A DNA stretch of 54,198 bases from Candidatus Saganbacteria bacterium (GTDB lineage: Bacteria > Margulisbacteria > WOR-1 > XYC2-FULL-46-14 > WPAF01): contig WPAF01000002.1 in assembly GCA_009772965.1 (NCBI GenBank), positions 1-54,198 on the forward strand. The letters run 5' to 3'. Below, in pieces: positions 1-54,198 of this stretch; position 1 is the stretch's first letter, and each line of letters opens with the position of its first letter. The notes under the pieces were generated by a model. The model was not told where the DNA came from. It ran no database searches and saw only the letters and a list, made by a program, of their open reading frames with translations. The position numbers were made by a program, and so were the translations under genes.

Positions 1-540
1 AGGATTGGCAACTCAAGAATACCTGAAAATGGATACGTGCTTTCAGCAGGGTCTCTTTATGCTGAACAGTTAGCTTCAGTTGTAAAAATTGGTGATGATG
101 TTGGCACATTTCTTAATTTAATACCTTATTCAGCAAATATAAGCAATAAAGTTGCCCATCTTGTGGGCGGCGGCCCCAGGCTTTTAAAGGGCGGCAGGGT
201 CTATATTTCAAAATATGAAGAAAAATTCCGCCCTGATATTGCAAAGGGCAGGGCGGCAAGGACAGCAGTTGGGATTACTAAAAACGGAAAAATTTTATTT
301 GTTACCGTTGACGGAAGACCCAGGAAAAAAATTAAAAAGAAAGAAGGTTTCAGCATCGGGATGACGCTTACTGAGCTTGCATATTTCATGCTTTCCCAGG
401 GAGCAGTTGATGCCCTGAACTTAGATGGGGGCAGCTCATCAACTATGTCAATTAATGGAGTAGTTATTAACCGCCCGGCCGGCGGCTATGAGCAGAATGT
501 CAGCAACGCGATTATACTGAAGCCTCGAAATACTTTTTAA
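1..540 (+). CDS. Phosphodiester glycosidase (NAGPA domain) protein, C-terminal part
   Basis: The reading frame is open from base 1, so this is the last 179 residues of a longer gene that begins before the window. The block GGGPRLLKGG, then RTAVGI, then LNLDGGSSSTM near residues 140-150 is the conserved core of the phosphodiester glycosidase family (NAGPA, DUF2233), in which the Asp-Gly-Gly stretch belongs to the active site. Members act on phosphodiester-linked sugars, usually at the cell envelope; the exact substrate cannot be told here. A GTG at 37 could be mistaken for the start, but family-like sequence (RIPENGYVLSAG) continues upstream of it. The 3' end overlaps the convergent redoxin gene by 29 nt. 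Confidence 0.85.
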   Translation, partial: RIGNSRIPENGYVLSAGSLYAEQLASVVKIGDDVGTFLNLIPYSANISNKVAHLVGGGPRLLKGGRVYISKYEEKFRPDIAKGRAARTAVGITKNGKILFVTVDGRPRKKIKKKEGFSIGMTLTELAYFMLSQGAVDALNLDGGSSSTMSINGVVINRPAGGYEQNVSNAIILKPRNTF

Positions 541-787
541 ATTCTTCGGAAAGCGGGACTTGTCCGTCCCAGCGCGCGAGCAGTTCTCCGTTTTTTTCAA
601 TTATAGTTGATGGGATTTTAGAAACTGAGTAAAACGCCCCTTCCGCCAACCCGTCAACCGTTTCCATATCAAAAAAAGAAAGCAATGCCGATCTTTCTAT
701 TTTCCAGCGGTCAAAAAATGTTTCAAATTTTTTCATGGTTGTCTTGCAAAACTCGCATCCCGGTTTTCCAAAAACTTTAACTTTCAT
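512..787 (-). CDS. Glutaredoxin/NrdH-like redoxin
   Basis: A 91-residue thioredoxin-fold protein with an active-site C11-E-F-C14 pair and a cis-proline region KIPST (Pro59). It is the last gene of the nrdR-nrdD-nrdD operon, 2 nt after the second nrdD. In the class III reductases that do not use formate (Thermotoga/Neisseria type), a thioredoxin or NrdH-like redoxin supplies electrons through active-site cysteines, so the likely job is reducing the neighbouring NrdD. That role is inferred from position. It could also be a general disulfide reductase. The C-terminal codons overlap the convergent glycosidase gene. Confidence 0.8.
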   Translation of the reverse strand: MKVKVFGKPGCEFCKTTMKKFETFFDRWKIERSALLSFFDMETVDGLAEGAFYSVSKIPSTIIEKNGELLARWDGQVPLSEEFKKYFEASV

Positions 788-789
788 TT

Positions 790-2862
790 TTATACCTCCG
801 ATATCCTATATCGGTCTTTAAGCTCGCCGATTTTTCCTTTGTTCCAGCCCGAAACCCTTGAAAAATAACCAGTAATCCTGGTAATGCATTCAATATTCTT
901 GGAGGAGCAAATTGGACAGTTTTCACGGAGGCCGCGCGAGGTTTTGCCGCATCCGCCGCAAACCGTGAACTCCGGCGAAAAAGTGATCTGGCTGTTTTGG
1001 GTTTCCCTAAAAACTTTTATTACAAAGTTAGATATGCTTTTTGCGTTTGGCCTGCTTTCCCCGAGCCAAACGTGAGTCAACGCGCCGGCGTCAATTAAAG
1101 GGTGAAAAAGCCCTTCCATGCGGACCCTGTCAATCAAGTTCAAGGTGTAAGAAACATTCAAATAGGTTGAATTTGTATAGTAAAAGTCCCCGCTTTCAAG
1201 GTTACCTTTAAGGACTTTGCCGGCAGCTTTTGGAAAATGCTTCTGGTCAAGCTTGGCAAATCTATAGGCGGTTGATTCTGCCGGAGTTTGCTCCAGCACA
1301 AACTTTAAATCGTATTTTTCGGAAAGCTCGGAGCATTTTATTCTCATAAATGAAATAATTTTTAGCCCGATTTTTATCGCTTCGGGATTTTCATGCAATT
1401 CAGCGCCGGTATAATGCTGAACCATTTCATTAAGGCCCAAGATGCCGATTAAATGGGTAACTCTCCTAAGCCGCAAATAAGATTCGCCGTCGCGGTTTAA
1501 CGTAAGAAGCGAAAGCGGGCCGTCTATCCCTTCCGCTAAAAGGCTTTCAATAAAAGCGCGTTTTTGCTTATGCGCCTTTGCGGCAAGCTCAAGCGCCGCT
1601 TCCAAGTGCTTAAAAAGTTCTTCGTCATTGTTTGATAAATAGGCGATCCTTGGCAGGTTGATGGTGATATTTTGAATGGCGGAGTAGCGCATGCGCCAAG
1701 GTTCTTTCGCATCCTGAAGATCCGAATATTCAAGCTTAAACGAAAGGCGGCAGCATTCGGAAATTTTCGCGGTATCGCCGCGGTCAAAAACATAATAGGT
1801 GTTTCCCTTTTCCGCGGCAACTTCCGCGGTTAAATCCAAAAATTCTTCATGCCCTTCTTCTTTAAAAAACTTTTCGGTAATATGAAGCAGGGGTTTTGGA
1901 AAAAAATACGGCCTGCCCGCGCCATCGCCCTCTAAATAAACCTCAAACAGCGCCCTAGCAAAAGCCTGCGCTTCTTTTTTATAATCCCCATACTTTTTAC
2001 CGGTATATTTTCCGTTCCTGCCGATTGCCGGGGTTTCTTCGAAGTGCTTGGGGATTTCGTAATATATGTTTAAATCGGAAAAAAGACCCTGTCCGCCCCG
2101 GGATATGGCAACGGTTGAGAACTCCGTTATAAGCTGGCGGGCAAGCTTTCTTAGTTCGTTTTGTCCCATGCCTTCAATCTGCGGAGCGACAAACATATTA
2201 ACCGCATCCCAGCCGATCGCGCCGGCAAAAAAGCCGTGCAAAGTTATGGAAAATTTAACAATCTGCGAAATTAAATCTTCCGCGTCTTCGGGTGGGCGGG
2301 CGGATAGAGGAGCATCGGGCAAATCCAGACCGAATTTTTTAATGTATTCAACCGACTGGCCTGAGCAATAAGGCCGATCAATAAATCCGAGATCGTGAAG
2401 ATGGATGGTTCCAACCATATGGGCGTCCGCGATATCAGGGCTAAAAACATTCAGCAGAGCGAATTCTTTTTTGATATTTTCCGCCAGAGTTAAATTGGTT
2501 GCTTCGGGGGAGTGGGGGGTGTTGGCGTTTTCTTTGTTTTTGTGGTGGATTATTTTATTAACATCAAAAACCGGAGAGCCAAGCCGCGTGTGTTTCCTGC
2601 GCGCGTCTTCAAGCCCATAGGCCAAAAGCTTAACATCCACCAGCTCCCTGATCAGCGGAGCGGTAATACTTTTTAAATTCAGCCCCAAAATTTCTTTTTC
2701 TACTTCAACCCCGATGATGTTGGCTATTTCCGGCCTGATTCCTGTTTCCTTCACCAGAGCCTCGATTATTCGGTTTCGATCCCAGGCGATAATATCGTCA
2801 GTTGATGTCCTGACAAACATGGAAAGATCGGTAGTTTCTCTTTGGAGAACATCAGTTGGCAT
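790..2862 (-). CDS. nrdD: Anaerobic ribonucleoside-triphosphate reductase, second copy
   Basis: A 690-residue class III ribonucleotide reductase, making deoxynucleotides with a glycyl radical. An ATP-cone (about residues 15-95) precedes the ten-stranded barrel. Cys166 (RPYCSG) and Cys370/Cys371 (SECCRLSF) are candidate catalytic cysteines. A C-terminal zinc ribbon has Cys635, 638, 649 and 652, and the glycyl-radical motif RITGY places the radical at Gly665. It is clearly paralogous to the copy just upstream, which it overlaps by 11 nt. Both copies keep the radical motif, zinc ligands and cysteine pair, so neither looks dead. The NrdG activase they need is not in this window. Confidence 0.95.
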   Translation of the reverse strand: MPTDVLQRETTDLSMFVRTSTDDIIAWDRNRIIEALVKETGIRPEIANIIGVEVEKEILGLNLKSITAPLIRELVDVKLLAYGLEDARRKHTRLGSPVFDVNKIIHHKNKENANTPHSPEATNLTLAENIKKEFALLNVFSPDIADAHMVGTIHLHDLGFIDRPYCSGQSVEYIKKFGLDLPDAPLSARPPEDAEDLISQIVKFSITLHGFFAGAIGWDAVNMFVAPQIEGMGQNELRKLARQLITEFSTVAISRGGQGLFSDLNIYYEIPKHFEETPAIGRNGKYTGKKYGDYKKEAQAFARALFEVYLEGDGAGRPYFFPKPLLHITEKFFKEEGHEEFLDLTAEVAAEKGNTYYVFDRGDTAKISECCRLSFKLEYSDLQDAKEPWRMRYSAIQNITINLPRIAYLSNNDEELFKHLEAALELAAKAHKQKRAFIESLLAEGIDGPLSLLTLNRDGESYLRLRRVTHLIGILGLNEMVQHYTGAELHENPEAIKIGLKIISFMRIKCSELSEKYDLKFVLEQTPAESTAYRFAKLDQKHFPKAAGKVLKGNLESGDFYYTNSTYLNVSYTLNLIDRVRMEGLFHPLIDAGALTHVWLGESRPNAKSISNFVIKVFRETQNSQITFSPEFTVCGGCGKTSRGLRENCPICSSKNIECITRITGYFSRVSGWNKGKIGELKDRYRISEV

Positions 2863-4951
2863 TAAAAAATCCTCCCACGCGGTGGCGGTCTTTTAATTCT
2901 GCTTTTTTGCCTTTGTTCCAGCCGGAAATCCTTGAAAAATATCCGGTGATCCTGGTAATGCCGTCAACATTTTCTGATTGGCAGTAAGGGCAGGCATCTT
3001 TTAAGCTTCGGGTGATTTTTCCGCAGTCGTTGCAGGACGTGAATTCAGGGGAAAAGGCGATCTGGCTGTTTTGGGTTTCTCTCATTGTTTTAACCACAAA
3101 ATTAGCAAGGCTTTCAGGGCTTGGCTTTGATTCTCCAAGCCAAACGTGGGTCAACGCGCCGGCGTCAATTAACGGATGGAACAATCCCTCCTGCCTTACG
3201 CGGTCAACAGGGTTCATTTGGTTTTTAACGTTGAAGTAGGTTGAATTGGAATAATAAATTTCCCCATTTTCATAACTGCCCTTGATCACATTGCGGGCAT
3301 GGCTTGTGTAATGCTGAAGATCGAGCTTCGCAAAGCGGTAGGCGGTTGATTCCGCGGGGGTTTGTTCCAGTACAAAATGTATGCCGTATTTTTTAGTCAT
3401 TTCATCGCATTTTATTTTCATGTGGGAAATAACCTTCAGCCCAAATTTTAGCGCCTCCGTATTTTCATGGAGCTCGTATCCCATGTGCGCCTGAACCAGC
3501 TCATTTAACCCGAGAATTCCCATAAGGTACGATACTCTCCACATTCTAAGATAAGGATGGCTATCCCTTTGCATGGCAAGCATAGAAAGGGGGCCGTTTT
3601 TACCGGCGGCTAAAAGTTCTTCAATGAATTTTTTCTTTTGGAGGTGGGCTTTGGCCGCAAGCTCAAGCATTTCGTCAATTAATGAGAAAAGTTTTTCATT
3701 TTTAGCCTTGGCGCGAAACGCAATCCTGGGGAGGTTGATCGTCACATTTTGGAGGGCTGAATAACGCATTTTCCAAGGTTCCTTGGCGTCGTCAAGGTCT
3801 GATTGTTCAAGCTTGAACGAAAGGCGGCAGCATTCGGAAATTTTTGCGGTATCGCCGCGGTCAAAGACATAATAGGTATTTCCCATTTCAGAAGATACCT
3901 CTGCTATGTGGCGGAGAAAATCTTCGTGTCCCGGAGTTTTAAAGAATTTTTCAGTCATATGGACAAGGGGTTTTGGAAAAAAGAAAGGCCGGCCTGAGCC
4001 ATCCCCTTCTTTGTAAACACTAAAAAGTTCCCAGCTGAATTTTTGCGCTTCTTTTTGGTACTCGCCATAAGTTTTGCCGGTGTAAAGCCCGCCCGGACCG
4101 ATTGCCGGCACATTTTCAAAATGCTTGGGTATTTCATAGTAAATGTTGATGTCTGAAAAAATGGCTTGGCCGCCGCGGGCAACAGCTTGCTGGCTGTATT
4201 CATATATCATCATTTGGGCAAGCTGGTGAATTTCTTTGTCTGATTTGCCGACCAAGAAAGGGGCAAAAAAGATATTTACCGCGTCCCAGCCGATTGCCCC
4301 GGCAAAAACCCCCTGAAGGGCGGCGGAGAATTTTACCATTTGTGCAAGAAGCACTTCTGCGTGCTTTGCCGGTTTTGCTATTGATAAAGCGTTTGGAAGG
4401 TCAAGGCCGAATTTTTTTACATATTCTATTGACTGTCCCGAGCAGTAGGGGCGGTCAATAAAGCCCAAATCATGGAGATGCATATCTCCTCTCATGTGCG
4501 CGTCGCTTATATCCTGCGAAAAAACATGGAGAAGGGCAAATTCTTTTTTTATCCCTTCGGCCAAAGAAAGGTTGGTGGCTTCTGGTCCGTGGGGGACATT
4601 TGCATTCTCCTTGTTTGGGGAAAAAATAATCTGCTTGACATCAAAAAGAGGCGTTCCTAAACGAGTATGCTTCCTCCTGGCGTCTTCAAGACCGTATTCA
4701 AGCAGTTTAACGTCAACCAGCTCGCGGATAAGAGGCGCGGTAATTGAGCCGATTCTCAAATTAGCAATTTGCCTTTCAACCTCATGCCCGATTATTTCTG
4801 CGATATCGCGGCTGATTTCAGTTTCTCTTATAAGCGCTTCGATTATCTTTTCCCTGTCCCACAGGACTATATTTTCAGACGACGTCCGGACAAAAAGCGC
4901 TAAATCGGTAGCATCAGAAACATTTGTTTTTTCCTCGGTTAAAACACTCAT
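2852..4951 (-). CDS. nrdD: Anaerobic ribonucleoside-triphosphate reductase, first copy
   Basis: A 699-residue class III ribonucleotide reductase. Residues about 20-105 form an ATP-cone, the allosteric nucleotide site. The barrel carries Cys170 (RPYCSG) and Cys374/375 (SECCRLSF). The zinc ribbon uses Cys640, 643, 654 and 657, and Gly670 in RITGY is the predicted radical site. Its start overlaps the nrdR stop by 4 nt (ATGA), so the two are translationally coupled and share the NrdR-controlled promoter. A tandem duplicate follows immediately. The cysteine pattern and an adjacent redoxin suggest use of a thiol reductant, not formate; that is inference. Confidence 0.95.
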   Translation of the reverse strand: MSVLTEEKTNVSDATDLALFVRTSSENIVLWDREKIIEALIRETEISRDIAEIIGHEVERQIANLRIGSITAPLIRELVDVKLLEYGLEDARRKHTRLGTPLFDVKQIIFSPNKENANVPHGPEATNLSLAEGIKKEFALLHVFSQDISDAHMRGDMHLHDLGFIDRPYCSGQSIEYVKKFGLDLPNALSIAKPAKHAEVLLAQMVKFSAALQGVFAGAIGWDAVNIFFAPFLVGKSDKEIHQLAQMMIYEYSQQAVARGGQAIFSDINIYYEIPKHFENVPAIGPGGLYTGKTYGEYQKEAQKFSWELFSVYKEGDGSGRPFFFPKPLVHMTEKFFKTPGHEDFLRHIAEVSSEMGNTYYVFDRGDTAKISECCRLSFKLEQSDLDDAKEPWKMRYSALQNVTINLPRIAFRAKAKNEKLFSLIDEMLELAAKAHLQKKKFIEELLAAGKNGPLSMLAMQRDSHPYLRMWRVSYLMGILGLNELVQAHMGYELHENTEALKFGLKVISHMKIKCDEMTKKYGIHFVLEQTPAESTAYRFAKLDLQHYTSHARNVIKGSYENGEIYYSNSTYFNVKNQMNPVDRVRQEGLFHPLIDAGALTHVWLGESKPSPESLANFVVKTMRETQNSQIAFSPEFTSCNDCGKITRSLKDACPYCQSENVDGITRITGYFSRISGWNKGKKAELKDRHRVGGFFNAN

Positions 4952-5394
4952 TGTGAAACCTCCCTTACAACTTGGACAAAATCTGTCACATCCTTAAACT
5001 GCTTATACACGGACGCGAACCTGACATAAGACACCTGATCGATTTTTTGCAGTAATTCCATTACCAGCTCTCCTATCTGAGAAGTTTTAACTTCTTCCGT
5101 TGACCTTCGGACAAATTTTTCAACCTCGTCCACAATCCCTTCAATTACCTCAAGTTCTATCGGACGCTTTTCACAGGCGCGGACCAGTCCGGCTAAAACC
5201 TTATCGCGGTTAAATTCTTCGTGCCTCAAATCTCGTTTTACGATTAAAAGCGGCTTTTCTTCAACCCTCTCATATGAGGTGAAGCGGTTGCCGCATTCTA
5301 CGCATTCCCTGCGGCGGCGGATGGCCAATCCGTCATCGGTTGGCCGGGAATCTAACACTTTATCGTTATCTTTTGCACATGCTGGGCATTTCAT
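4948..5394 (-). CDS. nrdR: Transcriptional repressor NrdR
   Basis: A 148-residue NrdR, the nucleotide-sensing repressor of ribonucleotide reductase genes. It has the N-terminal zinc ribbon Cys3/Cys6 (MKCPAC) and Cys31/Cys34 (CVECG) followed by an ATP-cone (about 49-139) that senses ATP/dATP. A GTG at 5403 would add three residues, but family members begin MxCPxC, so ATG 5394 is chosen. It heads the operon nrdR-nrdD-nrdD-redoxin. The ATG is preceded by no obvious Shine-Dalgarno sequence; a palindrome matching the NrdR box lies 6 nt upstream, so autoregulation is likely. Confidence 0.96.
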   Translation of the reverse strand: MKCPACAKDNDKVLDSRPTDDGLAIRRRRECVECGNRFTSYERVEEKPLLIVKRDLRHEEFNRDKVLAGLVRACEKRPIELEVIEGIVDEVEKFVRRSTEEVKTSQIGELVMELLQKIDQVSYVRFASVYKQFKDVTDFVQVVREVSQ

Positions 5395-5400
5395 ATAAAC

Positions 5401-5446
5401 CACTATATTTAGTGGGTTTGAGGATTATAGGCCACAACCTGTTGGG
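5401..5446 (-). promoter_or_regulatory. Two NrdR-box-like operators
   Basis: The palindrome CACTATATTTAGTG (5401-5414) matches the known NrdR box pattern. A weaker inverted repeat, CACAACCTGTTGGG (5433-5446), is centred 32 bp away, the roughly three-helical-turn spacing typical of paired NrdR boxes. The second sits between the -35 and -10 and the first lies just after the predicted transcription start, so bound NrdR would block polymerase. Confidence 0.75.
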
Positions 5447-5453
5447 CTGTCAA
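5424..5453 (-). promoter_or_regulatory. Consensus promoter of the nrdR operon
   Basis: Read on the minus strand this is TTGACA (5448-5453), an 18-nt spacer, and TATAAT (5424-5429), both hexamers perfect. The expected transcription start is near 5417, about 23 nt before the nrdR ATG. Confidence 0.85.
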
Positions 5454-5498
5454 GCTTTGCTTTTCCCTTAATTAATAAGGGTTTAAAGCGAGATTACG

Positions 5499-6428
5499 CT
5501 ATGAAGGAAGAGTTTCCCTTACAGATAAGCGGTGGCCGCGCACAAATTCTTGAGCAGGCATTTTTCTTCCGCCCTCAAGCTGGACTTCCATTAAATTAAT
5601 TGCTCCCGGTTCACAGCAAACAGTTAAGTTTTCTTTTATGCCAATGATTTCTCCAGGCATAAAATTTTTGGAAATAGAAACAGGGTTTGCTTTAAATATT
5701 TTTAGCATTTTTCCATGATAAAAAGTATGCGCGCCGGGCCAGGGGACCATTGCTCGTATCCGGTTGTTTATTTCAGCCGCCGGTTTTTTCCAGTTTATTT
5801 CTCCGCTTTCTTTTGTGATAAGCGGGGCATAAGTCGCGAGCGATTCATTTTGCGGCGTTTTTTTTGCGGCGCCTTTTTTAATTTGGTCAATTGCGGCAAG
5901 CAGGGTTTGCGCTCCCTGCTTAAAAATTTTATCAAGCAAAGCTTCGGTTGTATCTTCTGGATCGATCGCTACTTTATCTTGAAGGATAATATCCCCCGTA
6001 TCAAGGGATTCTGCCATTTGCATAATGGTGATGCCGGTTTCTGCCTCTCCTTTTATGATTGCCCATTGGACAGGAGCGGCTCCCCTATATTTGGGAAGCA
6101 GTGAAGCATGTACGTTTATTGATCCGAATTTGGGGGTATTTAAAATTTCTTTTGGCAGGATTTTCCCATAAGCTGCGGCAATGATTAAATCCGGAGCGAA
6201 TGATTTTATTTTATCAATAAAAGACTGGTCTTTTACTTTTTCGGGAGTTAAAACAGGGATGTGGTATTTTTCGGCAAGTTCTTTTACCGGGGAGGATTTA
6301 ACTTGCAAGTTTCTTCCTTTTGGCCGGTTGGGCTGGGTTACCGCGCATATTATTTGCTCCTGAGCCTCAACAAGCGCATTGAGGCAATACGCGGCGTGCT
6401 CAGGGGTTCCCATAAATATTATTTTAAT
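5499..6428 (-). CDS. fmt: Methionyl-tRNA formyltransferase
   Basis: Formylates initiator Met-tRNA using 10-formyl-tetrahydrofolate. The catalytic region INVHASLLPKYRGAAP (Asn, His) and LDTGD (Asp) are present, and the C-terminal tRNA-binding domain follows. The first ATG (6413) would start the protein at MGTPE and delete the first strand of the Rossmann fold. The frame continues upstream as IKIIFMGTPE, which matches family N-termini, so I propose an ATT start at 6426-6428 (309 residues) with AAGGA nine nt before it. That start is inference; 304 residues from the ATG is the conservative call. It follows def directly, and the two are functionally paired (formylation and deformylation). Confidence 0.9.
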   Translation of the reverse strand: MKIIFMGTPEHAAYCLNALVEAQEQIICAVTQPNRPKGRNLQVKSSPVKELAEKYHIPVLTPEKVKDQSFIDKIKSFAPDLIIAAAYGKILPKEILNTPKFGSINVHASLLPKYRGAAPVQWAIIKGEAETGITIMQMAESLDTGDIILQDKVAIDPEDTTEALLDKIFKQGAQTLLAAIDQIKKGAAKKTPQNESLATYAPLITKESGEINWKKPAAEINNRIRAMVPWPGAHTFYHGKMLKIFKANPVSISKNFMPGEIIGIKENLTVCCEPGAINLMEVQLEGGRKMPAQEFVRGHRLSVRETLPS

Positions 6429-6919
6429 TAGAGCAGTTCCTTATTCTCTTCTTCAAATTTTTTTGAAACTTCCCTGATTTGGGTTTTATCTTTAACTTTA
6501 TCGATAAAAACAATTCCATCAAGATGGTCGATTTCGTGCTGGAGAATAGTTGCTAAGTACCTGTCCGCTTCAATTGTAATTTTTTTTCCCAAGCGGTCGA
6601 GTCCTTCAACTGTTATTTTTGACGGGCGGCTTACCGGGCCGACAATTCCGGGCAGGCATAGGCAGCCTTCTTCAAAGGTTTGCATAATTTTACTTTTGGA
6701 TTTTATTTTTGGGTTGATAACCGCGAAGGGGCCTTCCCCTGTGTCCACGACAAACAATCTTATGCTTTCCCCGATTTGCGGGGCGGCAAGGCCAACGCCC
6801 GGTGCGGCATGCATGGTTTCTATCATATTTTTGATAAGTTTCCGTATTTTCTCATCAATCTTTTTTACGGCTTTTGCTTTCTTGCGGAGAAAAGGATTTG
6901 GATATCTAAGAATTTCCAT
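6428..6919 (-). CDS. def: Peptide deformylase
   Basis: A 163-residue metalloenzyme that removes the N-formyl group from nascent proteins. All three family motifs are visible: GVGLAAPQIG (41-50), EGCLCLPG with metal ligand Cys86, and QHEIDH with His128, Glu129 and His132. The gene lies between priA and fmt in the usual order. A TATAAT with an upstream TGT (extended -10) is embedded in the end of priA 8 nt before the ATG, so def may have its own leaderless transcript in addition to read-through from priA. Confidence 0.96.
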   Translation of the reverse strand: MEILRYPNPFLRKKAKAVKKIDEKIRKLIKNMIETMHAAPGVGLAAPQIGESIRLFVVDTGEGPFAVINPKIKSKSKIMQTFEEGCLCLPGIVGPVSRPSKITVEGLDRLGKKITIEADRYLATILQHEIDHLDGIVFIDKVKDKTQIREVSKKFEEENKELL

Positions 6920-6927
6920 TTGAGGAA

Positions 6928-6936
6928 ATTATAACA
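6928..6936 (-). promoter_or_regulatory. Extended -10 promoter before def
   Basis: Minus-strand TGT-TATAAT (TATAAT at 6928-6933) lies 8 nt before the def ATG. No good -35 was seen, which is tolerable for an extended -10 element. It would give a nearly leaderless def mRNA. Confidence 0.5.
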
Positions 6937-8821
6937 TGTTCAGAGGGTCAATATCGAGAGTAATTTTAACATCCCTTGGTGGATTTATCCCATTTATGGT
7001 GTTATCGCAAGCCCTTTTCATGGCGGGGATGTTTTCACCTTTAAGCAGAATTTGGTAGCGATACTGCCCGCGCAATTTTGAAATCGGGGCTTTGGCCGGG
7101 CCAAGCACCTTTGTGGTTTTAGCCTTTTCTAAAAATACTTTTGCCATTTGCTCTGAAATATCAGCGGCTTTGGAATCGTTTTTCGAGCTGACAATAATAT
7201 TTATTAGCCTTGAGAATGGCGGATATTTTAACGCTTTCCTGTGTTCGATTTCCTCATTGTAAAATCCTTTGTAATCATTGTTTACAAAATATTTAAAAAC
7301 ATAATGATCGGGAGTAAATGTTTGAACCAGCAATTTTCCTGAGATATTAATTGTTCTTCCTGCCGCCTGGGTTAACTGCGCAAAGGTTCTTTCTGCCGCG
7401 CGAAAATCAGGCATATTGAGCGAAATATCGGCTGAAACAACACCCACAAGCGCGACTTTTTCCAAGCCTTTGGTTACCATTTGAGTTCCAATCAATATAT
7501 TCGAGTCGCCTTTGGAGAATGATTCAATTATATTTTCCTGAGCCCCTTTTTTTAAGACTGAGTCCCGATCAAGGCGCAGTATTTTCGCGTCTTTATAAAA
7601 TTTTGCGATTTCCTGTTCTATCCTCTGCGTGCCGATCCCAAAAAATCCTATGCTGCCGTTCCCGCACTTGGAGCAAAAGACTTTGGCTTCCATCTCAAAA
7701 TCGCAGTGTCCGCAGCGCAGCTTCTTATCATCTGAATGGTAAACGAGCGATACCGAACATTTGGGGCATTCAATAGTTGCCCCGCATCCTTTGCAGACGG
7801 CAAAGGTAAAATAGCCGCGGCGATTGATAAAAAGGATTGCTTTTTCTCCCCGCGATAAAGTACCCGCTAATTCATCCCTTAATTTTCGAGAAAGCATGAA
7901 TTCTTTTTCATAACGCATATCAATGATTTCAATCTGAGGGGAGGGGTTATCATCAATTTTATCCGGAAGTTCAGGGGTTTTATATTCTCCGGCTTGCGCT
8001 TTGTAATATGATTCAATAGAAGGGGTGGGGGAACCCAATATTATTGAAGTGTTTAATTGTTGGGCAATATCACGCACATGATAGCGCGGACTTTTTTCTT
8101 GTTTATATGCCTGATCGTGCTCCTCATCAATTATAATAAGTCCAAGATTTTTTATCGGGGCAAAAACAGCTGAACGGGTTCCTATTACAATCTTTGCTTC
8201 ACCTTTTGCGATTCTTCCCCACTCAATTTCCCTTTGTTTAGGCGTCAAACTGCTGTGTAAAACCGCCACCAACCCTTCAAATCTTTCATTTAACCTTTGT
8301 AAAAAGCTGGAGATAAGGCCAATTTCAGGCACAAGCAAAATTGCGCCCTGATTATTTTTAATTGTATCTTCAATTGAGCGCAAATAAAATTCTGTTCTGG
8401 CTGAGCCGGAAGAATTATGCAAAAGAAGAGTTTCTATTCCCATCCCTATGCTCCTGCCTCGCCCTGCCTGACCGGCAGGCAGGCTTTTCCTTTTTTCCGA
8501 TTTTGAAGCCCCCGGCGGCATAAACATTCTTAACGCGGTTATTAAAAAACAGCCGTAATATCCCGCCATCCATTTTGCTGTTGTTAGCGCCTCTAGCTGA
8601 AAAAGCGGATATTCCGAATTGATTGCTTTGACATCTTTTATCAATGAGACAGGAACGTCCGGCTTTTCTGAAAATCCAACCACATACCCAAGAGTTTCCC
8701 TTTTGCCAAAAGGGAGAACAACTTGATGTCCGACCATTAATTTTAATCCTTCAGGAATGCTGTAGTGGTATATTCTATCTAATTGCGGAGCGGCATTTGC
8801 AAGGATAATTTCTGCATACAT
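6929..8821 (-). CDS. priA: PriA-like primosomal helicase N', degenerate Walker A
   Basis: A 630-residue PriA homologue (replication restart helicase), shorter than the usual 730-800. The N-terminal DNA-binding domain (1-105) is followed almost directly by helicase sequence, so the winged-helix region and the Q-motif seem missing. The Walker A segment reads SGSARTE (139-144 region) where the family has TGSGKTE, so the catalytic lysine is replaced by arginine. Motif II DEEH (232-235), GSPTPS, INRRGY, the zinc cysteines (343-386) and the QAAGR motif are all intact. Residues about 112-121 are encoded by a palindromic repeat inserted in frame. Priming by protein-protein contacts may survive, but ATPase activity is doubtful. 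Its own promoter lies 7 nt upstream. Confidence 0.88.
   Translation of the reverse strand: MYAEIILANAAPQLDRIYHYSIPEGLKLMVGHQVVLPFGKRETLGYVVGFSEKPDVPVSLIKDVKAINSEYPLFQLEALTTAKWMAGYYGCFLITALRMFMPPGASKSEKRKSLPAGQAGRGRSIGMGIETLLLHNSSGSARTEFYLRSIEDTIKNNQGAILLVPEIGLISSFLQRLNERFEGLVAVLHSSLTPKQREIEWGRIAKGEAKIVIGTRSAVFAPIKNLGLIIIDEEHDQAYKQEKSPRYHVRDIAQQLNTSIILGSPTPSIESYYKAQAGEYKTPELPDKIDDNPSPQIEIIDMRYEKEFMLSRKLRDELAGTLSRGEKAILFINRRGYFTFAVCKGCGATIECPKCSVSLVYHSDDKKLRCGHCDFEMEAKVFCSKCGNGSIGFFGIGTQRIEQEIAKFYKDAKILRLDRDSVLKKGAQENIIESFSKGDSNILIGTQMVTKGLEKVALVGVVSADISLNMPDFRAAERTFAQLTQAAGRTINISGKLLVQTFTPDHYVFKYFVNNDYKGFYNEEIEHRKALKYPPFSRLINIIVSSKNDSKAADISEQMAKVFLEKAKTTKVLGPAKAPISKLRGQYRYQILLKGENIPAMKRACDNTINGINPPRDVKITLDIDPLNML
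8463..8484. repeat. Palindromic repeat inside priA
   Basis: CCTGCCTG-ACC-GGCAGGCAGG type palindrome, encoding a Leu-Pro-Ala-Gly-Gln-Ala-Gly-like stretch in PriA. The same core recurs at 21794, 28531 and 36418 in this window. Confidence 0.8.
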
Positions 8822-8828
8822 TATGGAC

Positions 8829-8837
8829 AGTATATCA
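8829..8837 (-). promoter_or_regulatory. Extended -10 promoter of priA
   Basis: Minus-strand TGA-TATACT (TATACT at 8829-8834) followed by 7 nt and the priA ATG, which would give a leaderless mRNA. It implies that priA is transcribed independently of coaBC, from which it is separated by the toxin-antitoxin block. Confidence 0.55.
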
Positions 8838-8854
8838 GAAAGTATCTTGTTATT

Positions 8855-8888
8855 CCCGCAAAACCTGTCTGCCGACAGGCGGTGCGGG
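8855..8888. repeat. Palindromic repeat between priA and abiEi
   Basis: Nested inverted repeat: outer CCCGCA...TGCGGG and inner CCTGTC-TGCC-GACAGG. Same style as the other GC-rich palindromes of the window. Confidence 0.6.
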
Positions 8889-8953
8889 TATCTATATGTA
8901 TGGCTTATATGAATTGTATTGCATTAAGTTATCATATATGTTAATATAATGCC

Positions 8954-9592
8954 ATGAAATGGAAAGAATTTGTTGAAATTGCGGGTAATCTGCCAGTTAT
9001 TGATACAGAGATGCTTTTGGCTGGGGTGGCTAATCCTAATTCTATTAAAGTTCAAATTAGCCGCTGGAAAAAACAAGGTAAGGTTATTCAAATTAAAAGG
9101 GGCATCTATGCTTTAGCTGAACCATATAAAAAATTGGATGTATATGAACCCTATCTGGCCGCACTTTTAAAGCAGCCTTCTTATATCAGCCTAGAAAAAG
9201 CTTTTGAATATCATGGCTTAATTCCAGAGGGAGTTAGTGTTTATACTTGTATTACAACCAAGCGGCCAGGTAAAATTATTTCTAAACTGGGCGTGTTTGA
9301 TTATAAACATGTAAAGGCAAGTCTTTTTTGGGGCTATACAGCCATTACCGTAAATAAACAAACCGCGTTTATGGCTTTACCCGAAAAAGCATTGCTAGAT
9401 TTTTTTTATTTAAAAGGCATTAAAATTTCTCCTGATTACCTTAATGAGATGAGACTGCAAAACTTAAGGGATATTGATTTGGATCAACTGCTGGCCTTTG
9501 CGAAAAAGTTTAAAAAACCGGGCATGTTAAATGTTGCAAAAGTAATAAGGGAATATGTTGGACAAGAAAAAGATAAGGACAAAGAATTATGA
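8954..9592 (+). CDS. AbiEi-family antitoxin (type IV toxin-antitoxin)
   Basis: A 212-residue protein with an N-terminal winged helix (residues about 10-55, including ISRWKKQGKVIQIKRGIYAL) followed by the AbiEi-type domain (SLEKAFEYHGLIPEG, later ALPEKALLDFFYL). AbiEi antitoxins repress their own operon and neutralise the AbiEii nucleotidyltransferase without direct contact. The next gene is exactly that toxin, overlapping by 4 nt. It lies on the strand opposite to the flanking housekeeping genes, as part of an inserted block. A TATAAT occurs only 3 nt before the ATG, too close for a normal promoter of this start. Confidence 0.88.
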   Translation: MKWKEFVEIAGNLPVIDTEMLLAGVANPNSIKVQISRWKKQGKVIQIKRGIYALAEPYKKLDVYEPYLAALLKQPSYISLEKAFEYHGLIPEGVSVYTCITTKRPGKIISKLGVFDYKHVKASLFWGYTAITVNKQTAFMALPEKALLDFFYLKGIKISPDYLNEMRLQNLRDIDLDQLLAFAKKFKKPGMLNVAKVIREYVGQEKDKDKEL

Positions 9593-10386
9593 AAGAATAT
9601 GTTTTAGAATTAGCGAACCAGCAGAAAAGTTTAAACGCAAAATTGAATATTATGAGAGAATATTTGCAGGCCTATGTTTTAAGAATATTAAGCGACGAAG
9701 GTTTTTTCCGCTATGCTGCTTTTTTAGGAGGCACGGCCTTAAGATTCCTGTATAACCTGCCCAGATTTTCTGAAGAGTTAGATTTTTCTCTGGAAGAAAA
9801 AAAAGAATATTCCTTTGAGCATTTGATTAAAAAAGTAAAAGATGAGTTTATGGCGGCTGGCTATAAGGTTTCGGTTTCTTATAACGATCAAAAAACTGTC
9901 CAGCATGCTTTTTTAAGCTTTGAAGAACTTATGTATGAAGCGAAAATTTCACCGATGAAGAACCAGAAAATTTCAATAAAGATTGAAATCGATACCAATC
10001 CTCCTCAAGGCGCAATCCATAAGAAATATATTATTAACAAATATTTTCCTATTGCTTTCTTATCTTATGATCTTTCTTCTCTTTTCACCGGCAAACTGCA
10101 TGCTGTTTTTAGCAGAAAATATACTAAGGGCCGGGATTTTTTTGATATTGGCTGGTATCTTTCTAAGTGGAAAGATTTAACACCTAATTTTTTGCTGCTT
10201 AAAAATTCCTTACTGCAAACAAGCTATGGTAAAGAAATTCCCACGGAAGAAAATTGGCGCGGGCGTTTATCTGAGGTTATAAAAAGTACAGACTGGGATA
10301 AAGTTAGAAAAGATATTGAAAACTTTCTTGAACAGCCAAAAGACCTGGAAGTGTTTTCAAAAGAAAATATTTTATCGCTTATTTGA
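9589..10386 (+). CDS. AbiEii-family nucleotidyltransferase toxin
   Basis: A 265-residue nucleotidyltransferase of the AbiEii type. The catalytic signature GGTAL (47-51) with RFSEELDFSL (59-68) and the later KLHAVFSRKYTKGRDFFDI block are characteristic. Homologues transfer nucleotides to tRNA or other targets and cause growth arrest, sometimes giving phage resistance by abortive infection. The ATGA overlap with the upstream antitoxin gene indicates translational coupling. In the signature, E-L-D stands where many members have D-L-D; whether that weakens catalysis is unknown. Confidence 0.88.
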   Translation: MKEYVLELANQQKSLNAKLNIMREYLQAYVLRILSDEGFFRYAAFLGGTALRFLYNLPRFSEELDFSLEEKKEYSFEHLIKKVKDEFMAAGYKVSVSYNDQKTVQHAFLSFEELMYEAKISPMKNQKISIKIEIDTNPPQGAIHKKYIINKYFPIAFLSYDLSSLFTGKLHAVFSRKYTKGRDFFDIGWYLSKWKDLTPNFLLLKNSLLQTSYGKEIPTEENWRGRLSEVIKSTDWDKVRKDIENFLEQPKDLEVFSKENILSLI

Positions 10387-10548
10387 AATAATTTTCCCGA
10401 CCCCAAATTCTGTTCTGCCCGGCAGGCCGGCGCATCCCGAATTACGAGTATCGAATTACGTCTTACGATTTTACAATTCTAAAAATATTTAAATTGCCTG
10501 AAATTATTTGTTGTATTTGAGGATGAATAAGTAGAAGATGGCTTAAAA

Positions 10549-10600
10549 GCCACAATTATCAGGTTCTTCAAAAGAGCGTGTATTATTGTGGTTTTTTTGT
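10549..10600 (+). terminator. Terminator-like hairpin before the HEAT gene
   Basis: CCACAAT (10550-10556) pairs with ATTGTGG (10585-10591), followed by seven Ts. The loop is 28 nt, so it is not a classic tight terminator; it may end the abiE transcript or act as an attenuator in the leader of the next gene. The rest of the 10387-10637 gap holds a short CTGCCCGGCAGG palindrome and no other recognisable feature. Confidence 0.45.
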
Positions 10601-10637
10601 TTTTAAGGTTAACAAGAGAAAACAAGGAGGGTTTTTT

Positions 10638-11465
10638 ATGTTTAGTGTAAATTTATTGCCTTTTCAAGTGTATGCGTTTGGGCAGGCAGGGTGTAATCCG
10701 CCCCAAAAACCGGACGAAGTTAAACAGTATATTGATGATTTAGGAAGTAAAAACCAGAAAAATGGTTGGAGAATTAGATTGAGGGGGGAAGATGGGTTGT
10801 TGCGAGTATTAAGGTCAAACATGGGAGGAGAAAAACGGGTTAATATTATTAATGAACTTTTAAAAAACTTAGCTAGTGGAGATTATGAAAAGCGAAAAGC
10901 AATTATTAGGATTTTAGTTATTTTACTAAGATCTGAAAAATCCGACTCGCCTTTATTTTCCGAACCATCTTTACGTCAACGGGTTGCTGATACTTTTATA
11001 CGGATATTTGACCAAAGTGCATGGGGAATTAAAGAATTACTCGTTTTAGGACTTTCTACATTGGTAAAAAGGGGACTTCCGGATGAGTTGAGTTCTAGGA
11101 TCTTCTTTTTACTCGTAGCTTCAGCTAAAAGTAATAATTGGAGAATAAGAACAGCTTCTATTGAGAGTTTAGGCAGTCTTTTTAAATCCAATTTGATTAC
11201 CTTAAATCTACAAAAGCAGATTGAGGATAAAAAGAATGAAGTTATCCCAGTGCTAATAGCAGTAATGAAAGACTCACATAGTGATGGAGTTGTTAAACTT
11301 GTTGTAGCAAAAATATTAGTTAAATTAGGTGACAGAGAACAAGCAATTCCAGCCTTGATAGCAGCTTTGAATAGTCCTGAATGGTTTATTAGAAAAGCAG
11401 CAGCAGATGCATTAAGGAAATTACAAGTTATGGTAATAATTGACGATGGGATATTTTATGAATGA
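10638..11465 (+). CDS. HEAT-repeat protein of unknown function
   Basis: A 275-residue, probably cytoplasmic, alpha-solenoid. The second half shows HEAT/PBS-lyase-type units, such as LVVAKILVKLGDREQAIPAL and the following LNSPEWFIRKAAADALRKL. No catalytic motif is visible. ATG 10638 is preceded by AAGGAGG at the right distance; an earlier in-frame start at 10578 lies inside the terminator-like hairpin and is rejected. It sits between the AbiE pair and an MNT/HEPN pair in an inserted block. HEAT proteins often act as binding scaffolds, but no partner can be named. Confidence 0.65.
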   Translation: MFSVNLLPFQVYAFGQAGCNPPQKPDEVKQYIDDLGSKNQKNGWRIRLRGEDGLLRVLRSNMGGEKRVNIINELLKNLASGDYEKRKAIIRILVILLRSEKSDSPLFSEPSLRQRVADTFIRIFDQSAWGIKELLVLGLSTLVKRGLPDELSSRIFFLLVASAKSNNWRIRTASIESLGSLFKSNLITLNLQKQIEDKKNEVIPVLIAVMKDSHSDGVVKLVVAKILVKLGDREQAIPALIAALNSPEWFIRKAAADALRKLQVMVIIDDGIFYE

Positions 11466-11545
11466 AGAATAATAATAATAGCGCATCAGATAAAAAGTAA
11501 ATAAACGCATTATCCTGGGCTAGGCGTGACACCGGTTTTAACGCA

Positions 11546-11586
11546 ACTTTTGCCCTGCTGGCAAAAGTGAAAAATACTGTTATAAT
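11546..11586 (+). promoter_or_regulatory. Inverted repeat and -10 before the MNT gene
   Basis: A perfect 9-bp inverted repeat, ACTTTTGCC-N5-GGCAAAAGT (11546-11568), covers the expected -35 area of an extended -10, TGT-TATAAT (TATAAT at 11581-11586). It has no T-run, so an operator is more likely than a terminator. It could serve autoregulation of the MNT/HEPN module. Confidence 0.5.
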
Positions 11587-11620
11587 ATAAACTCTAGATA
11601 TAAATATTAAGAGATTTATT

Positions 11621-11977
11621 ATGCCAAATGTAAGAAAAATTTTAAAATTCCCAATTAACCAAAAGTTGTTGGATGAAATTACTGATCGGATTGTTGAAAA
11701 AATAAACCCCCTCAAGATAATTCTGTTTGGATCTTTCGCGTACGGAAAACCAAATAAAGATAGTGATTTGGATTTTTTTATAATAAAAAAAACAAAATTG
11801 CCTTTTAGGAAAAGATATGGAATGGTAAGCGATGCGCTTTATCCTCGAATGATCCCAATGGATTTTATTGTTAAAACCCCCAAAGAAATAAATGAAAGGT
11901 TGAAGAAGTTTGATCCGTTTATTAAAGAAGTCCTCAAAAGAGGCAAAGTATTGTATGAAAACAACAGAAACAGTTAA
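11621..11977 (+). CDS. MNT-type nucleotidyltransferase
   Basis: A 118-residue minimal nucleotidyltransferase with the Pol-beta fold signature ILFGSFAYGKPNKDSDLD: Gly37-Ser38 and metal ligands Asp49 and Asp51. In MNT/HEPN toxin-antitoxin systems the MNT partner neutralises a HEPN RNase, in some cases by adding AMP to it. The HEPN gene follows with a 23-nt overlap but carries an internal stop codon. The MNT motif itself is intact. Confidence 0.88.
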   Translation: MPNVRKILKFPINQKLLDEITDRIVEKINPLKIILFGSFAYGKPNKDSDLDFFIIKKTKLPFRKRYGMVSDALYPRMIPMDFIVKTPKEINERLKKFDPFIKEVLKRGKVLYENNRNS

Positions 11978-12347
11978 TGAATGGGCTGAAAAAGCAGAAG
12001 GCGATTATGAAACGGTTTTGGATCTCAAAAAGAAAAATAAAAAGTGCCAGCAATATATTATTGCTTTTCATTGCCAGCAATGTATAGAAAAATATCTCAA
12101 AGCTATTTTAACTTCATACGAAATCCCTTTCCCGAAACAGCACGATTTAGAACAATTACTGGTATTGTTTCTCCCAAAAGATATTTTACTGGCTCCCATA
12201 AGAAAACAGCTGAAAATATTAACTCCATATGCTGTGTAGTTTAGGTATCCGGGAGAAGATATTACTTCTCAAGAAGTTAAAGAAGCTATTTTAATAACTA
12301 AACGATTGCGAACGATTTTGAGAAGAAGGCTCAATCTTAGCAAATAG
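11955..12347 (+). pseudogene. HEPN-domain gene interrupted by an in-frame TAG
   Basis: Begins at ATG 11955 inside the MNT gene (MKTTETVNEWAEKAEGDY). The HEPN core FHCQQCIEKYLKAIL and KQHDLEQLL is intact up to LTPYAV, then TAG at 12237-12239. The same frame continues after the stop as FRYPGEDITSQEVKEAI and runs to TAG at 12345-12347. HEPN proteins normally read YAVEFRYPGE here, so a single GAG-to-TAG change explains the break. The product is either a 94-residue truncated protein or, with read-through, the 130-residue whole. Other genes in the window end in TAG (for example rpmI), so general recoding is unlikely. Confidence 0.85.
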
Positions 12348-12366
12348 GTTGATGCGCGGGAAACAA

Positions 12367-12519
12367 CTAATTACATCTGCATGAAGAGCATCCGCCGGTT
12401 GCGCATGACGAGCATCCGCTTCCTGACGAAGATTTTGCAGAAAATGTTGAGATAGGATGAAAAATTCTTTGAATATCAACTGATTGGCAATGTTTACACT
12501 GCAGGCACTTTTCATTCAT
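12367..12519 (-). CDS. 50-residue Cys-rich protein
   Basis: A small gene whose ATG overlaps the coaBC stop as ATGA (12516-12519). The 50-residue product has N-terminal CLQCKHC (Cys5, 8, 11) and a C-terminal tail of Ser, Gly and Cys (GCSSCATGGCSSCRCN; Cys36, 39, 44, 47, 49). The CxxC pairs suggest zinc or another metal. The Ser/Cys tail resembles the ends of FmdB-type small zinc-ribbon regulators, but the ribbon itself is not convincing. It ends where the opposite-strand accessory block begins. The ATGA overlap and conserved spacing argue that it is real; its function is unknown. Confidence 0.6.
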   Translation of the reverse strand: MNEKCLQCKHCQSVDIQRIFHPISTFSAKSSSGSGCSSCATGGCSSCRCN

Positions 12520-13709
12520 TCCGTGGACAGCTTCAAAGGCCTTTCTGCAGCTTTGACATTTATCCTGTGGGCGATTTCTTTTTTTGAAAATTTTGTTAAG
12601 GTTTCGATTTTACCTGACTTGTTGATTATTGTTGCTTCAGAATCATCCTGTTCAAAGGCGGAGATATCGTTAGCAACGATAATATCCAGGTTTTTCTTTT
12701 CCAGTTTTTCTTTCGCGTTGCTTATGTGGTCATTGCTTTCAGCCGCAAAACCGACCAAAAAAGTGCCGTTTTTATTTCTCCCTAGTTCTGCGAGAATATC
12801 AGAGGTTTTTGATAATTCAAGCGTAAAATTATTGCTGTCTTTTTTTAGCTTTTGCCAAAAAGTAATAGATGGCCGATAATCTGCCACTGCTGCCGCCATG
12901 ATAATTGCCTTTTTGCCTTCGCGGTGTACAGCCACTTCATCGTGCATTTCTTGGGCGGACTCTACCATAATTGTTTTAACGCCTTCCGGAGGAGTCAGGG
13001 AGCATGGCCCGGAAATTAATGTGACCTCAGCGCCGCGGGAAACAGCCGCCTCGGCCAGGGTGTAACCCATTTTTCCGGAAGAACGGTTGCTGATAAACCT
13101 GACGGGGTCAATCTGCTCCCTGGTTCCGCCCGCGGTGATAAGTATAGACAATCCGCGCAAATCCTGGGTTGGAGATAAAATCTCATTTATTTTTTCAATA
13201 ATTGAATTTGGCTCGGACATTCTGCCGATATCAATGTCCCCGCAGGCAAGCTTTCCGATTTCAGGTCCGACGAACTCAAACCGCATTTCTTTAAGCTTTT
13301 CCACGTTTTCCTGGACAACTGTGTTTCTCCACATGTTGCAATTCATTGCCGGAGCGACAAGTTTTTTTGCAGTTGATGCCAGTACAACTGTGGTTAGCGC
13401 GTCATCCGCAATACCCTGGGCGATTTTTCCAATAACATTGGCGGTGCAGGGAGCAATAACCAAAATATCGGCCATTTCGCTTAAAGCAATGTGGGGAAGG
13501 GTTATATGCCGGTAATCAAAAAGATCTATTATTGTCGGGTTTCCTGAGAGAGAACGAAAAATATGCGGGGATACAAGCTTAACTGCTTCTTTGGTCATAA
13601 TCACATAAACATTTGCTCCGCGATCTTTAAGATGCGAAACCAAAGTGCAGGTTTTATACGCGGCTATGCCGCCAGAAACGCCTAAAAGAACGGTTTTTCC
13701 TTTAAGCAT
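12516..13709 (-). CDS. coaBC: Bifunctional phosphopantothenoylcysteine decarboxylase/synthetase
   Basis: A 397-residue CoA biosynthesis enzyme. The CoaC half (1-180) has the flavoprotein start GVSGGIAAYK, a candidate catalytic His in HITLPHIAL, and the PAMNCNMW substrate clamp. The CoaB half (from about 188) has ITAGGTREQIDPVRFI and the SNRSSGKMG nucleotide/dimer motif. It follows rpoZ by 3 nt in the gmk-rpoZ-coaBC order common in Firmicutes and relatives. panC, from the same pathway, is elsewhere in this window. Confidence 0.97.
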   Translation of the reverse strand: MLKGKTVLLGVSGGIAAYKTCTLVSHLKDRGANVYVIMTKEAVKLVSPHIFRSLSGNPTIIDLFDYRHITLPHIALSEMADILVIAPCTANVIGKIAQGIADDALTTVVLASTAKKLVAPAMNCNMWRNTVVQENVEKLKEMRFEFVGPEIGKLACGDIDIGRMSEPNSIIEKINEILSPTQDLRGLSILITAGGTREQIDPVRFISNRSSGKMGYTLAEAAVSRGAEVTLISGPCSLTPPEGVKTIMVESAQEMHDEVAVHREGKKAIIMAAAVADYRPSITFWQKLKKDSNNFTLELSKTSDILAELGRNKNGTFLVGFAAESNDHISNAKEKLEKKNLDIIVANDISAFEQDDSEATIINKSGKIETLTKFSKKEIAHRINVKAAERPLKLSTE

Positions 13710-13712
13710 GAT

Positions 13713-14012
13713 TTACTTCTTTTTGCTGTCTTTCTTTTTTTTGTCTTTTGCGAGCCGTTTTAGCGTGACCGGCTCTTCTTTTTCAAGCAATTCAACTTCC
13801 TGCGGCTTTTTTGAAGCGGCGGTTATCATCCTGATTTTTATTTTATCGCTCGCAATTTCACGGATCGCGGTAATTATGGGATTTGTAGGGTCAAAATTAT
13901 TCACATAGGGGAGCGACCCTTCTGAGATTTGCTTGGCTCTGTCGGCTACTGCGTTGGACAAGAGAAACTTGTTTTTTGCTTTTGACAAAAGCGCGTCAAT
14001 ATTTTCTTCCAT
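13713..14012 (-). CDS. rpoZ: RNA polymerase omega subunit
   Basis: A 99-residue omega subunit, which helps fold and assemble the beta' subunit. The N-terminal half (NKFLLSNAVADRAKQI and NPIITAIREI) matches the omega helix pair. The C-terminal 25 residues are an unusual Lys-rich tail ending KKKKDSKKK. It overlaps the gmk stop by 1 nt (TAATG) and is followed by coaBC. Confidence 0.9.
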   Translation of the reverse strand: MEENIDALLSKAKNKFLLSNAVADRAKQISEGSLPYVNNFDPTNPIITAIREIASDKIKIRMITAASKKPQEVELLEKEEPVTLKRLAKDKKKKDSKKK

Positions 14013-14623
14013 TAGTTTAACAACACCCTTTCTTTTTCAACATTAATAATTGCCTTTATTTTTTCTGCGGCAGAATCGACCTTGTCATTCACCACAATGT
14101 AATCGTATTTTTCCATAACCTGGAGTTCCGCGATGGCCGCGCGCAGGCGATAGTTTACAAGCTCTTCGCTTTCAGTTTTTCTCCTCCTCAGCCTAAAGGC
14201 CAATATGTCAACCGAGGGAGGGATAAGAAAAATAAAAACAGTCGCGCATTTTATTTTGCCGGAAGTGACGGATTCTTTTATCGAGGCCGCTCCCTGCACA
14301 TCAACCTCGGAAATCACTGTTTGGTTTTTACTTATCTGCTCTTCAACAAAGTCCTTGGGCGTGCCGTAATAGTATCCATGAACTTTCGCCCATTCTAAAA
14401 AAAGATGCTTTTTATCGCGGTCAAAAAACTCTTCCTCAGTTATAAAAAAGTAATCAATGCCATGCTTTTCATTCGGCCTTGGCGGCCTGGTAGTTGCGGA
14501 AATAGACATTTTTAGCTTTAAATCAATCGAAAGCAGTTTTCTCACGACTGTTGATTTGCCAACGCCGGAGGGTCCGGAAATAACTACCAAAAGGCCTTTT
14601 CTGCCTTTTAATTTTTTGGGCAT
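14012..14623 (-). CDS. gmk: Guanylate kinase
   Basis: A 203-residue guanylate kinase (GMP to GDP). It has the P-loop ISGPSGVGKST, the GMP-binding SATTRPPRPNE segment, the YYGTPK motif and the DVQGA element. An earlier in-frame start at 14665 lies upstream of the promoter's -10 box, so ATG 14623 (MPKKLKGRKG) is chosen. It opens the gmk-rpoZ-coaBC operon, with a predicted transcription start about 7 nt before the ATG and no Shine-Dalgarno sequence. Confidence 0.96.
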   Translation of the reverse strand: MPKKLKGRKGLLVVISGPSGVGKSTVVRKLLSIDLKLKMSISATTRPPRPNEKHGIDYFFITEEEFFDRDKKHLFLEWAKVHGYYYGTPKDFVEEQISKNQTVISEVDVQGAASIKESVTSGKIKCATVFIFLIPPSVDILAFRLRRRKTESEELVNYRLRAAIAELQVMEKYDYIVVNDKVDSAAEKIKAIINVEKERVLLN

Positions 14624-14636
14624 AATAACAAGTTTA

Positions 14637-14681
14637 ATTATACCAATATCCCTTGACTTTGACAAGGCGGATTGTTAGTAT
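14637..14681. promoter_or_regulatory. Divergent overlapping promoters (gmk and barrel protein)
   Basis: Minus strand: TTGTCA (14660-14665), 17 nt, TATAAT (14637-14642) for gmk. Plus strand: TTGACT (14653-14658), 17 nt, TAGTAT (14676-14681) preceded by TGT, for the outer-membrane gene at 14702. The two -35 regions nearly coincide, so polymerases should compete. Confidence 0.65.
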
Positions 14682-14701
14682 TAAAAAATCGGAGGAACAA
14701 A

Positions 14702-15775
14702 ATGAAAAAAGTAATTTTAGCTATTCTTCTTGTGTTTTTTGTAGTTTCGACTTCGCACGGCCAGTATTTGATCGGTGCGAGGGCGGCAGGCATGGGTGGG
14801 GCGGGGGTTGCGGCCTCAAGGGATTTAACGGCGGCCTACTACAATCCCGCGGCGATGATGAAAACCGGACAGCTTGGTTTTGAGGCATCGCTTGGGGCGG
14901 CGTATTCAGATATAGCCGAATTATCAAATTTATTAAATTCAACATCCAATCCCGCGAAAATAATCACGGATAATTTTGCAAAGAAAATAGATATTTACAC
15001 CGGACTTGGCGGACTTTTAGGGTTTAGCGCTAATAAAATTGGCATAACCGTCCTTCCCAATTTGCAGATGGAAGTTAACAAAGAAGCAAATGCTTTAGCC
15101 GCCGGAGTTGGAGCGAATTTAAATTATCAAGGAATTATAACTTTGGGCCGCTCTTTTCAATTTATGGGTCTTTCATCAGTTGACCTTGGCGCGAATATAA
15201 AATATCTGGGAGGAAACAACGGTTCTGCAATTGTAGCTTTAGTTGGCATAGATAGCGTCGGCGTAAAAACAGTAACCAACAGCAGTGGTTTTGGTCTTGA
15301 TGTAGGAGCATTAATGTCATTTGATATTCCTGCTGTCACTTCTTTGTCTGTGGGAATAGTTGGCAGGGATTTATTTGAAACCATTAACGATAAAATCCAA
15401 ACCTGGGATTTAAACGCTTCGTTCGGGGCGCAAACCTTTACTGAAACCCAAAGGGCGGACACAACCGCAACAAGGGCTGTTAACTCAACTTACGCGATTG
15501 GCGCTTCAGGAAGCATTCCGGCGGTCGGCCTTTTGGTTGCCGCTGATTATGAAATGGGAAAGAATTTCAGCAATACGCATATGGGGATGGAATATCCGGT
15601 AATTGGGAACTTTGTGACGCTTAGAGCCGGGATTGCTTCGGGAACCAACCTTTCTATGACAACATTTGGCGCAAAATTAAGCATCCCGATTTTTGCCATA
15701 AACGTCGCTTACATCATGGATAACAAAGTCACTAAAAACAATCAAATTGTTGTGGATCTTGCCGGAGGATTATAG
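14702..15775 (+). CDS. Outer-membrane beta-barrel protein, TraF/FadL-like
   Basis: 357 residues with a signal peptide (MKKVILAILLVFFVVSTSHG, cleavage before Gln21). The mature start GARAAGMGGAGVAASRDL followed by YYNPAAMM is the hallmark of the family often annotated conjugal-transfer TraF-like or FadL/PorV-like barrels. The remainder alternates short Gly-rich strands and ends in a strand-like VVDLAGGL. GGAGG lies 6 nt before ATG 14702. It implies an outer membrane. The cargo is unknown; a hydrophobic-compound channel or surface scaffold are both possible. Confidence 0.8.
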   Translation: MKKVILAILLVFFVVSTSHGQYLIGARAAGMGGAGVAASRDLTAAYYNPAAMMKTGQLGFEASLGAAYSDIAELSNLLNSTSNPAKIITDNFAKKIDIYTGLGGLLGFSANKIGITVLPNLQMEVNKEANALAAGVGANLNYQGIITLGRSFQFMGLSSVDLGANIKYLGGNNGSAIVALVGIDSVGVKTVTNSSGFGLDVGALMSFDIPAVTSLSVGIVGRDLFETINDKIQTWDLNASFGAQTFTETQRADTTATRAVNSTYAIGASGSIPAVGLLVAADYEMGKNFSNTHMGMEYPVIGNFVTLRAGIASGTNLSMTTFGAKLSIPIFAINVAYIMDNKVTKNNQIVVDLAGGL

Positions 15776-15819
15776 TTAAATGCTGAGGTTTGCATTACAC
15801 CCCAGACCAGCTTGCTGTC

Positions 15820-15845
15820 AGGTGTCTTTTCCGAAGACCTTTTAT
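15820..15845 (+). terminator. Weak terminator after the barrel gene
   Basis: GTCTT-TTCCG-AAGAC stem, extended by AGG/CCT around a bulge, followed by TTTTAT. Short and imperfect. Confidence 0.3.
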
Positions 15846-15905
15846 ATCATTAAAACTTCACATTTAAGAAATTATTTTAGAAATTATTTTTCGCACAATA
15901 AACTA

Positions 15906-15914
15906 TGCTATAAT
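15906..15914 (+). promoter_or_regulatory. Extended -10 of the HEPN/MNT operon
   Basis: TGC-TATAAT (TATAAT at 15909-15914) lies 11 nt before the HEPN ATG with no clear Shine-Dalgarno between. The -35 is poor. Confidence 0.55.
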
Positions 15915-15925
15915 ATATTCTTAAA

Positions 15926-16315
15926 ATGGAAAAAATAAAAGAGATAATTGATTATTGGTTAAAATGCGCTAAAGAAGATTTTAAGGTAATGGATCATCTT
16001 TTCGAAAAAGGAGATTATCATTACAGCCTTTTTTTAGGGCACTTACTATTAGAAAAAACCCTTAAAGCATATTACGTTAAAAAAACACATAAGCATGCTC
16101 CATTTACTCATAGGCTTACTTATCTTGCAGAAAATTCAAATTTGAAACTTAGCGAAGAACAACTATCTCTCCTTGAAGCTGCAAATCAATTCAATCTTGA
16201 AGCTAGATATCCGGATAAAAAGTTTGAATTTTATAAAGTTTGCACAAAAAATTTTACTTCTTCTTATTTAGTTAAAATTAAGGACTTTTATCAATGGTTA
16301 TTGATCCAAATATAA
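15926..16315 (+). CDS. HEPN-domain protein (MNT partner)
   Basis: A 129-residue four-helix HEPN protein with the typical HLLLEKTLKAYYV, FTHRLTYLAE and FNLEARYPD blocks. It overlaps the downstream MNT gene by 22 nt, so the pair forms a HEPN-first toxin-antitoxin module, the reverse of the order at 11.6-12.3 kb. I see no clean R-x4-6-H RNase motif, so toxicity is not certain. Unlike the other HEPN gene it is complete. Confidence 0.85.
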   Translation: MEKIKEIIDYWLKCAKEDFKVMDHLFEKGDYHYSLFLGHLLLEKTLKAYYVKKTHKHAPFTHRLTYLAENSNLKLSEEQLSLLEAANQFNLEARYPDKKFEFYKVCTKNFTSSYLVKIKDFYQWLLIQI

Positions 16316-16608
16316 AAGAAAAAGCGGAACGATTTATAGAAGAACTTCAAAAACATAAAATTAGAATATTAAGTGCTTTCATTTATGGCTCTTATGCTAA
16401 AGGTACGGCTCGGAAAGATAGTGATATTGATCTGGCCTTGATTTCCTCGGATTTTTCGGGGAATAGGTATTTAGATAGTATGAAAATTATTCCCTTTCGC
16501 CGAAAAATAGACAATCGCATTGAACCAGTAACTTTTAGACCTGAAGATTTTGACGAGATTGATCCTTTAGCCGCGGAAATAAAGAATAATAGCTTTAAAC
16601 TAAAATAA
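16294..16608 (+). CDS. MNT-type nucleotidyltransferase antitoxin
   Basis: A 104-residue minimal nucleotidyltransferase. FIYGSYAKGTARKDSDIDLA supplies Gly32-Ser33 and the metal-binding Asp44 and Asp46. It starts inside the HEPN gene, so translation is coupled. By family precedent it would neutralise the HEPN partner, possibly by AMPylation. The palindrome CCCGCC-AAA-GGCGGG follows at 16633-16647 without a T-run. Confidence 0.87.
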   Translation: MVIDPNIKEKAERFIEELQKHKIRILSAFIYGSYAKGTARKDSDIDLALISSDFSGNRYLDSMKIIPFRRKIDNRIEPVTFRPEDFDEIDPLAAEIKNNSFKLK

Positions 16609-16686
16609 TTTGATCTATTCCAAACCACTATTCCCGCCAAAGGCGGGTCGCTCAGCAAAATTTCACTTCAGCCAAAAATTCATTCA

Positions 16687-16695
16687 TGCTATAAT
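16687..16695 (+). promoter_or_regulatory. Extended -10 promoter of thrS
   Basis: TGC-TATAAT (TATAAT at 16690-16695) lies 9 nt before the thrS ATG, so the transcript would be leaderless or nearly so. Confidence 0.6.
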
Positions 16696-16704
16696 TTAAA
16701 AGTA

Positions 16705-18426
16705 ATGGATTTAGAAACTTTAAGACATAGCACTTCTCATATAATGGCCGCGGCGGTTAAAGAGCTTTACCCATCGGCAAAATTGGGCATCGGCCCCGCG
16801 ATTGAAAGCGGCTTTTACTACGATTTTGACATACCCGATATTTCATTAACTGATGAAGATATTATTAAGATTGAAGATAGGATGAGAGAAATCATAAAGA
16901 GGGATGAACGCTTTCAAAGAAAAGAAATTCCAAAAAGCGAAGCCGTAAAATTATTTGAAGGCATGGGGGAAAAATACAAAGTTGAGCTGATAAAAGAAAT
17001 ACCTGATGAAAAAGTATCAACCTATGAAACCGGAAAATTTATTGATTTGTGCCGAGGCCCCCATGTTGAATCGAGCGGAAATATTAAAGCCTTTAAACTG
17101 CTTACTGTTGCCGGCGCGTATTGGAGAGGAGCGGAAACAAATCCCATGCTCCAGCGCATTTACGGCACTGCTTTTGAAACGGAAGAAGATTTAAAAAACC
17201 ACATTACCAAGCTTGAAGAAGCAATAAAAAGAGACCATCGCAAGCTTGGGAGAGAATTAGATCTCTTCAATATATACCATGATGAAGCTGGGGCGGGACT
17301 GGTTTATTACCACCCGCGTGGAGCCAGATTACGGATTTTACTTGAGGATTTCCTGCGAAAAGAGCACTTAAAGCGCGGATATGAATTTGTGATTACGCCT
17401 CACATTGCCAAGGGGCATCTCTGGAATACCTCAGGCCATTCAAGCTATTACCGCGAAAATATGTATTATTTTGAAATTGACGAGCAGGAATATGTGTTAA
17501 AGCCCATGAATTGCCCCGGACATATTTTAATTTACCAGAGCAAACTGCACAGCTATCGCGAACTGCCGATAAGATTTTTTGAGCTTGGCAATGTGTATAG
17601 GTATGAGAGGTCAGGAGTCCTTCACGGTTTGCTGAGGGTTCGCGGATTTACCCAGGATGACGCGCATATTTTTTGCACTCAGGAGCAGTTGAATAAAGAA
17701 ATTGCGGATGTTTTGGATTTCGCGTTTGAAATGCTGAAAATATTCGGCTTTGATTATGAAGTAGATCTTTCAACCCGCCCGGAAAAATTTTCCGGAACCG
17801 AAGAAAATTGGAAGCACGCAACTGACGCATTAACTTCTGCCCTTAATTCAAAAGGGATAAAGTTTAACATTGATGAAGGCGCGGGAGTATTTTACGGGCC
17901 CAAAATTGACATTAAAATGAAAGATGCTTTGGGCAGGCCATGGCAGGGACCTACCGTGCAGGTTGATTTTAACCTTCCTGAAAGGTTTGATCTCAGCTAC
18001 ATTGCGGATGACGGCAGCAAAAAAAGGCCGGTTATGGTGCATCGCGTGGTTTTGGGCTCGATGGAAAGATTCATTGGAGCCCTGATTGAGCATTATGGCG
18101 GGGCATTTCCACTTTGGATCGCGCCAACCCAGGTAATTATATTGCCGATTGCCGACCGGCACATTAATTACGCGGAAGAAATCAAGAAAATAATGGTTGA
18201 AAATGATATTAGGGTAGAAGTTGACGGCAGGAGAGAAAAAATAAACCTAAAAATCCGCGAAGCCCAGCTCCAAAAAATCCCTTATATGTTTATCGTCGGC
18301 GATAAAGAGGAACAAGGTAAAAAAATTGCCGTAAGAGCCAGAAAAGAAGGCGATTTGGGCTGTATGGACATTAAAGCGGTACTCGATAAGCTTAAAATTG
18401 AAATAGACAATAAAACAATTATTTGA
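16705..18426 (+). CDS. thrS: Threonyl-tRNA synthetase without TGS domain
   Basis: 573 residues; charges tRNA-Thr. The protein starts directly at the editing domain: HSTSH (His8, His12) and CRGPHVES give the HxxxH plus CxxxH editing site. The class II core has the zinc-binding MNCPGH, the motif 2 region RVRGFTQDDAH and motif 3 HRVVLGSMERFIGAL. The anticodon-binding domain occupies about the last 100 residues. The N-terminal TGS domain (about 60 residues) found in E. coli ThrRS is absent, as in some other bacteria. It leads the thrS-infC-rpmI-rplT cluster. Confidence 0.97.
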   Translation: MDLETLRHSTSHIMAAAVKELYPSAKLGIGPAIESGFYYDFDIPDISLTDEDIIKIEDRMREIIKRDERFQRKEIPKSEAVKLFEGMGEKYKVELIKEIPDEKVSTYETGKFIDLCRGPHVESSGNIKAFKLLTVAGAYWRGAETNPMLQRIYGTAFETEEDLKNHITKLEEAIKRDHRKLGRELDLFNIYHDEAGAGLVYYHPRGARLRILLEDFLRKEHLKRGYEFVITPHIAKGHLWNTSGHSSYYRENMYYFEIDEQEYVLKPMNCPGHILIYQSKLHSYRELPIRFFELGNVYRYERSGVLHGLLRVRGFTQDDAHIFCTQEQLNKEIADVLDFAFEMLKIFGFDYEVDLSTRPEKFSGTEENWKHATDALTSALNSKGIKFNIDEGAGVFYGPKIDIKMKDALGRPWQGPTVQVDFNLPERFDLSYIADDGSKKRPVMVHRVVLGSMERFIGALIEHYGGAFPLWIAPTQVIILPIADRHINYAEEIKKIMVENDIRVEVDGRREKINLKIREAQLQKIPYMFIVGDKEEQGKKIAVRARKEGDLGCMDIKAVLDKLKIEIDNKTII

Positions 18427-18432
18427 TATAAT
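18404..18432 (+). promoter_or_regulatory. Promoter of infC within the thrS 3' end
   Basis: TAGACA (18404-18409), 17 nt, TATAAT (18427-18432) preceded by TGA. Expected start near 18439, giving an 18-nt leader carrying AGGGG before the infC start. Confidence 0.7.
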
Positions 18433-18456
18433 TACAAGATATTTTAGGGGTGAAAA

Positions 18457-18963
18457 ATAGCTAGAGAATATTTTATTAATGAGCGGATTCGCGTACCGGA
18501 AGTAAGATTGCTTGACTTTGACGGAGCTCAGCTAGGGATTCAAAAAACTTTTGACGCATTAAGGATGGCAAGAGAAAAAGGGTTGGATTTAATTTTAATT
18601 TCTCCAAACGCTAACCCGCCGGTTGCGAAAATTACGGATTTTGGAAAATTCAGGTATGAAATCGCCAAGCATGAAAAAGAAGCGAAAAAGTCGCAAAAAG
18701 CGGTTATCCTGAAAGAAATAAAGCTTACTCCTAAAATAGGCGAGCATGACCTTAATGTAAGAATCGCGAAAACAATAGAATGCCTGCAGAAAAGAAACAA
18801 AGTTAAAGTTAATGTTTTTTTTAGGGGACGCGAAGTTACGCATAAAGAATTTGGGGAGAGGGTTTTAAACAAATTGGTAGAAGCTTCTGCCGAGTTTGGC
18901 AAGCCGGAAGCCCCGGCAAAAATTGAAGGGAGGAACATGGTGCTAGTTTTAGTGCCAAAATAA
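18457..18963 (+). CDS. infC: Translation initiation factor IF-3, ATA start
   Basis: A 168-residue IF-3 when read from ATA at 18457: AREYFINERIRVPEVRLLD aligns with the N-terminus of other IF-3 proteins, and AGGGG lies 6 nt before the ATA. The next in-frame start found by ordinary rules, a TTG at 18508, would cut off this conserved segment. The core has ISPNANPPVAKITDFGKFRYE and the C-terminal domain FRGREVTHKEFGERVL. IF-3 rejects non-standard start codons, and the E. coli infC AUU start lets IF-3 repress itself; an AUA here would serve the same purpose. Confidence 0.95.
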   Translation: MAREYFINERIRVPEVRLLDFDGAQLGIQKTFDALRMAREKGLDLILISPNANPPVAKITDFGKFRYEIAKHEKEAKKSQKAVILKEIKLTPKIGEHDLNVRIAKTIECLQKRNKVKVNVFFRGREVTHKEFGERVLNKLVEASAEFGKPEAPAKIEGRNMVLVLVPK

Positions 18964-18966
18964 CAT

Positions 18967-19164
18967 ATGCCGAAAATAAAAACAAGAAAAGCAGCAGCAA
19001 AAAGATTTAGGATAACCGGAAGCGGCAAGGTAATAAGAAGAAGAGCAGGAGCCAAGCATCTTTTAGAATGGAAAAGCTCGAGGCAAAAAAGAGCTTTGGG
19101 CAGGGATTTGATTGTTTCAAGCGGAGATAAAAGGAAAGTAAGGGTGATGATGCCATATGGTTAG
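18967..19164 (+). CDS. rpmI: Ribosomal protein bL35
   Basis: A 65-residue basic protein beginning [14 protein letters not shown], the bL35 signature, with the [12 protein letters not shown] segment. It sits 3 nt after infC and ends inside rplT, in the universal infC-rpmI-rplT order. Ends in TAG. Confidence 0.97.
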
Positions 19165-19501
19165 GGTTAAAAGAGGAAATGTTGCCCGCAAACGCAGAAA
19201 AAAAGTATTAAAACGGGCCAAAGGATTTACTGGCTCATTAAGCAGGCTTTTTAGGCCGGCAAAACAGGCCGTAATGCACGCGATGAGTTATGCTACTGCC
19301 GACCGCAGGACGCAAAAAGGCAATATCCGAAAGCTTTGGATAACAAGGATAAACGGGGCGCTCAGGCAGTTTAATATTTCATACAACAAATTCATTAACG
19401 GCTTAAAAAAGAAAAAAATCGTGATTAACCGCAAAATGCTGTCTGACCTAGCGATATTTGACCCAAAGGCGTTTGCTAAAATTGTTGAGAGCGTAAAATG
19501 A
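19157..19501 (+). CDS. rplT: Ribosomal protein bL20
   Basis: A 114-residue bL20, an early 50S assembly protein. It starts [19 protein letters not shown] and has the family blocks [19 protein letters not shown] and [11 protein letters not shown]. It overlaps rpmI by 8 nt. In other bacteria L20 represses this operon by binding its mRNA; no matching RNA fold was identified here. Confidence 0.97.
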
Positions 19502-19989
19502 TACAAATGCAGGTTGGCGGATTGGGGTTTGATCCGCGCAACTTATCCCCGTTAGTCCTCCTAAGAGACGCCGAAGAGATGAACTTTTTACCCATTTGGA
19601 TTGGAGTATTTGAAGCGGCAAGCATTGCCATGGTTTTGCAGGGGACAACTCCCCCGCGGCCAATGACCCACGATCTACTAGTGGAATTTATAAAAAAACT
19701 TGGCGGAGAAATCAGCCGGATTGTCATCAATGATGTCAAAGAAGGCACATTCTACTCAATTATTGAATTCACCACAAAAGACGGGAAAAAAGAATCAATA
19801 GACGCCAGGCCTTCTGATGCCATTGCTGTTGCGGTAAGATTAAACATTCCCATTTTTACGGCTGAAACGGTTATGATGCAGGCAAAGCTGGTTAATGCTG
19901 AAAAAGACGCCGAAGAAACCAAAAAATTCAAAGACTTCATCGAAAACATGCGCCCCGAAGATTTCACAAAATACTTTAAAAAAGATTAA
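19498..19989 (+). CDS. Bifunctional nuclease family protein (DUF151)
   Basis: A 163-residue DUF151/BFN protein: LPIWIGVFEAASIAMVLQG, RPMTHDLL and DARPSDAIAVAVRLNIPIF are the conserved segments. A plant relative has RNase and DNase activity; the role in bacteria is unsettled. It overlaps the rplT stop as ATGA and is thus co-translated with the ribosomal genes. Confidence 0.88.
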   Translation: MIQMQVGGLGFDPRNLSPLVLLRDAEEMNFLPIWIGVFEAASIAMVLQGTTPPRPMTHDLLVEFIKKLGGEISRIVINDVKEGTFYSIIEFTTKDGKKESIDARPSDAIAVAVRLNIPIFTAETVMMQAKLVNAEKDAEETKKFKDFIENMRPEDFTKYFKKD

Positions 19990-20041
19990 TTAATCTTATC
20001 CTGTGCCCTGGGCGGCTTGTTCCGAGCGAAGGCACTGAAAA

Positions 20042-20401
20042 CTAAGACCTTGAAATTAAAACCACCCCGAAGCAAATTACCAGAACCCCCACCCACCTGA
20101 TAAGCGCTACCTGTTCTTTAAAAAATATTATTGACGCGAATGTCACAACCACGTAAGCAATAGAAACCATCGGATATGCCAAGCTTAACTGCAAGCGCGA
20201 TAATACCGCCAGCCAAAAAATTGAGGAAAACGCAAAAGCAACTAAGCCGGAAAATACCCACGGGTTTAAAAACATGGGGATTATCTTTGTGATGATTTGA
20301 GAAATGGGAAATGTGCCAAATTGGTTCATTCCCTGCTTCATAAGCAGCTGGCCCACAACAGCAAGCGATACGGAAACAACTAATATTAAATAATCAACCA
20401 T
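20042..20401 (-). CDS. Small EamA/SMR-type membrane protein
   Basis: 119 residues with four predicted membrane helices (about 3-23, 38-60, 65-88, 95-117), the size of SMR and ArnE/ArnF half-flippases. It follows the GT2 glycosyltransferase gene by 1 nt, with GGAG before ATG 20401. A polyprenyl-phosphate sugar synthase paired with a small flippase is the arrangement of ArnC with ArnE/F, so flipping of a lipid-linked sugar is a reasonable inference. A drug efflux role cannot be excluded. An earlier start at 20521 would read back into the glycosyltransferase gene and is not used. Confidence 0.75.
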   Translation of the reverse strand: MVDYLILVVSVSLAVVGQLLMKQGMNQFGTFPISQIITKIIPMFLNPWVFSGLVAFAFSSIFWLAVLSRLQLSLAYPMVSIAYVVVTFASIIFFKEQVALIRWVGVLVICFGVVLISRS

Positions 20402-20402
20402 T

Positions 20403-21086
20403 TTATTTTCTCCTTTTTGTTTTTCCTGTGATCTTGTCGACATATAAAAGCCCGACCTGGATAAAATATTCAAAAATTTCCGCAATTCCCATTTTTGATT
20501 TTGTAATGCTGCAATCCGCAAAAACTATCGGCACCTCAACGGCGTTTTTATATTTCCCTTTGGTTATGATTTCCAGGCATATTTTAAAGCCGATAGGGTT
20601 GAGGGTTACCCCCTCAACAACAGATCTTTTGAGCATAAAAAATCCCGAAGTGAAATCTTTTATGTCAGTAAGCGGCTTTGCGGCCAAACGGGCAAGCTCA
20701 GAAAATAATTTTTTCATAAAACTCCAATTCCTGCTTCCTCCGCCGGGGACAAACCTTGAGCCAATGACAAAATCCGCCTGCCCCGATTTTATTTTTTCAA
20801 GCATTTCGGGGATTACCTCGGGAGGGTGGGAGAGATCAGCGTCTAAAACGCAAATAATAGTCCCTTTCGCGATCTTAAAACCATCAATCACGGCCGATGA
20901 AAGGCCTTCCCTGGTAGGCCTGACGATTACTTTTAATCCCAAATGGCGGGCAAATTCGGCGGTGCCGTCAGGGGAATTGTCATCAATGACTATTAATTCT
21001 AAATCTTGGGATATGGCCTTTAGGCGGGAGACAAGCTCGGATAAATTATTCTTCTCGTTGTAAGTAGGAATTATTATTGATAACAT
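20403..21086 (-). CDS. GT2 polyprenyl-phosphate glycosyltransferase
   Basis: A 227-residue family 2 glycosyltransferase of the dolichyl/undecaprenyl-phosphate mannosyl- or glucosyltransferase type. Visible motifs: IIPTYNEKNNL at the N-terminus, VIDDNSPDGT, and the DxD-type LDADLSHPPE that binds the sugar nucleotide with metal. There is no C-terminal membrane domain. It overlaps the pseudopilin gene upstream by 41 nt and is followed by a small flippase-like protein. Confidence 0.88.
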   Translation of the reverse strand: MLSIIIPTYNEKNNLSELVSRLKAISQDLELIVIDDNSPDGTAEFARHLGLKVIVRPTREGLSSAVIDGFKIAKGTIICVLDADLSHPPEVIPEMLEKIKSGQADFVIGSRFVPGGGSRNWSFMKKLFSELARLAAKPLTDIKDFTSGFFMLKRSVVEGVTLNPIGFKICLEIITKGKYKNAVEVPIVFADCSITKSKMGIAEIFEYFIQVGLLYVDKITGKTKRRK

Positions 21087-21399
21087 CTAAATTAATTATA
21101 ACACGAGCTTGTCCAACATATCCAATGCCGCGTGTTTTTTTGCTGTCTTTTATTACTTCAAAATAACCGTCTTTAGTTTTGATTTTTAAAAGAGGCGTTT
21201 GCCAGCCCTGGTTTGTTTTTAACTTGTCTTTTATGTATTCAATACCCGCTTCCGCCAGATAATAGGCCTTTAAGTGATTTTTAGATGCGGAAAGGGAGAA
21301 TGTTGATGAAATTAAAATCGGGCAGGAAAAAGCAATTATCAAAACGACAATTGTTATCAGCAATATGCTGAAAATTAAAGCAAACCCGCTATTTTTCAT
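21046..21399 (-). CDS. PilX-like type IV pilus assembly protein
   Basis: A 117-residue protein with a prepilin-like N-terminus (KNSGFALIFSILLITIVVLI) and the PilX-type AYYLAEAGIEY segment at about residues 45-55. It lacks the usual Glu5 of the mature pilin, as PilX-like minor proteins often do. Last of four consecutive pilin-like genes; overlaps both neighbours. Confidence 0.7.
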   Translation of the reverse strand: MKNSGFALIFSILLITIVVLIIAFSCPILISSTFSLSASKNHLKAYYLAEAGIEYIKDKLKTNQGWQTPLLKIKTKDGYFEVIKDSKKTRGIGYVGQARVIINLDVINNNSYLQREE

Positions 21400-21829
21400 T
21401 TCTCAAACATACTCCTGTTTCAAAAGAATCCAGATTAATAACCAAAAAGTTGTTCTTTGGCATTATAAAAGATATAGAATCAATTTCTCCGTTGTCAGTT
21501 AAATATTGCGAGTAGTTGTTTTTCTTTCTTCTGGCCTTTTTATCAAAGTAATCATATGCAATAGCTGTGTTATCTATTTTTATTACAACTTCTCTTGAGC
21601 TGAATTTGATTAAAGAATCAGCAGACCTTATTTCTTTTGCCATTTGCCGCAAAACTGACTGCTCAGTCTCCAATTTAGCTGTTTTTTTGTTTAATAAGCT
21701 GATATTTTTTGAATAATTGAGCATCAAAGGCGCGCCGAATAAAAGTATTGTTGAAGCAATGGCCAAGGAAACCAATAATTCAACCAGAGTAAAGCCTGCC
21801 TGCCGGCAGGCAAGCCCTTTTTTATTCAT
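21389..21829 (-). CDS. PilW/PulJ-like minor pseudopilin with repeat insertion
   Basis: A 146-residue type IV pseudopilin with class III signal GFTLVELLVSLAIA (cleavage after Gly; mature F1, Glu5). The leader is MNKKGLACRQAG; its middle part is encoded by a palindromic repeat (21794-21816), placing an insertion just before the prepilin peptidase site. Both the basic residues and the cleavage Gly are preserved, so processing may still work. It overlaps the PilV-like gene by 4 nt. Confidence 0.75.
   Translation of the reverse strand: MNKKGLACRQAGFTLVELLVSLAIASTILLFGAPLMLNYSKNISLLNKKTAKLETEQSVLRQMAKEIRSADSLIKFSSREVVIKIDNTAIAYDYFDKKARRKKNNYSQYLTDNGEIDSISFIMPKNNFLVINLDSFETGVCLRNEK
21794..21816. 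repeat. Palindromic repeat in pseudopilin leader
   Basis: GCCTGCCTGCC-GGCAGGCAAGC palindrome, in frame in the PilW-like gene just before the prepilin cleavage site. Confidence 0.8.
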
Positions 21830-22269
21830 CTAGCCCTCAATGTGTATATTTCAAAAGCAGGTTTATCTATATATAAAATTATCTCTTTTAAATCAGAAGA
21901 AATATCTCTTATAACAATTTTACCGTTAGTAATATTTTTGCCGGCCAATGAATCAAAGGGCTGGGAGCGCAACTCTTCCATAATAAATTGGGCGTAATTT
22001 ATGGAGTTTGCAAACCTTAGGGATCTTTTGTGCATCGCGGAAGCGGATTTAAAATATAATACAAAAGCGGAAGACAAAATCAAAATGAGCATGATTGAAA
22101 TCAGGGATTCAATGATGGTAAATCCTCTTTGTCTCCGCTGCGAAGTATCATTCCCATCCTTTTTGTCATTCCCGCCCCGTGTCGTGGCACGGGGTAAACT
22201 CCAGCGGGAATCTATTTCCTGATCTGGATGCCCGATTAAGTCGGGCATGACACAAAGATATTTATGCAT
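21826..22269 (-). CDS. PilV/PulI-like pseudopilin with repeat-derived N-terminus
   Basis: 147 residues by the ORF, but the true pilin part starts at RQRGFTIIESLISIMLILIL (about residue 47). The first ~40 residues are encoded by a palindromic repeat block (22150-22262) and resemble no pilin leader. The only in-frame Met codons lie in that repeat or before it. Either a repeat-borne ATG gives an abnormally long leader, or the native start has been lost. Order after the GspH-like gene is normal. Confidence 0.65.
   Translation of the reverse strand: MHKYLCVMPDLIGHPDQEIDSRWSLPRATTRGGNDKKDGNDTSQRRQRGFTIIESLISIMLILILSSAFVLYFKSASAMHKRSLRFANSINYAQFIMEELRSQPFDSLAGKNITNGKIVIRDISSDLKEIILYIDKPAFEIYTLRAR
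22150..22262. repeat. Composite palindromic repeat
   Basis: Contains CATTCCCGC...GCGGGAATC, an inner CCCCGTG-TCGTGG-CACGGGG hairpin and ATGCCCGA-TTAAG-TCGGGCAT. It overlaps the 5' end of the PilV-like gene. Confidence 0.65.
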
Positions 22270-22287
22270 TTTGCAACCGTGCTCTTT

Positions 22288-22677
22288 TCATTGTATCCTT
22301 ATCCTTCCGGCGGGTGAAATAACGACAGAAAGATTTTTCTTTTTCAAAGACAGGTTTATTGTCCCAAAATATCCTGGTTTGGGCATGCCGGATGGTGAAA
22401 ATATTACAGTTTGAGGATTTAATATTATAACCGGCAATTCCCTTATTTTTCCTAAAAAAGAATATCTGTTTTTCTCAAAAACAATTGTCTTTTCTGATGA
22501 TGAAGCAATGGCCGAAGATTTTGCTAACCTTAAATCGGAGGCAACTATTTGGGCGGCGGATTTAATTTTTATGCCGTCAATAAAGCCTGAAGATTGGATA
22601 ATCGCATACCCGAGTGTTATGCCGATTATGCTTATTACAATTACCAGTTCAATAAGGCTAAACCCGCGATTTTTCAT
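22288..22677 (-). CDS. GspH/FimT-like pseudopilin
   Basis: A 129-residue type II secretion/type IV pilus minor pseudopilin. Class III signal MKNRGFSLIELVIVISIIGI has cleavage after Gly5 and Glu at mature position 5. The C-terminal beta-rich part fits GspH/FimT. It overlaps the panC stop by 1 nt. The four pseudopilin genes together probably make the initiating tip of a pilus or secretion system whose major parts are elsewhere. Confidence 0.8.
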   Translation of the reverse strand: MKNRGFSLIELVIVISIIGITLGYAIIQSSGFIDGIKIKSAAQIVASDLRLAKSSAIASSSEKTIVFEKNRYSFLGKIRELPVIILNPQTVIFSPSGMPKPGYFGTINLSLKKKNLSVVISPAGRIRIQ

Positions 22678-23489
22678 TAAATTAGAATGTTATCAATCAG
22701 CCGGGTTGAACCGATTTTTACCGCAATTAGTATTTGTGCCGCGCCATTTGCTTTTTTAACAATTGATGCATATTCCACTTTAATAAGCGGGCTGGCGGCG
22801 AGGAACCTTTTAATAAAAGAAATTATTTTTTCGGCATTTTTGCTTTTTGCCATTTTCTTTGCTGTTTTTAGGGCTTTATAAATCAGCGAGGCCGATTTTC
22901 TTTCCACTGGGCTTAAATAAGCATTCCTGCTGCTTAAAGCAAGCCCGTCTTTTTCCCTAATAGTGGGGCAGGTTACTATTTTAATATTGAGGTTTAAATC
23001 TTTTGCCATTTTTTTGATGAGCAGCTGCTGTTGGTAGTCTTTTTTCCCAAAAAAAGCAAAATCAGGTTTTACAATATTAAATAATTTTAAAACAACTGTC
23101 GCCACCCCCTTAAAATGTCCCGGGCGGAATTCCCCGCAAAGTTTACAGCTTAAGTCTTCCACATCGACAAAAGTGCCAAAATCATTAGGATAAATGTTTT
23201 TTGCGGAAGGGGCAAAAACTATCAAAGGAGCAAAGGGTTTCAAAAGCGCTAAATCCTTCTTTAAATTCCTTGGATATTTGGCAAAATCTTCTTTTGGCCC
23301 AAACTGTGTTGGGTTTACAAAAATTGAAACAATAACCGCATCGCCGGATTTCTTTGCTTTGGAAATTAATGAAAGATGCCCCCGGTGCAATGCTCCCATG
23401 GTTGGTACAAATGAAATGTTTTTACCGCTCTTTTTAATATTATCCGAAACCCTGGACATTTCTTTTGAGGTATTGATTACTTCGATCAT
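22677..23489 (-). CDS. panC: Pantothenate synthetase
   Basis: A 270-residue ligase joining pantoate and beta-alanine with ATP. FVPTMGALHRGHLSLI carries the HIGH-like motif, GKKDYQQ and REKDGLALSSRNAYLS carry the remaining ATP and pantoate contacts. The start is coupled (ATGA) to the 33-residue membrane gene upstream. Feeds the CoA pathway that includes coaBC in this window. Confidence 0.96.
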   Translation of the reverse strand: MIEVINTSKEMSRVSDNIKKSGKNISFVPTMGALHRGHLSLISKAKKSGDAVIVSIFVNPTQFGPKEDFAKYPRNLKKDLALLKPFAPLIVFAPSAKNIYPNDFGTFVDVEDLSCKLCGEFRPGHFKGVATVVLKLFNIVKPDFAFFGKKDYQQQLLIKKMAKDLNLNIKIVTCPTIREKDGLALSSRNAYLSPVERKSASLIYKALKTAKKMAKSKNAEKIISFIKRFLAASPLIKVEYASIVKKANGAAQILIAVKIGSTRLIDNILI

Positions 23490-23587
23490 TTATTAAAGAG
23501 GTTGGCGTGCGCCAATATCCAAAGTAAAACAGCGAGGACAATAGCTAAAATTTTTATATGAAGGTTTTTTAATAGGAAGTTTTTCAT
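23486..23587 (-). CDS. 33-residue YbbR-like single-span membrane peptide
   Basis: A short frame between topA and panC that overlaps each by exactly 4 bases or fewer (ATG inside the topA stop, stop inside the panC start). The 33-residue product is Lys-rich then hydrophobic: KNLHIKILAIVLAVLLWILA (residues 7-26), ending ANLFNK. This resembles the N-terminal membrane anchor of YbbR/CdaR proteins, but there is no YbbR domain after it. It may be a remnant, or a coupling peptide for panC translation. Exact coupling on both sides favours a real gene; function unknown. Confidence 0.6.
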   Translation of the reverse strand: MKNFLLKNLHIKILAIVLAVLLWILAHANLFNK

Positions 23588-25635
23588 TCTTTTTTGTAAT
23601 CGCAGGCTTTGTTGCTGCATTTAACAACCAGGTCGCCTTTTGCTTTTTTTTCTACCAGCAAAGCATGGCATTTGGGACATGCTTCTCCTGTCGGCTTGTC
23701 CCAATAGGCAACCGTGCACTTTGGCCAGCCGCTGCAGGAGTAAAATATTTTCCCTTTCCTGGTTCTCCTGACAAGTATTTCTCCGTCGCATCCTTCTCTT
23801 GGGCATTTAATATTAAGGGATTTAATAATGGGTTTGGTGAATTTGCAATCAGGAAATCCTGAGCAAGCCATAAATTCCCCAAAACGTCCCGCCCTGATGA
23901 CAAGAAATTTTCCGCAATTGGGGCATTTCTCGTCAGTTTTAATCTCAACCTTGATGTTTTCCATTTTTTCGCTTGCCTCTTTTAAGGAAGCCTCAAAAGG
24001 GGGATAAAATTCTTTTAATACATCAAGGTATTCAAGCTTGCCGGCAACAATGTCATCAAGCGAATCTTCCATGTGGGCGGTAAATTCATAATTAAGGATA
24101 GATGGGAAATGCTTTACCAGCAGCATATTTGTGTTTTTGCCAAGCTCAGTCGGCGTAAAAACCCTGTTTTCCCTCAAAACATAACCCCTGTCTTCTATCG
24201 TGCTGATGGTTGGGGCATAAGTTGAAGGCCTTCCAATGCCCCTTTCTTCAAGCTCCTTGATTAATGATGCTTCATTGTATCTTGGCGGCGGTTCGGTAAA
24301 ATGCTGTTTTGGCTCCAATGACTCAAGCTTTAATTTTTCGCCCTCGGTAAGTTCGGGAAGCATTCCGGAATCTTCGTCTTTTTTGTCATGTGATTCGGAA
24401 TAAAGTTTTAAAAACCCGTCAAATTTAATGTTTTGTCCGTTCGCCCTAAAATTATATTGGTTAGCCAAAATGTCTGCCGCAACCAGGCTCATCACTGCAT
24501 GGCTCATCTGGCAAGCGGTAAACCGGCTCCAAATGAGAGCATATAATTTAAGCTGGTCAGGGGTTAAGCTGTCTTTTAGCTTTTGCGGTTCCCTAAATGC
24601 TGAAGTTGGCCTGATGGCTTCGTGCGCGTCCTGAGCGGATTTTTTTGCTTTATAATGGCGAGCCGATTCGGGCAAATATTCCGCGCCAAAAATTTGTTCA
24701 ATATATTTCCTGGCCTCCGCAAGCGCTTCATTTGCGATCCTGACCGAGTCTGTTCTCATGTAAGTGATAAGACCTACATGTCCTTCGCCTTTTATATCAA
24801 TGCCTTCATATAACTGCTGTGCGATGGCCATAGTTTTTTTTGCCGAATAGCCAAGCTTTCGCGACGCGTCCTGCTGAAGGGTTGCAGTAATAAAAGGCGC
24901 TGACGGATTGCGCTTTTGTTCCTTATGGGTGATTTTCTTTACAATAAAATCGGCATTTTGGCAGGCGTCCTTTATTTTTTGCGCTTCAGCCTGGTTTGGA
25001 ATTATATCCTTTGATTGGTATTTGGCGGTAAAAGCTGCGCTTAGTTTGCTAAGTAAAGCGGAAATTGACCAGTATTCCTGCGGTTTAAACTCTTCAATTT
25101 CTTTTTCTCTTTCACAAATCAACCTGACTACAACCGACTGCACCCTTCCGGCAGAAAGCCCTTTCCTTACTTTTTTCCATAAGAGAGGGGATATTTTATA
25201 GCCAACCAGCCTGTCGAGAATTCTTCTCACCTGCTGGGCGTTTACCCTGTTTAAATCAATTTCCCTGGGATGCTTTATAGCTTCCTGGACGGCATTTTTG
25301 GTTATTTCATGGAATTCTATCCTCTTGATTTTTGTGGCGTTTCCGAGAATAGCTTGCAAATGCCAGGCTATAGCTTCCCCTTCGCGGTCAGGATCAGGGG
25401 CGAGATATATTTTAGCGGCGCTATTGGCTTCTTTGGCCAATGCCTTTATTATTTTTGTCTTGCCTTTTATGGTTACATAAGTGGGGGCAAAATCATGCTC
25501 AACATCGACTCCCAGCTTGTTTCTGGGCAGATCCCTGATGTGTCCGCCGCAGGCAGTGACGGAAAAATCTTTGCCGAGAAATTTTTCAAGCGTCCTGGCT
25601 TTTGCCGGGGATTCTACGATTACTAGGTTTTTCAT
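23584..25635 (-). CDS. topA: DNA topoisomerase I
   Basis: A 683-residue type IA topoisomerase relaxing negative supercoils. The Toprim domain begins KNLVIVESPAKARTLEKFLG; DPDREGEAIAWHL has the metal-binding DxD, and the catalytic Tyr is in GLITYMRTDS. Three C-terminal zinc ribbons follow (CPNCGKF..., CPREGCDG..., CPKCHAL...CDYKKE). An ATG four codons earlier (25647) overlaps the -10 box, so ATG 25635 is preferred. First gene of a nine-gene operon reaching 20042. Confidence 0.97.
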   Translation of the reverse strand: MKNLVIVESPAKARTLEKFLGKDFSVTACGGHIRDLPRNKLGVDVEHDFAPTYVTIKGKTKIIKALAKEANSAAKIYLAPDPDREGEAIAWHLQAILGNATKIKRIEFHEITKNAVQEAIKHPREIDLNRVNAQQVRRILDRLVGYKISPLLWKKVRKGLSAGRVQSVVVRLICEREKEIEEFKPQEYWSISALLSKLSAAFTAKYQSKDIIPNQAEAQKIKDACQNADFIVKKITHKEQKRNPSAPFITATLQQDASRKLGYSAKKTMAIAQQLYEGIDIKGEGHVGLITYMRTDSVRIANEALAEARKYIEQIFGAEYLPESARHYKAKKSAQDAHEAIRPTSAFREPQKLKDSLTPDQLKLYALIWSRFTACQMSHAVMSLVAADILANQYNFRANGQNIKFDGFLKLYSESHDKKDEDSGMLPELTEGEKLKLESLEPKQHFTEPPPRYNEASLIKELEERGIGRPSTYAPTISTIEDRGYVLRENRVFTPTELGKNTNMLLVKHFPSILNYEFTAHMEDSLDDIVAGKLEYLDVLKEFYPPFEASLKEASEKMENIKVEIKTDEKCPNCGKFLVIRAGRFGEFMACSGFPDCKFTKPIIKSLNIKCPREGCDGEILVRRTRKGKIFYSCSGWPKCTVAYWDKPTGEACPKCHALLVEKKAKGDLVVKCSNKACDYKKE

Positions 25636-25645
25636 AAGAAATCCC

Positions 25646-25674
25646 ATATTAACAAACAGCTTTGATTATGTCAA
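25646..25674 (-). promoter_or_regulatory. Promoter of the topA operon
   Basis: Minus-strand TTGACA (25669-25674), 17 nt, TAATAT (25646-25651), then 10 nt to the chosen topA ATG. Supports the later start. Confidence 0.65.
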
Positions 25675-25689
25675 ATTTATATGTCCCGA

Positions 25690-25718
25690 TTGAACTTCGG
25701 GAATGATGGTAGTATAAT
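25690..25718 (+). promoter_or_regulatory. Promoter of the K+ uptake operon
   Basis: TTGAAC (25690-25695), 17 nt, TATAAT (25713-25718), then 8 nt to the ATG. The transcript should be leaderless. Its -35 region overlaps a CCCGA...TCGGG repeat arm. Confidence 0.7.
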
Positions 25719-25726
25719 TTCACCTT

Positions 25727-27058
25727 ATGGAAAAAGCTTCGCTTTTTAAACTCAGGCATAACCCAAGTATTGTTATAATTTTCAGCTTTTTGTTGATAAT
25801 TTTTATCGGGGCATTATTACTTTCGCTGCCTTTTTCCACAATTCCCGGCAAAACCACTTCATTTATTGACGCGTATTTTACCGCCAATTCCGCAACTTGC
25901 GTCACAGGCTTGGTGGTGGTTGATACCGGAACCCAGTATACATTTTGGGGGAAGCTAATAATATTAGGATTGATCCAGCTGGGCGGCTTGGGGTACATGA
26001 CTTTTTCCACATTAATTGTTATCCTTTTGCGCCAAAAAGTATTTATCTCGCAGAGGCTGGCGGTAAAAGAGGCCTTAAATATGTTTTCATCGCAGGGCGC
26101 GGCAAGATTAATAATATATGTTTTCTCTGTCGTATTTTTAGTCGAGGGCACAGGCGCGTTTGTTTTGTTTTTAAGATGGCTGCCGGAAATGGGGGCGTTT
26201 AAAGCTCTTAAATTCGGCATTTTTCATTCTGTTTCTGCTTTTTGCAATGCCGGTTTTGACATTTTTGGCAATTTTAAAAGCTTGACCGAATTTGTGGGCG
26301 ACCCGGTTGTAAATTTAACAATTATGAGTTTGATTGTAATTGGGGGCATTGGCTTTTCGGTAATCGCTGATATTATTGAAAGGCGGAAATTCTCGCTCCA
26401 TTCTAAAATTGTAATTGTATCAACAATGCTTTTGATTGTTATCGGCGCCGCTTTGATATTTGCGTTTGAAAATAATAATATTAAAACCATTGCTAATTTA
26501 TCCTTTGCCAATAAGATCTGGGCGTCTTTCTTTCAGTCTGTTTCCGCGCGTACGGCAGGCTTTAATTCAATTGACCTTGCCGGGTTAACCGGTCCCGGGA
26601 TATTTACTATAATTGCCCTGATGTTTATTGGAGCGTCTCCCGGAGGGACTGGCGGCGGTATCAAAACTACAACATTTGCCATTCTTTTGCTTACCATGAT
26701 TGCCAGTGTTTATGGCAGGTACAATACTGAAGTTTTTGGGCGCAAAATATCTTATGAGGTTGTGCGAAAAGCAATGACTATAGCTATGCTTTCTTTTGCG
26801 CTGGTTATAATTTCATCCGCAATTGTGAGCTTGCAGGGATTTAATTTTAGTTCCATACTGTTTGAGTCAACATCTGCGTTTGGAACAGTCGGCTTATCTA
26901 TGGGTATTACGACCAGGCTGAACGACCTTAGTAAAATAATGATTGCGTTAACCATGTTTGTCGGCAGGGTTGGCCCGTTAACGCTTTTTGTGGGGTTGAC
27001 TCTTACAAAAAAGGAAAAAAGGACAGAGTTTCCAAAAGAAGATATTTCAATAGGGTAA
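25727..27058 (+). CDS. K+ transporter membrane subunit, TrkH/KtrB family
   Basis: A 443-residue potassium translocating subunit with the four-fold M1-P-M2 repeat. Filter-type segments are visible as NSATCVTGLVVVD, FHSVSAFCNAGFD, SARTAGFNSID and STSAFGTVGLSMG. The gene is followed 12 nt later by its RCK-domain regulator. The size (443) matches KtrB better than the longer TrkH. Related subunits may use Na+ coupling. Leaderless start predicted. Confidence 0.94.
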   Translation: MEKASLFKLRHNPSIVIIFSFLLIIFIGALLLSLPFSTIPGKTTSFIDAYFTANSATCVTGLVVVDTGTQYTFWGKLIILGLIQLGGLGYMTFSTLIVILLRQKVFISQRLAVKEALNMFSSQGAARLIIYVFSVVFLVEGTGAFVLFLRWLPEMGAFKALKFGIFHSVSAFCNAGFDIFGNFKSLTEFVGDPVVNLTIMSLIVIGGIGFSVIADIIERRKFSLHSKIVIVSTMLLIVIGAALIFAFENNNIKTIANLSFANKIWASFFQSVSARTAGFNSIDLAGLTGPGIFTIIALMFIGASPGGTGGGIKTTTFAILLLTMIASVYGRYNTEVFGRKISYEVVRKAMTIAMLSFALVIISSAIVSLQGFNFSSILFESTSAFGTVGLSMGITTRLNDLSKIMIALTMFVGRVGPLTLFVGLTLTKKEKRTEFPKEDISIG

Positions 27059-27070
27059 AGGGGGAAAAAT

Positions 27071-27721
27071 ATGGCAAAAAAACAATTTGCGGTTTTGGGG
27101 TTGGGGCGGTTTGGGCAAAAGGTGGCAAAAGAGCTTTGCATGCGCGGGCAGGAAGTAGTTGTAATGGACAAAGATGAATCAAAAGTAAATGTAATTAAAG
27201 ACATGGTAACGCATGCTTATATCGGTGACATGACGGATGAATCGGCCATGCGCGAGGCCAATGTGCAAAATTGCGAAGTGGTTGTAATAGGCCAAAGCTC
27301 CAACATTGAATCAAATCTTTTGGCCGCCCAGCTTTGCAAAGAGCTGGCCGTAAAACAGCTGGTGGTAAAGGCCCAGTCAACACTTCATGGGAAGATATTG
27401 AAAAAACTTGGCGTGGACATGATAGTTTTTCCCGAGCAGGATACGGCCGTAAAGCTGGCCGACAAGCTTACCCTTAGGGGAATTATGGATTACATGGAAA
27501 TAAGCAGTGAGTTTGATGTTATTGAAATGAAAGCGCCGCCGGATTTTGTCAATAAAAAATTAAAAGACCTGAATTTAAGGAAAAAATACAATGTAAATGT
27601 CTTGGCGATAAGAAGAGGTTCGGAAAGCATAATGTCTCCAGATGGAGAAACGACGATTTTGGCGGAAGATATTTTAATTATGCTCGGAAATATCCAGAGC
27701 ATGGGGAAATTTTCCGGCTAG
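27071..27721 (+). CDS. K+ uptake regulatory subunit, KtrA/TrkA family
   Basis: A 216-residue RCK protein: Rossmann-type RCK_N (FAVLGLGRFGQKVAKEL, nucleotide-binding GxGxxG) and RCK_C from about 140. It forms a cytoplasmic ring gating the membrane subunit in response to ATP/ADP or NAD(H). AAAGGGGGAAAA precedes the start. Its 3' end overlaps the convergent pabB gene by 48 nt. Confidence 0.93.
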   Translation: MAKKQFAVLGLGRFGQKVAKELCMRGQEVVVMDKDESKVNVIKDMVTHAYIGDMTDESAMREANVQNCEVVVIGQSSNIESNLLAAQLCKELAVKQLVVKAQSTLHGKILKKLGVDMIVFPEQDTAVKLADKLTLRGIMDYMEISSEFDVIEMKAPPDFVNKKLKDLNLRKKYNVNVLAIRRGSESIMSPDGETTILAEDILIMLGNIQSMGKFSG

Positions 27722-28831
27722 GAATTTTGTTTTGGTCAGGCATTCATTGTATTCCCCCTCCGGGGTTGAGTACCATGTAATGCCCCCGCCAATTCCCATT
27801 TCCCCTTTTCCACCCCTTGTTAGGAGCGTTCGTATGGGCACATTAAAAAATAAATCCCTTTGGGGAGTGATGTATCCAATTGCTCCTGTATAAATATCCC
27901 TTTCTTCTTTTTCGATTTCATTTATTATTTCCATTGACCTGATCTTTGGCGCTCCGGTAACTGACCCTGAAGGAAAAACCGCTTTAAAAAGAGCGTAAAA
28001 TTTTATTTCCGGATCAATGGACGCGCAAACAGTTGAGGTCATTTGGCAAAGGGTGGTGTAGCACGCGGTTTCAAATAATTTTGGCGCGGCAACGGTTCCT
28101 GATTTTGCGATTTTCCCCAAATCATTCCTGAGCAGATCCGCAATCATTATGTTTTCTGCCCTGTTTTTTTGGTCAAAATGCAGCAGCCATTTTGAAAAAA
28201 GCCCTTTCGGCCAGGTGCCTTTCATTGGTTTTGTAATTACCCTGTCTTTGTTTTTCTTGATAAACATTTCCGGGGATAGGGAGCTTATCGTAAAGTCTTT
28301 TGTCCCAATATATGCGGGATAGGGGACTGGTTGGGTTTTTAATAATTCTTTATATAAAGCAAAAGGGCTGCCGGTGAAATCATATTTATATTTAATGCAG
28401 TAAGTTATCTGATAAGTTTCTCCTTCTCTAATATATGAACGGATTGTATTTATATTTTTAAAATAATCAGTGCGGGAAAGATTATAACCCTTGCCCCTAA
28501 ACTCATATTGGGGCGTAGTCGAGGATGAGACCTGCCTGTCCGGCAGGCAGGCATCCTCGACTACGCGTAAACTAGGTTGTCCTCCCGCCGGGGTTTTAAA
28601 GACGCCGAAATATACTAATGGGAATGAATAAGTTTTGTTGTTAAACAAACCGGGTTCAAAAGCAAAACCGGATTCATAAGAAAGAAAACCAGCCAGATAA
28701 TATCCGCTTGATACTGCCTTTTCCATTTCCTCAAAACAGCCGACTACCGAATCAAGCTTATTGCACGAAATGATTTTTTCGGGGTTTTTAAAACATATTG
28801 GTTTTTTCTCAAATTCAAATAATGCTAACAT
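27674..28831 (-). CDS. pabB: Aminodeoxychorismate synthase component I
   Basis: A 385-residue chorismate-binding enzyme of folate synthesis. The catalytic half has KPMKGTWPKG, DLLRNDLGKIAKSGTV, the FPSGSVTGAPK motif and a C-terminal MGIGGGITWYS. It is shorter than anthranilate synthase and the KPMKGT form fits PabB. Around residue 95 an in-frame palindromic repeat (28513-28566) adds about 18 residues. PabA and PabC are not nearby, so it may use ammonia or partners encoded elsewhere. Confidence 0.88.
   Translation of the reverse strand: MLALFEFEKKPICFKNPEKIISCNKLDSVVGCFEEMEKAVSSGYYLAGFLSYESGFAFEPGLFNNKTYSFPLVYFGVFKTPAGGQPSLRVVEDACLPDRQVSSSTTPQYEFRGKGYNLSRTDYFKNINTIRSYIREGETYQITYCIKYKYDFTGSPFALYKELLKTQPVPYPAYIGTKDFTISSLSPEMFIKKNKDRVITKPMKGTWPKGLFSKWLLHFDQKNRAENIMIADLLRNDLGKIAKSGTVAAPKLFETACYTTLCQMTSTVCASIDPEIKFYALFKAVFPSGSVTGAPKIRSMEIINEIEKEERDIYTGAIGYITPQRDLFFNVPIRTLLTRGGKGEMGIGGGITWYSTPEGEYNECLTKTKFLAGKFPHALDISEHN
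28513..28566. repeat. 54-bp nested palindrome inside pabB
   Basis: Outer 15-bp arms GCGTAGTCGAGGATG (28513-28527) and CATCCTCGACTACGC (28552-28566), enclosing the CCTGCCTG...CGGCAGGCAGG core seen elsewhere. Reading frame of pabB stays open through it. Confidence 0.9.
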
Positions 28832-28870
28832 ATTGAGGTCTGGATGCCGCGGCGGCTATTACATGACTGA

Positions 28871-28899
28871 TTGAATTATATCATTTTTTATTATATAAT
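28871..28899 (+). promoter_or_regulatory. Promoter of hppA
   Basis: TTGAAT (28871-28876), 17 nt, TATAAT (28894-28899). A minus-strand TATAAT at 28875-28880 in the same region may serve pabB, so the two genes share a divergent promoter region. The hppA leader is about 45 nt with AAAGGAG. Confidence 0.65.
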
Positions 28900-28950
28900 T
28901 TACGGGTTTGTTTCATTTTTAATGAAAAAGAAAGTCGAAAGGAGTAAAAA

Positions 28951-30960
28951 ATGTTAGCTTTATTGGTTTTGGGTTGCGGCCTGTTTGGTATCCTGTTTGC
29001 TTTTTACCTTTTATGGACGGTGCTCAGGGAGCCGGACGGCAATGAGCGCATGAAGGAAATATCCCAATATATTTATGATGGGGCAATGGCTTATTTAAAA
29101 AGGCAGTATATGAGTATTGCCGTTTTTATGGTGGTTGTTTTTGCCGCGTTAACTTACTTTATCAGCATTTATGTCGCGGCGGCATTTGTTTTTGGCGGAT
29201 TCTTTTCTATGCTGGCCGGTTTTATCGGCATGACTTCTGCAACTAGGGCAAATGTCCGCACTGCCGCGGCAGCCAGCAAAAATGACCAGGGGCGTTCTCT
29301 TGGCACGGCTTTTAGGGGCGGGGCGGTTATGGGAATGGCAGTTGCCAGCCTTGGTGTTATCGGAATAGTTATTATTTGGATGGCATTTAAAGATGCCGCA
29401 ACCAGGGCATTAGTTGTATCAGGCTTTTCAATGGGAGCTTCGTCAATCGCGCTTTTTGCTCGTGTCGGCGGCGGAATTTATACAAAATCAGCCGATGTCG
29501 GGGCGGATTTGGTTGGAAAAGTAGAAGCAGGAATCCCGGAAGATGATCCAAGAAATCCCGCGGTTATCGCGGATAATGTCGGGGACAATGTGGGAGATGT
29601 GGCCGGAATGGGAGCGGATCTTTTTGAATCATATGTTGGATCAGTTGTGGCAACCATTGCGTTGGGCGCTTTAATGGCGACCAATACTTTTAACTGGATG
29701 ATTTTGCCGCTGGTTCTAATCGCGGCAGGGACAATTGCCTCAGTTGCAGGGGTAATCTTTTTGAATTTTATACAAGACACAAACCCGCAAGCGGCGTTAA
29801 GATATTCTACGTATGTTGCAATGGCGATTTTTATGGCCGCGGCCTATTTTATCATTGAAAGGATCCTGCCGGGCCATGTGGGTGTTTATTGGTCAGTGCT
29901 TTCGGGTATTTTAGTCGGCATGGCCATTGGCCTGCTTTCGGAAAAGTACACATCAGGAAAAACTGTTGAAGAATTAGCCGACTCATGCAAAACCGGCGCG
30001 GCAACAAATATCATTTCCGGGCTGGCGATTGGCATGAAAAGCACGGCGTTGCCTATGCTTTCAATCTGCGCGGCTATATTAGTTTCTTATAAATTTGCCG
30101 GCCTTTACGGAATTGCGATATCCGCGGTCGGCATGCTCGGTACGACAGGGATAATTATGTCGGTTGATGCTTACGGCCCAATAGCAGATAACGCCGGCGG
30201 CATTGCGACCATGGCTGGGCTTCCGCCGGAAGCAAGAAAGATTACTGACAAACTTGATTCGTTGGGAAATACAACCGCGGCGATTGGAAAGGGATTTGCG
30301 ATTGGTTCCGCGGCGCTTACTGCGCTTGCCTTGTTTGCCGCCTATACCCAGGCGATTGGAATACATACCATAAATTTATTAGATGCCAATGTTGTGGTCG
30401 GATTCTTTATCGGAGCGCTTATGCCGTTTGTTTTTACCGCGTTAACCATGCAGGCGGTTGGACGCGCGGCTTTTTCTATGGTTCAAGAGGTGCGCAGGCA
30501 ATTTAGGGAAATAAAAGGATTGATGGAAGGAAAAGCAAAGCCGGAAATAAATAAATGCATTGACATCTCAACTAAAGCGGCGCTTAAAGAAATGATTGTC
30601 CCCGGCATATCGGCGGTTATTGTGCCAATTGTCATAGGATTATTTTTAGGCCCAATTTCATTAGGCGGATTTTTAGCGGGGTCTCTTGGAACAGGGGTGC
30701 TTTTGGCTATTATGATGGCTAATGCTGGCGGCGCGTGGGATAACGCCAAAAAATTAATTGAGGACGGCTACCTGGGCGGTAAAGGAACTCCTATTCACGC
30801 GGCGGCAGTTGTTGGAGATACAGTGGGGGATCCTTTTAAAGACACCTCCGGCCCGTCAATTAATATTTTATTAAAGCTTATGTCTATCGTGGCCTTGGTT
30901 TTTGGACCGGTAATTGCAAAATTTCATCCGATTATCCTTACAATCTTGCGCGTTAAATGA
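28951..30960 (+). CDS. hppA: Membrane-bound pyrophosphatase, K+-dependent type
   Basis: A 669-residue, about 16-helix ion-pumping pyrophosphatase. The catalytic Asp-rich segments are intact: [13 protein letters not shown], then [19 protein letters not shown], and near the end [16 protein letters not shown]. The [18 protein letters not shown] stretch has Ala where K+-independent enzymes have Lys, so it belongs to the K+-dependent group, which contains both H+ and Na+ pumps. It conserves energy from pyrophosphate; which ion it moves cannot be settled here. The K+ uptake genes are nearby. Confidence 0.95.
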
Positions 30961-30963
30961 AAA

Positions 30964-31326
30964 TCAGCTGAAGAATATTATTTGAATCGCGATGATTAGT
31001 AGATAAATTCCAAACATTCTTTTTAACAAAAGATCAGGCATTGGCTGGGCTAAAGTTGCGCCAATCAATCCCCCGACTAAAAACCCCAATGCTAAATACA
31101 GGGAAAATTTGATATTGATATTTCCCGCCTGATAATATTTAAGTGCGGCAAGGATTCCAACCGGCAAAAGAAGCGCCGCGATTGAGGTTCCCTGTGCCAT
31201 ATGCTGGGTCATTTTATACATGATCAACAAGCAGGGGATTAGTATCGTAGCTCCGCCCACTCCCAGGAGCCCGCTTAAAGTCCCGCCTGCAAGCCCTATT
31301 AAAATCAGGCCGAGAATTTCTATCAC
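30964..31326 (-). CDS. Half-length TauE/SafE-type permease
   Basis: 120 residues with about four membrane helices, beginning IEILGLILIGLAGGTLSGLLG followed by VGGATILIPCLL, the TauE/SafE (DUF81) repeat signature. Full-length members have two such halves (about 240-260 residues), so this one must dimerise to work or is a shortened form. It starts within the stop codon of the YqeY-like gene (ATGA). Confidence 0.75.
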   Translation of the reverse strand: MIEILGLILIGLAGGTLSGLLGVGGATILIPCLLIMYKMTQHMAQGTSIAALLLPVGILAALKYYQAGNINIKFSLYLALGFLVGGLIGATLAQPMPDLLLKRMFGIYLLIIAIQIIFFS

Positions 31327-31610
31327 TTCAGGTATTCCTCAACAATTTTTAATTCCGCCTCGGTTTTTTTTGCTGCTTCCGGGCGGTCAACTTTTTTTGC
31401 TTCTTCGATTGATTCTTTCAGTTCTTTCGCGTACTTGGCGATAATTTTAATAATTTCCGGATCCGGCAAATCTCCTCTTGCGTTGACATAGAGTATTTTA
31501 CTTTTCATCATCCGCAAAACCGAGAGCCGCAGTTCTTCTTTTTCTTTCATAGCTTTGGCAATATCATTGCTTATCCCTGGAAGAATAGTCTTGTTATTTT
31601 CTGTGTTCAT
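31323..31610 (-). CDS. Short GatB/YqeY-like protein
   Basis: 95 residues matching the N-terminal part of YqeY proteins (ISNDIAKAMKEKEELRLSVL, then RMMKSKI and later KYAKELKESIEEAKK, EAELKIVEEYL). YqeY is usually about 150 residues; the C-terminal helical bundle is absent. ATG 31610 is chosen because the frame upstream of it runs into the opposite gene and is not family-like. YqeY is linked to Asp/Glu-tRNA amidotransferase-like folds, but its function is unsettled. Confidence 0.7.
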   Translation of the reverse strand: MNTENNKTILPGISNDIAKAMKEKEELRLSVLRMMKSKILYVNARGDLPDPEIIKIIAKYAKELKESIEEAKKVDRPEAAKKTEAELKIVEEYLK

Positions 31611-31658
31611 AGTAAATTGATTATAAATTGTTGCTTTTAATATAGCAAGCAAATATTG

Positions 31659-31664
31659 TATAAT
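31659..31664 (+). promoter_or_regulatory. -10 box of the CDF gene, leaderless
   Basis: TATAAT 7 nt before ATG 31672. An ATG at 31663 lies inside the box itself and cannot be the start. Confidence 0.6.
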
Positions 31665-31671
31665 GGCTCCT

Positions 31672-32538
31672 ATGGATGAAAATTTTAGTAAAATAAAATT
31701 GGTTCTCTGGCAGATATTGTTTCTAAACTGGCTGGTGGCGGCCATGAAAATATTCATTGGCTCGGTTTTCGGGCTTATATCCATGGTTGCTGACGGGTTC
31801 CATTCTTTAACAGACGGGGCAAGCAATATTATCGGACTGGTTGGATTGACCGCGGCTTCAAAGCCCGTAGATTCAGACCATCCATATGGGCATAAAAAAA
31901 TTGAGAGCTTTACCGCCTTGGGGATATCTATGCTTCTTTTGATTGTATGCTATGAAGTTATACAATCTTCAATCTCAAGGATCTTTTCCCCGCAGAAGCC
32001 GGAAGCATCGCCTTTGGCCTTTGTCGTGATGATTATTACATTTGCGATAAACATATTTGTTGTCATTTACGAGCTTCGTAAAGGGAAAGAATATAAAAGC
32101 GATATTTTAGTTTCGGATTCGATGCATACAAGAAGCGATATTTTTGTATCTTCGGCCGTTATTGTTTCTTTAATTGGGATTAGGATGGGGTTCCCGATTG
32201 TTGACCCAATTGCGTCGCTTATTATAGTCCTAATGATTTTATATTCCGCATTTAGGATTCTAATGAACATTTTTGGGGTGCTTGTTGACAGGGCGGCTGT
32301 TGACAGGATGAAAATTGAAGAAATTGCGCGTTCCCATCCTAAGGTAATAGTCTGCCATAAGGTGCGTACCCGGGGAAGGGAAGACGATATACATGTTGAC
32401 CTCCATATAAGCGTAGATTCAAATATGAGCGTTTTACATTCCCACGGCTTGTCCCATGAGCTCCAGGAGAACATAAAAAAGGAAATAGCCGGCGTCACAG
32501 ACGTAATAATCCATATTGAGCCCTGGCATAAAAAATGA
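31672..32538 (+). CDS. Cation diffusion facilitator metal exporter
   Basis: A 288-residue CDF protein exporting Zn2+, Fe2+, Mn2+ or similar. The transmembrane metal site is visible as ADGFHSLTDGASN (HxxxD) with the partner Asp in SDSMHTRSD, and DHPYGHKKIE lies in the cytoplasmic loop. A C-terminal cytoplasmic domain (from about 205) ends with DVIIHIEPWHKK. The metal cannot be told. Start at 31672 follows the -10 box by 7 nt. It overlaps the beta-lactamase-fold gene by 4 nt. Confidence 0.92.
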   Translation: MDENFSKIKLVLWQILFLNWLVAAMKIFIGSVFGLISMVADGFHSLTDGASNIIGLVGLTAASKPVDSDHPYGHKKIESFTALGISMLLLIVCYEVIQSSISRIFSPQKPEASPLAFVVMIITFAINIFVVIYELRKGKEYKSDILVSDSMHTRSDIFVSSAVIVSLIGIRMGFPIVDPIASLIIVLMILYSAFRILMNIFGVLVDRAAVDRMKIEEIARSHPKVIVCHKVRTRGREDDIHVDLHISVDSNMSVLHSHGLSHELQENIKKEIAGVTDVIIHIEPWHKK

Positions 32539-33479
32539 CCAGGATCCTCTTTGCCGCGTTTATTGTCCTTCTTAATTATAATTCTTTTGCCTTAAATCCC
32601 GTCCAACTAGAAAAAAAGCTTGAGCAATTAGTAGATAAAGAAAAAGCAGGGATGGTTTTTATCGATTTAAAAAGCGGGTGTGAATTAAGCATTGGCGGGT
32701 CGCGGGAATTTCCTGCGGCATCAGTTGCTAAACTGCCGGTTATGGCGGCGGCATACCATTTGTCGCAAAATGGAATTATTAATTTAAATAACAAGATACA
32801 GTTTAGGGAAGCTGACAGGATGGAAGGATCAGGGGTTTTGCGCTGGATGAAAGCAGGGAGAAGTTATACTATTTTCAACCTCATTCGCTTGATGATTGTC
32901 TTGTCTGATAATTCCGCCACAAAAATGCTTGTTGATTGTATTGGGGCGCCAGTTGTAAATGGATATCTGGCGGAGGCAGGGATAACAAAAACCAGGATCA
33001 CCGACCATACCATGCTGGTTGAGCCTCCATCTGCCGAGGTAAATATGACTACGCCATATGAAATGGCGGTTCTGGTCAGGAAAATATTCAAGCAGGACGG
33101 ATTTAACAAGGAATCCGCAAGGCAAATGCTTTCTTTTATGAAAAGCCAGAAATACCGCTGGGGTATTTGGAGGGGAGTCCCTCCAGGCGTGATTGTGGCG
33201 GATAAAACCGGCAACCTTGAAAAAATATTAAATGATGTCGGCATAGTTTATACCAAAAACGGCTGTTATATCCTATCGATATTTACCCACGGGTATGCCA
33301 AACAAAGGGATGCCAGGATAATGATTAACGAAATATCAAAAGTGGTGTATGAGGAATATACCGGCGAAAAAGTCATACAAAAGAAGAAGAAAATAATTAG
33401 AAAATATAAAAAAAAGCTATCAAGAAAGCGCCGCTATAACCGCATCCGCCATTTGCGAAGTGCCAAGTTTACCCATTAA
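32535..33479 (+). CDS. Class A beta-lactamase-fold serine hydrolase
   Basis: 314 residues with an N-terminal signal (about 1-19). Catalytic motifs of class A beta-lactamases are all present: S63-VA-K66, S124-D-N126, an omega-loop Glu163 region and K224-T-G226. It may hydrolyse beta-lactams or act as a peptidoglycan carboxypeptidase-like enzyme. The C-terminal ~50 residues are strongly basic (KKKKIIRKYKKKLSRKRR), atypical for the family. The last codons lie in a 40-bp copy of the idh 3' end, so the native C-terminus seems to have been altered by an insertion. Confidence 0.85.
   Translation: MTRILFAAFIVLLNYNSFALNPVQLEKKLEQLVDKEKAGMVFIDLKSGCELSIGGSREFPAASVAKLPVMAAAYHLSQNGIINLNNKIQFREADRMEGSGVLRWMKAGRSYTIFNLIRLMIVLSDNSATKMLVDCIGAPVVNGYLAEAGITKTRITDHTMLVEPPSAEVNMTTPYEMAVLVRKIFKQDGFNKESARQMLSFMKSQKYRWGIWRGVPPGVIVADKTGNLEKILNDVGIVYTKNGCYILSIFTHGYAKQRDARIMINEISKVVYEEYTGEKVIQKKKKIIRKYKKKLSRKRRYNRIRHLRSAKFTH
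33425..33464. repeat. Direct repeat, left copy (att-like)
   Basis: Forty bases matching 35265-35304 with 37 identities; the first 28 are perfect (from AAAGCGCCGCTATAACC). It duplicates the 3' end of idh, without its stop codon, inside the beta-lactamase-fold gene. Confidence 0.85.
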
Positions 33480-33636
33480 CTTCGATTTTGCTACAAACCT
33501 GTCGCGATGGTAACAAACGCAATATTTAATACACCACAATTATTTTTTTAAGCCCAGACTTGATTAGTGTATTGCGATAAGCTACCATATATCAGCCATA
33601 AAGTAATATTTAGTTAATCAGATAAGGAGTTGATTT

Positions 33637-34380
33637 ATGTTTAATAGGCCAAAATATATTGAAAGTGCTATAAATATTGTATTTGATAGACAGTCGGGAA
33701 TTCGAAGGAAAGCAAATGAATTTGAAGATTTATTGAAAGGGAAATATAGTCAACCTGATATTATTTCAGTGCCGGATGATCTAGACCCAGAGGTTCCACG
33801 AATGATTTTTACTTCTACTCATGGATATAGTCGGATAATTGCAACGCAAGTAAATATATCATTAAATGTTCGATATTCTGAAGATGAATGGCAAAACAAT
33901 ATAGACAAAGGTAAAGAATATATGGAAGAAAGGATACCAATTCTTTTTGGCTTATTAGCAAAACTCTCTCCAGATGTTAGGGTAAATTATTGTGGATTTA
34001 ATACAAGAACACGATTATTGTTTAGTGATTCCGATAAAGAGTTTATTGGAGTGTTAATAAAAAAATATTTCAATGAATCAATCTCCACGGAAGATTTGTT
34101 TGAATTAAGGCTAAAAAAAGTTAAGATGATTGAGCAGAAGTATTTTAGCAATATAGAGATATCTATGTACAAAAAATGGAATATTGAGGAAATAAAAAAA
34201 ACAAAAAAGTTTGACACAAGAAATATTGCAGAGAAAGCCTTAGATATATTTATTGATTATAACGATAAATTTGCATTTAACCATACTGATAATTATATTT
34301 CCCAAGAAAGCATATTAAAACAAGTATTGAGAAATGCCTTGGCTGAGCTACAAAAGGAAATCATAAATGCAAGTAGTTAA
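33637..34380 (+). CDS. Unknown 247-residue protein of the PIN cassette
   Basis: Not recognised with confidence. The start FNRPKYIESAINIVFD and the mixed alpha/beta composition recall the TIGR04255 group of sporadically distributed proteins, but this is a guess. There is no signal peptide or membrane helix. GGAG precedes ATG 33637. It overlaps the next gene by 14 nt and is the first of three genes in the cassette, a good candidate for a sensor or regulator of the PIN protein. Confidence 0.55.
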   Translation: MFNRPKYIESAINIVFDRQSGIRRKANEFEDLLKGKYSQPDIISVPDDLDPEVPRMIFTSTHGYSRIIATQVNISLNVRYSEDEWQNNIDKGKEYMEERIPILFGLLAKLSPDVRVNYCGFNTRTRLLFSDSDKEFIGVLIKKYFNESISTEDLFELRLKKVKMIEQKYFSNIEISMYKKWNIEEIKKTKKFDTRNIAEKALDIFIDYNDKFAFNHTDNYISQESILKQVLRNALAELQKEIINASS

Positions 34381-34792
34381 TGAAATAGATACAAACACAA
34401 CAGCCATATGTGCGATGCAAAGCAGGACAGGATTGGCTGAAAATATTAACCAATGGACTAAAGCGTATCCCGATGTATTAACGACAAGTAGTTTTTCTTT
34501 TTGGGGTAAAGATGAGGTGCAAGTTAAAGAAGAAAGGTTGTCCTTATCTAATACCAGCTTGAATAAAGAATGGTACGATATTGGAAGAAATTGGACAAAT
34601 CGCAGGTTGGTTTACAGGGGAGTAAATACGACAGACAACGAATCCTTTTCAACGGTAAGAGGGGATAAATGGATTAGGCCTAAAAAATCAACTATTGGAG
34701 CATTGGTTAAAGGGGCTGTGGGTTGGGTTGGGAATGATTTGGATGAATTATTAAATGAAATAAAAAAACTAAGAGGAAATATAGAATTATAA
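34367..34792 (+). CDS. Unknown 141-residue protein before the PIN toxin
   Basis: Not recognised. It is soluble, rich in Thr, Ser and Asn in the first half (about 1-75) and charged at the C-terminus (LDELLNEIKKLRGNIEL, a probable helix). Such a C-terminal helix next to a PIN gene would suit an antitoxin, but no DNA-binding fold is visible. It lies 7 nt before the PIN gene. Confidence 0.5.
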   Translation: MQVVNEIDTNTTAICAMQSRTGLAENINQWTKAYPDVLTTSSFSFWGKDEVQVKEERLSLSNTSLNKEWYDIGRNWTNRRLVYRGVNTTDNESFSTVRGDKWIRPKKSTIGALVKGAVGWVGNDLDELLNEIKKLRGNIEL

Positions 34793-34799
34793 CAAATAT

Positions 34800-35258
34800 A
34801 TGTTTCTACTTGATACAACGTATTGTAGCAAAATAATCGATAAAGACCGGTCACTTATGGAACATATTTCAAATAATGTGCCTAAAGATTCATATGTTGC
34901 TACAAGTGTGGTTTCAAAAGGTGAATTAGTTTATATGGTTGAAAAGTCAGAACGAAAGGAAGATAACAAAAGGGTTGTTAGAAACTTTTTGGAAAATATT
35001 GACATTCAACCGGTGACCTCAAAAGTTGCGGATGTTTATGGCGAGTTGAAGTATAATATATTTTCAAAATATGCACCTAAAGAAAAAACCAAGAGAAACA
35101 AGTATACCTTAGCAAGGCTTGGTATTACAGAAAACGATGCGTGGATTGCTGCTCTGGCAATATCTATGGGATTAACTGTAATCACTAAGGATTCGGATTT
35201 TCAAAGAATTAAAGACGCGGATAACAGATTGAATTATGAAGAATGGCCTGTTTCATAA
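34800..35258 (+). CDS. VapC-like PIN-domain ribonuclease
   Basis: A 152-residue PIN-domain protein. The acidic metal-binding set is visible: Asp5 (FLLDTTYCS), Glu42 (GELVY), Asp113 (ENDAWIAALA) and Asp131/Asp133 (TKDSDFQRI). VapC toxins cleave tRNA or rRNA. The partner is not a standard VapB; instead two unknown genes precede it. It ends 4 nt before the convergent idh stop. Confidence 0.88.
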   Translation: MFLLDTTYCSKIIDKDRSLMEHISNNVPKDSYVATSVVSKGELVYMVEKSERKEDNKRVVRNFLENIDIQPVTSKVADVYGELKYNIFSKYAPKEKTKRNKYTLARLGITENDAWIAALAISMGLTVITKDSDFQRIKDADNRLNYEEWPVS

Positions 35259-35262
35259 AACC

Positions 35263-36339
35263 TCAAAGCGCCGCTATAACCGCATCCGCCATCTGAGAAG
35301 TTCCGACAGCAGTGGGGTCGTCACGGTTAAGCTTTAAATCATATGTGACACTTTTCCCTTCTGCAATAACTTTTGCGGCTGCTTTTTCCAATTTATCGGC
35401 GGAAGCCTGTTCGCCAATATGCCTGAGCATTAACACAGCCGAAAGAAGCACGGCGGTGGGGTTGACTTTATTTAATCCGGCATATTTTGGGGCGCTGCCG
35501 TGGATTGCTTCAAAAACAGCAAGCCCATTCCCAAAGTTTGCTCCAGGAGCAACCCCCAATCCTCCGATAAGCCCCGCGCACAAATCAGAAATAATATCGC
35601 CGTAAAGGTTGGGAAGCACTAAAACGTCGTATAATTCCGGCTTTTGGACCAGCTGCATGCACATATTGTCAATCAGCCGTTCTTCGTATTCGATTGTATT
35701 GTATTCTTTTGCAACTTCTCTCGCGGCGTGGAAAAATAGCCCGTCAGTGAATTTCATGATATTTGCTTTTGTCACGGCGGTTACTTTTTTCCGGTTGTTT
35801 TTTACGGCATAATCAAAAGCAAACTTAACAATCCTTTTTGTCCCTGAGATGGAAATCGGCTTAATGCTGATGCCCGAATCTTTGCTTATTTTTTTCTTTG
35901 AAAGCTTTTCAATTTCAGAAATAAGCCCGAGAGTTTCAGTTTTTCCTTCTTCAAATTCTATTCCAGCGTATAAATCTTCTGTGTTTTCACGGACAACCAC
36001 AAGGTCGATATTTTTATATTTGCTTCTGACGCCTGTTAGCGATTTGCAAGGCCTTAAACAAACAAAAAGATCCAGCTCTTTCCTGATTGCCACATTTACA
36101 GAGCGAAAACCGGTGCCGATGGGTGTGGTGATGGGGCCTTTTAACGCGACTTTATTTTTTCTTATTGACTCAAGGGTTGATTCCGGCAGGGGTGTGCCGT
36201 ATTTTTTCAAAACGTCCGCACCAGCTTCCGCGACTTCCCAATTAATTTTGACGCCAGCAGCAATAACACAACGCTTTACTGCCTCGCAAATTTCAGGGCC
36301 GATGCCGTCGCCGGGGATCAAAGTAATATTATGTGTCAT
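35263..36339 (-). CDS. NAD-type isocitrate dehydrogenase
   Basis: A 358-residue beta-decarboxylating dehydrogenase. [11 protein letters not shown] starts the fold; [18 protein letters not shown] binds substrate; [17 protein letters not shown] supplies the catalytic Asp residues. The Ser-Val-Asn form and the [15 protein letters not shown] block fit the NAD-dependent isocitrate dehydrogenase type, though 3-isopropylmalate or homoisocitrate dehydrogenase are alternatives. It makes 2-oxoglutarate, the carbon skeleton for the divergent glnA and nearby gdhA. The 3' end is duplicated on the far side of the PIN cassette. Confidence 0.85.
35265..35304. repeat. Direct repeat, right copy (idh 3' end)
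   Basis: Lies in the final codons of idh and matches 33425-33464 at 37 of 40 positions. Confidence 0.85.
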
Positions 36340-36349
36340 AATACAAATT

Positions 36350-36355
36350 ATTATA
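36350..36355 (-). promoter_or_regulatory. -10 box of idh
   Basis: Minus-strand TATAAT 10 nt before the idh ATG, with no Shine-Dalgarno between. Divergent from the glnA promoter 30 bp away. Confidence 0.55.
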
Positions 36356-36381
36356 TCTTATTTATTACTAAATAAAAAGTG

Positions 36382-36390
36382 TGATATAAT
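36382..36390 (+). promoter_or_regulatory. Extended -10 of glnA
   Basis: TGA-TATAAT (TATAAT at 36385-36390); expected start near 36397, giving an ~83-nt leader that contains the hairpin at 36410-36450. The -35 is weak. Confidence 0.55.
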
Positions 36391-36409
36391 GCAGGCAAAG
36401 TTCAGGGAA

Positions 36410-36450
36410 CCCCAGACCTGCCTGCCGGCAGGCAAGGCTGAAGTCTGGGG
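36410..36450 (+). repeat. Palindromic repeat forming a hairpin in the glnA leader
   Basis: Outer arms CCCCAGAC (36410-36417) and GTCTGGGG (36443-36450) enclose a perfect palindrome TGCCTGCC-GGCAGGCA (36419-36434). It sits between the promoter and GGAGG of glnA and would fold in the mRNA. Confidence 0.75.
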
Positions 36451-36479
36451 AATTATTTAATAAAGTCTGGAGGACAACT

Positions 36480-37817
36480 ATGGAAGCAGCGAAAAAAGAA
36501 GTACTAGAAAGGGCAAAAAGCGACGGCGTAAAATTTATCAACCTTCAATTTACCGATATTTTAGGGACAATAAAATCAGTTTCCATTCCTGCCGCCAGGC
36601 TTTCCGATGTTTTAGAAAAAGGAATTTGGTTTGACGGCTCATCAATTGAAGGCTTTGTCAGGATTTGCGAATCGGACATGATTTTAGTTCCGGATCCAGC
36701 AACTTACCAGGTAACCCCATGGACGCCGGCTGAGCGAAAATCCGCGAGATTTATTTGCGATGTCCATACCCCTGAGGGCGTGCCTTTTGAAGGGGATCCA
36801 AGGTCAATCCTGAAAAAAGCAGTTAATGAAGCAAAAAAGCTCGGATATGATTATAATTGTGGGCCGGAAGTTGAATTTTATTTATTTAAAAAAGAAGAAG
36901 GCAAAATTACAACCGATCCCCATGATTTAGGCGGATATTTTGATTATTCGCCGCGTGATATGGCAAGCAATGTCAGAAAAGATATTATAATTGCGCTTGA
37001 ACAGATGGGAATGGAAGCGGAGATGGGGCATCACGAATGCGGGCCGGGACAGCATGAAATAGATATCAGGTTTGGAGACGCAGTAACCGCGGCGGACAAC
37101 GCAATCACATTAAAATATACCATAAAAGCCATTGCCAACAAGCATGACCTTTATGCTTCTTTTATGCCTAAACCTTTATTCGGGCAAGCGGGGTCAGGCA
37201 TGCATGTCCACCAGTCATTTTTTGACAATAAAGGAAAAAATATATTTTTTGACGCGAAGGACAAATATAAACTTTCTAAGCTGGCTTACAATTTCATTGC
37301 TGGGCAACTGCTCCATGCAAAAGCTTTAACCGCCATTGTTGCTCCTACCATTAATTCATATAAGCGATTGGTTTCAGGCTACGAGGCTCCGGTTTATATT
37401 TGCTGGGCGCAGATTAACCGTTCTTCGCTTATCAGGATCCCAAGATATTCTCCCGGCAGAGAGCAATCCACAAGGTGCGAGCTTAGGTGCCCTGATCCTT
37501 CCTGCAACCCTTATTTGGCTTTTGCGGCAATGCTCATGGCAGGCCTGGATGGGATAAAAAACAAAATGACTCCTCCTCCTCCGGTTGAAGAAGATGTTTA
37601 TAAAATTGAAGAAACAAGGCTTCAAGAGTTAAATATTGATATGCTCCCATTTTCCATAAAGCGCGCCATCGAGGAACTTAAAAAAGATAGTGTTGTTAAA
37701 GATGCAATGGGAAAACATGCCTTTGAAAAATTTGTAAAAGCAAAGCTCAAAGAATTTGATGAATACAGGATGCAGATTACGCCCTGGGAGATTGAAAAAT
37801 ACCTAGAATGCCTCTAA
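36480..37817 (+). CDS. glnA: Glutamine synthetase type I
   Basis: A 445-residue GSI making glutamine from glutamate and ammonium. WFDGSSIEGFVRI, GPEVEFYLF, GQAGSGMHVHQS and NRSSLIRIPRY with the following ELRCPDPSCNPYLAF are all standard. The length fits the shorter GSI-alpha group, which lacks the adenylylation loop, so feedback or transcriptional control is expected. GGAGG precedes the ATG. Two membrane sensor genes follow, and idh is divergent. Confidence 0.97.
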   Translation: MEAAKKEVLERAKSDGVKFINLQFTDILGTIKSVSIPAARLSDVLEKGIWFDGSSIEGFVRICESDMILVPDPATYQVTPWTPAERKSARFICDVHTPEGVPFEGDPRSILKKAVNEAKKLGYDYNCGPEVEFYLFKKEEGKITTDPHDLGGYFDYSPRDMASNVRKDIIIALEQMGMEAEMGHHECGPGQHEIDIRFGDAVTAADNAITLKYTIKAIANKHDLYASFMPKPLFGQAGSGMHVHQSFFDNKGKNIFFDAKDKYKLSKLAYNFIAGQLLHAKALTAIVAPTINSYKRLVSGYEAPVYICWAQINRSSLIRIPRYSPGREQSTRCELRCPDPSCNPYLAFAAMLMAGLDGIKNKMTPPPPVEEDVYKIEETRLQELNIDMLPFSIKRAIEELKKDSVVKDAMGKHAFEKFVKAKLKEFDEYRMQITPWEIEKYLECL

Positions 37818-37836
37818 AAATATAAGAGGGGGAACT

Positions 37837-38772
37837 ATGGAAAAAGCAAAATATCTTGATAAGAATTTAGAATTCATAGATTTGGTTTTGCCCCTCGACA
37901 GGATTGCAAGAAAGCTTTTGGTTCCGGTGTTGTTTCTTATTGCCACGAGTTCGTTTTTTTATAAACTGCATTATCCAATATTCCCTTTAACTGTTATCCT
38001 TGTGCTGTATTTAATTATAAGCGCTCTGGCCTTTTGGATTATAAAGAAAGGCGTGGTGCGGGCTGATTTGATGTATTTTTCCCTTTTGGTGGTCAATTGT
38101 ATTTTGCTTGGCTTTGCCATTTATTTTAGCGGAGGCATAGAAAGTTTTGCGCTCCCGCTTTTTGCGGTTATCGGTGTTTTGGCCGGCTTAACCCTTCCTC
38201 TCTGGGCGATTGTGGGGGTAATAATAATTCCCGGGACTATTTATATAATTGAACTGGCAGCCGAATATCTTGGAATCATCCCTCATGTAGAAATATTTAA
38301 GGAATTTATTCAGCCCTCAGAATATGCAACTTCTATGTACATGAGGATTATGCCGATATCAAATTTTGTGGTTGCGGTGGCGATTATCTTTATTGCCTAC
38401 ACCGTCGCGGAAAATTTACGAAGAAAAAAAGAAAACCTTGCGGAAACCAGCCGAGCCCTGGAGATTAAGTCAAAGCTTCTTGTAGATAGGGATCAAGAGC
38501 TGATCAAGCTAAACCAGCAATTAAATATAAAAATCGGCGAACAGGAGGTCTTAAAAAAAGATCTTGAGATGAAAGTTGCGGAAAGGACAGCCAGCCTTAA
38601 TGTGACAATCAGCGAATTACAGAAGAAAGAAAATGAGCTTAAAGACAAGCTTGAAGAACTTGAGCAGTTTAGAAAACTGACTGTAGGCAGGGAGCTTAAG
38701 ATGATTGATCTTGAAAAAGAAATTGATAGGACTCTTATTCAATCCGGAGAGCTCCCTAAATATAATGTCTAA
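37837..38772 (+). CDS. Membrane sensor-like protein lacking a kinase domain
   Basis: 311 residues with about five membrane helices (residues ~25-190), then a long coiled coil (~200-295). The membrane part resembles that of the next gene: YFSGGIESFALPLFAVIG here, YFSGSIETGLIFLPSIFI there. Where a histidine kinase would begin (after LEELEQFRKLTVGRELKMI) the protein stops. It is therefore a kinase-less paralogue of the downstream sensor, possibly a partner for heterodimers or a decayed copy. It follows glnA by 19 nt. Confidence 0.7.
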   Translation: MEKAKYLDKNLEFIDLVLPLDRIARKLLVPVLFLIATSSFFYKLHYPIFPLTVILVLYLIISALAFWIIKKGVVRADLMYFSLLVVNCILLGFAIYFSGGIESFALPLFAVIGVLAGLTLPLWAIVGVIIIPGTIYIIELAAEYLGIIPHVEIFKEFIQPSEYATSMYMRIMPISNFVVAVAIIFIAYTVAENLRRKKENLAETSRALEIKSKLLVDRDQELIKLNQQLNIKIGEQEVLKKDLEMKVAERTASLNVTISELQKKENELKDKLEELEQFRKLTVGRELKMIDLEKEIDRTLIQSGELPKYNV

Positions 38773-40255
38773 ACAGGACATATATGTTCGCGTCAAATGG
38801 CTGATGATTGCGGCTTCCATGCCGTTTTACTTATTTGGATCTTTTTGGGGAGGGATAAAGCCGCCTGCTGTTTACGCGATTGGTTTTTTGTTTCTTATTT
38901 CATTTATAAACAATTTAATCCTCCAATTATTCGCAAAACGAAAATTTGCCGATTATTTTATTTATTGGACTCTCATGATAGACGCGGCGCTTTCAATACA
39001 AGCAGTGTATTTTTCGGGATCAATTGAAACCGGGCTGATATTTTTGCCTTCGATCTTTATCTTCATTTCCGGCTTTATTTTTTCTCCAATGGCGACAATA
39101 TTTTATGGTTTAAGCATGTTCCTGGCTATGGTTTCTACTTTTTATATGGAATATTTTGGCTATATACCTCATTTTGGGCATTCGATAAAATTTGCCTCTG
39201 AGTATTTGTGGATGCAGGTGCCGTTTTTTATGGATATTTTGGCCGGAATATTTATGCTTTACATGTTTTCTGCTTTCGCCAGCGGGTACCTCAACCAAAT
39301 TGTCAAAGAAAATTTAATAAGAATGAAAAATTCGGTAAGAGAAATGAATAATGCAAAAAAAATGTCGGATGAGGCAAATCTTGCTTTGACAAAATCAAAA
39401 GAAGAACTGGAAAAGAGCGAACAAATGCGCGTGCGCGAACTTGTGGAGTTAAGAGCCAGCCTTGAGCAAAAAATGCTTTTAAGGACAGTTGAACTTGAGG
39501 AAAATAGAAGAGCGATACTGCATATGATGAAAGACCTAAAAGACGATGTCAACAAAATGCAGGAATTAGATAGGATGAAAGATGAATTTATTTCAAATGT
39601 ATCGCATGAATTAAGGACGCCATTAACTCCGCTTATTGATTATGCCTCAATATTGGCTGAGGGCTTAGTAGGCTCGGCAAATGAAAAACAAAAAGAAATA
39701 TATAACAGCATGTTGAGGCTGAGCAAAAGAGAAGTTATACTTATTAATAGCCTGCTTGAGGTGTCTCATCTCAAGTCCGGCTCAATGGCAATAAATAAGG
39801 TTCCTTTGGAGCTAAAGCAAATAGTAGTTGATGCGGTTAAAGATTTTACTAAGGAAGCCGGCGATCGAAAGATCAATTTATCAGCTGAGGAAAACGGTAA
39901 TATCCCGACAGTTATGGGAGATGAAAACTTAATTGCCCGCCTGGTCTCTCAACTTATAAGCAATGCCCTGAAATTTACTCCTGAAGCAGGGTGGATCAGG
40001 GTAAAAGTGTTTGTAGAAAACAATCATGTTAGGGTTGAAATTGAAGATAACGGAATTGGCATAGCCAAAGAAAACATAAATAAGATATTTCATAAATTTT
40101 ACCAGGTGGACAGCGGTTATTCGCGCAAATATGGCGGAATGGGATTGGGCTTGGCGATTTGCCAGCAAATTGTGAGCCTGCATAACGGAAAAATTTGGGT
40201 GGAAAGCCCGGGATTAGGAAAGGGAGCCAAGTTTGTTTTTGCCCTGCCGATTTAA
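38765..40255 (+). CDS. Membrane sensor histidine kinase
   Basis: A 496-residue kinase. Five to six membrane helices (~10-170) are followed by a coiled coil, the H-box NVSHELRTPLTPL (phospho-acceptor His281), and an HATPase domain with DNGIGIAKENINKIF and GMGLGLAICQQIV. ATG 38765 overlaps the preceding gene by 8 nt. No response regulator is adjacent. The position after glnA suggests a nitrogen or energy signal, but the ligand is unknown. Confidence 0.9.
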   Translation: MSKQDIYVRVKWLMIAASMPFYLFGSFWGGIKPPAVYAIGFLFLISFINNLILQLFAKRKFADYFIYWTLMIDAALSIQAVYFSGSIETGLIFLPSIFIFISGFIFSPMATIFYGLSMFLAMVSTFYMEYFGYIPHFGHSIKFASEYLWMQVPFFMDILAGIFMLYMFSAFASGYLNQIVKENLIRMKNSVREMNNAKKMSDEANLALTKSKEELEKSEQMRVRELVELRASLEQKMLLRTVELEENRRAILHMMKDLKDDVNKMQELDRMKDEFISNVSHELRTPLTPLIDYASILAEGLVGSANEKQKEIYNSMLRLSKREVILINSLLEVSHLKSGSMAINKVPLELKQIVVDAVKDFTKEAGDRKINLSAEENGNIPTVMGDENLIARLVSQLISNALKFTPEAGWIRVKVFVENNHVRVEIEDNGIGIAKENINKIFHKFYQVDSGYSRKYGGMGLGLAICQQIVSLHNGKIWVESPGLGKGAKFVFALPI

Positions 40256-40266
40256 CTTATAATTTA

Positions 40267-40275
40267 TGATATAAT
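40267..40275 (+). promoter_or_regulatory. Extended -10 of nfnA
   Basis: TGA-TATAAT (TATAAT at 40270-40275) followed by 7 nt and ATG 40283; a leaderless arrangement. A GTG at 40280 is therefore unlikely to be the start. Confidence 0.6.
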
Positions 40276-40282
40276 CTTTGTG

Positions 40283-41125
40283 ATGGGCTTCAAAATACTA
40301 AGAAAAGAACAACTAGCTTCCAATATTCATTTTATAGAGGTTGACGCGCCAAGAATCGCAAAAGCCGCAAAGCCAGGGCAGTTTGTTGTCTTGCGCATAA
40401 ATGAAAACGGAGAAAGAATTCCCCTCACCATTGCTGATAAAAATATCAAAAACGGAACCATAGAAATAATTTTCCAAGAAGCGGGAGCTTCAACAACGAT
40501 TTTATCCAAGCTAAAAGCCGGCGATTCGATTTTAAATATTTTAGGCCCCCTGGGTGAGCCGTCCCACATTGAAAATATCGGGTCTGTTGTAGTGATCGGG
40601 GGAGGAGTTGGGATTGCCGAAATATTTCCGGCAATAAAAGAGTATAAAGCAAAAGGGAATAAAGTAACCGCGATTATCGGCGCGCGCAATAAACAACTCT
40701 TGCTGACAGAAGAAAAAATAAAAAATATGGCTGATGAGCTTCTCATCGCAACTGACGATGGCTCCTACGGCAGGAAAGGCTTTGTGACTGACATATTAAA
40801 AGAAATGATAGAGGATAAAAAAGAAATTAATTTGGTTTATGCGGTGGGTCCGGTACCTATGATGGAAGCGGTTTCAAACGTTACAAAAGCGGCAAAAATT
40901 AAAACTATGGTTTCTTTAAATACATTAATGCTTGATGCTACCGGCATGTGCGGGGTTTGCAGGATTACGGTAGGCGGGCAGATAAAGTTTGCCTGCGTCG
41001 ATGGCCCAGAGTTTGATGCCCATTTAGTGGACTTTAAAGAGCTTAAAACCAGGCTCTCAACTTACAGGGATAAAGAAAAGGAAGCGATTGACCATATATG
41101 CAGCCTGGACAAAATAAAAGAGTAA
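40283..41125 (+). CDS. nfnA: Ferredoxin-NADP+ oxidoreductase small subunit (NfnA-like)
   Basis: A 280-residue FAD/NAD-binding subunit. It has an FNR-type fold (KPGQFVVLRINENGERIPL, then VVVIGGGVGIAEIFP) and a C-terminal [2Fe-2S] cluster site in ATGMCGVCRITVGG with a later Cys. With the next gene it forms the NfnAB type transhydrogenase, which couples NADH, NADPH and ferredoxin by flavin-based electron bifurcation. Similar pairs are called SudAB or glutamate-synthase-like, so the exact reaction is inferred. Confidence 0.85.
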   Translation: MGFKILRKEQLASNIHFIEVDAPRIAKAAKPGQFVVLRINENGERIPLTIADKNIKNGTIEIIFQEAGASTTILSKLKAGDSILNILGPLGEPSHIENIGSVVVIGGGVGIAEIFPAIKEYKAKGNKVTAIIGARNKQLLLTEEKIKNMADELLIATDDGSYGRKGFVTDILKEMIEDKKEINLVYAVGPVPMMEAVSNVTKAAKIKTMVSLNTLMLDATGMCGVCRITVGGQIKFACVDGPEFDAHLVDFKELKTRLSTYRDKEKEAIDHICSLDKIKE

Positions 41126-41127
41126 AA

Positions 41128-42477
41128 ATGCCGGAGAGGCCGGCTCAGGAAAGAATAAAAGACTTTAATGAAGTTGCTTTGGGCTTAAGCGAAAAAGATG
41201 CGATAAGCGAGGCAAAGCGATGCATACAATGCAAAAATCCGAAATGCGTTTCAAACTGCCCTGTTGAAATAAATATACCCGCGTTTATCAAGCTAATTGC
41301 TGAATCTGATTTTAAAGGGGCAAATAAAAAGATAAGGGGAAAAAATTCCCTCCCTGCGGTTTGCGGCAGGGTATGTCCGCAGGAAGACCAATGTGAAAAA
41401 ACATGTATTTTAGGCATAAAAGGCGAGCCGATCGCGATTGGTTCGCTTGAGAGGTTTGCGGCCGAATATCCTCCATCAGAGACTCCTGTGCCGATTAAAC
41501 TGGTTGGGCCAAAGGTTGCGATAATTGGTTCAGGTCCGGCAGGGCTTACCTGCGCGGGAGATTTGGCATTAAAGGGCTATCAAGTGAAAATATTTGAATC
41601 GCTCCACACCGCCGGCGGAGTTTTAAAATACGGCATTCCTGAATTCAGGCTTCCAAAGTCAATAGTTGATAACGAAATTGAATATGTTAAATCACTGGGC
41701 GTTGAATTGATAACTGATTTTCTTGCTGGGAAGACGGCTACAATTGAAGAATTGTTTAAAGAAAACTTTAAGGCAATTTTTATTGGGGCGGGAGCGGGAC
41801 TTCCAAATTCATTAGGAATTCCAGGCGAAAATTTTCAGGGGGTTTATTCCGCCAACGAATTTCTTTTTAGGGTTAATATGATGAAAGCCTATAAATTCCC
41901 GGAATATTTGACTCCGGTTATAACAGGTAAAAAAGTTGTGGTTTTTGGCGCTGGTAATGTGGCGATGGATTCGGCAAGATGCGCGTTGAGGCTGGGCGCG
42001 GATAAAGTAATTATCGCGTATCGCAGGTCTAGGAAAGAAATGCCGGCAAGGGCGGAAGAAATTATTCGAGCAGAGGAAGAAGGAGTTGAATTTTTGCTTT
42101 TAACCGCGCCGGTTGAAATTATTCCGGATGACGCGGGCAGGGTCAAACAAGTAGAACTTTTAAAAATGGAGCTTGGCGAGCCGGATTCATCCGGCAGGCG
42201 CAGGCCCAAGGCTTTGCCGGGATCGGAATTTAAGCTTGATTGCGACCTGGCCATTTGTGCAATAGGCAATTCTCCAAACCCATTAATCCCAAAATCAACA
42301 GCCGACCTGAAAATCGAAAAATGGGGCGGCGTGATTGTTGCCGATAATAAAGAAACGTCTATAAAAGGGGTTTTTGCCGGCGGCGATATTGTTCGGGGTG
42401 CCGCGACTGTCATTTCCGCGATGGGAGACGGCAAAATTGCGGCAAGATCAATTGACGAGATGCTCAGCAAGAAATAA
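41128..42477 (+). CDS. nfnB: NADPH-dependent GltD/NfnB-type large subunit
   Basis: A 449-residue flavoprotein. N-terminal Cys motifs CIQCKNPKCVSNCP and CGRVCPQEDQCEKTC bind two [4Fe-4S] clusters. AIIGSGPAGLTCAGDLA and VVFGAGNVAMDSARCAL bind FAD and NADP(H). The family includes the glutamate synthase small subunit; pairing with the upstream NfnA-like gene (2 nt away) favours NfnB. In a nitrogen-rich neighbourhood it would supply NADPH to glutamate dehydrogenase. An ATG at 41098 inside the previous gene is rejected because the family starts near RPAQERIKDF. Confidence 0.88.
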   Translation: MPERPAQERIKDFNEVALGLSEKDAISEAKRCIQCKNPKCVSNCPVEINIPAFIKLIAESDFKGANKKIRGKNSLPAVCGRVCPQEDQCEKTCILGIKGEPIAIGSLERFAAEYPPSETPVPIKLVGPKVAIIGSGPAGLTCAGDLALKGYQVKIFESLHTAGGVLKYGIPEFRLPKSIVDNEIEYVKSLGVELITDFLAGKTATIEELFKENFKAIFIGAGAGLPNSLGIPGENFQGVYSANEFLFRVNMMKAYKFPEYLTPVITGKKVVVFGAGNVAMDSARCALRLGADKVIIAYRRSRKEMPARAEEIIRAEEEGVEFLLLTAPVEIIPDDAGRVKQVELLKMELGEPDSSGRRRPKALPGSEFKLDCDLAICAIGNSPNPLIPKSTADLKIEKWGGVIVADNKETSIKGVFAGGDIVRGAATVISAMGDGKIAARSIDEMLSKK

Positions 42478-42517
42478 GGGGACTATTGCGAAAATATGAT
42501 TTTCTCAACAGCCCCCT
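42477..42517. terminator. Long hairpin between convergent nfnB and gdhA
   Basis: AGGGG...CCCCT arms with CTATTG/CAACAG and an inner GAAAAT-ATG-ATTTTC, near-perfect over about 20 bp. There is no T-run after it on either strand, so it is an atypical terminator at best. Confidence 0.35.
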
Positions 42518-42533
42518 CAAAAAATCAGTTAAC

Positions 42534-43880
<1,347 letters not shown>

Positions 43881-43889
43881 TTAAGATTA

Positions 43890-43919
43890 ATTATACGGCA
43901 AACAGTTGCCGTATGTCAA
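43890..43919 (-). promoter_or_regulatory. Promoter of gdhA
   Basis: Minus-strand TTGACA (43914-43919), 18 nt, TATAAT (43890-43895), both perfect. Spacer is filled by a palindrome. Confidence 0.85.
43893..43914. promoter_or_regulatory. Palindromic operator candidate in the gdhA promoter
   Basis: ATACGGCAA-ACAG-TTGCCGTAT, a perfect 9-bp inverted repeat with a 4-nt centre, occupies exactly the space between the gdhA -10 and -35. The adjacent divergent gene encodes an NrpR homologue, the obvious candidate to bind here. Archaeal NrpR sites are also inverted repeats (GGAA-N6-TTCC), but the bases differ. Confidence 0.75.
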
Positions 43920-43922
43920 GAA

Positions 43923-43950
43923 TTGATGTTATGCATAGATATGATACAAT
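43923..43950 (+). promoter_or_regulatory. Promoter of nrpR
   Basis: TTGATG (43923-43928), 16 nt, TACAAT (43945-43950) preceded by TGA, then 6 nt to the ATG: a leaderless arrangement. The gdhA palindrome ends 9 bp before the -35. Confidence 0.55.
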
Positions 43951-43956
43951 AAAAAT

Positions 43957-44937
43957 ATGTCAAATGAGATTGACAGGAAAATTAATGCAATATTAAAAAT
44001 AATCTCCGATTCTGAAAACCCCATTGGATCAAATGAAATATCAATAAAACTTAAAAATATGGGAATTGACTTAACAGAGAGGTCTGTTAGATACCATCTT
44101 AAAATAATTGAAGAGAGGGGATTGATAAAAGGGTTTTGGAAAGAAGGCAGGGTCATTACAAAAAAGGGAATTGAAGAACTTGGCAATTCAATGGTTTCAG
44201 ACCGCGTGGGATTTATTATCTCAAAAATTGAATCAATGTCTTATAAGATGGATTTTGACCTTGTAAAGAAAAAAGGAAAAATTGTCTTGAATGTTTCGCT
44301 TATACATAAGAGTGATTTTAATAAAGCAAAGAAAGTGATGAAATCTGTTTTCGAAAAGGGCTTATCTATGGGTAGTAAGGTTTTTGTTGCGCAAGCTGGC
44401 GAAAAAATAGGGGATTATTCGGTTCCCGCCGGCAAAATTGGTTTTGGAACCTTATGCAGTATTAACATTAACGGCATATTCATAAAAAGCGGCATCCCGA
44501 TTGAAACGAAATATGGCGGGGTCCTGGAGATATTAAGCAATAAGCCATATCGTTTTACTGACCTGATTAATTATTCTCATTCCACCCTTGATCCGCATGA
44601 AATATTCCTTAAAAGCCGCATGCTGAGCGTCCTTGAGGCGGCAAAGGGAACGGGCAAGGTGCTTGCCGGATTTAGGGAAATTCCCGCAATTGCCAAAGAT
44701 CGCGCGGAAAATAATATTGAATTAATGAAAGATGCCGGAATATGCAATGTGCTTATGGTTGGACGCCCGAGCCAGCCGGTTTTAGGCATCCAGATGGGGG
44801 TTGAAAGGATGGGGGTTGTTGTTCCGGGAGGTTTAAATCCTATTTCTGCCCTCGAGGAGTGGGGGATAGAAACAAAAAGCAAAGCGCTTGCAGTATTAAT
44901 TGATTATGAAAAATTAGTTAGCTTTTGGGATATATAA
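43957..44937 (+). CDS. nrpR: NrpR-family nitrogen regulator (DUF128)
   Basis: A 326-residue protein with an N-terminal winged helix (about 5-72: IGSNEISIKLKNMGIDLTER and VRYHLKIIEERGLI) and one NrpR/DUF128 domain (about 85-320: GTLCSININGIFIKSGIPIE, GTGKVLAGFREIP, VGRPSQPVLGI, VERMGVVVPGG). NrpR is the 2-oxoglutarate-responsive repressor of nitrogen genes in methanogens; bacterial homologues are sparse and little studied. Divergent gdhA with a palindromic operator makes a nitrogen-repressor role likely. The next gene starts 1 nt after its stop, so they are co-transcribed. Confidence 0.88.
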   Translation: MSNEIDRKINAILKIISDSENPIGSNEISIKLKNMGIDLTERSVRYHLKIIEERGLIKGFWKEGRVITKKGIEELGNSMVSDRVGFIISKIESMSYKMDFDLVKKKGKIVLNVSLIHKSDFNKAKKVMKSVFEKGLSMGSKVFVAQAGEKIGDYSVPAGKIGFGTLCSININGIFIKSGIPIETKYGGVLEILSNKPYRFTDLINYSHSTLDPHEIFLKSRMLSVLEAAKGTGKVLAGFREIPAIAKDRAENNIELMKDAGICNVLMVGRPSQPVLGIQMGVERMGVVVPGGLNPISALEEWGIETKSKALAVLIDYEKLVSFWDI

Positions 44938-44938
44938 A

Positions 44939-47479
44939 ATGTTAGTTAGTACCGGCATAAAAGGGCTCGATATTATACTTCAAAACCTTCATTTGGGGGA
45001 TAATGTAGTTTGGCAGGTTGACAAGATACTTGATTATAAGCATTTTGCGGGTTCGTATATTAAACAAGCATTAAAAGATGGAAGAAATATTGTTTATATC
45101 CGTTTTGCTAGACATTCCCCCCTTATTGCTAAAAATAATAAAATTAAGGAATACAGGATAAATGCGGAAGCTGGATTCGAGTCATTTACAAAAGAGGTGC
45201 ATGCGATAATTAAAAAAGAAGGGGTGGGGGCTTTTTATGTTTTTGATTGTTTATCAGACCTTTTATCTTATTGGGCAACAGATCTGATGATCAGCAATTT
45301 TTTTATGGTAACCTGCCCTTACCTTTTTAAGCTCGATACTATAGCTTATTTTGCAATTTTTCGCGGGAACCATTTATTTAAAACAATTGCCCGCATACGT
45401 GAAACTACTCAATTATTGCTTGATGTTTATGATTTCAAAGGCAGTTTTTATCTTCAACCGTTAAAAGTATGGAATAGATATTCTCCGACAATGTTTCTTC
45501 CCCATATTGAGAAAATGAATAAGTTTATTCCGATCGTCAACAGCACTGATGCAATGAAGCTTTTTTCATGCATTTCAAAGAGCTCCGCGGAAAGCGCGAA
45601 CAGAAATTTGGATTACTGGGACAGATTATTTATATCTGCGGAGGAGCTTATAAAAAAACCAAAGGCTCAAAAAGAAAAAAATAAAATGCTTGAAATATTG
45701 AGCCGCATCATGCTGGGCAAAGAGGAAAGGATGCTGTCGCTGATAAGAGAAAACCTTGCCATTGAGGATCTATTAGAAATAAAGGCGCGCATGGTTGGCA
45801 CAGGATTTATTGGAGGAAAAGCATTAGGCATGCTTTTGGCAAGAGAAATCCTGTCAAAGGATAAAAGTTTTAATTGGCAGAAAATTCTTGAGCCGCACGA
45901 CTCTTATTATATCGGTTCAGACGTGTTTTACTCTTATATTGTTGAGAACGGGTGGTGGGAATTATGGCTGGAGCAAAAATCAAAAGAAGGATATTTCAGT
46001 AAAGCGAAAGAATTGAGAGAAAAATTACTTAATGGCCGGTTTCCGCGGGAGATTAGCGAGCGTTTTCTCCAGATTGTTGAATATTATGGGCAGGCGCCGA
46101 TAATTGTGCGTTCATCGAGTTTGCTTGAAGATGCTTTTGGCAATGCTTTTGCTGGAAAGTATGAAAGTATATTTGTGGTCAACCATGGAACACCCGATCA
46201 AAGATGCCAGAAATTTGAAGAAACAATGCGTCAGGTATTTGCCAGCACCTTGAATGATGATGCCTTGAACTATCGGCTTCAAAGGGGGCTTAGCCAGCAG
46301 GAGGAACAGATGGCGCTTTTGGTGCAAAGGGTATCAGGGAGCCATTATAAGCATTATTATTTTCCATATATCTCAGGAGTTGGTTTTTCATATAATACTT
46401 TTGTTTGGCACGCAGATATGGATGTTAAAGCAGGGATGCTAAGGCTGGTAATGGGGCTTGGAACCAGGGCGGTTAACAGGGTAGAAGGGGATTATCCGCG
46501 CATAGCCGCACTGGATGCGCCATTGCTTCGTCCCTATGCCGGCATGGAAAAGGCTAAAAAATTTTCCCAGCATGATGTTGACATTTTAGATATGGATAAA
46601 AATGACCTGCAGACAGTTTCAGTAGAAAAAATATTAAAGGATGAGCCGGGATTTGAAATTGGCCTTATTGGTGTGAGAGACATAGAAATTGGCAATTCGG
46701 GCGAATCCTGGATATTATCCTTTGATAAGCTTTTTTCAGCTACTGATTTTATTAAAGTCATGCGGAAAATGATGGAAATCCTCCAGAAAAATTACCGATA
46801 TCCGGTTGACATTGAGTTTACAGTTAATTTTAGCAGGGATTCTGAAATGAAGATCAATCTCTTGCAATGTCGCCCCTTGCAGGCAAAAGGAGAAACCAGC
46901 CAAGTAAAAATACCAGACAACATCAAAAACGAGAAAGTAATCTTTAGGTCGCATGGTAATTTTATGGGCGGAAGTATTTCGCAGGCAATAGGAAGAATAA
47001 TATATATTAACACAGAAGCATACAGGGATTTAATAATGTCTAAAAAATTCGAAGTAGCAAGGATAATTGGCCGCTTAAATAGGATAAGCGGAGGGAAAAG
47101 GCCTATTTTAATTGGGCCTGGCAGATGGGGGAGCCGCGACCCGTCGCTTGGGGTGCCGGTTAGCTTTGCTGAAATTAATAACATTTGCGCGTTGGTTGAG
47201 GTTGATGATCCAGAGGGAGGATTCCAGCCGGAGCTCTCTTTCGGGTCGCACTTTTTTCTTGATTTGGTTGAAACAGGCATCTTTTATGCCGCCCTTTTCC
47301 TTGATGACCAAGAAGTGCGCATTAATAATAAATGGTTAAAAAGTTTGCCAAACTTACTTTGTGAATTAATCCCTGAGGCGGGGGAATACGAAAAAGTGGT
47401 GCTGGTTAGCGATTTTAAAAAGGAAATAAAATTATTGTCTGATGTAACCGCCCAAAAGATTGTTTGTTTAATAGGATAA
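44939..47479 (+). CDS. KaiC-like / PEP synthase ATP-grasp fusion protein
   Basis: 846 residues. The N-terminal ~250 resemble a RecA/KaiC fold (VSTGIKGLDIILQNLHLGDN) but the P-loop is replaced by VDKILDYKHF, so it probably does not bind ATP there. From about 285 follows a PPDK_N (PEP synthase N-terminal) ATP-grasp domain: GTGFIGGKALGM, IVRSSSLLEDAFGNAFAGKY. The phospho-histidine and PEP-binding domains of true PEP synthase are absent. It may phosphorylate or regulate another protein. Co-transcribed with nrpR, so a role in nitrogen or energy signalling is possible. Confidence 0.75.
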   Translation: MLVSTGIKGLDIILQNLHLGDNVVWQVDKILDYKHFAGSYIKQALKDGRNIVYIRFARHSPLIAKNNKIKEYRINAEAGFESFTKEVHAIIKKEGVGAFYVFDCLSDLLSYWATDLMISNFFMVTCPYLFKLDTIAYFAIFRGNHLFKTIARIRETTQLLLDVYDFKGSFYLQPLKVWNRYSPTMFLPHIEKMNKFIPIVNSTDAMKLFSCISKSSAESANRNLDYWDRLFISAEELIKKPKAQKEKNKMLEILSRIMLGKEERMLSLIRENLAIEDLLEIKARMVGTGFIGGKALGMLLAREILSKDKSFNWQKILEPHDSYYIGSDVFYSYIVENGWWELWLEQKSKEGYFSKAKELREKLLNGRFPREISERFLQIVEYYGQAPIIVRSSSLLEDAFGNAFAGKYESIFVVNHGTPDQRCQKFEETMRQVFASTLNDDALNYRLQRGLSQQEEQMALLVQRVSGSHYKHYYFPYISGVGFSYNTFVWHADMDVKAGMLRLVMGLGTRAVNRVEGDYPRIAALDAPLLRPYAGMEKAKKFSQHDVDILDMDKNDLQTVSVEKILKDEPGFEIGLIGVRDIEIGNSGESWILSFDKLFSATDFIKVMRKMMEILQKNYRYPVDIEFTVNFSRDSEMKINLLQCRPLQAKGETSQVKIPDNIKNEKVIFRSHGNFMGGSISQAIGRIIYINTEAYRDLIMSKKFEVARIIGRLNRISGGKRPILIGPGRWGSRDPSLGVPVSFAEINNICALVEVDDPEGGFQPELSFGSHFFLDLVETGIFYAALFLDDQEVRINNKWLKSLPNLLCELIPEAGEYEKVVLVSDFKKEIKLLSDVTAQKIVCLIG

Positions 47480-47492
47480 TTAATGATAATTA

Positions 47493-47521
47493 TTGACAAA
47501 ACTACAAAATTGTAGTAATAT
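47493..47521 (+). promoter_or_regulatory. Promoter of the NifA-like gene
   Basis: TTGACA (47493-47498), 17 nt, TAATAT (47516-47521). The predicted transcript begins within a few bases of ATG 47532. Confidence 0.55.
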
Positions 47522-47533
47522 ACAATGTTGTAT
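47501..47533. promoter_or_regulatory. Tandem TACAA-N2-TTGTA operators
   Basis: Two palindromes, ACTACAA-AA-TTGTAGT (47501-47516) and ATACAA-TG-TTGTAT (47520-47533), share the core TACAA-N2-TTGTA and are centred 18 bp apart. One lies between -35 and -10, the other over the transcription and translation start, so the bound protein should repress. The core also resembles TACA-N2-TGTA sites of BlaI/CopY-type repressors. Confidence 0.75.
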
Positions 47534-49052
47534 GAGCCCTACTAAAGATTCAAAAGTAAAAGTGCTGGTTGAGATAAGCAATGCCTTGTCTTCTTCATTA
47601 AATATTGAAAAGGCGCTCGATTCTATTCTTAAAGTGTTGTCTGACTCGTTTGAGATGCAAAGAGGCACGATAACGCTTGTGGATCCCCGCACAAATGAAT
47701 TAAAAATTGAAGTTGCCCAAGGCCTGACTAAAGAAGAAAAAGAACGGGGCAGGTATAAGATCGGAGAAGGGATTACCGGACGCGTTGTAGCCACAGGAGA
47801 GCCAATGGTGGTAAAAGATATTGGCGCTGAACCGCTTTTTCTTAACCGCACTAAAGCAAGAAAAGAGATTGAAACCAGAAAGTTTGCTTTTCTTTGCGTC
47901 CCAATAAAAGTTGGCAATAAGATAATAGGGGCGCTTTCCGCCGACCATCTTTTTAAGGGTGATATTAAGTTTGAAGAAGACATAAAGCTTTTGACCATTA
48001 TTTCGGCGATGATCGGGCAAGCGGTCAAAGTAAGGGAGCTTGCAGAAAAAGATAAGCAGGAAGTTGTTTTTGAAAACATTAAACTAAAAAAAGAGCTTAA
48101 AGGAAAATATAAATTTGGAAATATTGTTTATAACTCAGCGGTGATGGAATCAGTGGTTGAGGGGGCTTTGCAGGTAGCGGACAGCCAGGCAACAATTCTA
48201 ATCAGGGGAGAATCAGGAACAGGCAAAGAACTAATTGCTTCGGCCATACATTATGCTTCAGCGCGAGCCAATAAAAACTTTATTAAAGTCGCCTGCGCGG
48301 CGCTTCCTGAAAACTTGCTTGAATCAGAGCTTTTTGGCTATGAAAGGGGGGCTTTTACCGGAGCGCTTGAGAGAAAGATAGGCAGGTTTGAAATGGCGGA
48401 TAATGGAACGCTTTTTCTTGATGAAATAGGCGAAATGTCTCTTGCGATGCAGGTAAAATTATTAAGAGTTTTGCAGTCAAGGGATTTTGAGCGGCTTGGC
48501 GGCACCCAAACGATAAAAGTAAATATAAGACTGATCTGCGCGACCCATAGAAATCTTGAACTAATGGTAAAAGAGGGGAAATTCAGGGAGGATCTTTATT
48601 ACCGCATAAATGTTTTTCCCGTTTTCTTACCAGGCCTTAGGGAAAGAAAAGAAGATATTCCCCTTCTTGCTGATCACTTCGTCCATAAGTTCAATAAAGA
48701 GAATAAAAAGAAAATAAGGGGAATGAATCGCGAAGCGCTTGATGTCCTTTTGGGCTATAATTGGCCGGGCAATGTTAGGGAGTTGGAAAATGTTATTGAG
48801 AGGGCGGTTGTGCTTTGCCAAAAGGAGATAATTTCGGCAAAAGAGCTCCCTCCGACCCTTTCTCAAGCTCCGGTTGCGGATATTGCTCCGATAGGGGCAA
48901 CGCTTCCCCAAATAATTGCCGCGATTGAAAAACAAAAGATTGAAGAAGCAATAAACAAACATGGCACTCAGCGCTCTGCCGCAAAGGCGCTTGGAATTAC
49001 TGAGAGAATGATGGGATATAAGATAGAAAAATACAAAATAGGGGAAAAATGA
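47532..49052 (+). CDS. NifA-like sigma-54-dependent activator (GAF-AAA-HTH)
   Basis: 506 residues: GAF domain (about 10-165), AAA+ domain with Walker A GESGTGKE, the sigma-54 contact loop GAFTGA, and Walker B FLDEIGEMS, then a Fis-type HTH at the C-terminus (RSAAKALGITERMMGYKIEK), the pattern of NifA. The Cys motif of oxygen-sensitive NifA is absent. No nif genes are in the window. ATG 47532 is preferred over 47493, which lies inside the -35 box. It overlaps nadE by 4 nt. A possible sigma-54 promoter before the porin-amtB genes is a candidate target. Confidence 0.9.
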   Translation: MSPTKDSKVKVLVEISNALSSSLNIEKALDSILKVLSDSFEMQRGTITLVDPRTNELKIEVAQGLTKEEKERGRYKIGEGITGRVVATGEPMVVKDIGAEPLFLNRTKARKEIETRKFAFLCVPIKVGNKIIGALSADHLFKGDIKFEEDIKLLTIISAMIGQAVKVRELAEKDKQEVVFENIKLKKELKGKYKFGNIVYNSAVMESVVEGALQVADSQATILIRGESGTGKELIASAIHYASARANKNFIKVACAALPENLLESELFGYERGAFTGALERKIGRFEMADNGTLFLDEIGEMSLAMQVKLLRVLQSRDFERLGGTQTIKVNIRLICATHRNLELMVKEGKFREDLYYRINVFPVFLPGLRERKEDIPLLADHFVHKFNKENKKKIRGMNREALDVLLGYNWPGNVRELENVIERAVVLCQKEIISAKELPPTLSQAPVADIAPIGATLPQIIAAIEKQKIEEAINKHGTQRSAAKALGITERMMGYKIEKYKIGEK

Positions 49053-50617
49053 AAATAGCTTTAGCCCAAACAAACCCTATTGTTGGGGATATTTTTAATA
49101 ACACTAGCAAAATAATTGAATTGACCAATAACGCCCATATCCAGCGCGCGGATATCGTTGTTTTCCCTGAGCTTGCGATAACCGGCTATCCTCCGGAAGA
49201 CCTTTTATTAAAACCCCAATTTGTTGCAGATAATATTAAATGCTTAAAACAAATTGCGGCCTGCGCGAAAAATATTGCTGTTTATGTGGGGTTTGTTGAT
49301 AAAAAAAATAAAGATATCTATAATGCCGGGGCTTTTATTGTTAAAGGAAAGATAATTAGGATATATCACAAGATGAACCTGCCGAATTATTCTGTTTTTG
49401 ACGAAAAAAGGTATTTTAAAGAAGGAAAAAGCAATGCCGTTGTCGCATTTAAAGGGAAAAAAATCGGGCTTGGCATTTGCGAAGACATTTGGGTGGAAAG
49501 CGGAAAGCCAAAAAATAAACTAGATGTAATTATTAACATAAGCGCTTCTCCATATCATACCGGTAAAGTAAAAGAAAGGAAAAAAATGCTAAGCTTGCGC
49601 GCAAAAAGTTCAAAGGCAAGCATTATTTACGTAAATATGGTTGGAGGCCAGGATGAATTAGTGTTTGACGGGGGGAGTATGGCATTAAACCCCAAAGGAA
49701 AACTTATTGCAAAAGCAAACCAATTTATAGAAGAAATGGTTATTGTCGATCTTGAAAAACAAGAAAATACCGGCTGGCTTGATGAAAATTCTGAAATTTA
49801 TAATGCCCTTATGCTTGGGACAAAAGATTACGTCGAAAAAAATAAATTTTCAGATGTTTTAATCGGGCTTTCCGGGGGAATTGATTCGGCATTAACTCTT
49901 GCCATTGCGGCTGACGCGCTTGGGGCAGATAGGGTTCATGCCTATTTTATGCCTTCGGAATTTTCTTCCGCGCAAAGTTTTAATGACGCTAAGCAAACCG
50001 CGGAAAACTTGGGAGTTGAATTCAAACAAATCCCAATAAGTGAAATATTCGCTGAGTATTTAAATAATTTAGAACCGCATTTTAAAGGAATGCCGCAAAA
50101 TATTGCTGAGGAAAATTTACAGGCAAGGATAAGAGGGACTTTATTGATGGCGCTCTCAAATAAATTCAATTGGCTGGTGCTAGCAACCGGCAATAAATCA
50201 GAAATGTCTACCGGATACTGCACATTATACGGCGACATGGCCGGGGGATACGCGGTATTAAAGGATATCCCAAAAACCCTCGTTTATAAGCTTGTAGAAT
50301 GGAGAAATAAAAAAAGTCTAGTTATTGGCGAATCGATCATTAAAAGGCCGCCTACGGCGGAGCTTAAGCCAAACCAAAAAGACCAAGATGTACTTCCTCC
50401 ATACGATATGTTGGACGTAGTTATAAAAGAATATGTTGAAAAGAACCGGAACGCAAAAGAAATCGCAAACATGGGCTTTAAAGATGTCGTAGTACAAAAA
50501 GTAATATCAATGATAGATAATTCTGAATATAAAAGGCGTCAGGCTCCGCCCGGGCCCCGCATTACCTCGCGAGCCTTCGGAAAGGATTGGCGGCTTCCCA
50601 TCACCAATAGATATTAA
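49049..50617 (+). CDS. nadE: Glutamine-dependent NAD+ synthetase
   Basis: 522 residues. The nitrilase-type glutaminase domain (1-260) has Glu in FPELAITGYPPED, Lys in HKMNLPNYSVF and Cys in GLGICEDIW. The synthetase domain (from about 270) has the PP-loop GLSGGIDSALTL and the ATGNKSEMSTGY block. It amidates nicotinate adenine dinucleotide using glutamine nitrogen. Its start overlaps the NifA-like gene (ATGA), placing it within the nitrogen cluster. Confidence 0.96.
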   Translation: MKIALAQTNPIVGDIFNNTSKIIELTNNAHIQRADIVVFPELAITGYPPEDLLLKPQFVADNIKCLKQIAACAKNIAVYVGFVDKKNKDIYNAGAFIVKGKIIRIYHKMNLPNYSVFDEKRYFKEGKSNAVVAFKGKKIGLGICEDIWVESGKPKNKLDVIINISASPYHTGKVKERKKMLSLRAKSSKASIIYVNMVGGQDELVFDGGSMALNPKGKLIAKANQFIEEMVIVDLEKQENTGWLDENSEIYNALMLGTKDYVEKNKFSDVLIGLSGGIDSALTLAIAADALGADRVHAYFMPSEFSSAQSFNDAKQTAENLGVEFKQIPISEIFAEYLNNLEPHFKGMPQNIAEENLQARIRGTLLMALSNKFNWLVLATGNKSEMSTGYCTLYGDMAGGYAVLKDIPKTLVYKLVEWRNKKSLVIGESIIKRPPTAELKPNQKDQDVLPPYDMLDVVIKEYVEKNRNAKEIANMGFKDVVVQKVISMIDNSEYKRRQAPPGPRITSRAFGKDWRLPITNRY

Positions 50618-51739
50618 ATGTTTTTCTTATTAGTAACTCTTTTTATCGTAATGGTGGGTTTTGGGGTAATTATCCCTGTTCTGCCTTTTATTGCCATAAA
50701 TATGGGAGCCACACCGTTTTATGTCGGCCTTCTGATCGCAAGTTATTCTCTTATGCAGTTTATATTTTCACCAATCTGGGGGAGCTTGTCTGACAAGTAC
50801 GGCAGGAAACCGATATTATTAATTGGCCTTTTTGGCTTTACCGTGACTTTTATTTTATTTGGTTTGGCAAATTCATTTTGGATGCTTTTTCTGGCCAGGA
50901 TGGCTGGAGGAATATTGTCATCTGCCTGTCTTCCTTCCGCAATGGCTTATGTGGCGGATACGACATCCGAGGAAGAAAGAGGGGGAGGGATGGGGCTTAT
51001 TGGGGCGGCAATGGGGTTGGGTTTGATTTTTGGCCCAGCATTGGGAGGGCTTTCTTCCATTTGGCATGTTGGGACGCCTTTTTTTGTTTCGGCGGGGATA
51101 GCCGGGATTAATTTTTTCTTTACGCTGTTTTTTTTAAAGGAATCCAGAAAGCGTCATAGCGCCAGTAAAATTAGATATAACAATTTTGGGCATCTACTTT
51201 CTTTAAGAGGGTATATGGCGTTTATTTTTTTTCTGGCGTTTCTTCTGTCTTATTCAATCAGCAATTTTGAGGTCATGTTTCCAATGTTTGCAAAGCAACG
51301 GTTTAATTTTGGCTCATTTGAAGTAGGAGCCGCTTTTACTTTGATGGGAATTATTGGGGTAGTGATCCAGGGGCTGATAATTGGACGATTGATAAAAGCC
51401 GCTGGCGAAGGATTAGTAATAAAAATCGGAATACTTCTTACAGCTTTAGGAATTGGCCTGTCGGTTTTTTCTTTTAATTTTATTTCGCTTATGTTTTTCT
51501 TGGGGGTGGCGGTGGTTGGACAGGGTTTTATGCGGCCCAGCTTAGCATCTTTGATTTCTAAAAACACAGAGCTTGAAGAGGGCTCAACGATGGGGCTTAT
51601 GCAGTCTGTTGAAAGCCTTGGAAGGATAGTTGGGCCACTGGCTGGCGGGTATTTGCTTCAGATAGGGCTTTTATTGCCATACTCAAGCACCGGCGCATTA
51701 AACTTTATTTTCTTGGCGCTATCTATAGTGTTTTTATAG
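50618..51739 (+). CDS. MFS transporter
   Basis: A 373-residue major facilitator with about 11-12 membrane helices. The family motif A is GSLSDKYGRKPILL (around residues 52-65), and GGILSSACLPSAMAYVADTT fits drug:H+ antiporters of the TetA/DHA1 group. It starts right after the nadE stop codon. The substrate is unknown; nicotinate-related transport would fit its neighbour but is speculation. Confidence 0.85.
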   Translation: MFFLLVTLFIVMVGFGVIIPVLPFIAINMGATPFYVGLLIASYSLMQFIFSPIWGSLSDKYGRKPILLIGLFGFTVTFILFGLANSFWMLFLARMAGGILSSACLPSAMAYVADTTSEEERGGGMGLIGAAMGLGLIFGPALGGLSSIWHVGTPFFVSAGIAGINFFFTLFFLKESRKRHSASKIRYNNFGHLLSLRGYMAFIFFLAFLLSYSISNFEVMFPMFAKQRFNFGSFEVGAAFTLMGIIGVVIQGLIIGRLIKAAGEGLVIKIGILLTALGIGLSVFSFNFISLMFFLGVAVVGQGFMRPSLASLISKNTELEEGSTMGLMQSVESLGRIVGPLAGGYLLQIGLLLPYSSTGALNFIFLALSIVFL

Positions 51740-51765
51740 AAACAACTATTCAAGTGTACGTTGGG

Positions 51766-52446
51766 CTATTTCACAGTAACTACAGCCTTTCTAATTGTGG
51801 AGCCGGACTTTATATTATAAAATCCTGGCATAACTACTTTGCTAACGAGTGTCTTGCGGCTATAGGTAAAAGGTATTGTTTCGTCGGATATATGCTGTGT
51901 CTGTAAATCATATTCAGAATCAACCGCTGGCCTTAATATGCCAACATTATGTTCTTTATTTAAGTAACCCCCGATCGGGTTCAGTATATTCCCCCTTATT
52001 GCGCTTCTTTTCTCGGGCGGTTGTATGTTGTCAGTGATCTTATCCATTAGCAAGAAAAGATCCATTGCGGCAGATAGCTGCTCTCTCGGATTATGAGCTT
52101 GAGCTGGCGCTTTCTCTCCTAAATTAATTAACTGCTGAGTAACTTCCGCAACATCCTTATGTTCCTTTAACACCGTGCTTTGAAGTATTGTCCATTGCTC
52201 ATCAATTTGTTTCAATAGCTGGCTGAAGGGGCCTCCCCCTTGGAGCCTAAAGATTGCTTCCTTGTTCCCTCCCCTTGCGGCAACGATATCGTCAAGCCAT
52301 CTTTCCGAAGGTCTTCTATCAAAGCGTGCCAGGTCATCAACGCGAATAGTCAATTCTTGCCCATGATGCAGCAGCTTTACTCCAACAAAAATACCGGTTG
52401 TATTTATCCTTTGTTGTGGACCGAACCTTATTTCTCTAATCGCCAT
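51766..52446 (-). CDS. Unknown soluble 226-residue protein
   Basis: Not recognised. ATG 52446 (MAIREIRFGPQQRINTTG) has GGAGG 8 nt upstream; an ORF start at 52479 would precede the ribosome site. No signal peptide or membrane helix. The middle is helical and charged (about 75-150), with short strand-like ends. It lies alone, opposite to the MFS gene and divergent from the porin-amtB operon, which may share its upstream region. Confidence 0.55.
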   Translation of the reverse strand: MAIREIRFGPQQRINTTGIFVGVKLLHHGQELTIRVDDLARFDRRPSERWLDDIVAARGGNKEAIFRLQGGGPFSQLLKQIDEQWTILQSTVLKEHKDVAEVTQQLINLGEKAPAQAHNPREQLSAAMDLFLLMDKITDNIQPPEKRSAIRGNILNPIGGYLNKEHNVGILRPAVDSEYDLQTQHISDETIPFTYSRKTLVSKVVMPGFYNIKSGSTIRKAVVTVK

Positions 52447-52553
52447 TTTTTTTCCTCCTGAATTTATTTTTCCCATCAAGCTAATCTCTCCGCTTATTAT
52501 CGATCAAATTCCCTGAGAAATTTCACATTAATGTAAACAATCCTGCGGGAAAA

Positions 52554-52599
52554 TACAATATTGTCCTTTTTATGGTTGTTTTCTAGGTTTAAAAATTGC
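52554..52599 (+). promoter_or_regulatory. Possible sigma-54 promoter with TACAA-type site
   Basis: CTAGG-TTTAAAAA-TTGCG has the GG-N10-GC spacing (GG 52586-52587, GC 52598-52599) and TTGC of -24/-12 promoters, though the -24 box is weak. Twenty bases upstream lies TACAA-TA-TTGTC (52554-52565), one base off the palindrome at the NifA-like gene. The rest of the 52480-52654 gap shows no feature. Confidence 0.45.
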
Positions 52600-52654
52600 G
52601 AATATAAAAGACAACAAGGTAGCAGGGTTGCATGGTTCAGGGAGAGGATAGAAA

Positions 52655-53341
52655 ATGAAAACTGATTTGTTAAACATGTTTCTTAGAGTAATATTTTGTC
52701 TAATGTTTATGGTGTTTTTAATAAATTCGAGTTCTGCAACGCCGTCAACGCAAATTTGGAATCCTTCAACAGATATTCAGGCAAATAAATCTTGGCATTT
52801 AGGTATTGATAACTATTTTACAATAGATGGACCGCTCAACGGAGGGTACGCTTTTCCAACTGATATTGGATTAACTTACGGAGTAATTCTTGGTTTTGAA
52901 ATAGGGGTCGATGTTTTTTTACCTCAAACCAGCCCGCTTTCCTTTAATGCCAAATATGGAATAACTGAAGCTGACAATCTGCCGGCAATTGCAATTGGCG
53001 GCTTTGGATTTGGTACACAAGTCGGGGTTACTGACCAAAATGTTTTATACGTAATTGCAGCAAAAACTTTTATTTTTGGAAGAATTTCAACTGGTTATTT
53101 TAAAGGCAACCCGACGTTACTAGGTTCAGATGGGTTCGGGATGATTTTAACCTGGGACAAAAGTTTGACTGATAAAATCTGGGCTTCAATTGATTTTGCC
53201 AGCGGGAATACAACTTTAGGTTCGCTGTTTGCTGGATTTTCTTATGCGTTTTCCAAAAATACATCAGTAATTTTTGGTTACGGCACATACAGCAATGGAG
53301 CAAAACCAACTATTACCACTCAACTGGATATTAATATTTAA
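52655..53341 (+). CDS. Porin-like outer membrane protein before amtB
   Basis: 228 residues with a signal peptide (about 1-29, ending NSSSA). The mature part is made of short amphipathic strands with Gly and aromatic residues and ends in a strand-like ITTQLDINI. This fits a small beta-barrel. GGAGAGGAT precedes the ATG. It sits 36 nt before amtB and is probably co-transcribed, so it may be an outer-membrane pore accompanying ammonium uptake; that is inference. Confidence 0.6.
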   Translation: MKTDLLNMFLRVIFCLMFMVFLINSSSATPSTQIWNPSTDIQANKSWHLGIDNYFTIDGPLNGGYAFPTDIGLTYGVILGFEIGVDVFLPQTSPLSFNAKYGITEADNLPAIAIGGFGFGTQVGVTDQNVLYVIAAKTFIFGRISTGYFKGNPTLLGSDGFGMILTWDKSLTDKIWASIDFASGNTTLGSLFAGFSYAFSKNTSVIFGYGTYSNGAKPTITTQLDINI

Positions 53342-53342
53342 G

Positions 53343-53361
53343 CCCCTCGACAAGCTCGGGG
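53343..53361. repeat. CCCCTCGACAAGCTCGGGG palindromic repeat
   Basis: Imperfect 19-bp palindrome between the porin-like gene and amtB; a widely seen style of intergenic repeat. It may form a hairpin partly separating amtB expression from the upstream gene. Confidence 0.5.
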
Positions 53362-53377
53362 CAAGGAGGAAAGCGAA

Positions 53378-54198
53378 ATGATAAATTCTGGCGATACAGC
53401 ATGGGTTTTAATTTCAACGGCTCTGGTTATTCTGATGACGCCGGCAGTAGGATTCTTTTATGGGGGCATGGTGCGAAAAAAAAGCATACTTTCAACTATT
53501 ATGATGTGTTTTGCCGCCTTGTTTTTGGTTAGTCTTCAGTGGGTTTTAATTGGGTTTACTTTAGCTTTTGGCCCAACTAAAGGCGGTTTGATTGGCGGCC
53601 TAAGCTGGTTAGGACTGAACGGCGTTGGTCAATTACCCAATCTTGATTATGCCGCCACGATTCCAGCTCTTTGTTTTATGGTTTTCCAGGCAGCTTTTGC
53701 TATTGTTACTCCATCATTGATTGTAGGCGCTTTTGTCGAAAGGATCAAATTTTCCGCTTTTCTGATATTTACAGTATTATGGTCGACTTTTATTTATGAT
53801 CCTGTTGCGCATTGGGTGTGGGGAATGGGGGGATGGCTGAGAAATTTGGGGGCGCTTGATTTTGCCGGTGGTACAGTAGTGCATATCACAGCTGGATTTT
53901 CCGCCCTGGCGATTGCAATGGTCATCGGCAAACGCATCGGCTACGGCAAAGACAACATGGAGCCGAGCAATATACCGTTGGTCGTTTTAGGCGCGGTTCT
54001 GCTCTGGTTTGGCTGGTTTGGTTTTAATGGTGGGTCTGCTCTGGCTGCAAATGGTTTAGCTGTTTCTGCTTTTGTGGTAACTAATACTGCCGCAGCAGCT
54101 GCAGCCCTAGTTTGGATGATTTTAAGCTGGCTGCATAGGCGTCCAAGCGTTTTAGGTGTTGCAACCGGCGCCGTTGTTGGACTGGTTGCCATAACACC
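53378..54198 (+). CDS. amtB: Ammonium transporter, N-terminal part
   Basis: The first ~273 residues of an Amt protein; the gene runs past the window end. GGAGGA lies 7 nt before ATG 53378. Family features: [30 protein letters not shown] with the conserved His-free pore entrance, and the Amt signature [19 protein letters not shown] containing the first pore histidine. A PII protein gene (glnK) often follows amtB; it would be beyond the window. Confidence 0.95.

Follow-up and report, generated by a model that had tools for sequence, protein, structure and literature searches.

The priA gene on the 54,198-nucleotide stretch of DNA analysed here (the window) very likely codes for a pseudohelicase, i.e., judged from its sequence, a PriA which would have lost its motor and be kept as a scaffold. 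The protein is recognizably a PriA. It scored above the curated cut-off of TIGR00595 and contained the 3' DNA-binding domain (3'BD, PF17764), the zinc region (PF18319) and the C-terminal domain (CTD, PF18074). It was aligned with 35 relatives and then with those plus 38 further members of the phylum. The features are:

6929 to 8821, minus strand: priA open reading frame, 630 aa, intact, ATG start, TIGR00595 score 539 bits.
8516 to 8800, minus strand: 3'BD (PF17764), kept, E 2.6e-22.
8438 to 8488, minus strand: shortened linker (KSLPAGQAGRGRSIGMG) which replaces the longer linker and the LTxEQxxAL helix of the relatives; the spacer is 37 aa, the shortest among all compared.
8463 to 8483: palindromic repeat (CCTGCCTGACCGGCAGGCAGG) within the linker, dispersed over the genome in 7 exact copies versus 0 for a reversed-pattern control.
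8390 to 8422, minus strand: degenerate motif I (Walker A), LHNSSGSARTE versus LxGVTGSGKTE.
8306 to 8332, minus strand: altered motif Ia, VPEIGLISS versus VPEISLTPQ.
8114 to 8134, minus strand: motif II (Walker B), kept, IIDEEHD.
8015 to 8038, minus strand: altered motif III, GSPTPS versus GSATPS.
7664 to 7795, minus strand: cysteine-rich zinc region, all eight cysteines kept (profile match and alignment).
7454 to 7492, minus strand: motif V, two residues short, KGLE--KV versus KGLDVANV.
7349 to 7369, minus strand: degraded motif VI, QAAGRT-- versus QVAGRAGR, arginine finger lost.
6944 to 7219, minus strand: CTD (PF18074), kept, profile match.

The alignment showed that the window PriA departs from its relatives at most ATP-site motifs. 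An earlier note on this DNA had reported that the Walker A lysine is replaced (SGSARTE for TGSGKTE). This was correct: the relatives have GVTGSGKTE, the window PriA has NSSGSARTE, and the catalytic lysine is an arginine. Every other PriA compared, from relatives or from outside, that reaches the Walker A site kept GKT or GKS, with the single exception of a second motorless PriA from another family of the class (L069). The LTxEQxxAL helix preceding Walker A at the position of the Q-motif was absent. Thus, the window PriA has neither the Walker A GKT, nor the glutamine helix before it, nor the motif VI QxxGRxGR of an active SF2 helicase PriA. Motif II and the zinc site persist as claimed, the latter with cysteines 343, 346, 352, 355, 370, 373, 383 and 386. 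Also retained were motif Ib (GTRSA), motif IVa (GIGTQRIE) and most of motif IV/IVa. The further claim that the C-terminal helicase motifs persist held for motif IVa, but not for motif V, nor for motif VI, in which GRAGR is reduced to GRT--.

The priA, def and fmt genes are adjacent in the window as in the relatives, and the locus conforms to the class order coaBC-priA-def-fmt (L100 was compared); coaBC is farther away behind inserted genes. Between coaBC and priA an AbiEi/AbiEii type IV toxin-antitoxin pair is located (window 8954-10386, plus strand), and after it comes a HEAT-repeat ORF (10578-11465). At window 11621-12239 (plus strand) there is an MNT/HEPN-type pair, consisting of an MNT nucleotidyltransferase ORF and a HEPN ORF. 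The genome (G000) comprises 1.63 Mb in 63 contigs and is 94% complete. A search of this genome for a second priA, as the earlier note had proposed, found none, although with a small probability one may lie in the missing part. Other matches, an Mfd-length ORF (978 aa), a UvrB-length ORF (661 aa) and RecG, were rejected as second copies.

About 100 residues including the winged-helix region had been said to be missing, with a palindrome exactly at the deletion point. The window PriA has no winged-helix domain separating 3'BD from lobe 1; the same holds for the whole class, so that a local deletion is not the explanation. Between the 3'BD end and Walker A the spacer, 37 aa in the window PriA, measures 51-77 aa in class relatives without winged helix, 47-59 aa in most other phylum members and 127-131 aa in winged-helix PriAs. 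A gap of about 100 residues thus exists in comparison to the winged-helix PriAs, but not to the class relatives. Because the latter already are without a winged helix, most of the missing residues were lost before the window lineage arose. Specific to this lineage is a loss of only about 15-40 residues, the helix before Walker A included. The palindrome is indeed present in the linker. However, because seven exact copies are dispersed in the genome its location is not evidence that it caused the deletion. Within the class the priA linker is a hypervariable segment, and a role of the palindrome as maker of the deletion was unsupported. Another of the seven copies is located at window 28531-28551, in frame in a pabB-like ORF (27674-28831), where it reads CLPDRQV.

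In a phylogenetic tree the window PriA was sister to L003 (SH-aLRT 89) among relatives with intact motors, with a branch of 0.63 versus 0.35. At columns conserved to at least 85% the window PriA deviated in 12 of 49 positions inside the motifs as against 4 of 73 outside (Fisher p=0.005); for L003 the respective figures were 1/49 and 2/73. Using a stricter 95% column set the contrast was weaker (8/50 versus 2/53, p=0.048). Therefore, the statistical argument relies on several tests taken jointly. In a relative-rate test the lobes had 52 unique changes in the window PriA and 17 in L003 (p=3e-5). The other domains, with 13 and 7, did not differ significantly. A direct contrast of this asymmetry between lobes and other domains did not reach significance (Fisher p=0.40), since informative sites are scarce among the conserved non-motor positions. 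Lobe identity was 55/63% between the window PriA and L003 as compared to 70/75% between L003 and L004. In the same comparison the zinc region (72.5 versus 61%) and the CTD (52 versus 51%) were not accelerated. General genome decay was rejected as DnaB, DciA and RecG of the window genome scored normally.

Could the gene be a young pseudogene, a priA that was inactivated and is decaying, its frame intact by chance? Several changes affect otherwise invariant sites, and five other genomes of the phylum are without any detected PriA, so loss may be tolerated. Nevertheless, we consider a pseudogene unlikely. A neutral simulation with an equal excess of changes yielded a mean of 5.8 stops and a probability of 0.0075 for a frame free of stops, whereas neither stops nor frameshifts were observed in the 630 codons. 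The zinc region, which kept all its cysteines, and the CTD evolved no faster than in functional relatives; PF17764 and PF18074 scored well above their cut-offs. In addition, L069 is in the same state, more diverged and with an intact frame.

The PriA pseudohelicase as a kind is already known from Deinococcus; new are the window lineage, its separate origin, a second case in the class and, more broadly, the erosion of PriA seen in the phylum (see below). Among the papers searched, none described a split PriA or a PriA pseudohelicase besides the Deinococcus kind. D. radiodurans PriA has no ATPase activity and does not unwind DNA; binding to forks and to DnaB was measured (Lopper et al., 2015, PMC4504706). 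An exchange of lysine to arginine at Walker A is found in Deinococcus-Thermus PriA (PMC4504706). The window PriA shares with the D. radiodurans protein this exchange, degenerate ATPase motifs and retained DNA-binding parts, all in an intact frame. The two differ as follows. Walker B is degenerate in Deinococcus, whereas DEEH is kept in the window PriA; the latter is without the pre-Walker helix and without the arginine of motif VI; and it belongs to a different lineage in which the sister genera have normal motifs, i.e. its origin is independent. The same catalytic lysine is changed in E. coli PriA K230R (priA300), a motorless PriA which assembles primosomes and supports life. According to PMC4504706, which cites Zavitz and Marians (1992), K230R is without ATPase activity and still assembles primosomes. 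K230R is a laboratory point mutant, whereas the window PriA is natural and has lost several further motifs. Like canonical PriA from E. coli and Klebsiella (PDB 8fak, 4nl4, 6dgd) it has a 3'BD, two lobes with the cysteine-rich region and a CTD; unlike canonical PriA it is without a winged helix and its ATPase motifs are degenerate. The best structural matches of an AlphaFold model (shallow alignment, pLDDT 74) were solved PriAs. The second match was 6dcr, an E. coli PriA with an engineered winged-helix deletion, which resembles the window PriA in domain layout.

Alternatively, the window PriA might be an active, divergent ATPase operating with arginine at Walker A and with other residues taking over from the missing motif VI arginine. 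Walker B still reads DEEH, motif Ib and the greater part of motif IV/IVa are retained, and with DEEH in place some residual nucleotide binding may persist. However, the window PriA has lost at once the pre-Walker helix, a P-loop glycine, the P-loop lysine and the arginine finger of motif VI, and the exchange of lysine to arginine alone kills activity in E. coli PriA (PMC4504706, citing Zavitz and Marians, 1992). An active enzyme is decidedly unlikely. Finally, a sequencing or assembly error in a normal priA, raised in the earlier note in case the relatives were normal (they are) and compatible with an allele known from one assembly of one species, is hardly credible: in-frame whole-codon substitutions or exact 6-nt deletions, of which there are two, affect no fewer than five separate motifs, the ORF remains intact, ATP-site residues are not a target of sequencing errors, and the two normal sister genera are at 55-60% identity, which marks a diverged sequence and not a near-copy with errors.

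We favour the pseudohelicase, and the proposal of the earlier note, an ATPase-dead primosome scaffold, stands as the best reading. Changes in the pre-Walker helix and in five motifs (I, Ia, III, V and VI) would have abolished ATP binding and hydrolysis; the 3'BD, the zinc-binding region, the CTD and the fold of two lobes are retained. D-loops and abandoned forks would most likely still be recognised via 3'BD, lobes and CTD. There, the DnaB/DciA machinery could be recruited without PriA itself unwinding the lagging strand. Where unwinding is needed it would have to come from another helicase; RecG is present in the window genome. We infer that the window PriA is devoid of ATPase activity, yet binds forks and recruits DnaB.

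In L069 motif I reads FQRSCDKDLKV, motif II DREEG and motif VI NICGH. The ORF is intact (668 aa), 3'BD and CTD score, and the gene order is gmk-rpoZ-coaBC-priA-def-fmt. Its branch in the tree was 1.91 with an unsure placement. Because the nearest relatives of the window PriA have intact motors, two motor losses are the simplest account, and L069 and the window PriA probably lost the motor independently. L069 (L100:2555-4561) is from G012, a bin of 89% completeness in which no RecG was seen. E. coli priA300 suppresses the defects of recG mutants (PMC4752480); hence a joint loss of PriA motor and RecG in G012 would make sense, as a single case (n=1).

Other members of the phylum have PriA in pieces. 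Of 8 genomes of family f10, 7 have a separate 3'BD. It forms an ORF of its own of about 93-97 aa, immediately behind coaBC where priA was located ancestrally, and the helicase half is on another contig:

L096:1999-2424 (called ORF extends upstream), L097:1284-1577 and L098:1960-2241: 3'BD ORFs of f10.
L030:1495-3045: helicase half of f10, 516-520 aa, in L030 next to murI.

In G002, from the family of the window, priA consists of two ORFs, L004:1076-1444 (3'BD, 122 aa) and 1441-3018 (helicase, 525 aa), and the ATGA by which they overlap falls exactly on the linker. A similar adjacent split was seen in G045 (f19). These adjacent splits, in one genome each, may represent fission or a frame error. 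No PriA above the TIGR00595 cut-off was found in G016 (5 contigs) and G053, both 91% complete, nor in G029, G055 and G058. G016 retains DnaB and DciA.

Across the phylum the PriA motor may thus have been dropped repeatedly, considering the two motorless proteins, the separation of 3'BD and helicase in f10, G002 and G045, and the apparent total loss in G016 and G053. This would suggest, tentatively and with the odds rather against it, that DciA/DnaB loading requires little or no unwinding by PriA. A motorless PriA is not confined to radiation-resistant Deinococcus. In small-genome bacteria the motor was lost separately, probably on two occasions, and near relatives of these bacteria have retained it. 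Such natural before-and-after pairs allow us to ask which purpose PriA unwinding serves and what part of the protein is enough for replication restart.

Follow-up and report, generated by a model that had tools for sequence, protein, structure and literature searches.

A 1.84-kb integrase-free insertion at the 3' end of idh in Candidatus Saganbacteria carries a putative three-component toxin-antitoxin module

Results

Anatomy of the insertion

The window, that is, the whole 54,198-nucleotide stretch of Candidatus Saganbacteria DNA analyzed here, is one contig (G000:C58) of a 1.63-Mb genome that is 94% complete and assembled in 63 contigs. It includes a gene of the isocitrate dehydrogenase family (idh; 35263-36339, minus strand) and a convergent gene for a class A-like beta-lactamase-fold protein (32535-33479, plus strand). 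A reading made from the sequence alone had described, between these two, a block of three small genes bounded by 40-bp repeats (37/40 identical) derived from the last codons of idh, and both parts of this description are borne out. The genes, all on the plus strand, are ORF1 (33637-34380), ORF2 (34367-34792), and ORF3 (34800-35258); the direct repeats, at 33425-33464 and 35265-35304, are 37/40 identical, are spaced by exactly 1,840 bp, and share an exact core of 28 consecutive identical bases. The second-best ungapped match to the 40-mer in the window reaches 24/40, and a search of the whole genome found only two copies of the repeat, both bounding the block.

The right, attR-like repeat is the working 3' end of idh, and its side to the left of the crossover comes from the insert. 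The left, attL-like repeat, which overlaps the 3' end of the beta-lactamase-fold gene, is the displaced idh 3' end; its positions 33425-33452 match the right copy exactly, and positions 33453-33464, which hold three mismatches, are part of the insert. Likeness to idh ends just past the edge of the repeat, in the non-coding left arm (33465-33636), the region upstream of ORF1 with an AAGGAG motif ahead of the ORF1 ATG. The three genes are closely packed, with the ORF3 stop codon 6 bp short of the right repeat. An Rfam search of the insert yielded no match.

All three mismatches between the repeats are found on the side of the core toward the idh body, and none changes the amino acid encoded in the idh frame; given a synonymous fraction of 26%, three synonymous changes would arise by chance with a probability of about 0.02. 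To judge from these substitutions, the idh end brought in by the insert was probably a coding one, derived from another, related lineage, which is what an attP would be expected to carry. The possibility that the repeats represent a transposon target-site duplication was rejected because 40 bp with synonymous differences is no duplicated target.

The idh reading frame is kept, with the end supplied by the insert (AAL*) replacing the previous one (AALS*), and only the C-terminal tail of the beta-lactamase-fold protein is altered, outside the domain (residues 39-251). When the flanks are joined in silico, the beta-lactamase-fold protein ends in GVVTVKL and its gene overlaps idh by 75 bp, in agreement with the earlier prediction that removal of the block would restore overlapping convergent ends, an idh longer by one codon, and a VVTVKL terminus. 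The empty site that this prediction implies is seen in six relatives (G001, G011, G014, G016, G021, and G024, the first from the same family as the window genome), where the two genes are directly convergent and overlap by 17-107 bp, so that a second copy of the repeat could not fit between them. Persistence of both repeat copies in relatives that lack the cassette, which the earlier reading had named as a refuting outcome, was not observed.

No other 1.8-kb stretch of the window is as rich in AT as the insert, whose GC content of 32.4% lies below that of all 975 outside windows of equal size (40.9 +/- 2.9%). By both sequence and profile searches, ORF1 is present in 1 of the 74 genomes of the phylum, that of the window itself; fixation of the three genes at this locus across the phylum, which would have refuted the earlier reading, is thus not what is seen. 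A search of the left arm across the phylum returned only short, chance-level matches. Given the absence of ORF1 from the other 73 genomes and the low GC content, the insertion is, by these sequence measures, of foreign composition and, relative to the age of the phylum, recent.

Search for a recombinase

No recombinase was detected among the three insert genes with Pfam, PHROGs, PADLOC, or NCBIfam, in line with the earlier remark that the block contains no integrase. The block lacks integration and transfer genes, while attL/attR-like direct repeats of the target gene end persist, which are features of CIMEs. Elsewhere in the genome, three tyrosine recombinases were detected. Two, with open frames of 292-297 aa, are the size of Xer proteins; the third, of 383 aa, adjoins terminase-like genes on contig C27. 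This third enzyme belongs to a prophage fragment (L038:1-7600), and no other phage-type integrase was detected in the genome. It was rejected as the owner of the idh site because it abuts tRNA-Ser(GCT), its evident site. A serine recombinase acting in trans was rejected as well, given that a search of the genome for proteins of the resolvase family found none. The search for an integrase specific for the idh site, which the earlier reading had suggested as a check, came out empty in this 94% complete genome, and no integrase was recognized beside idh in seven inspected relatives with other downstream genes. A degenerate pattern of the idh end, used to look for a phage attP with an idh tail, matched nothing in viral contigs; neither an excised circle or attP nor an element with an integrase at the idh site was found.

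A predicted PIN toxin, a putative chimeric antitoxin, and a third protein

ORF3 encodes a predicted VapC-type ribonuclease toxin with a PIN domain, the only Pfam domain among the three insert genes (E = 4e-15), in which the acidic active-site residues are in place (D5, E42, D113, and D131/D133). Its closest match among plasmid records is a cyanobacterial VapC (48.6% over 138 residues; Calothrix, about 48%). At their C-termini, the antitoxins encoded ahead of these cyanobacterial VapC genes carry a short tail (for example, GTWQGNDFEECLQLVYETRSQAEF), and codons 119-141 of ORF2 (34721-34789) resemble such a VapB toxin-binding tail. A profile of the classical VapB tail, run against 203 reading frames, retrieved the ORF2 proteins of two other loci with high significance (L061, E = 4e-17; L062, E = 9e-15) and that of the window with a modest E-value of 3e-4, the next match being at 0.4. 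ORF2 (141 aa) matched nothing in Pfam or NCBIfam, including DUF2281 and other known antitoxin N-domains; its N-terminal part has few charged residues and is hydrophobic in most relatives, only mildly so in the window. Because its C-terminus is found by the VapB-tail profile, ORF2 is best read as a predicted chimeric antitoxin that joins a module-specific N-terminal part to a VapB-type toxin-binding tail.

ORF1 (247 aa), the conserved first gene of the module and a proposed chaperone or sensor, matches phrog_22817, a family of no known function, over its length (E = 1e-19) and has no match in Pfam. The AlphaFold model of ORF1 is confident (pLDDT 86), and we read it as a two-lobed alpha/beta protein. 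Foldseek comparison of the model to the PDB gave weak matches to TATA-binding protein, AdoMetDC, and RepDE, none with a TM-score above about 0.3; SecB was not among the 50 top-ranked PDB folds that each of the two ORF1 searches listed, and an ORF1 profile matched no PDB chain sequence. In an AlphaFold model of the read-through of ORF1 and ORF2 from another locus (L060), ORF2 was left disordered, so that the model is uninformative about ORF2.

The module in other genomes

Single-sequence scans of genome and viral collections with ORF1 produced no match; relatives on six contigs of the genome collection were detected only with an alignment-based search. In two other phyla, ORF1 relatives are present in 3/395 and 3/399 genomes, each count including the query genome itself. 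A relative is found in a Leptospira phage, and another on a 2.6-kb Enterobacter plasmid (L056:1-1031), as a partial match to the Leptospira protein, followed by a gene for a 121-aa protein whose hydrophobic stretches probably span the membrane.

At ten further loci with long ORF1 relatives, from other phyla and the Leptospira phage, the gene order is conserved, with a small ORF2 next to ORF1 in nine and an intact third gene in seven. The identity of the third gene varies. It encodes a PIN protein of the lineage of the window in L062, a PIN protein of a second lineage in L060 and L072 and, in a frameshifted form, in L074, a phrog_4575 protein in the Leptospira phage and L063, a protein similar to phrog_4575 proteins in L075, and an aspartyl-protease-like protein in L064; L061 has an ORF2 without a recognized toxin, and L073 has no recognized partner gene. 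Two unrelated PIN lineages occupy the same third-gene slot. The ORF2 tails of L060, L072, and L074 share the pattern [LQ]GKYxxxxxSxEEF (with T for the first S in L060), unlike the tail of the window ORF2. Given that these three loci carry the other PIN lineage, the tail and the toxin apparently change together.

In a Thermodesulfobacteriales MAG (L060:2620-4055), a BREX operon harbors an ORF1-ORF2-PIN module, flanked by brxC/pglY on one side and a pglX-like methyltransferase gene on the other, and the L061 module adjoins type I methylase and specificity sequences. In the Leptospira phage LE1 (L037:3736-8413), the module is followed closely by a His-Xaa-Ser (hxs) cluster. In L064 (4977-6583), the ORF1 relative, a 108-aa protein, and the aspartyl-protease-like protein are encoded between an acetyltransferase gene and mutS. 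In L074 (reverse strand, about 4419-6000), the module with the frameshifted PIN gene immediately follows rpsI, a gene that some IMEs use, and has no flanking repeat.

The earlier reading proposed to look for the same genes beside other att-like repeats, and no comparable repeat turned up at the other module loci examined. Five of these had no exact flanking repeats longer than 11 bp. The 29-bp repeats that flank the module in L063 (1378-1406 and 3508-3536), from a Bacillaceae MAG, were rejected as an att site because they are near-identical palindromes with 6-7 close copies in that genome, that is, dispersed REP-like sequences. The att-like boundary therefore belongs to the idh insertion rather than to the module.

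Discussion

Arrival of the insert

The insertion is located at the 3' end of idh and restores the coding end, a feature of integrating elements of the e14 type. We infer that it arose by site-specific recombination: a circular or circularized DNA of about 1.84 kb bearing a copy of an idh 3' end would have undergone a phage-type exchange with the same end of the chromosomal idh, the crossover falling within the 28 bp of identity, and would thereby have restored idh on one side and displaced the old idh end on the other. Since the enzyme is neither in the insert nor found for the idh site in the genome, it would have been supplied in trans or lost afterwards. Taken as a whole, this scenario, combined with a three-component toxin-antitoxin cargo in which ORF1 serves as a guard, appears to us the best and a reasonably probable explanation of the locus.

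The main alternative, to which we assign somewhat less than an even chance, is that the insert is what remains of a larger phage, ICE, or IME integrated at idh. Deletions would have removed the integrase and most of the rest of this element, so that only attL, attR, and the toxin module persist, no longer mobile, which would make the remnant a CIME in the strict sense. Decay is the origin usually given for integrase-less att-flanked elements (PMC5704250), the missing recombinase is accounted for both within the insert and in the genome, and toxin-antitoxin genes resist loss through addiction; on the other hand, no fragments of an integrase or any other phage gene were seen, and the three genes are tightly packed up to the right repeat. 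Loss by decay and action in trans leave the same anatomy. Accordingly, of the earlier interpretation, the insertion at the idh 3' end, the empty site, and the integrase-free block stand, whereas the minimal element mobilized in trans is only one of the histories compatible with them. Homologous, RecA-dependent Campbell-type insertion of a small circular DNA with an idh 3' fragment would yield the same repeats and dispense with the recombinase that was not found for the site, but RecA would have little to work with in about 40 bp of homology, the likeness to idh stops just beyond these 40 bp, and exact placement at a restored gene 3' end is a habit of integrases, which makes this route improbable. 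An assembly artefact, in which a free circle with an idh tail was falsely joined to the chromosome through the 28-bp core, could be suspected in a 63-contig assembly where the identity between the copies extends over only 28 bp. However, both flanks are syntenic with those of the relatives, and 28 bp is short relative to the usual assembly k-mers and read lengths, so we regard such an artefact as extremely unlikely.

Proposed mode of action of the module

With respect to the cargo, the sequence-only label of a PIN-toxin cassette holds insofar as a PIN toxin gene is present, but the three genes form a three-component module found in several phyla rather than a plain PIN toxin. An ordinary two-gene VapBC pair next to an unrelated upstream gene might be envisaged, considering that, among plasmid records, the PIN protein is closest to classical VapC proteins with DUF2281-type antitoxins and that ORF2 has a VapB-like tail. 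This is unlikely, however, because in distant phyla the order of ORF1, a small ORF2, and a third gene recurs with different toxins, and because ORF2 lacks DUF2281 or any other known antitoxin N-domain. Even less credible, indeed very improbable, is a RepD-like replication or nicking function of ORF1 that would give the circle autonomy: the Foldseek similarity to Staphylococcus RepDE (E = 1e-4) and the relative on the small Enterobacter plasmid hint at it, but the low TM-scores are equaled by TATA-binding protein and AdoMetDC, there is no sequence match to any PDB chain or Pfam replication family, and most relatives are chromosomal, one of them within the BREX operon.

The three-component module would work as follows. 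The PIN protein would act as an RNase toxin that ORF2 neutralizes via the VapB-like C-terminal tail, and ORF1 would bind the module-specific N-terminal part of ORF2 and keep ORF2 stable; if ORF1 were lost or hijacked, for example, through the action of a phage protein, ORF2 would decay and the toxin would be released. By analogy with TAC systems, in which a SecB-like chaperone protects the antitoxin, and with CmdTAC in particular, where the chaperone is diverted by a phage capsid protein (PMC3968373, PMC11618068), we infer that ORF1 guards the N-terminal part of ORF2. Weighing against this scheme are the mild hydrophobicity of the N-terminal part of the window ORF2, the modest match of its tail, and the lack of a SecB-like fold in ORF1. 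The cargo thus looks like a tripartite toxin-antitoxin system that would work like TAC without a SecB-like chaperone. More broadly, phrog_22817 could, tentatively, define an undescribed class of tripartite toxin-antitoxin or phage-defense systems, in which a non-SecB, two-lobed alpha/beta component holds a chimeric antitoxin, and the tail and the toxin (two PIN lineages, phrog_4575, or an aspartyl-protease-like protein) are swapped as a unit, with the Saganbacteria locus being a very small att-flanked integrase-less element at a metabolic gene; we rate this broader proposal as possible, a little short of probable. If it is correct, it adds a tripartite toxin-antitoxin class with a third component that is not SecB-like, makes visible a rule of toxin exchange, whereby the tail and the toxin change jointly while ORF1 and the operon order remain constant, and provides, from beyond the well-studied bacteria, a very small example of a phage-type site occupied by an insertion that has no integrase.

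Comparison with known systems

In E. coli, e14 and phage 21 occupy the 3' end of icd and leave a duplicated gene end. Like the element described here, they are inserted in an isocitrate dehydrogenase gene whose function is kept (for e14, PMC4632033), but they are far larger and encode their own integrase, whereas the insert in the window consists of three genes and lacks one. Given the insertion of e14 in the isocitrate dehydrogenase gene (PMC4632033), the idh position has a precedent. Elements that keep att ends but lack an integrase go by the name of CIMEs (PMC5704250), and integrase-less islands are found at ssrA in Dehalococcoides (PMC3146451); in both, as in the window, att-like repeats flank cargo without an integration module (PMC5704250, PMC3146451). 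Those elements, however, occur with or near elements that have an integrase for the same site, whereas no such partner was found for the window insert, and its target is a protein-coding gene.

Among VapBC systems, those with DUF2281-type antitoxins on cyanobacterial plasmids and a related pair in Herpetosiphon come closest, with PIN proteins about 40-49% identical to ORF3 and a related antitoxin tail, but the inspected loci lack ORF1, and the usual N-terminal part of the antitoxin is replaced in ORF2. Of the VapBC hallmarks, the window module thus has the PIN domain with its acidic residues and, modestly, the VapB tail, but no known VapB-type N-domain. With the TAC systems (M. tuberculosis HigBA1-Rv1957 and CmdTAC), the module shares a three-gene plan, in which the antitoxin has an additional module-specific part and a third protein joins the toxin-antitoxin pair, as well as the variety of toxins (PMC3968373, PMC11618068); the agreement of the window module with the plan of toxin, antitoxin, and third conserved protein is one of sequence only. 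In the window module, however, the third protein is encoded first in the operon, is about 250 aa long, and is not SecB-like, and the module-specific part of the antitoxin is N-terminal, with the toxin-binding tail at the C-terminus. Because a SecB-like chaperone was looked for and not found, we do not class the module as TAC. We found no description of the phrog_22817 module in the open-access literature, which misses most subscription papers. Of the insertion and its cargo, the cargo is the more interesting. The insertion adds one more case to a known kind, and the module represents a new variant among the tripartite toxin-antitoxin systems.
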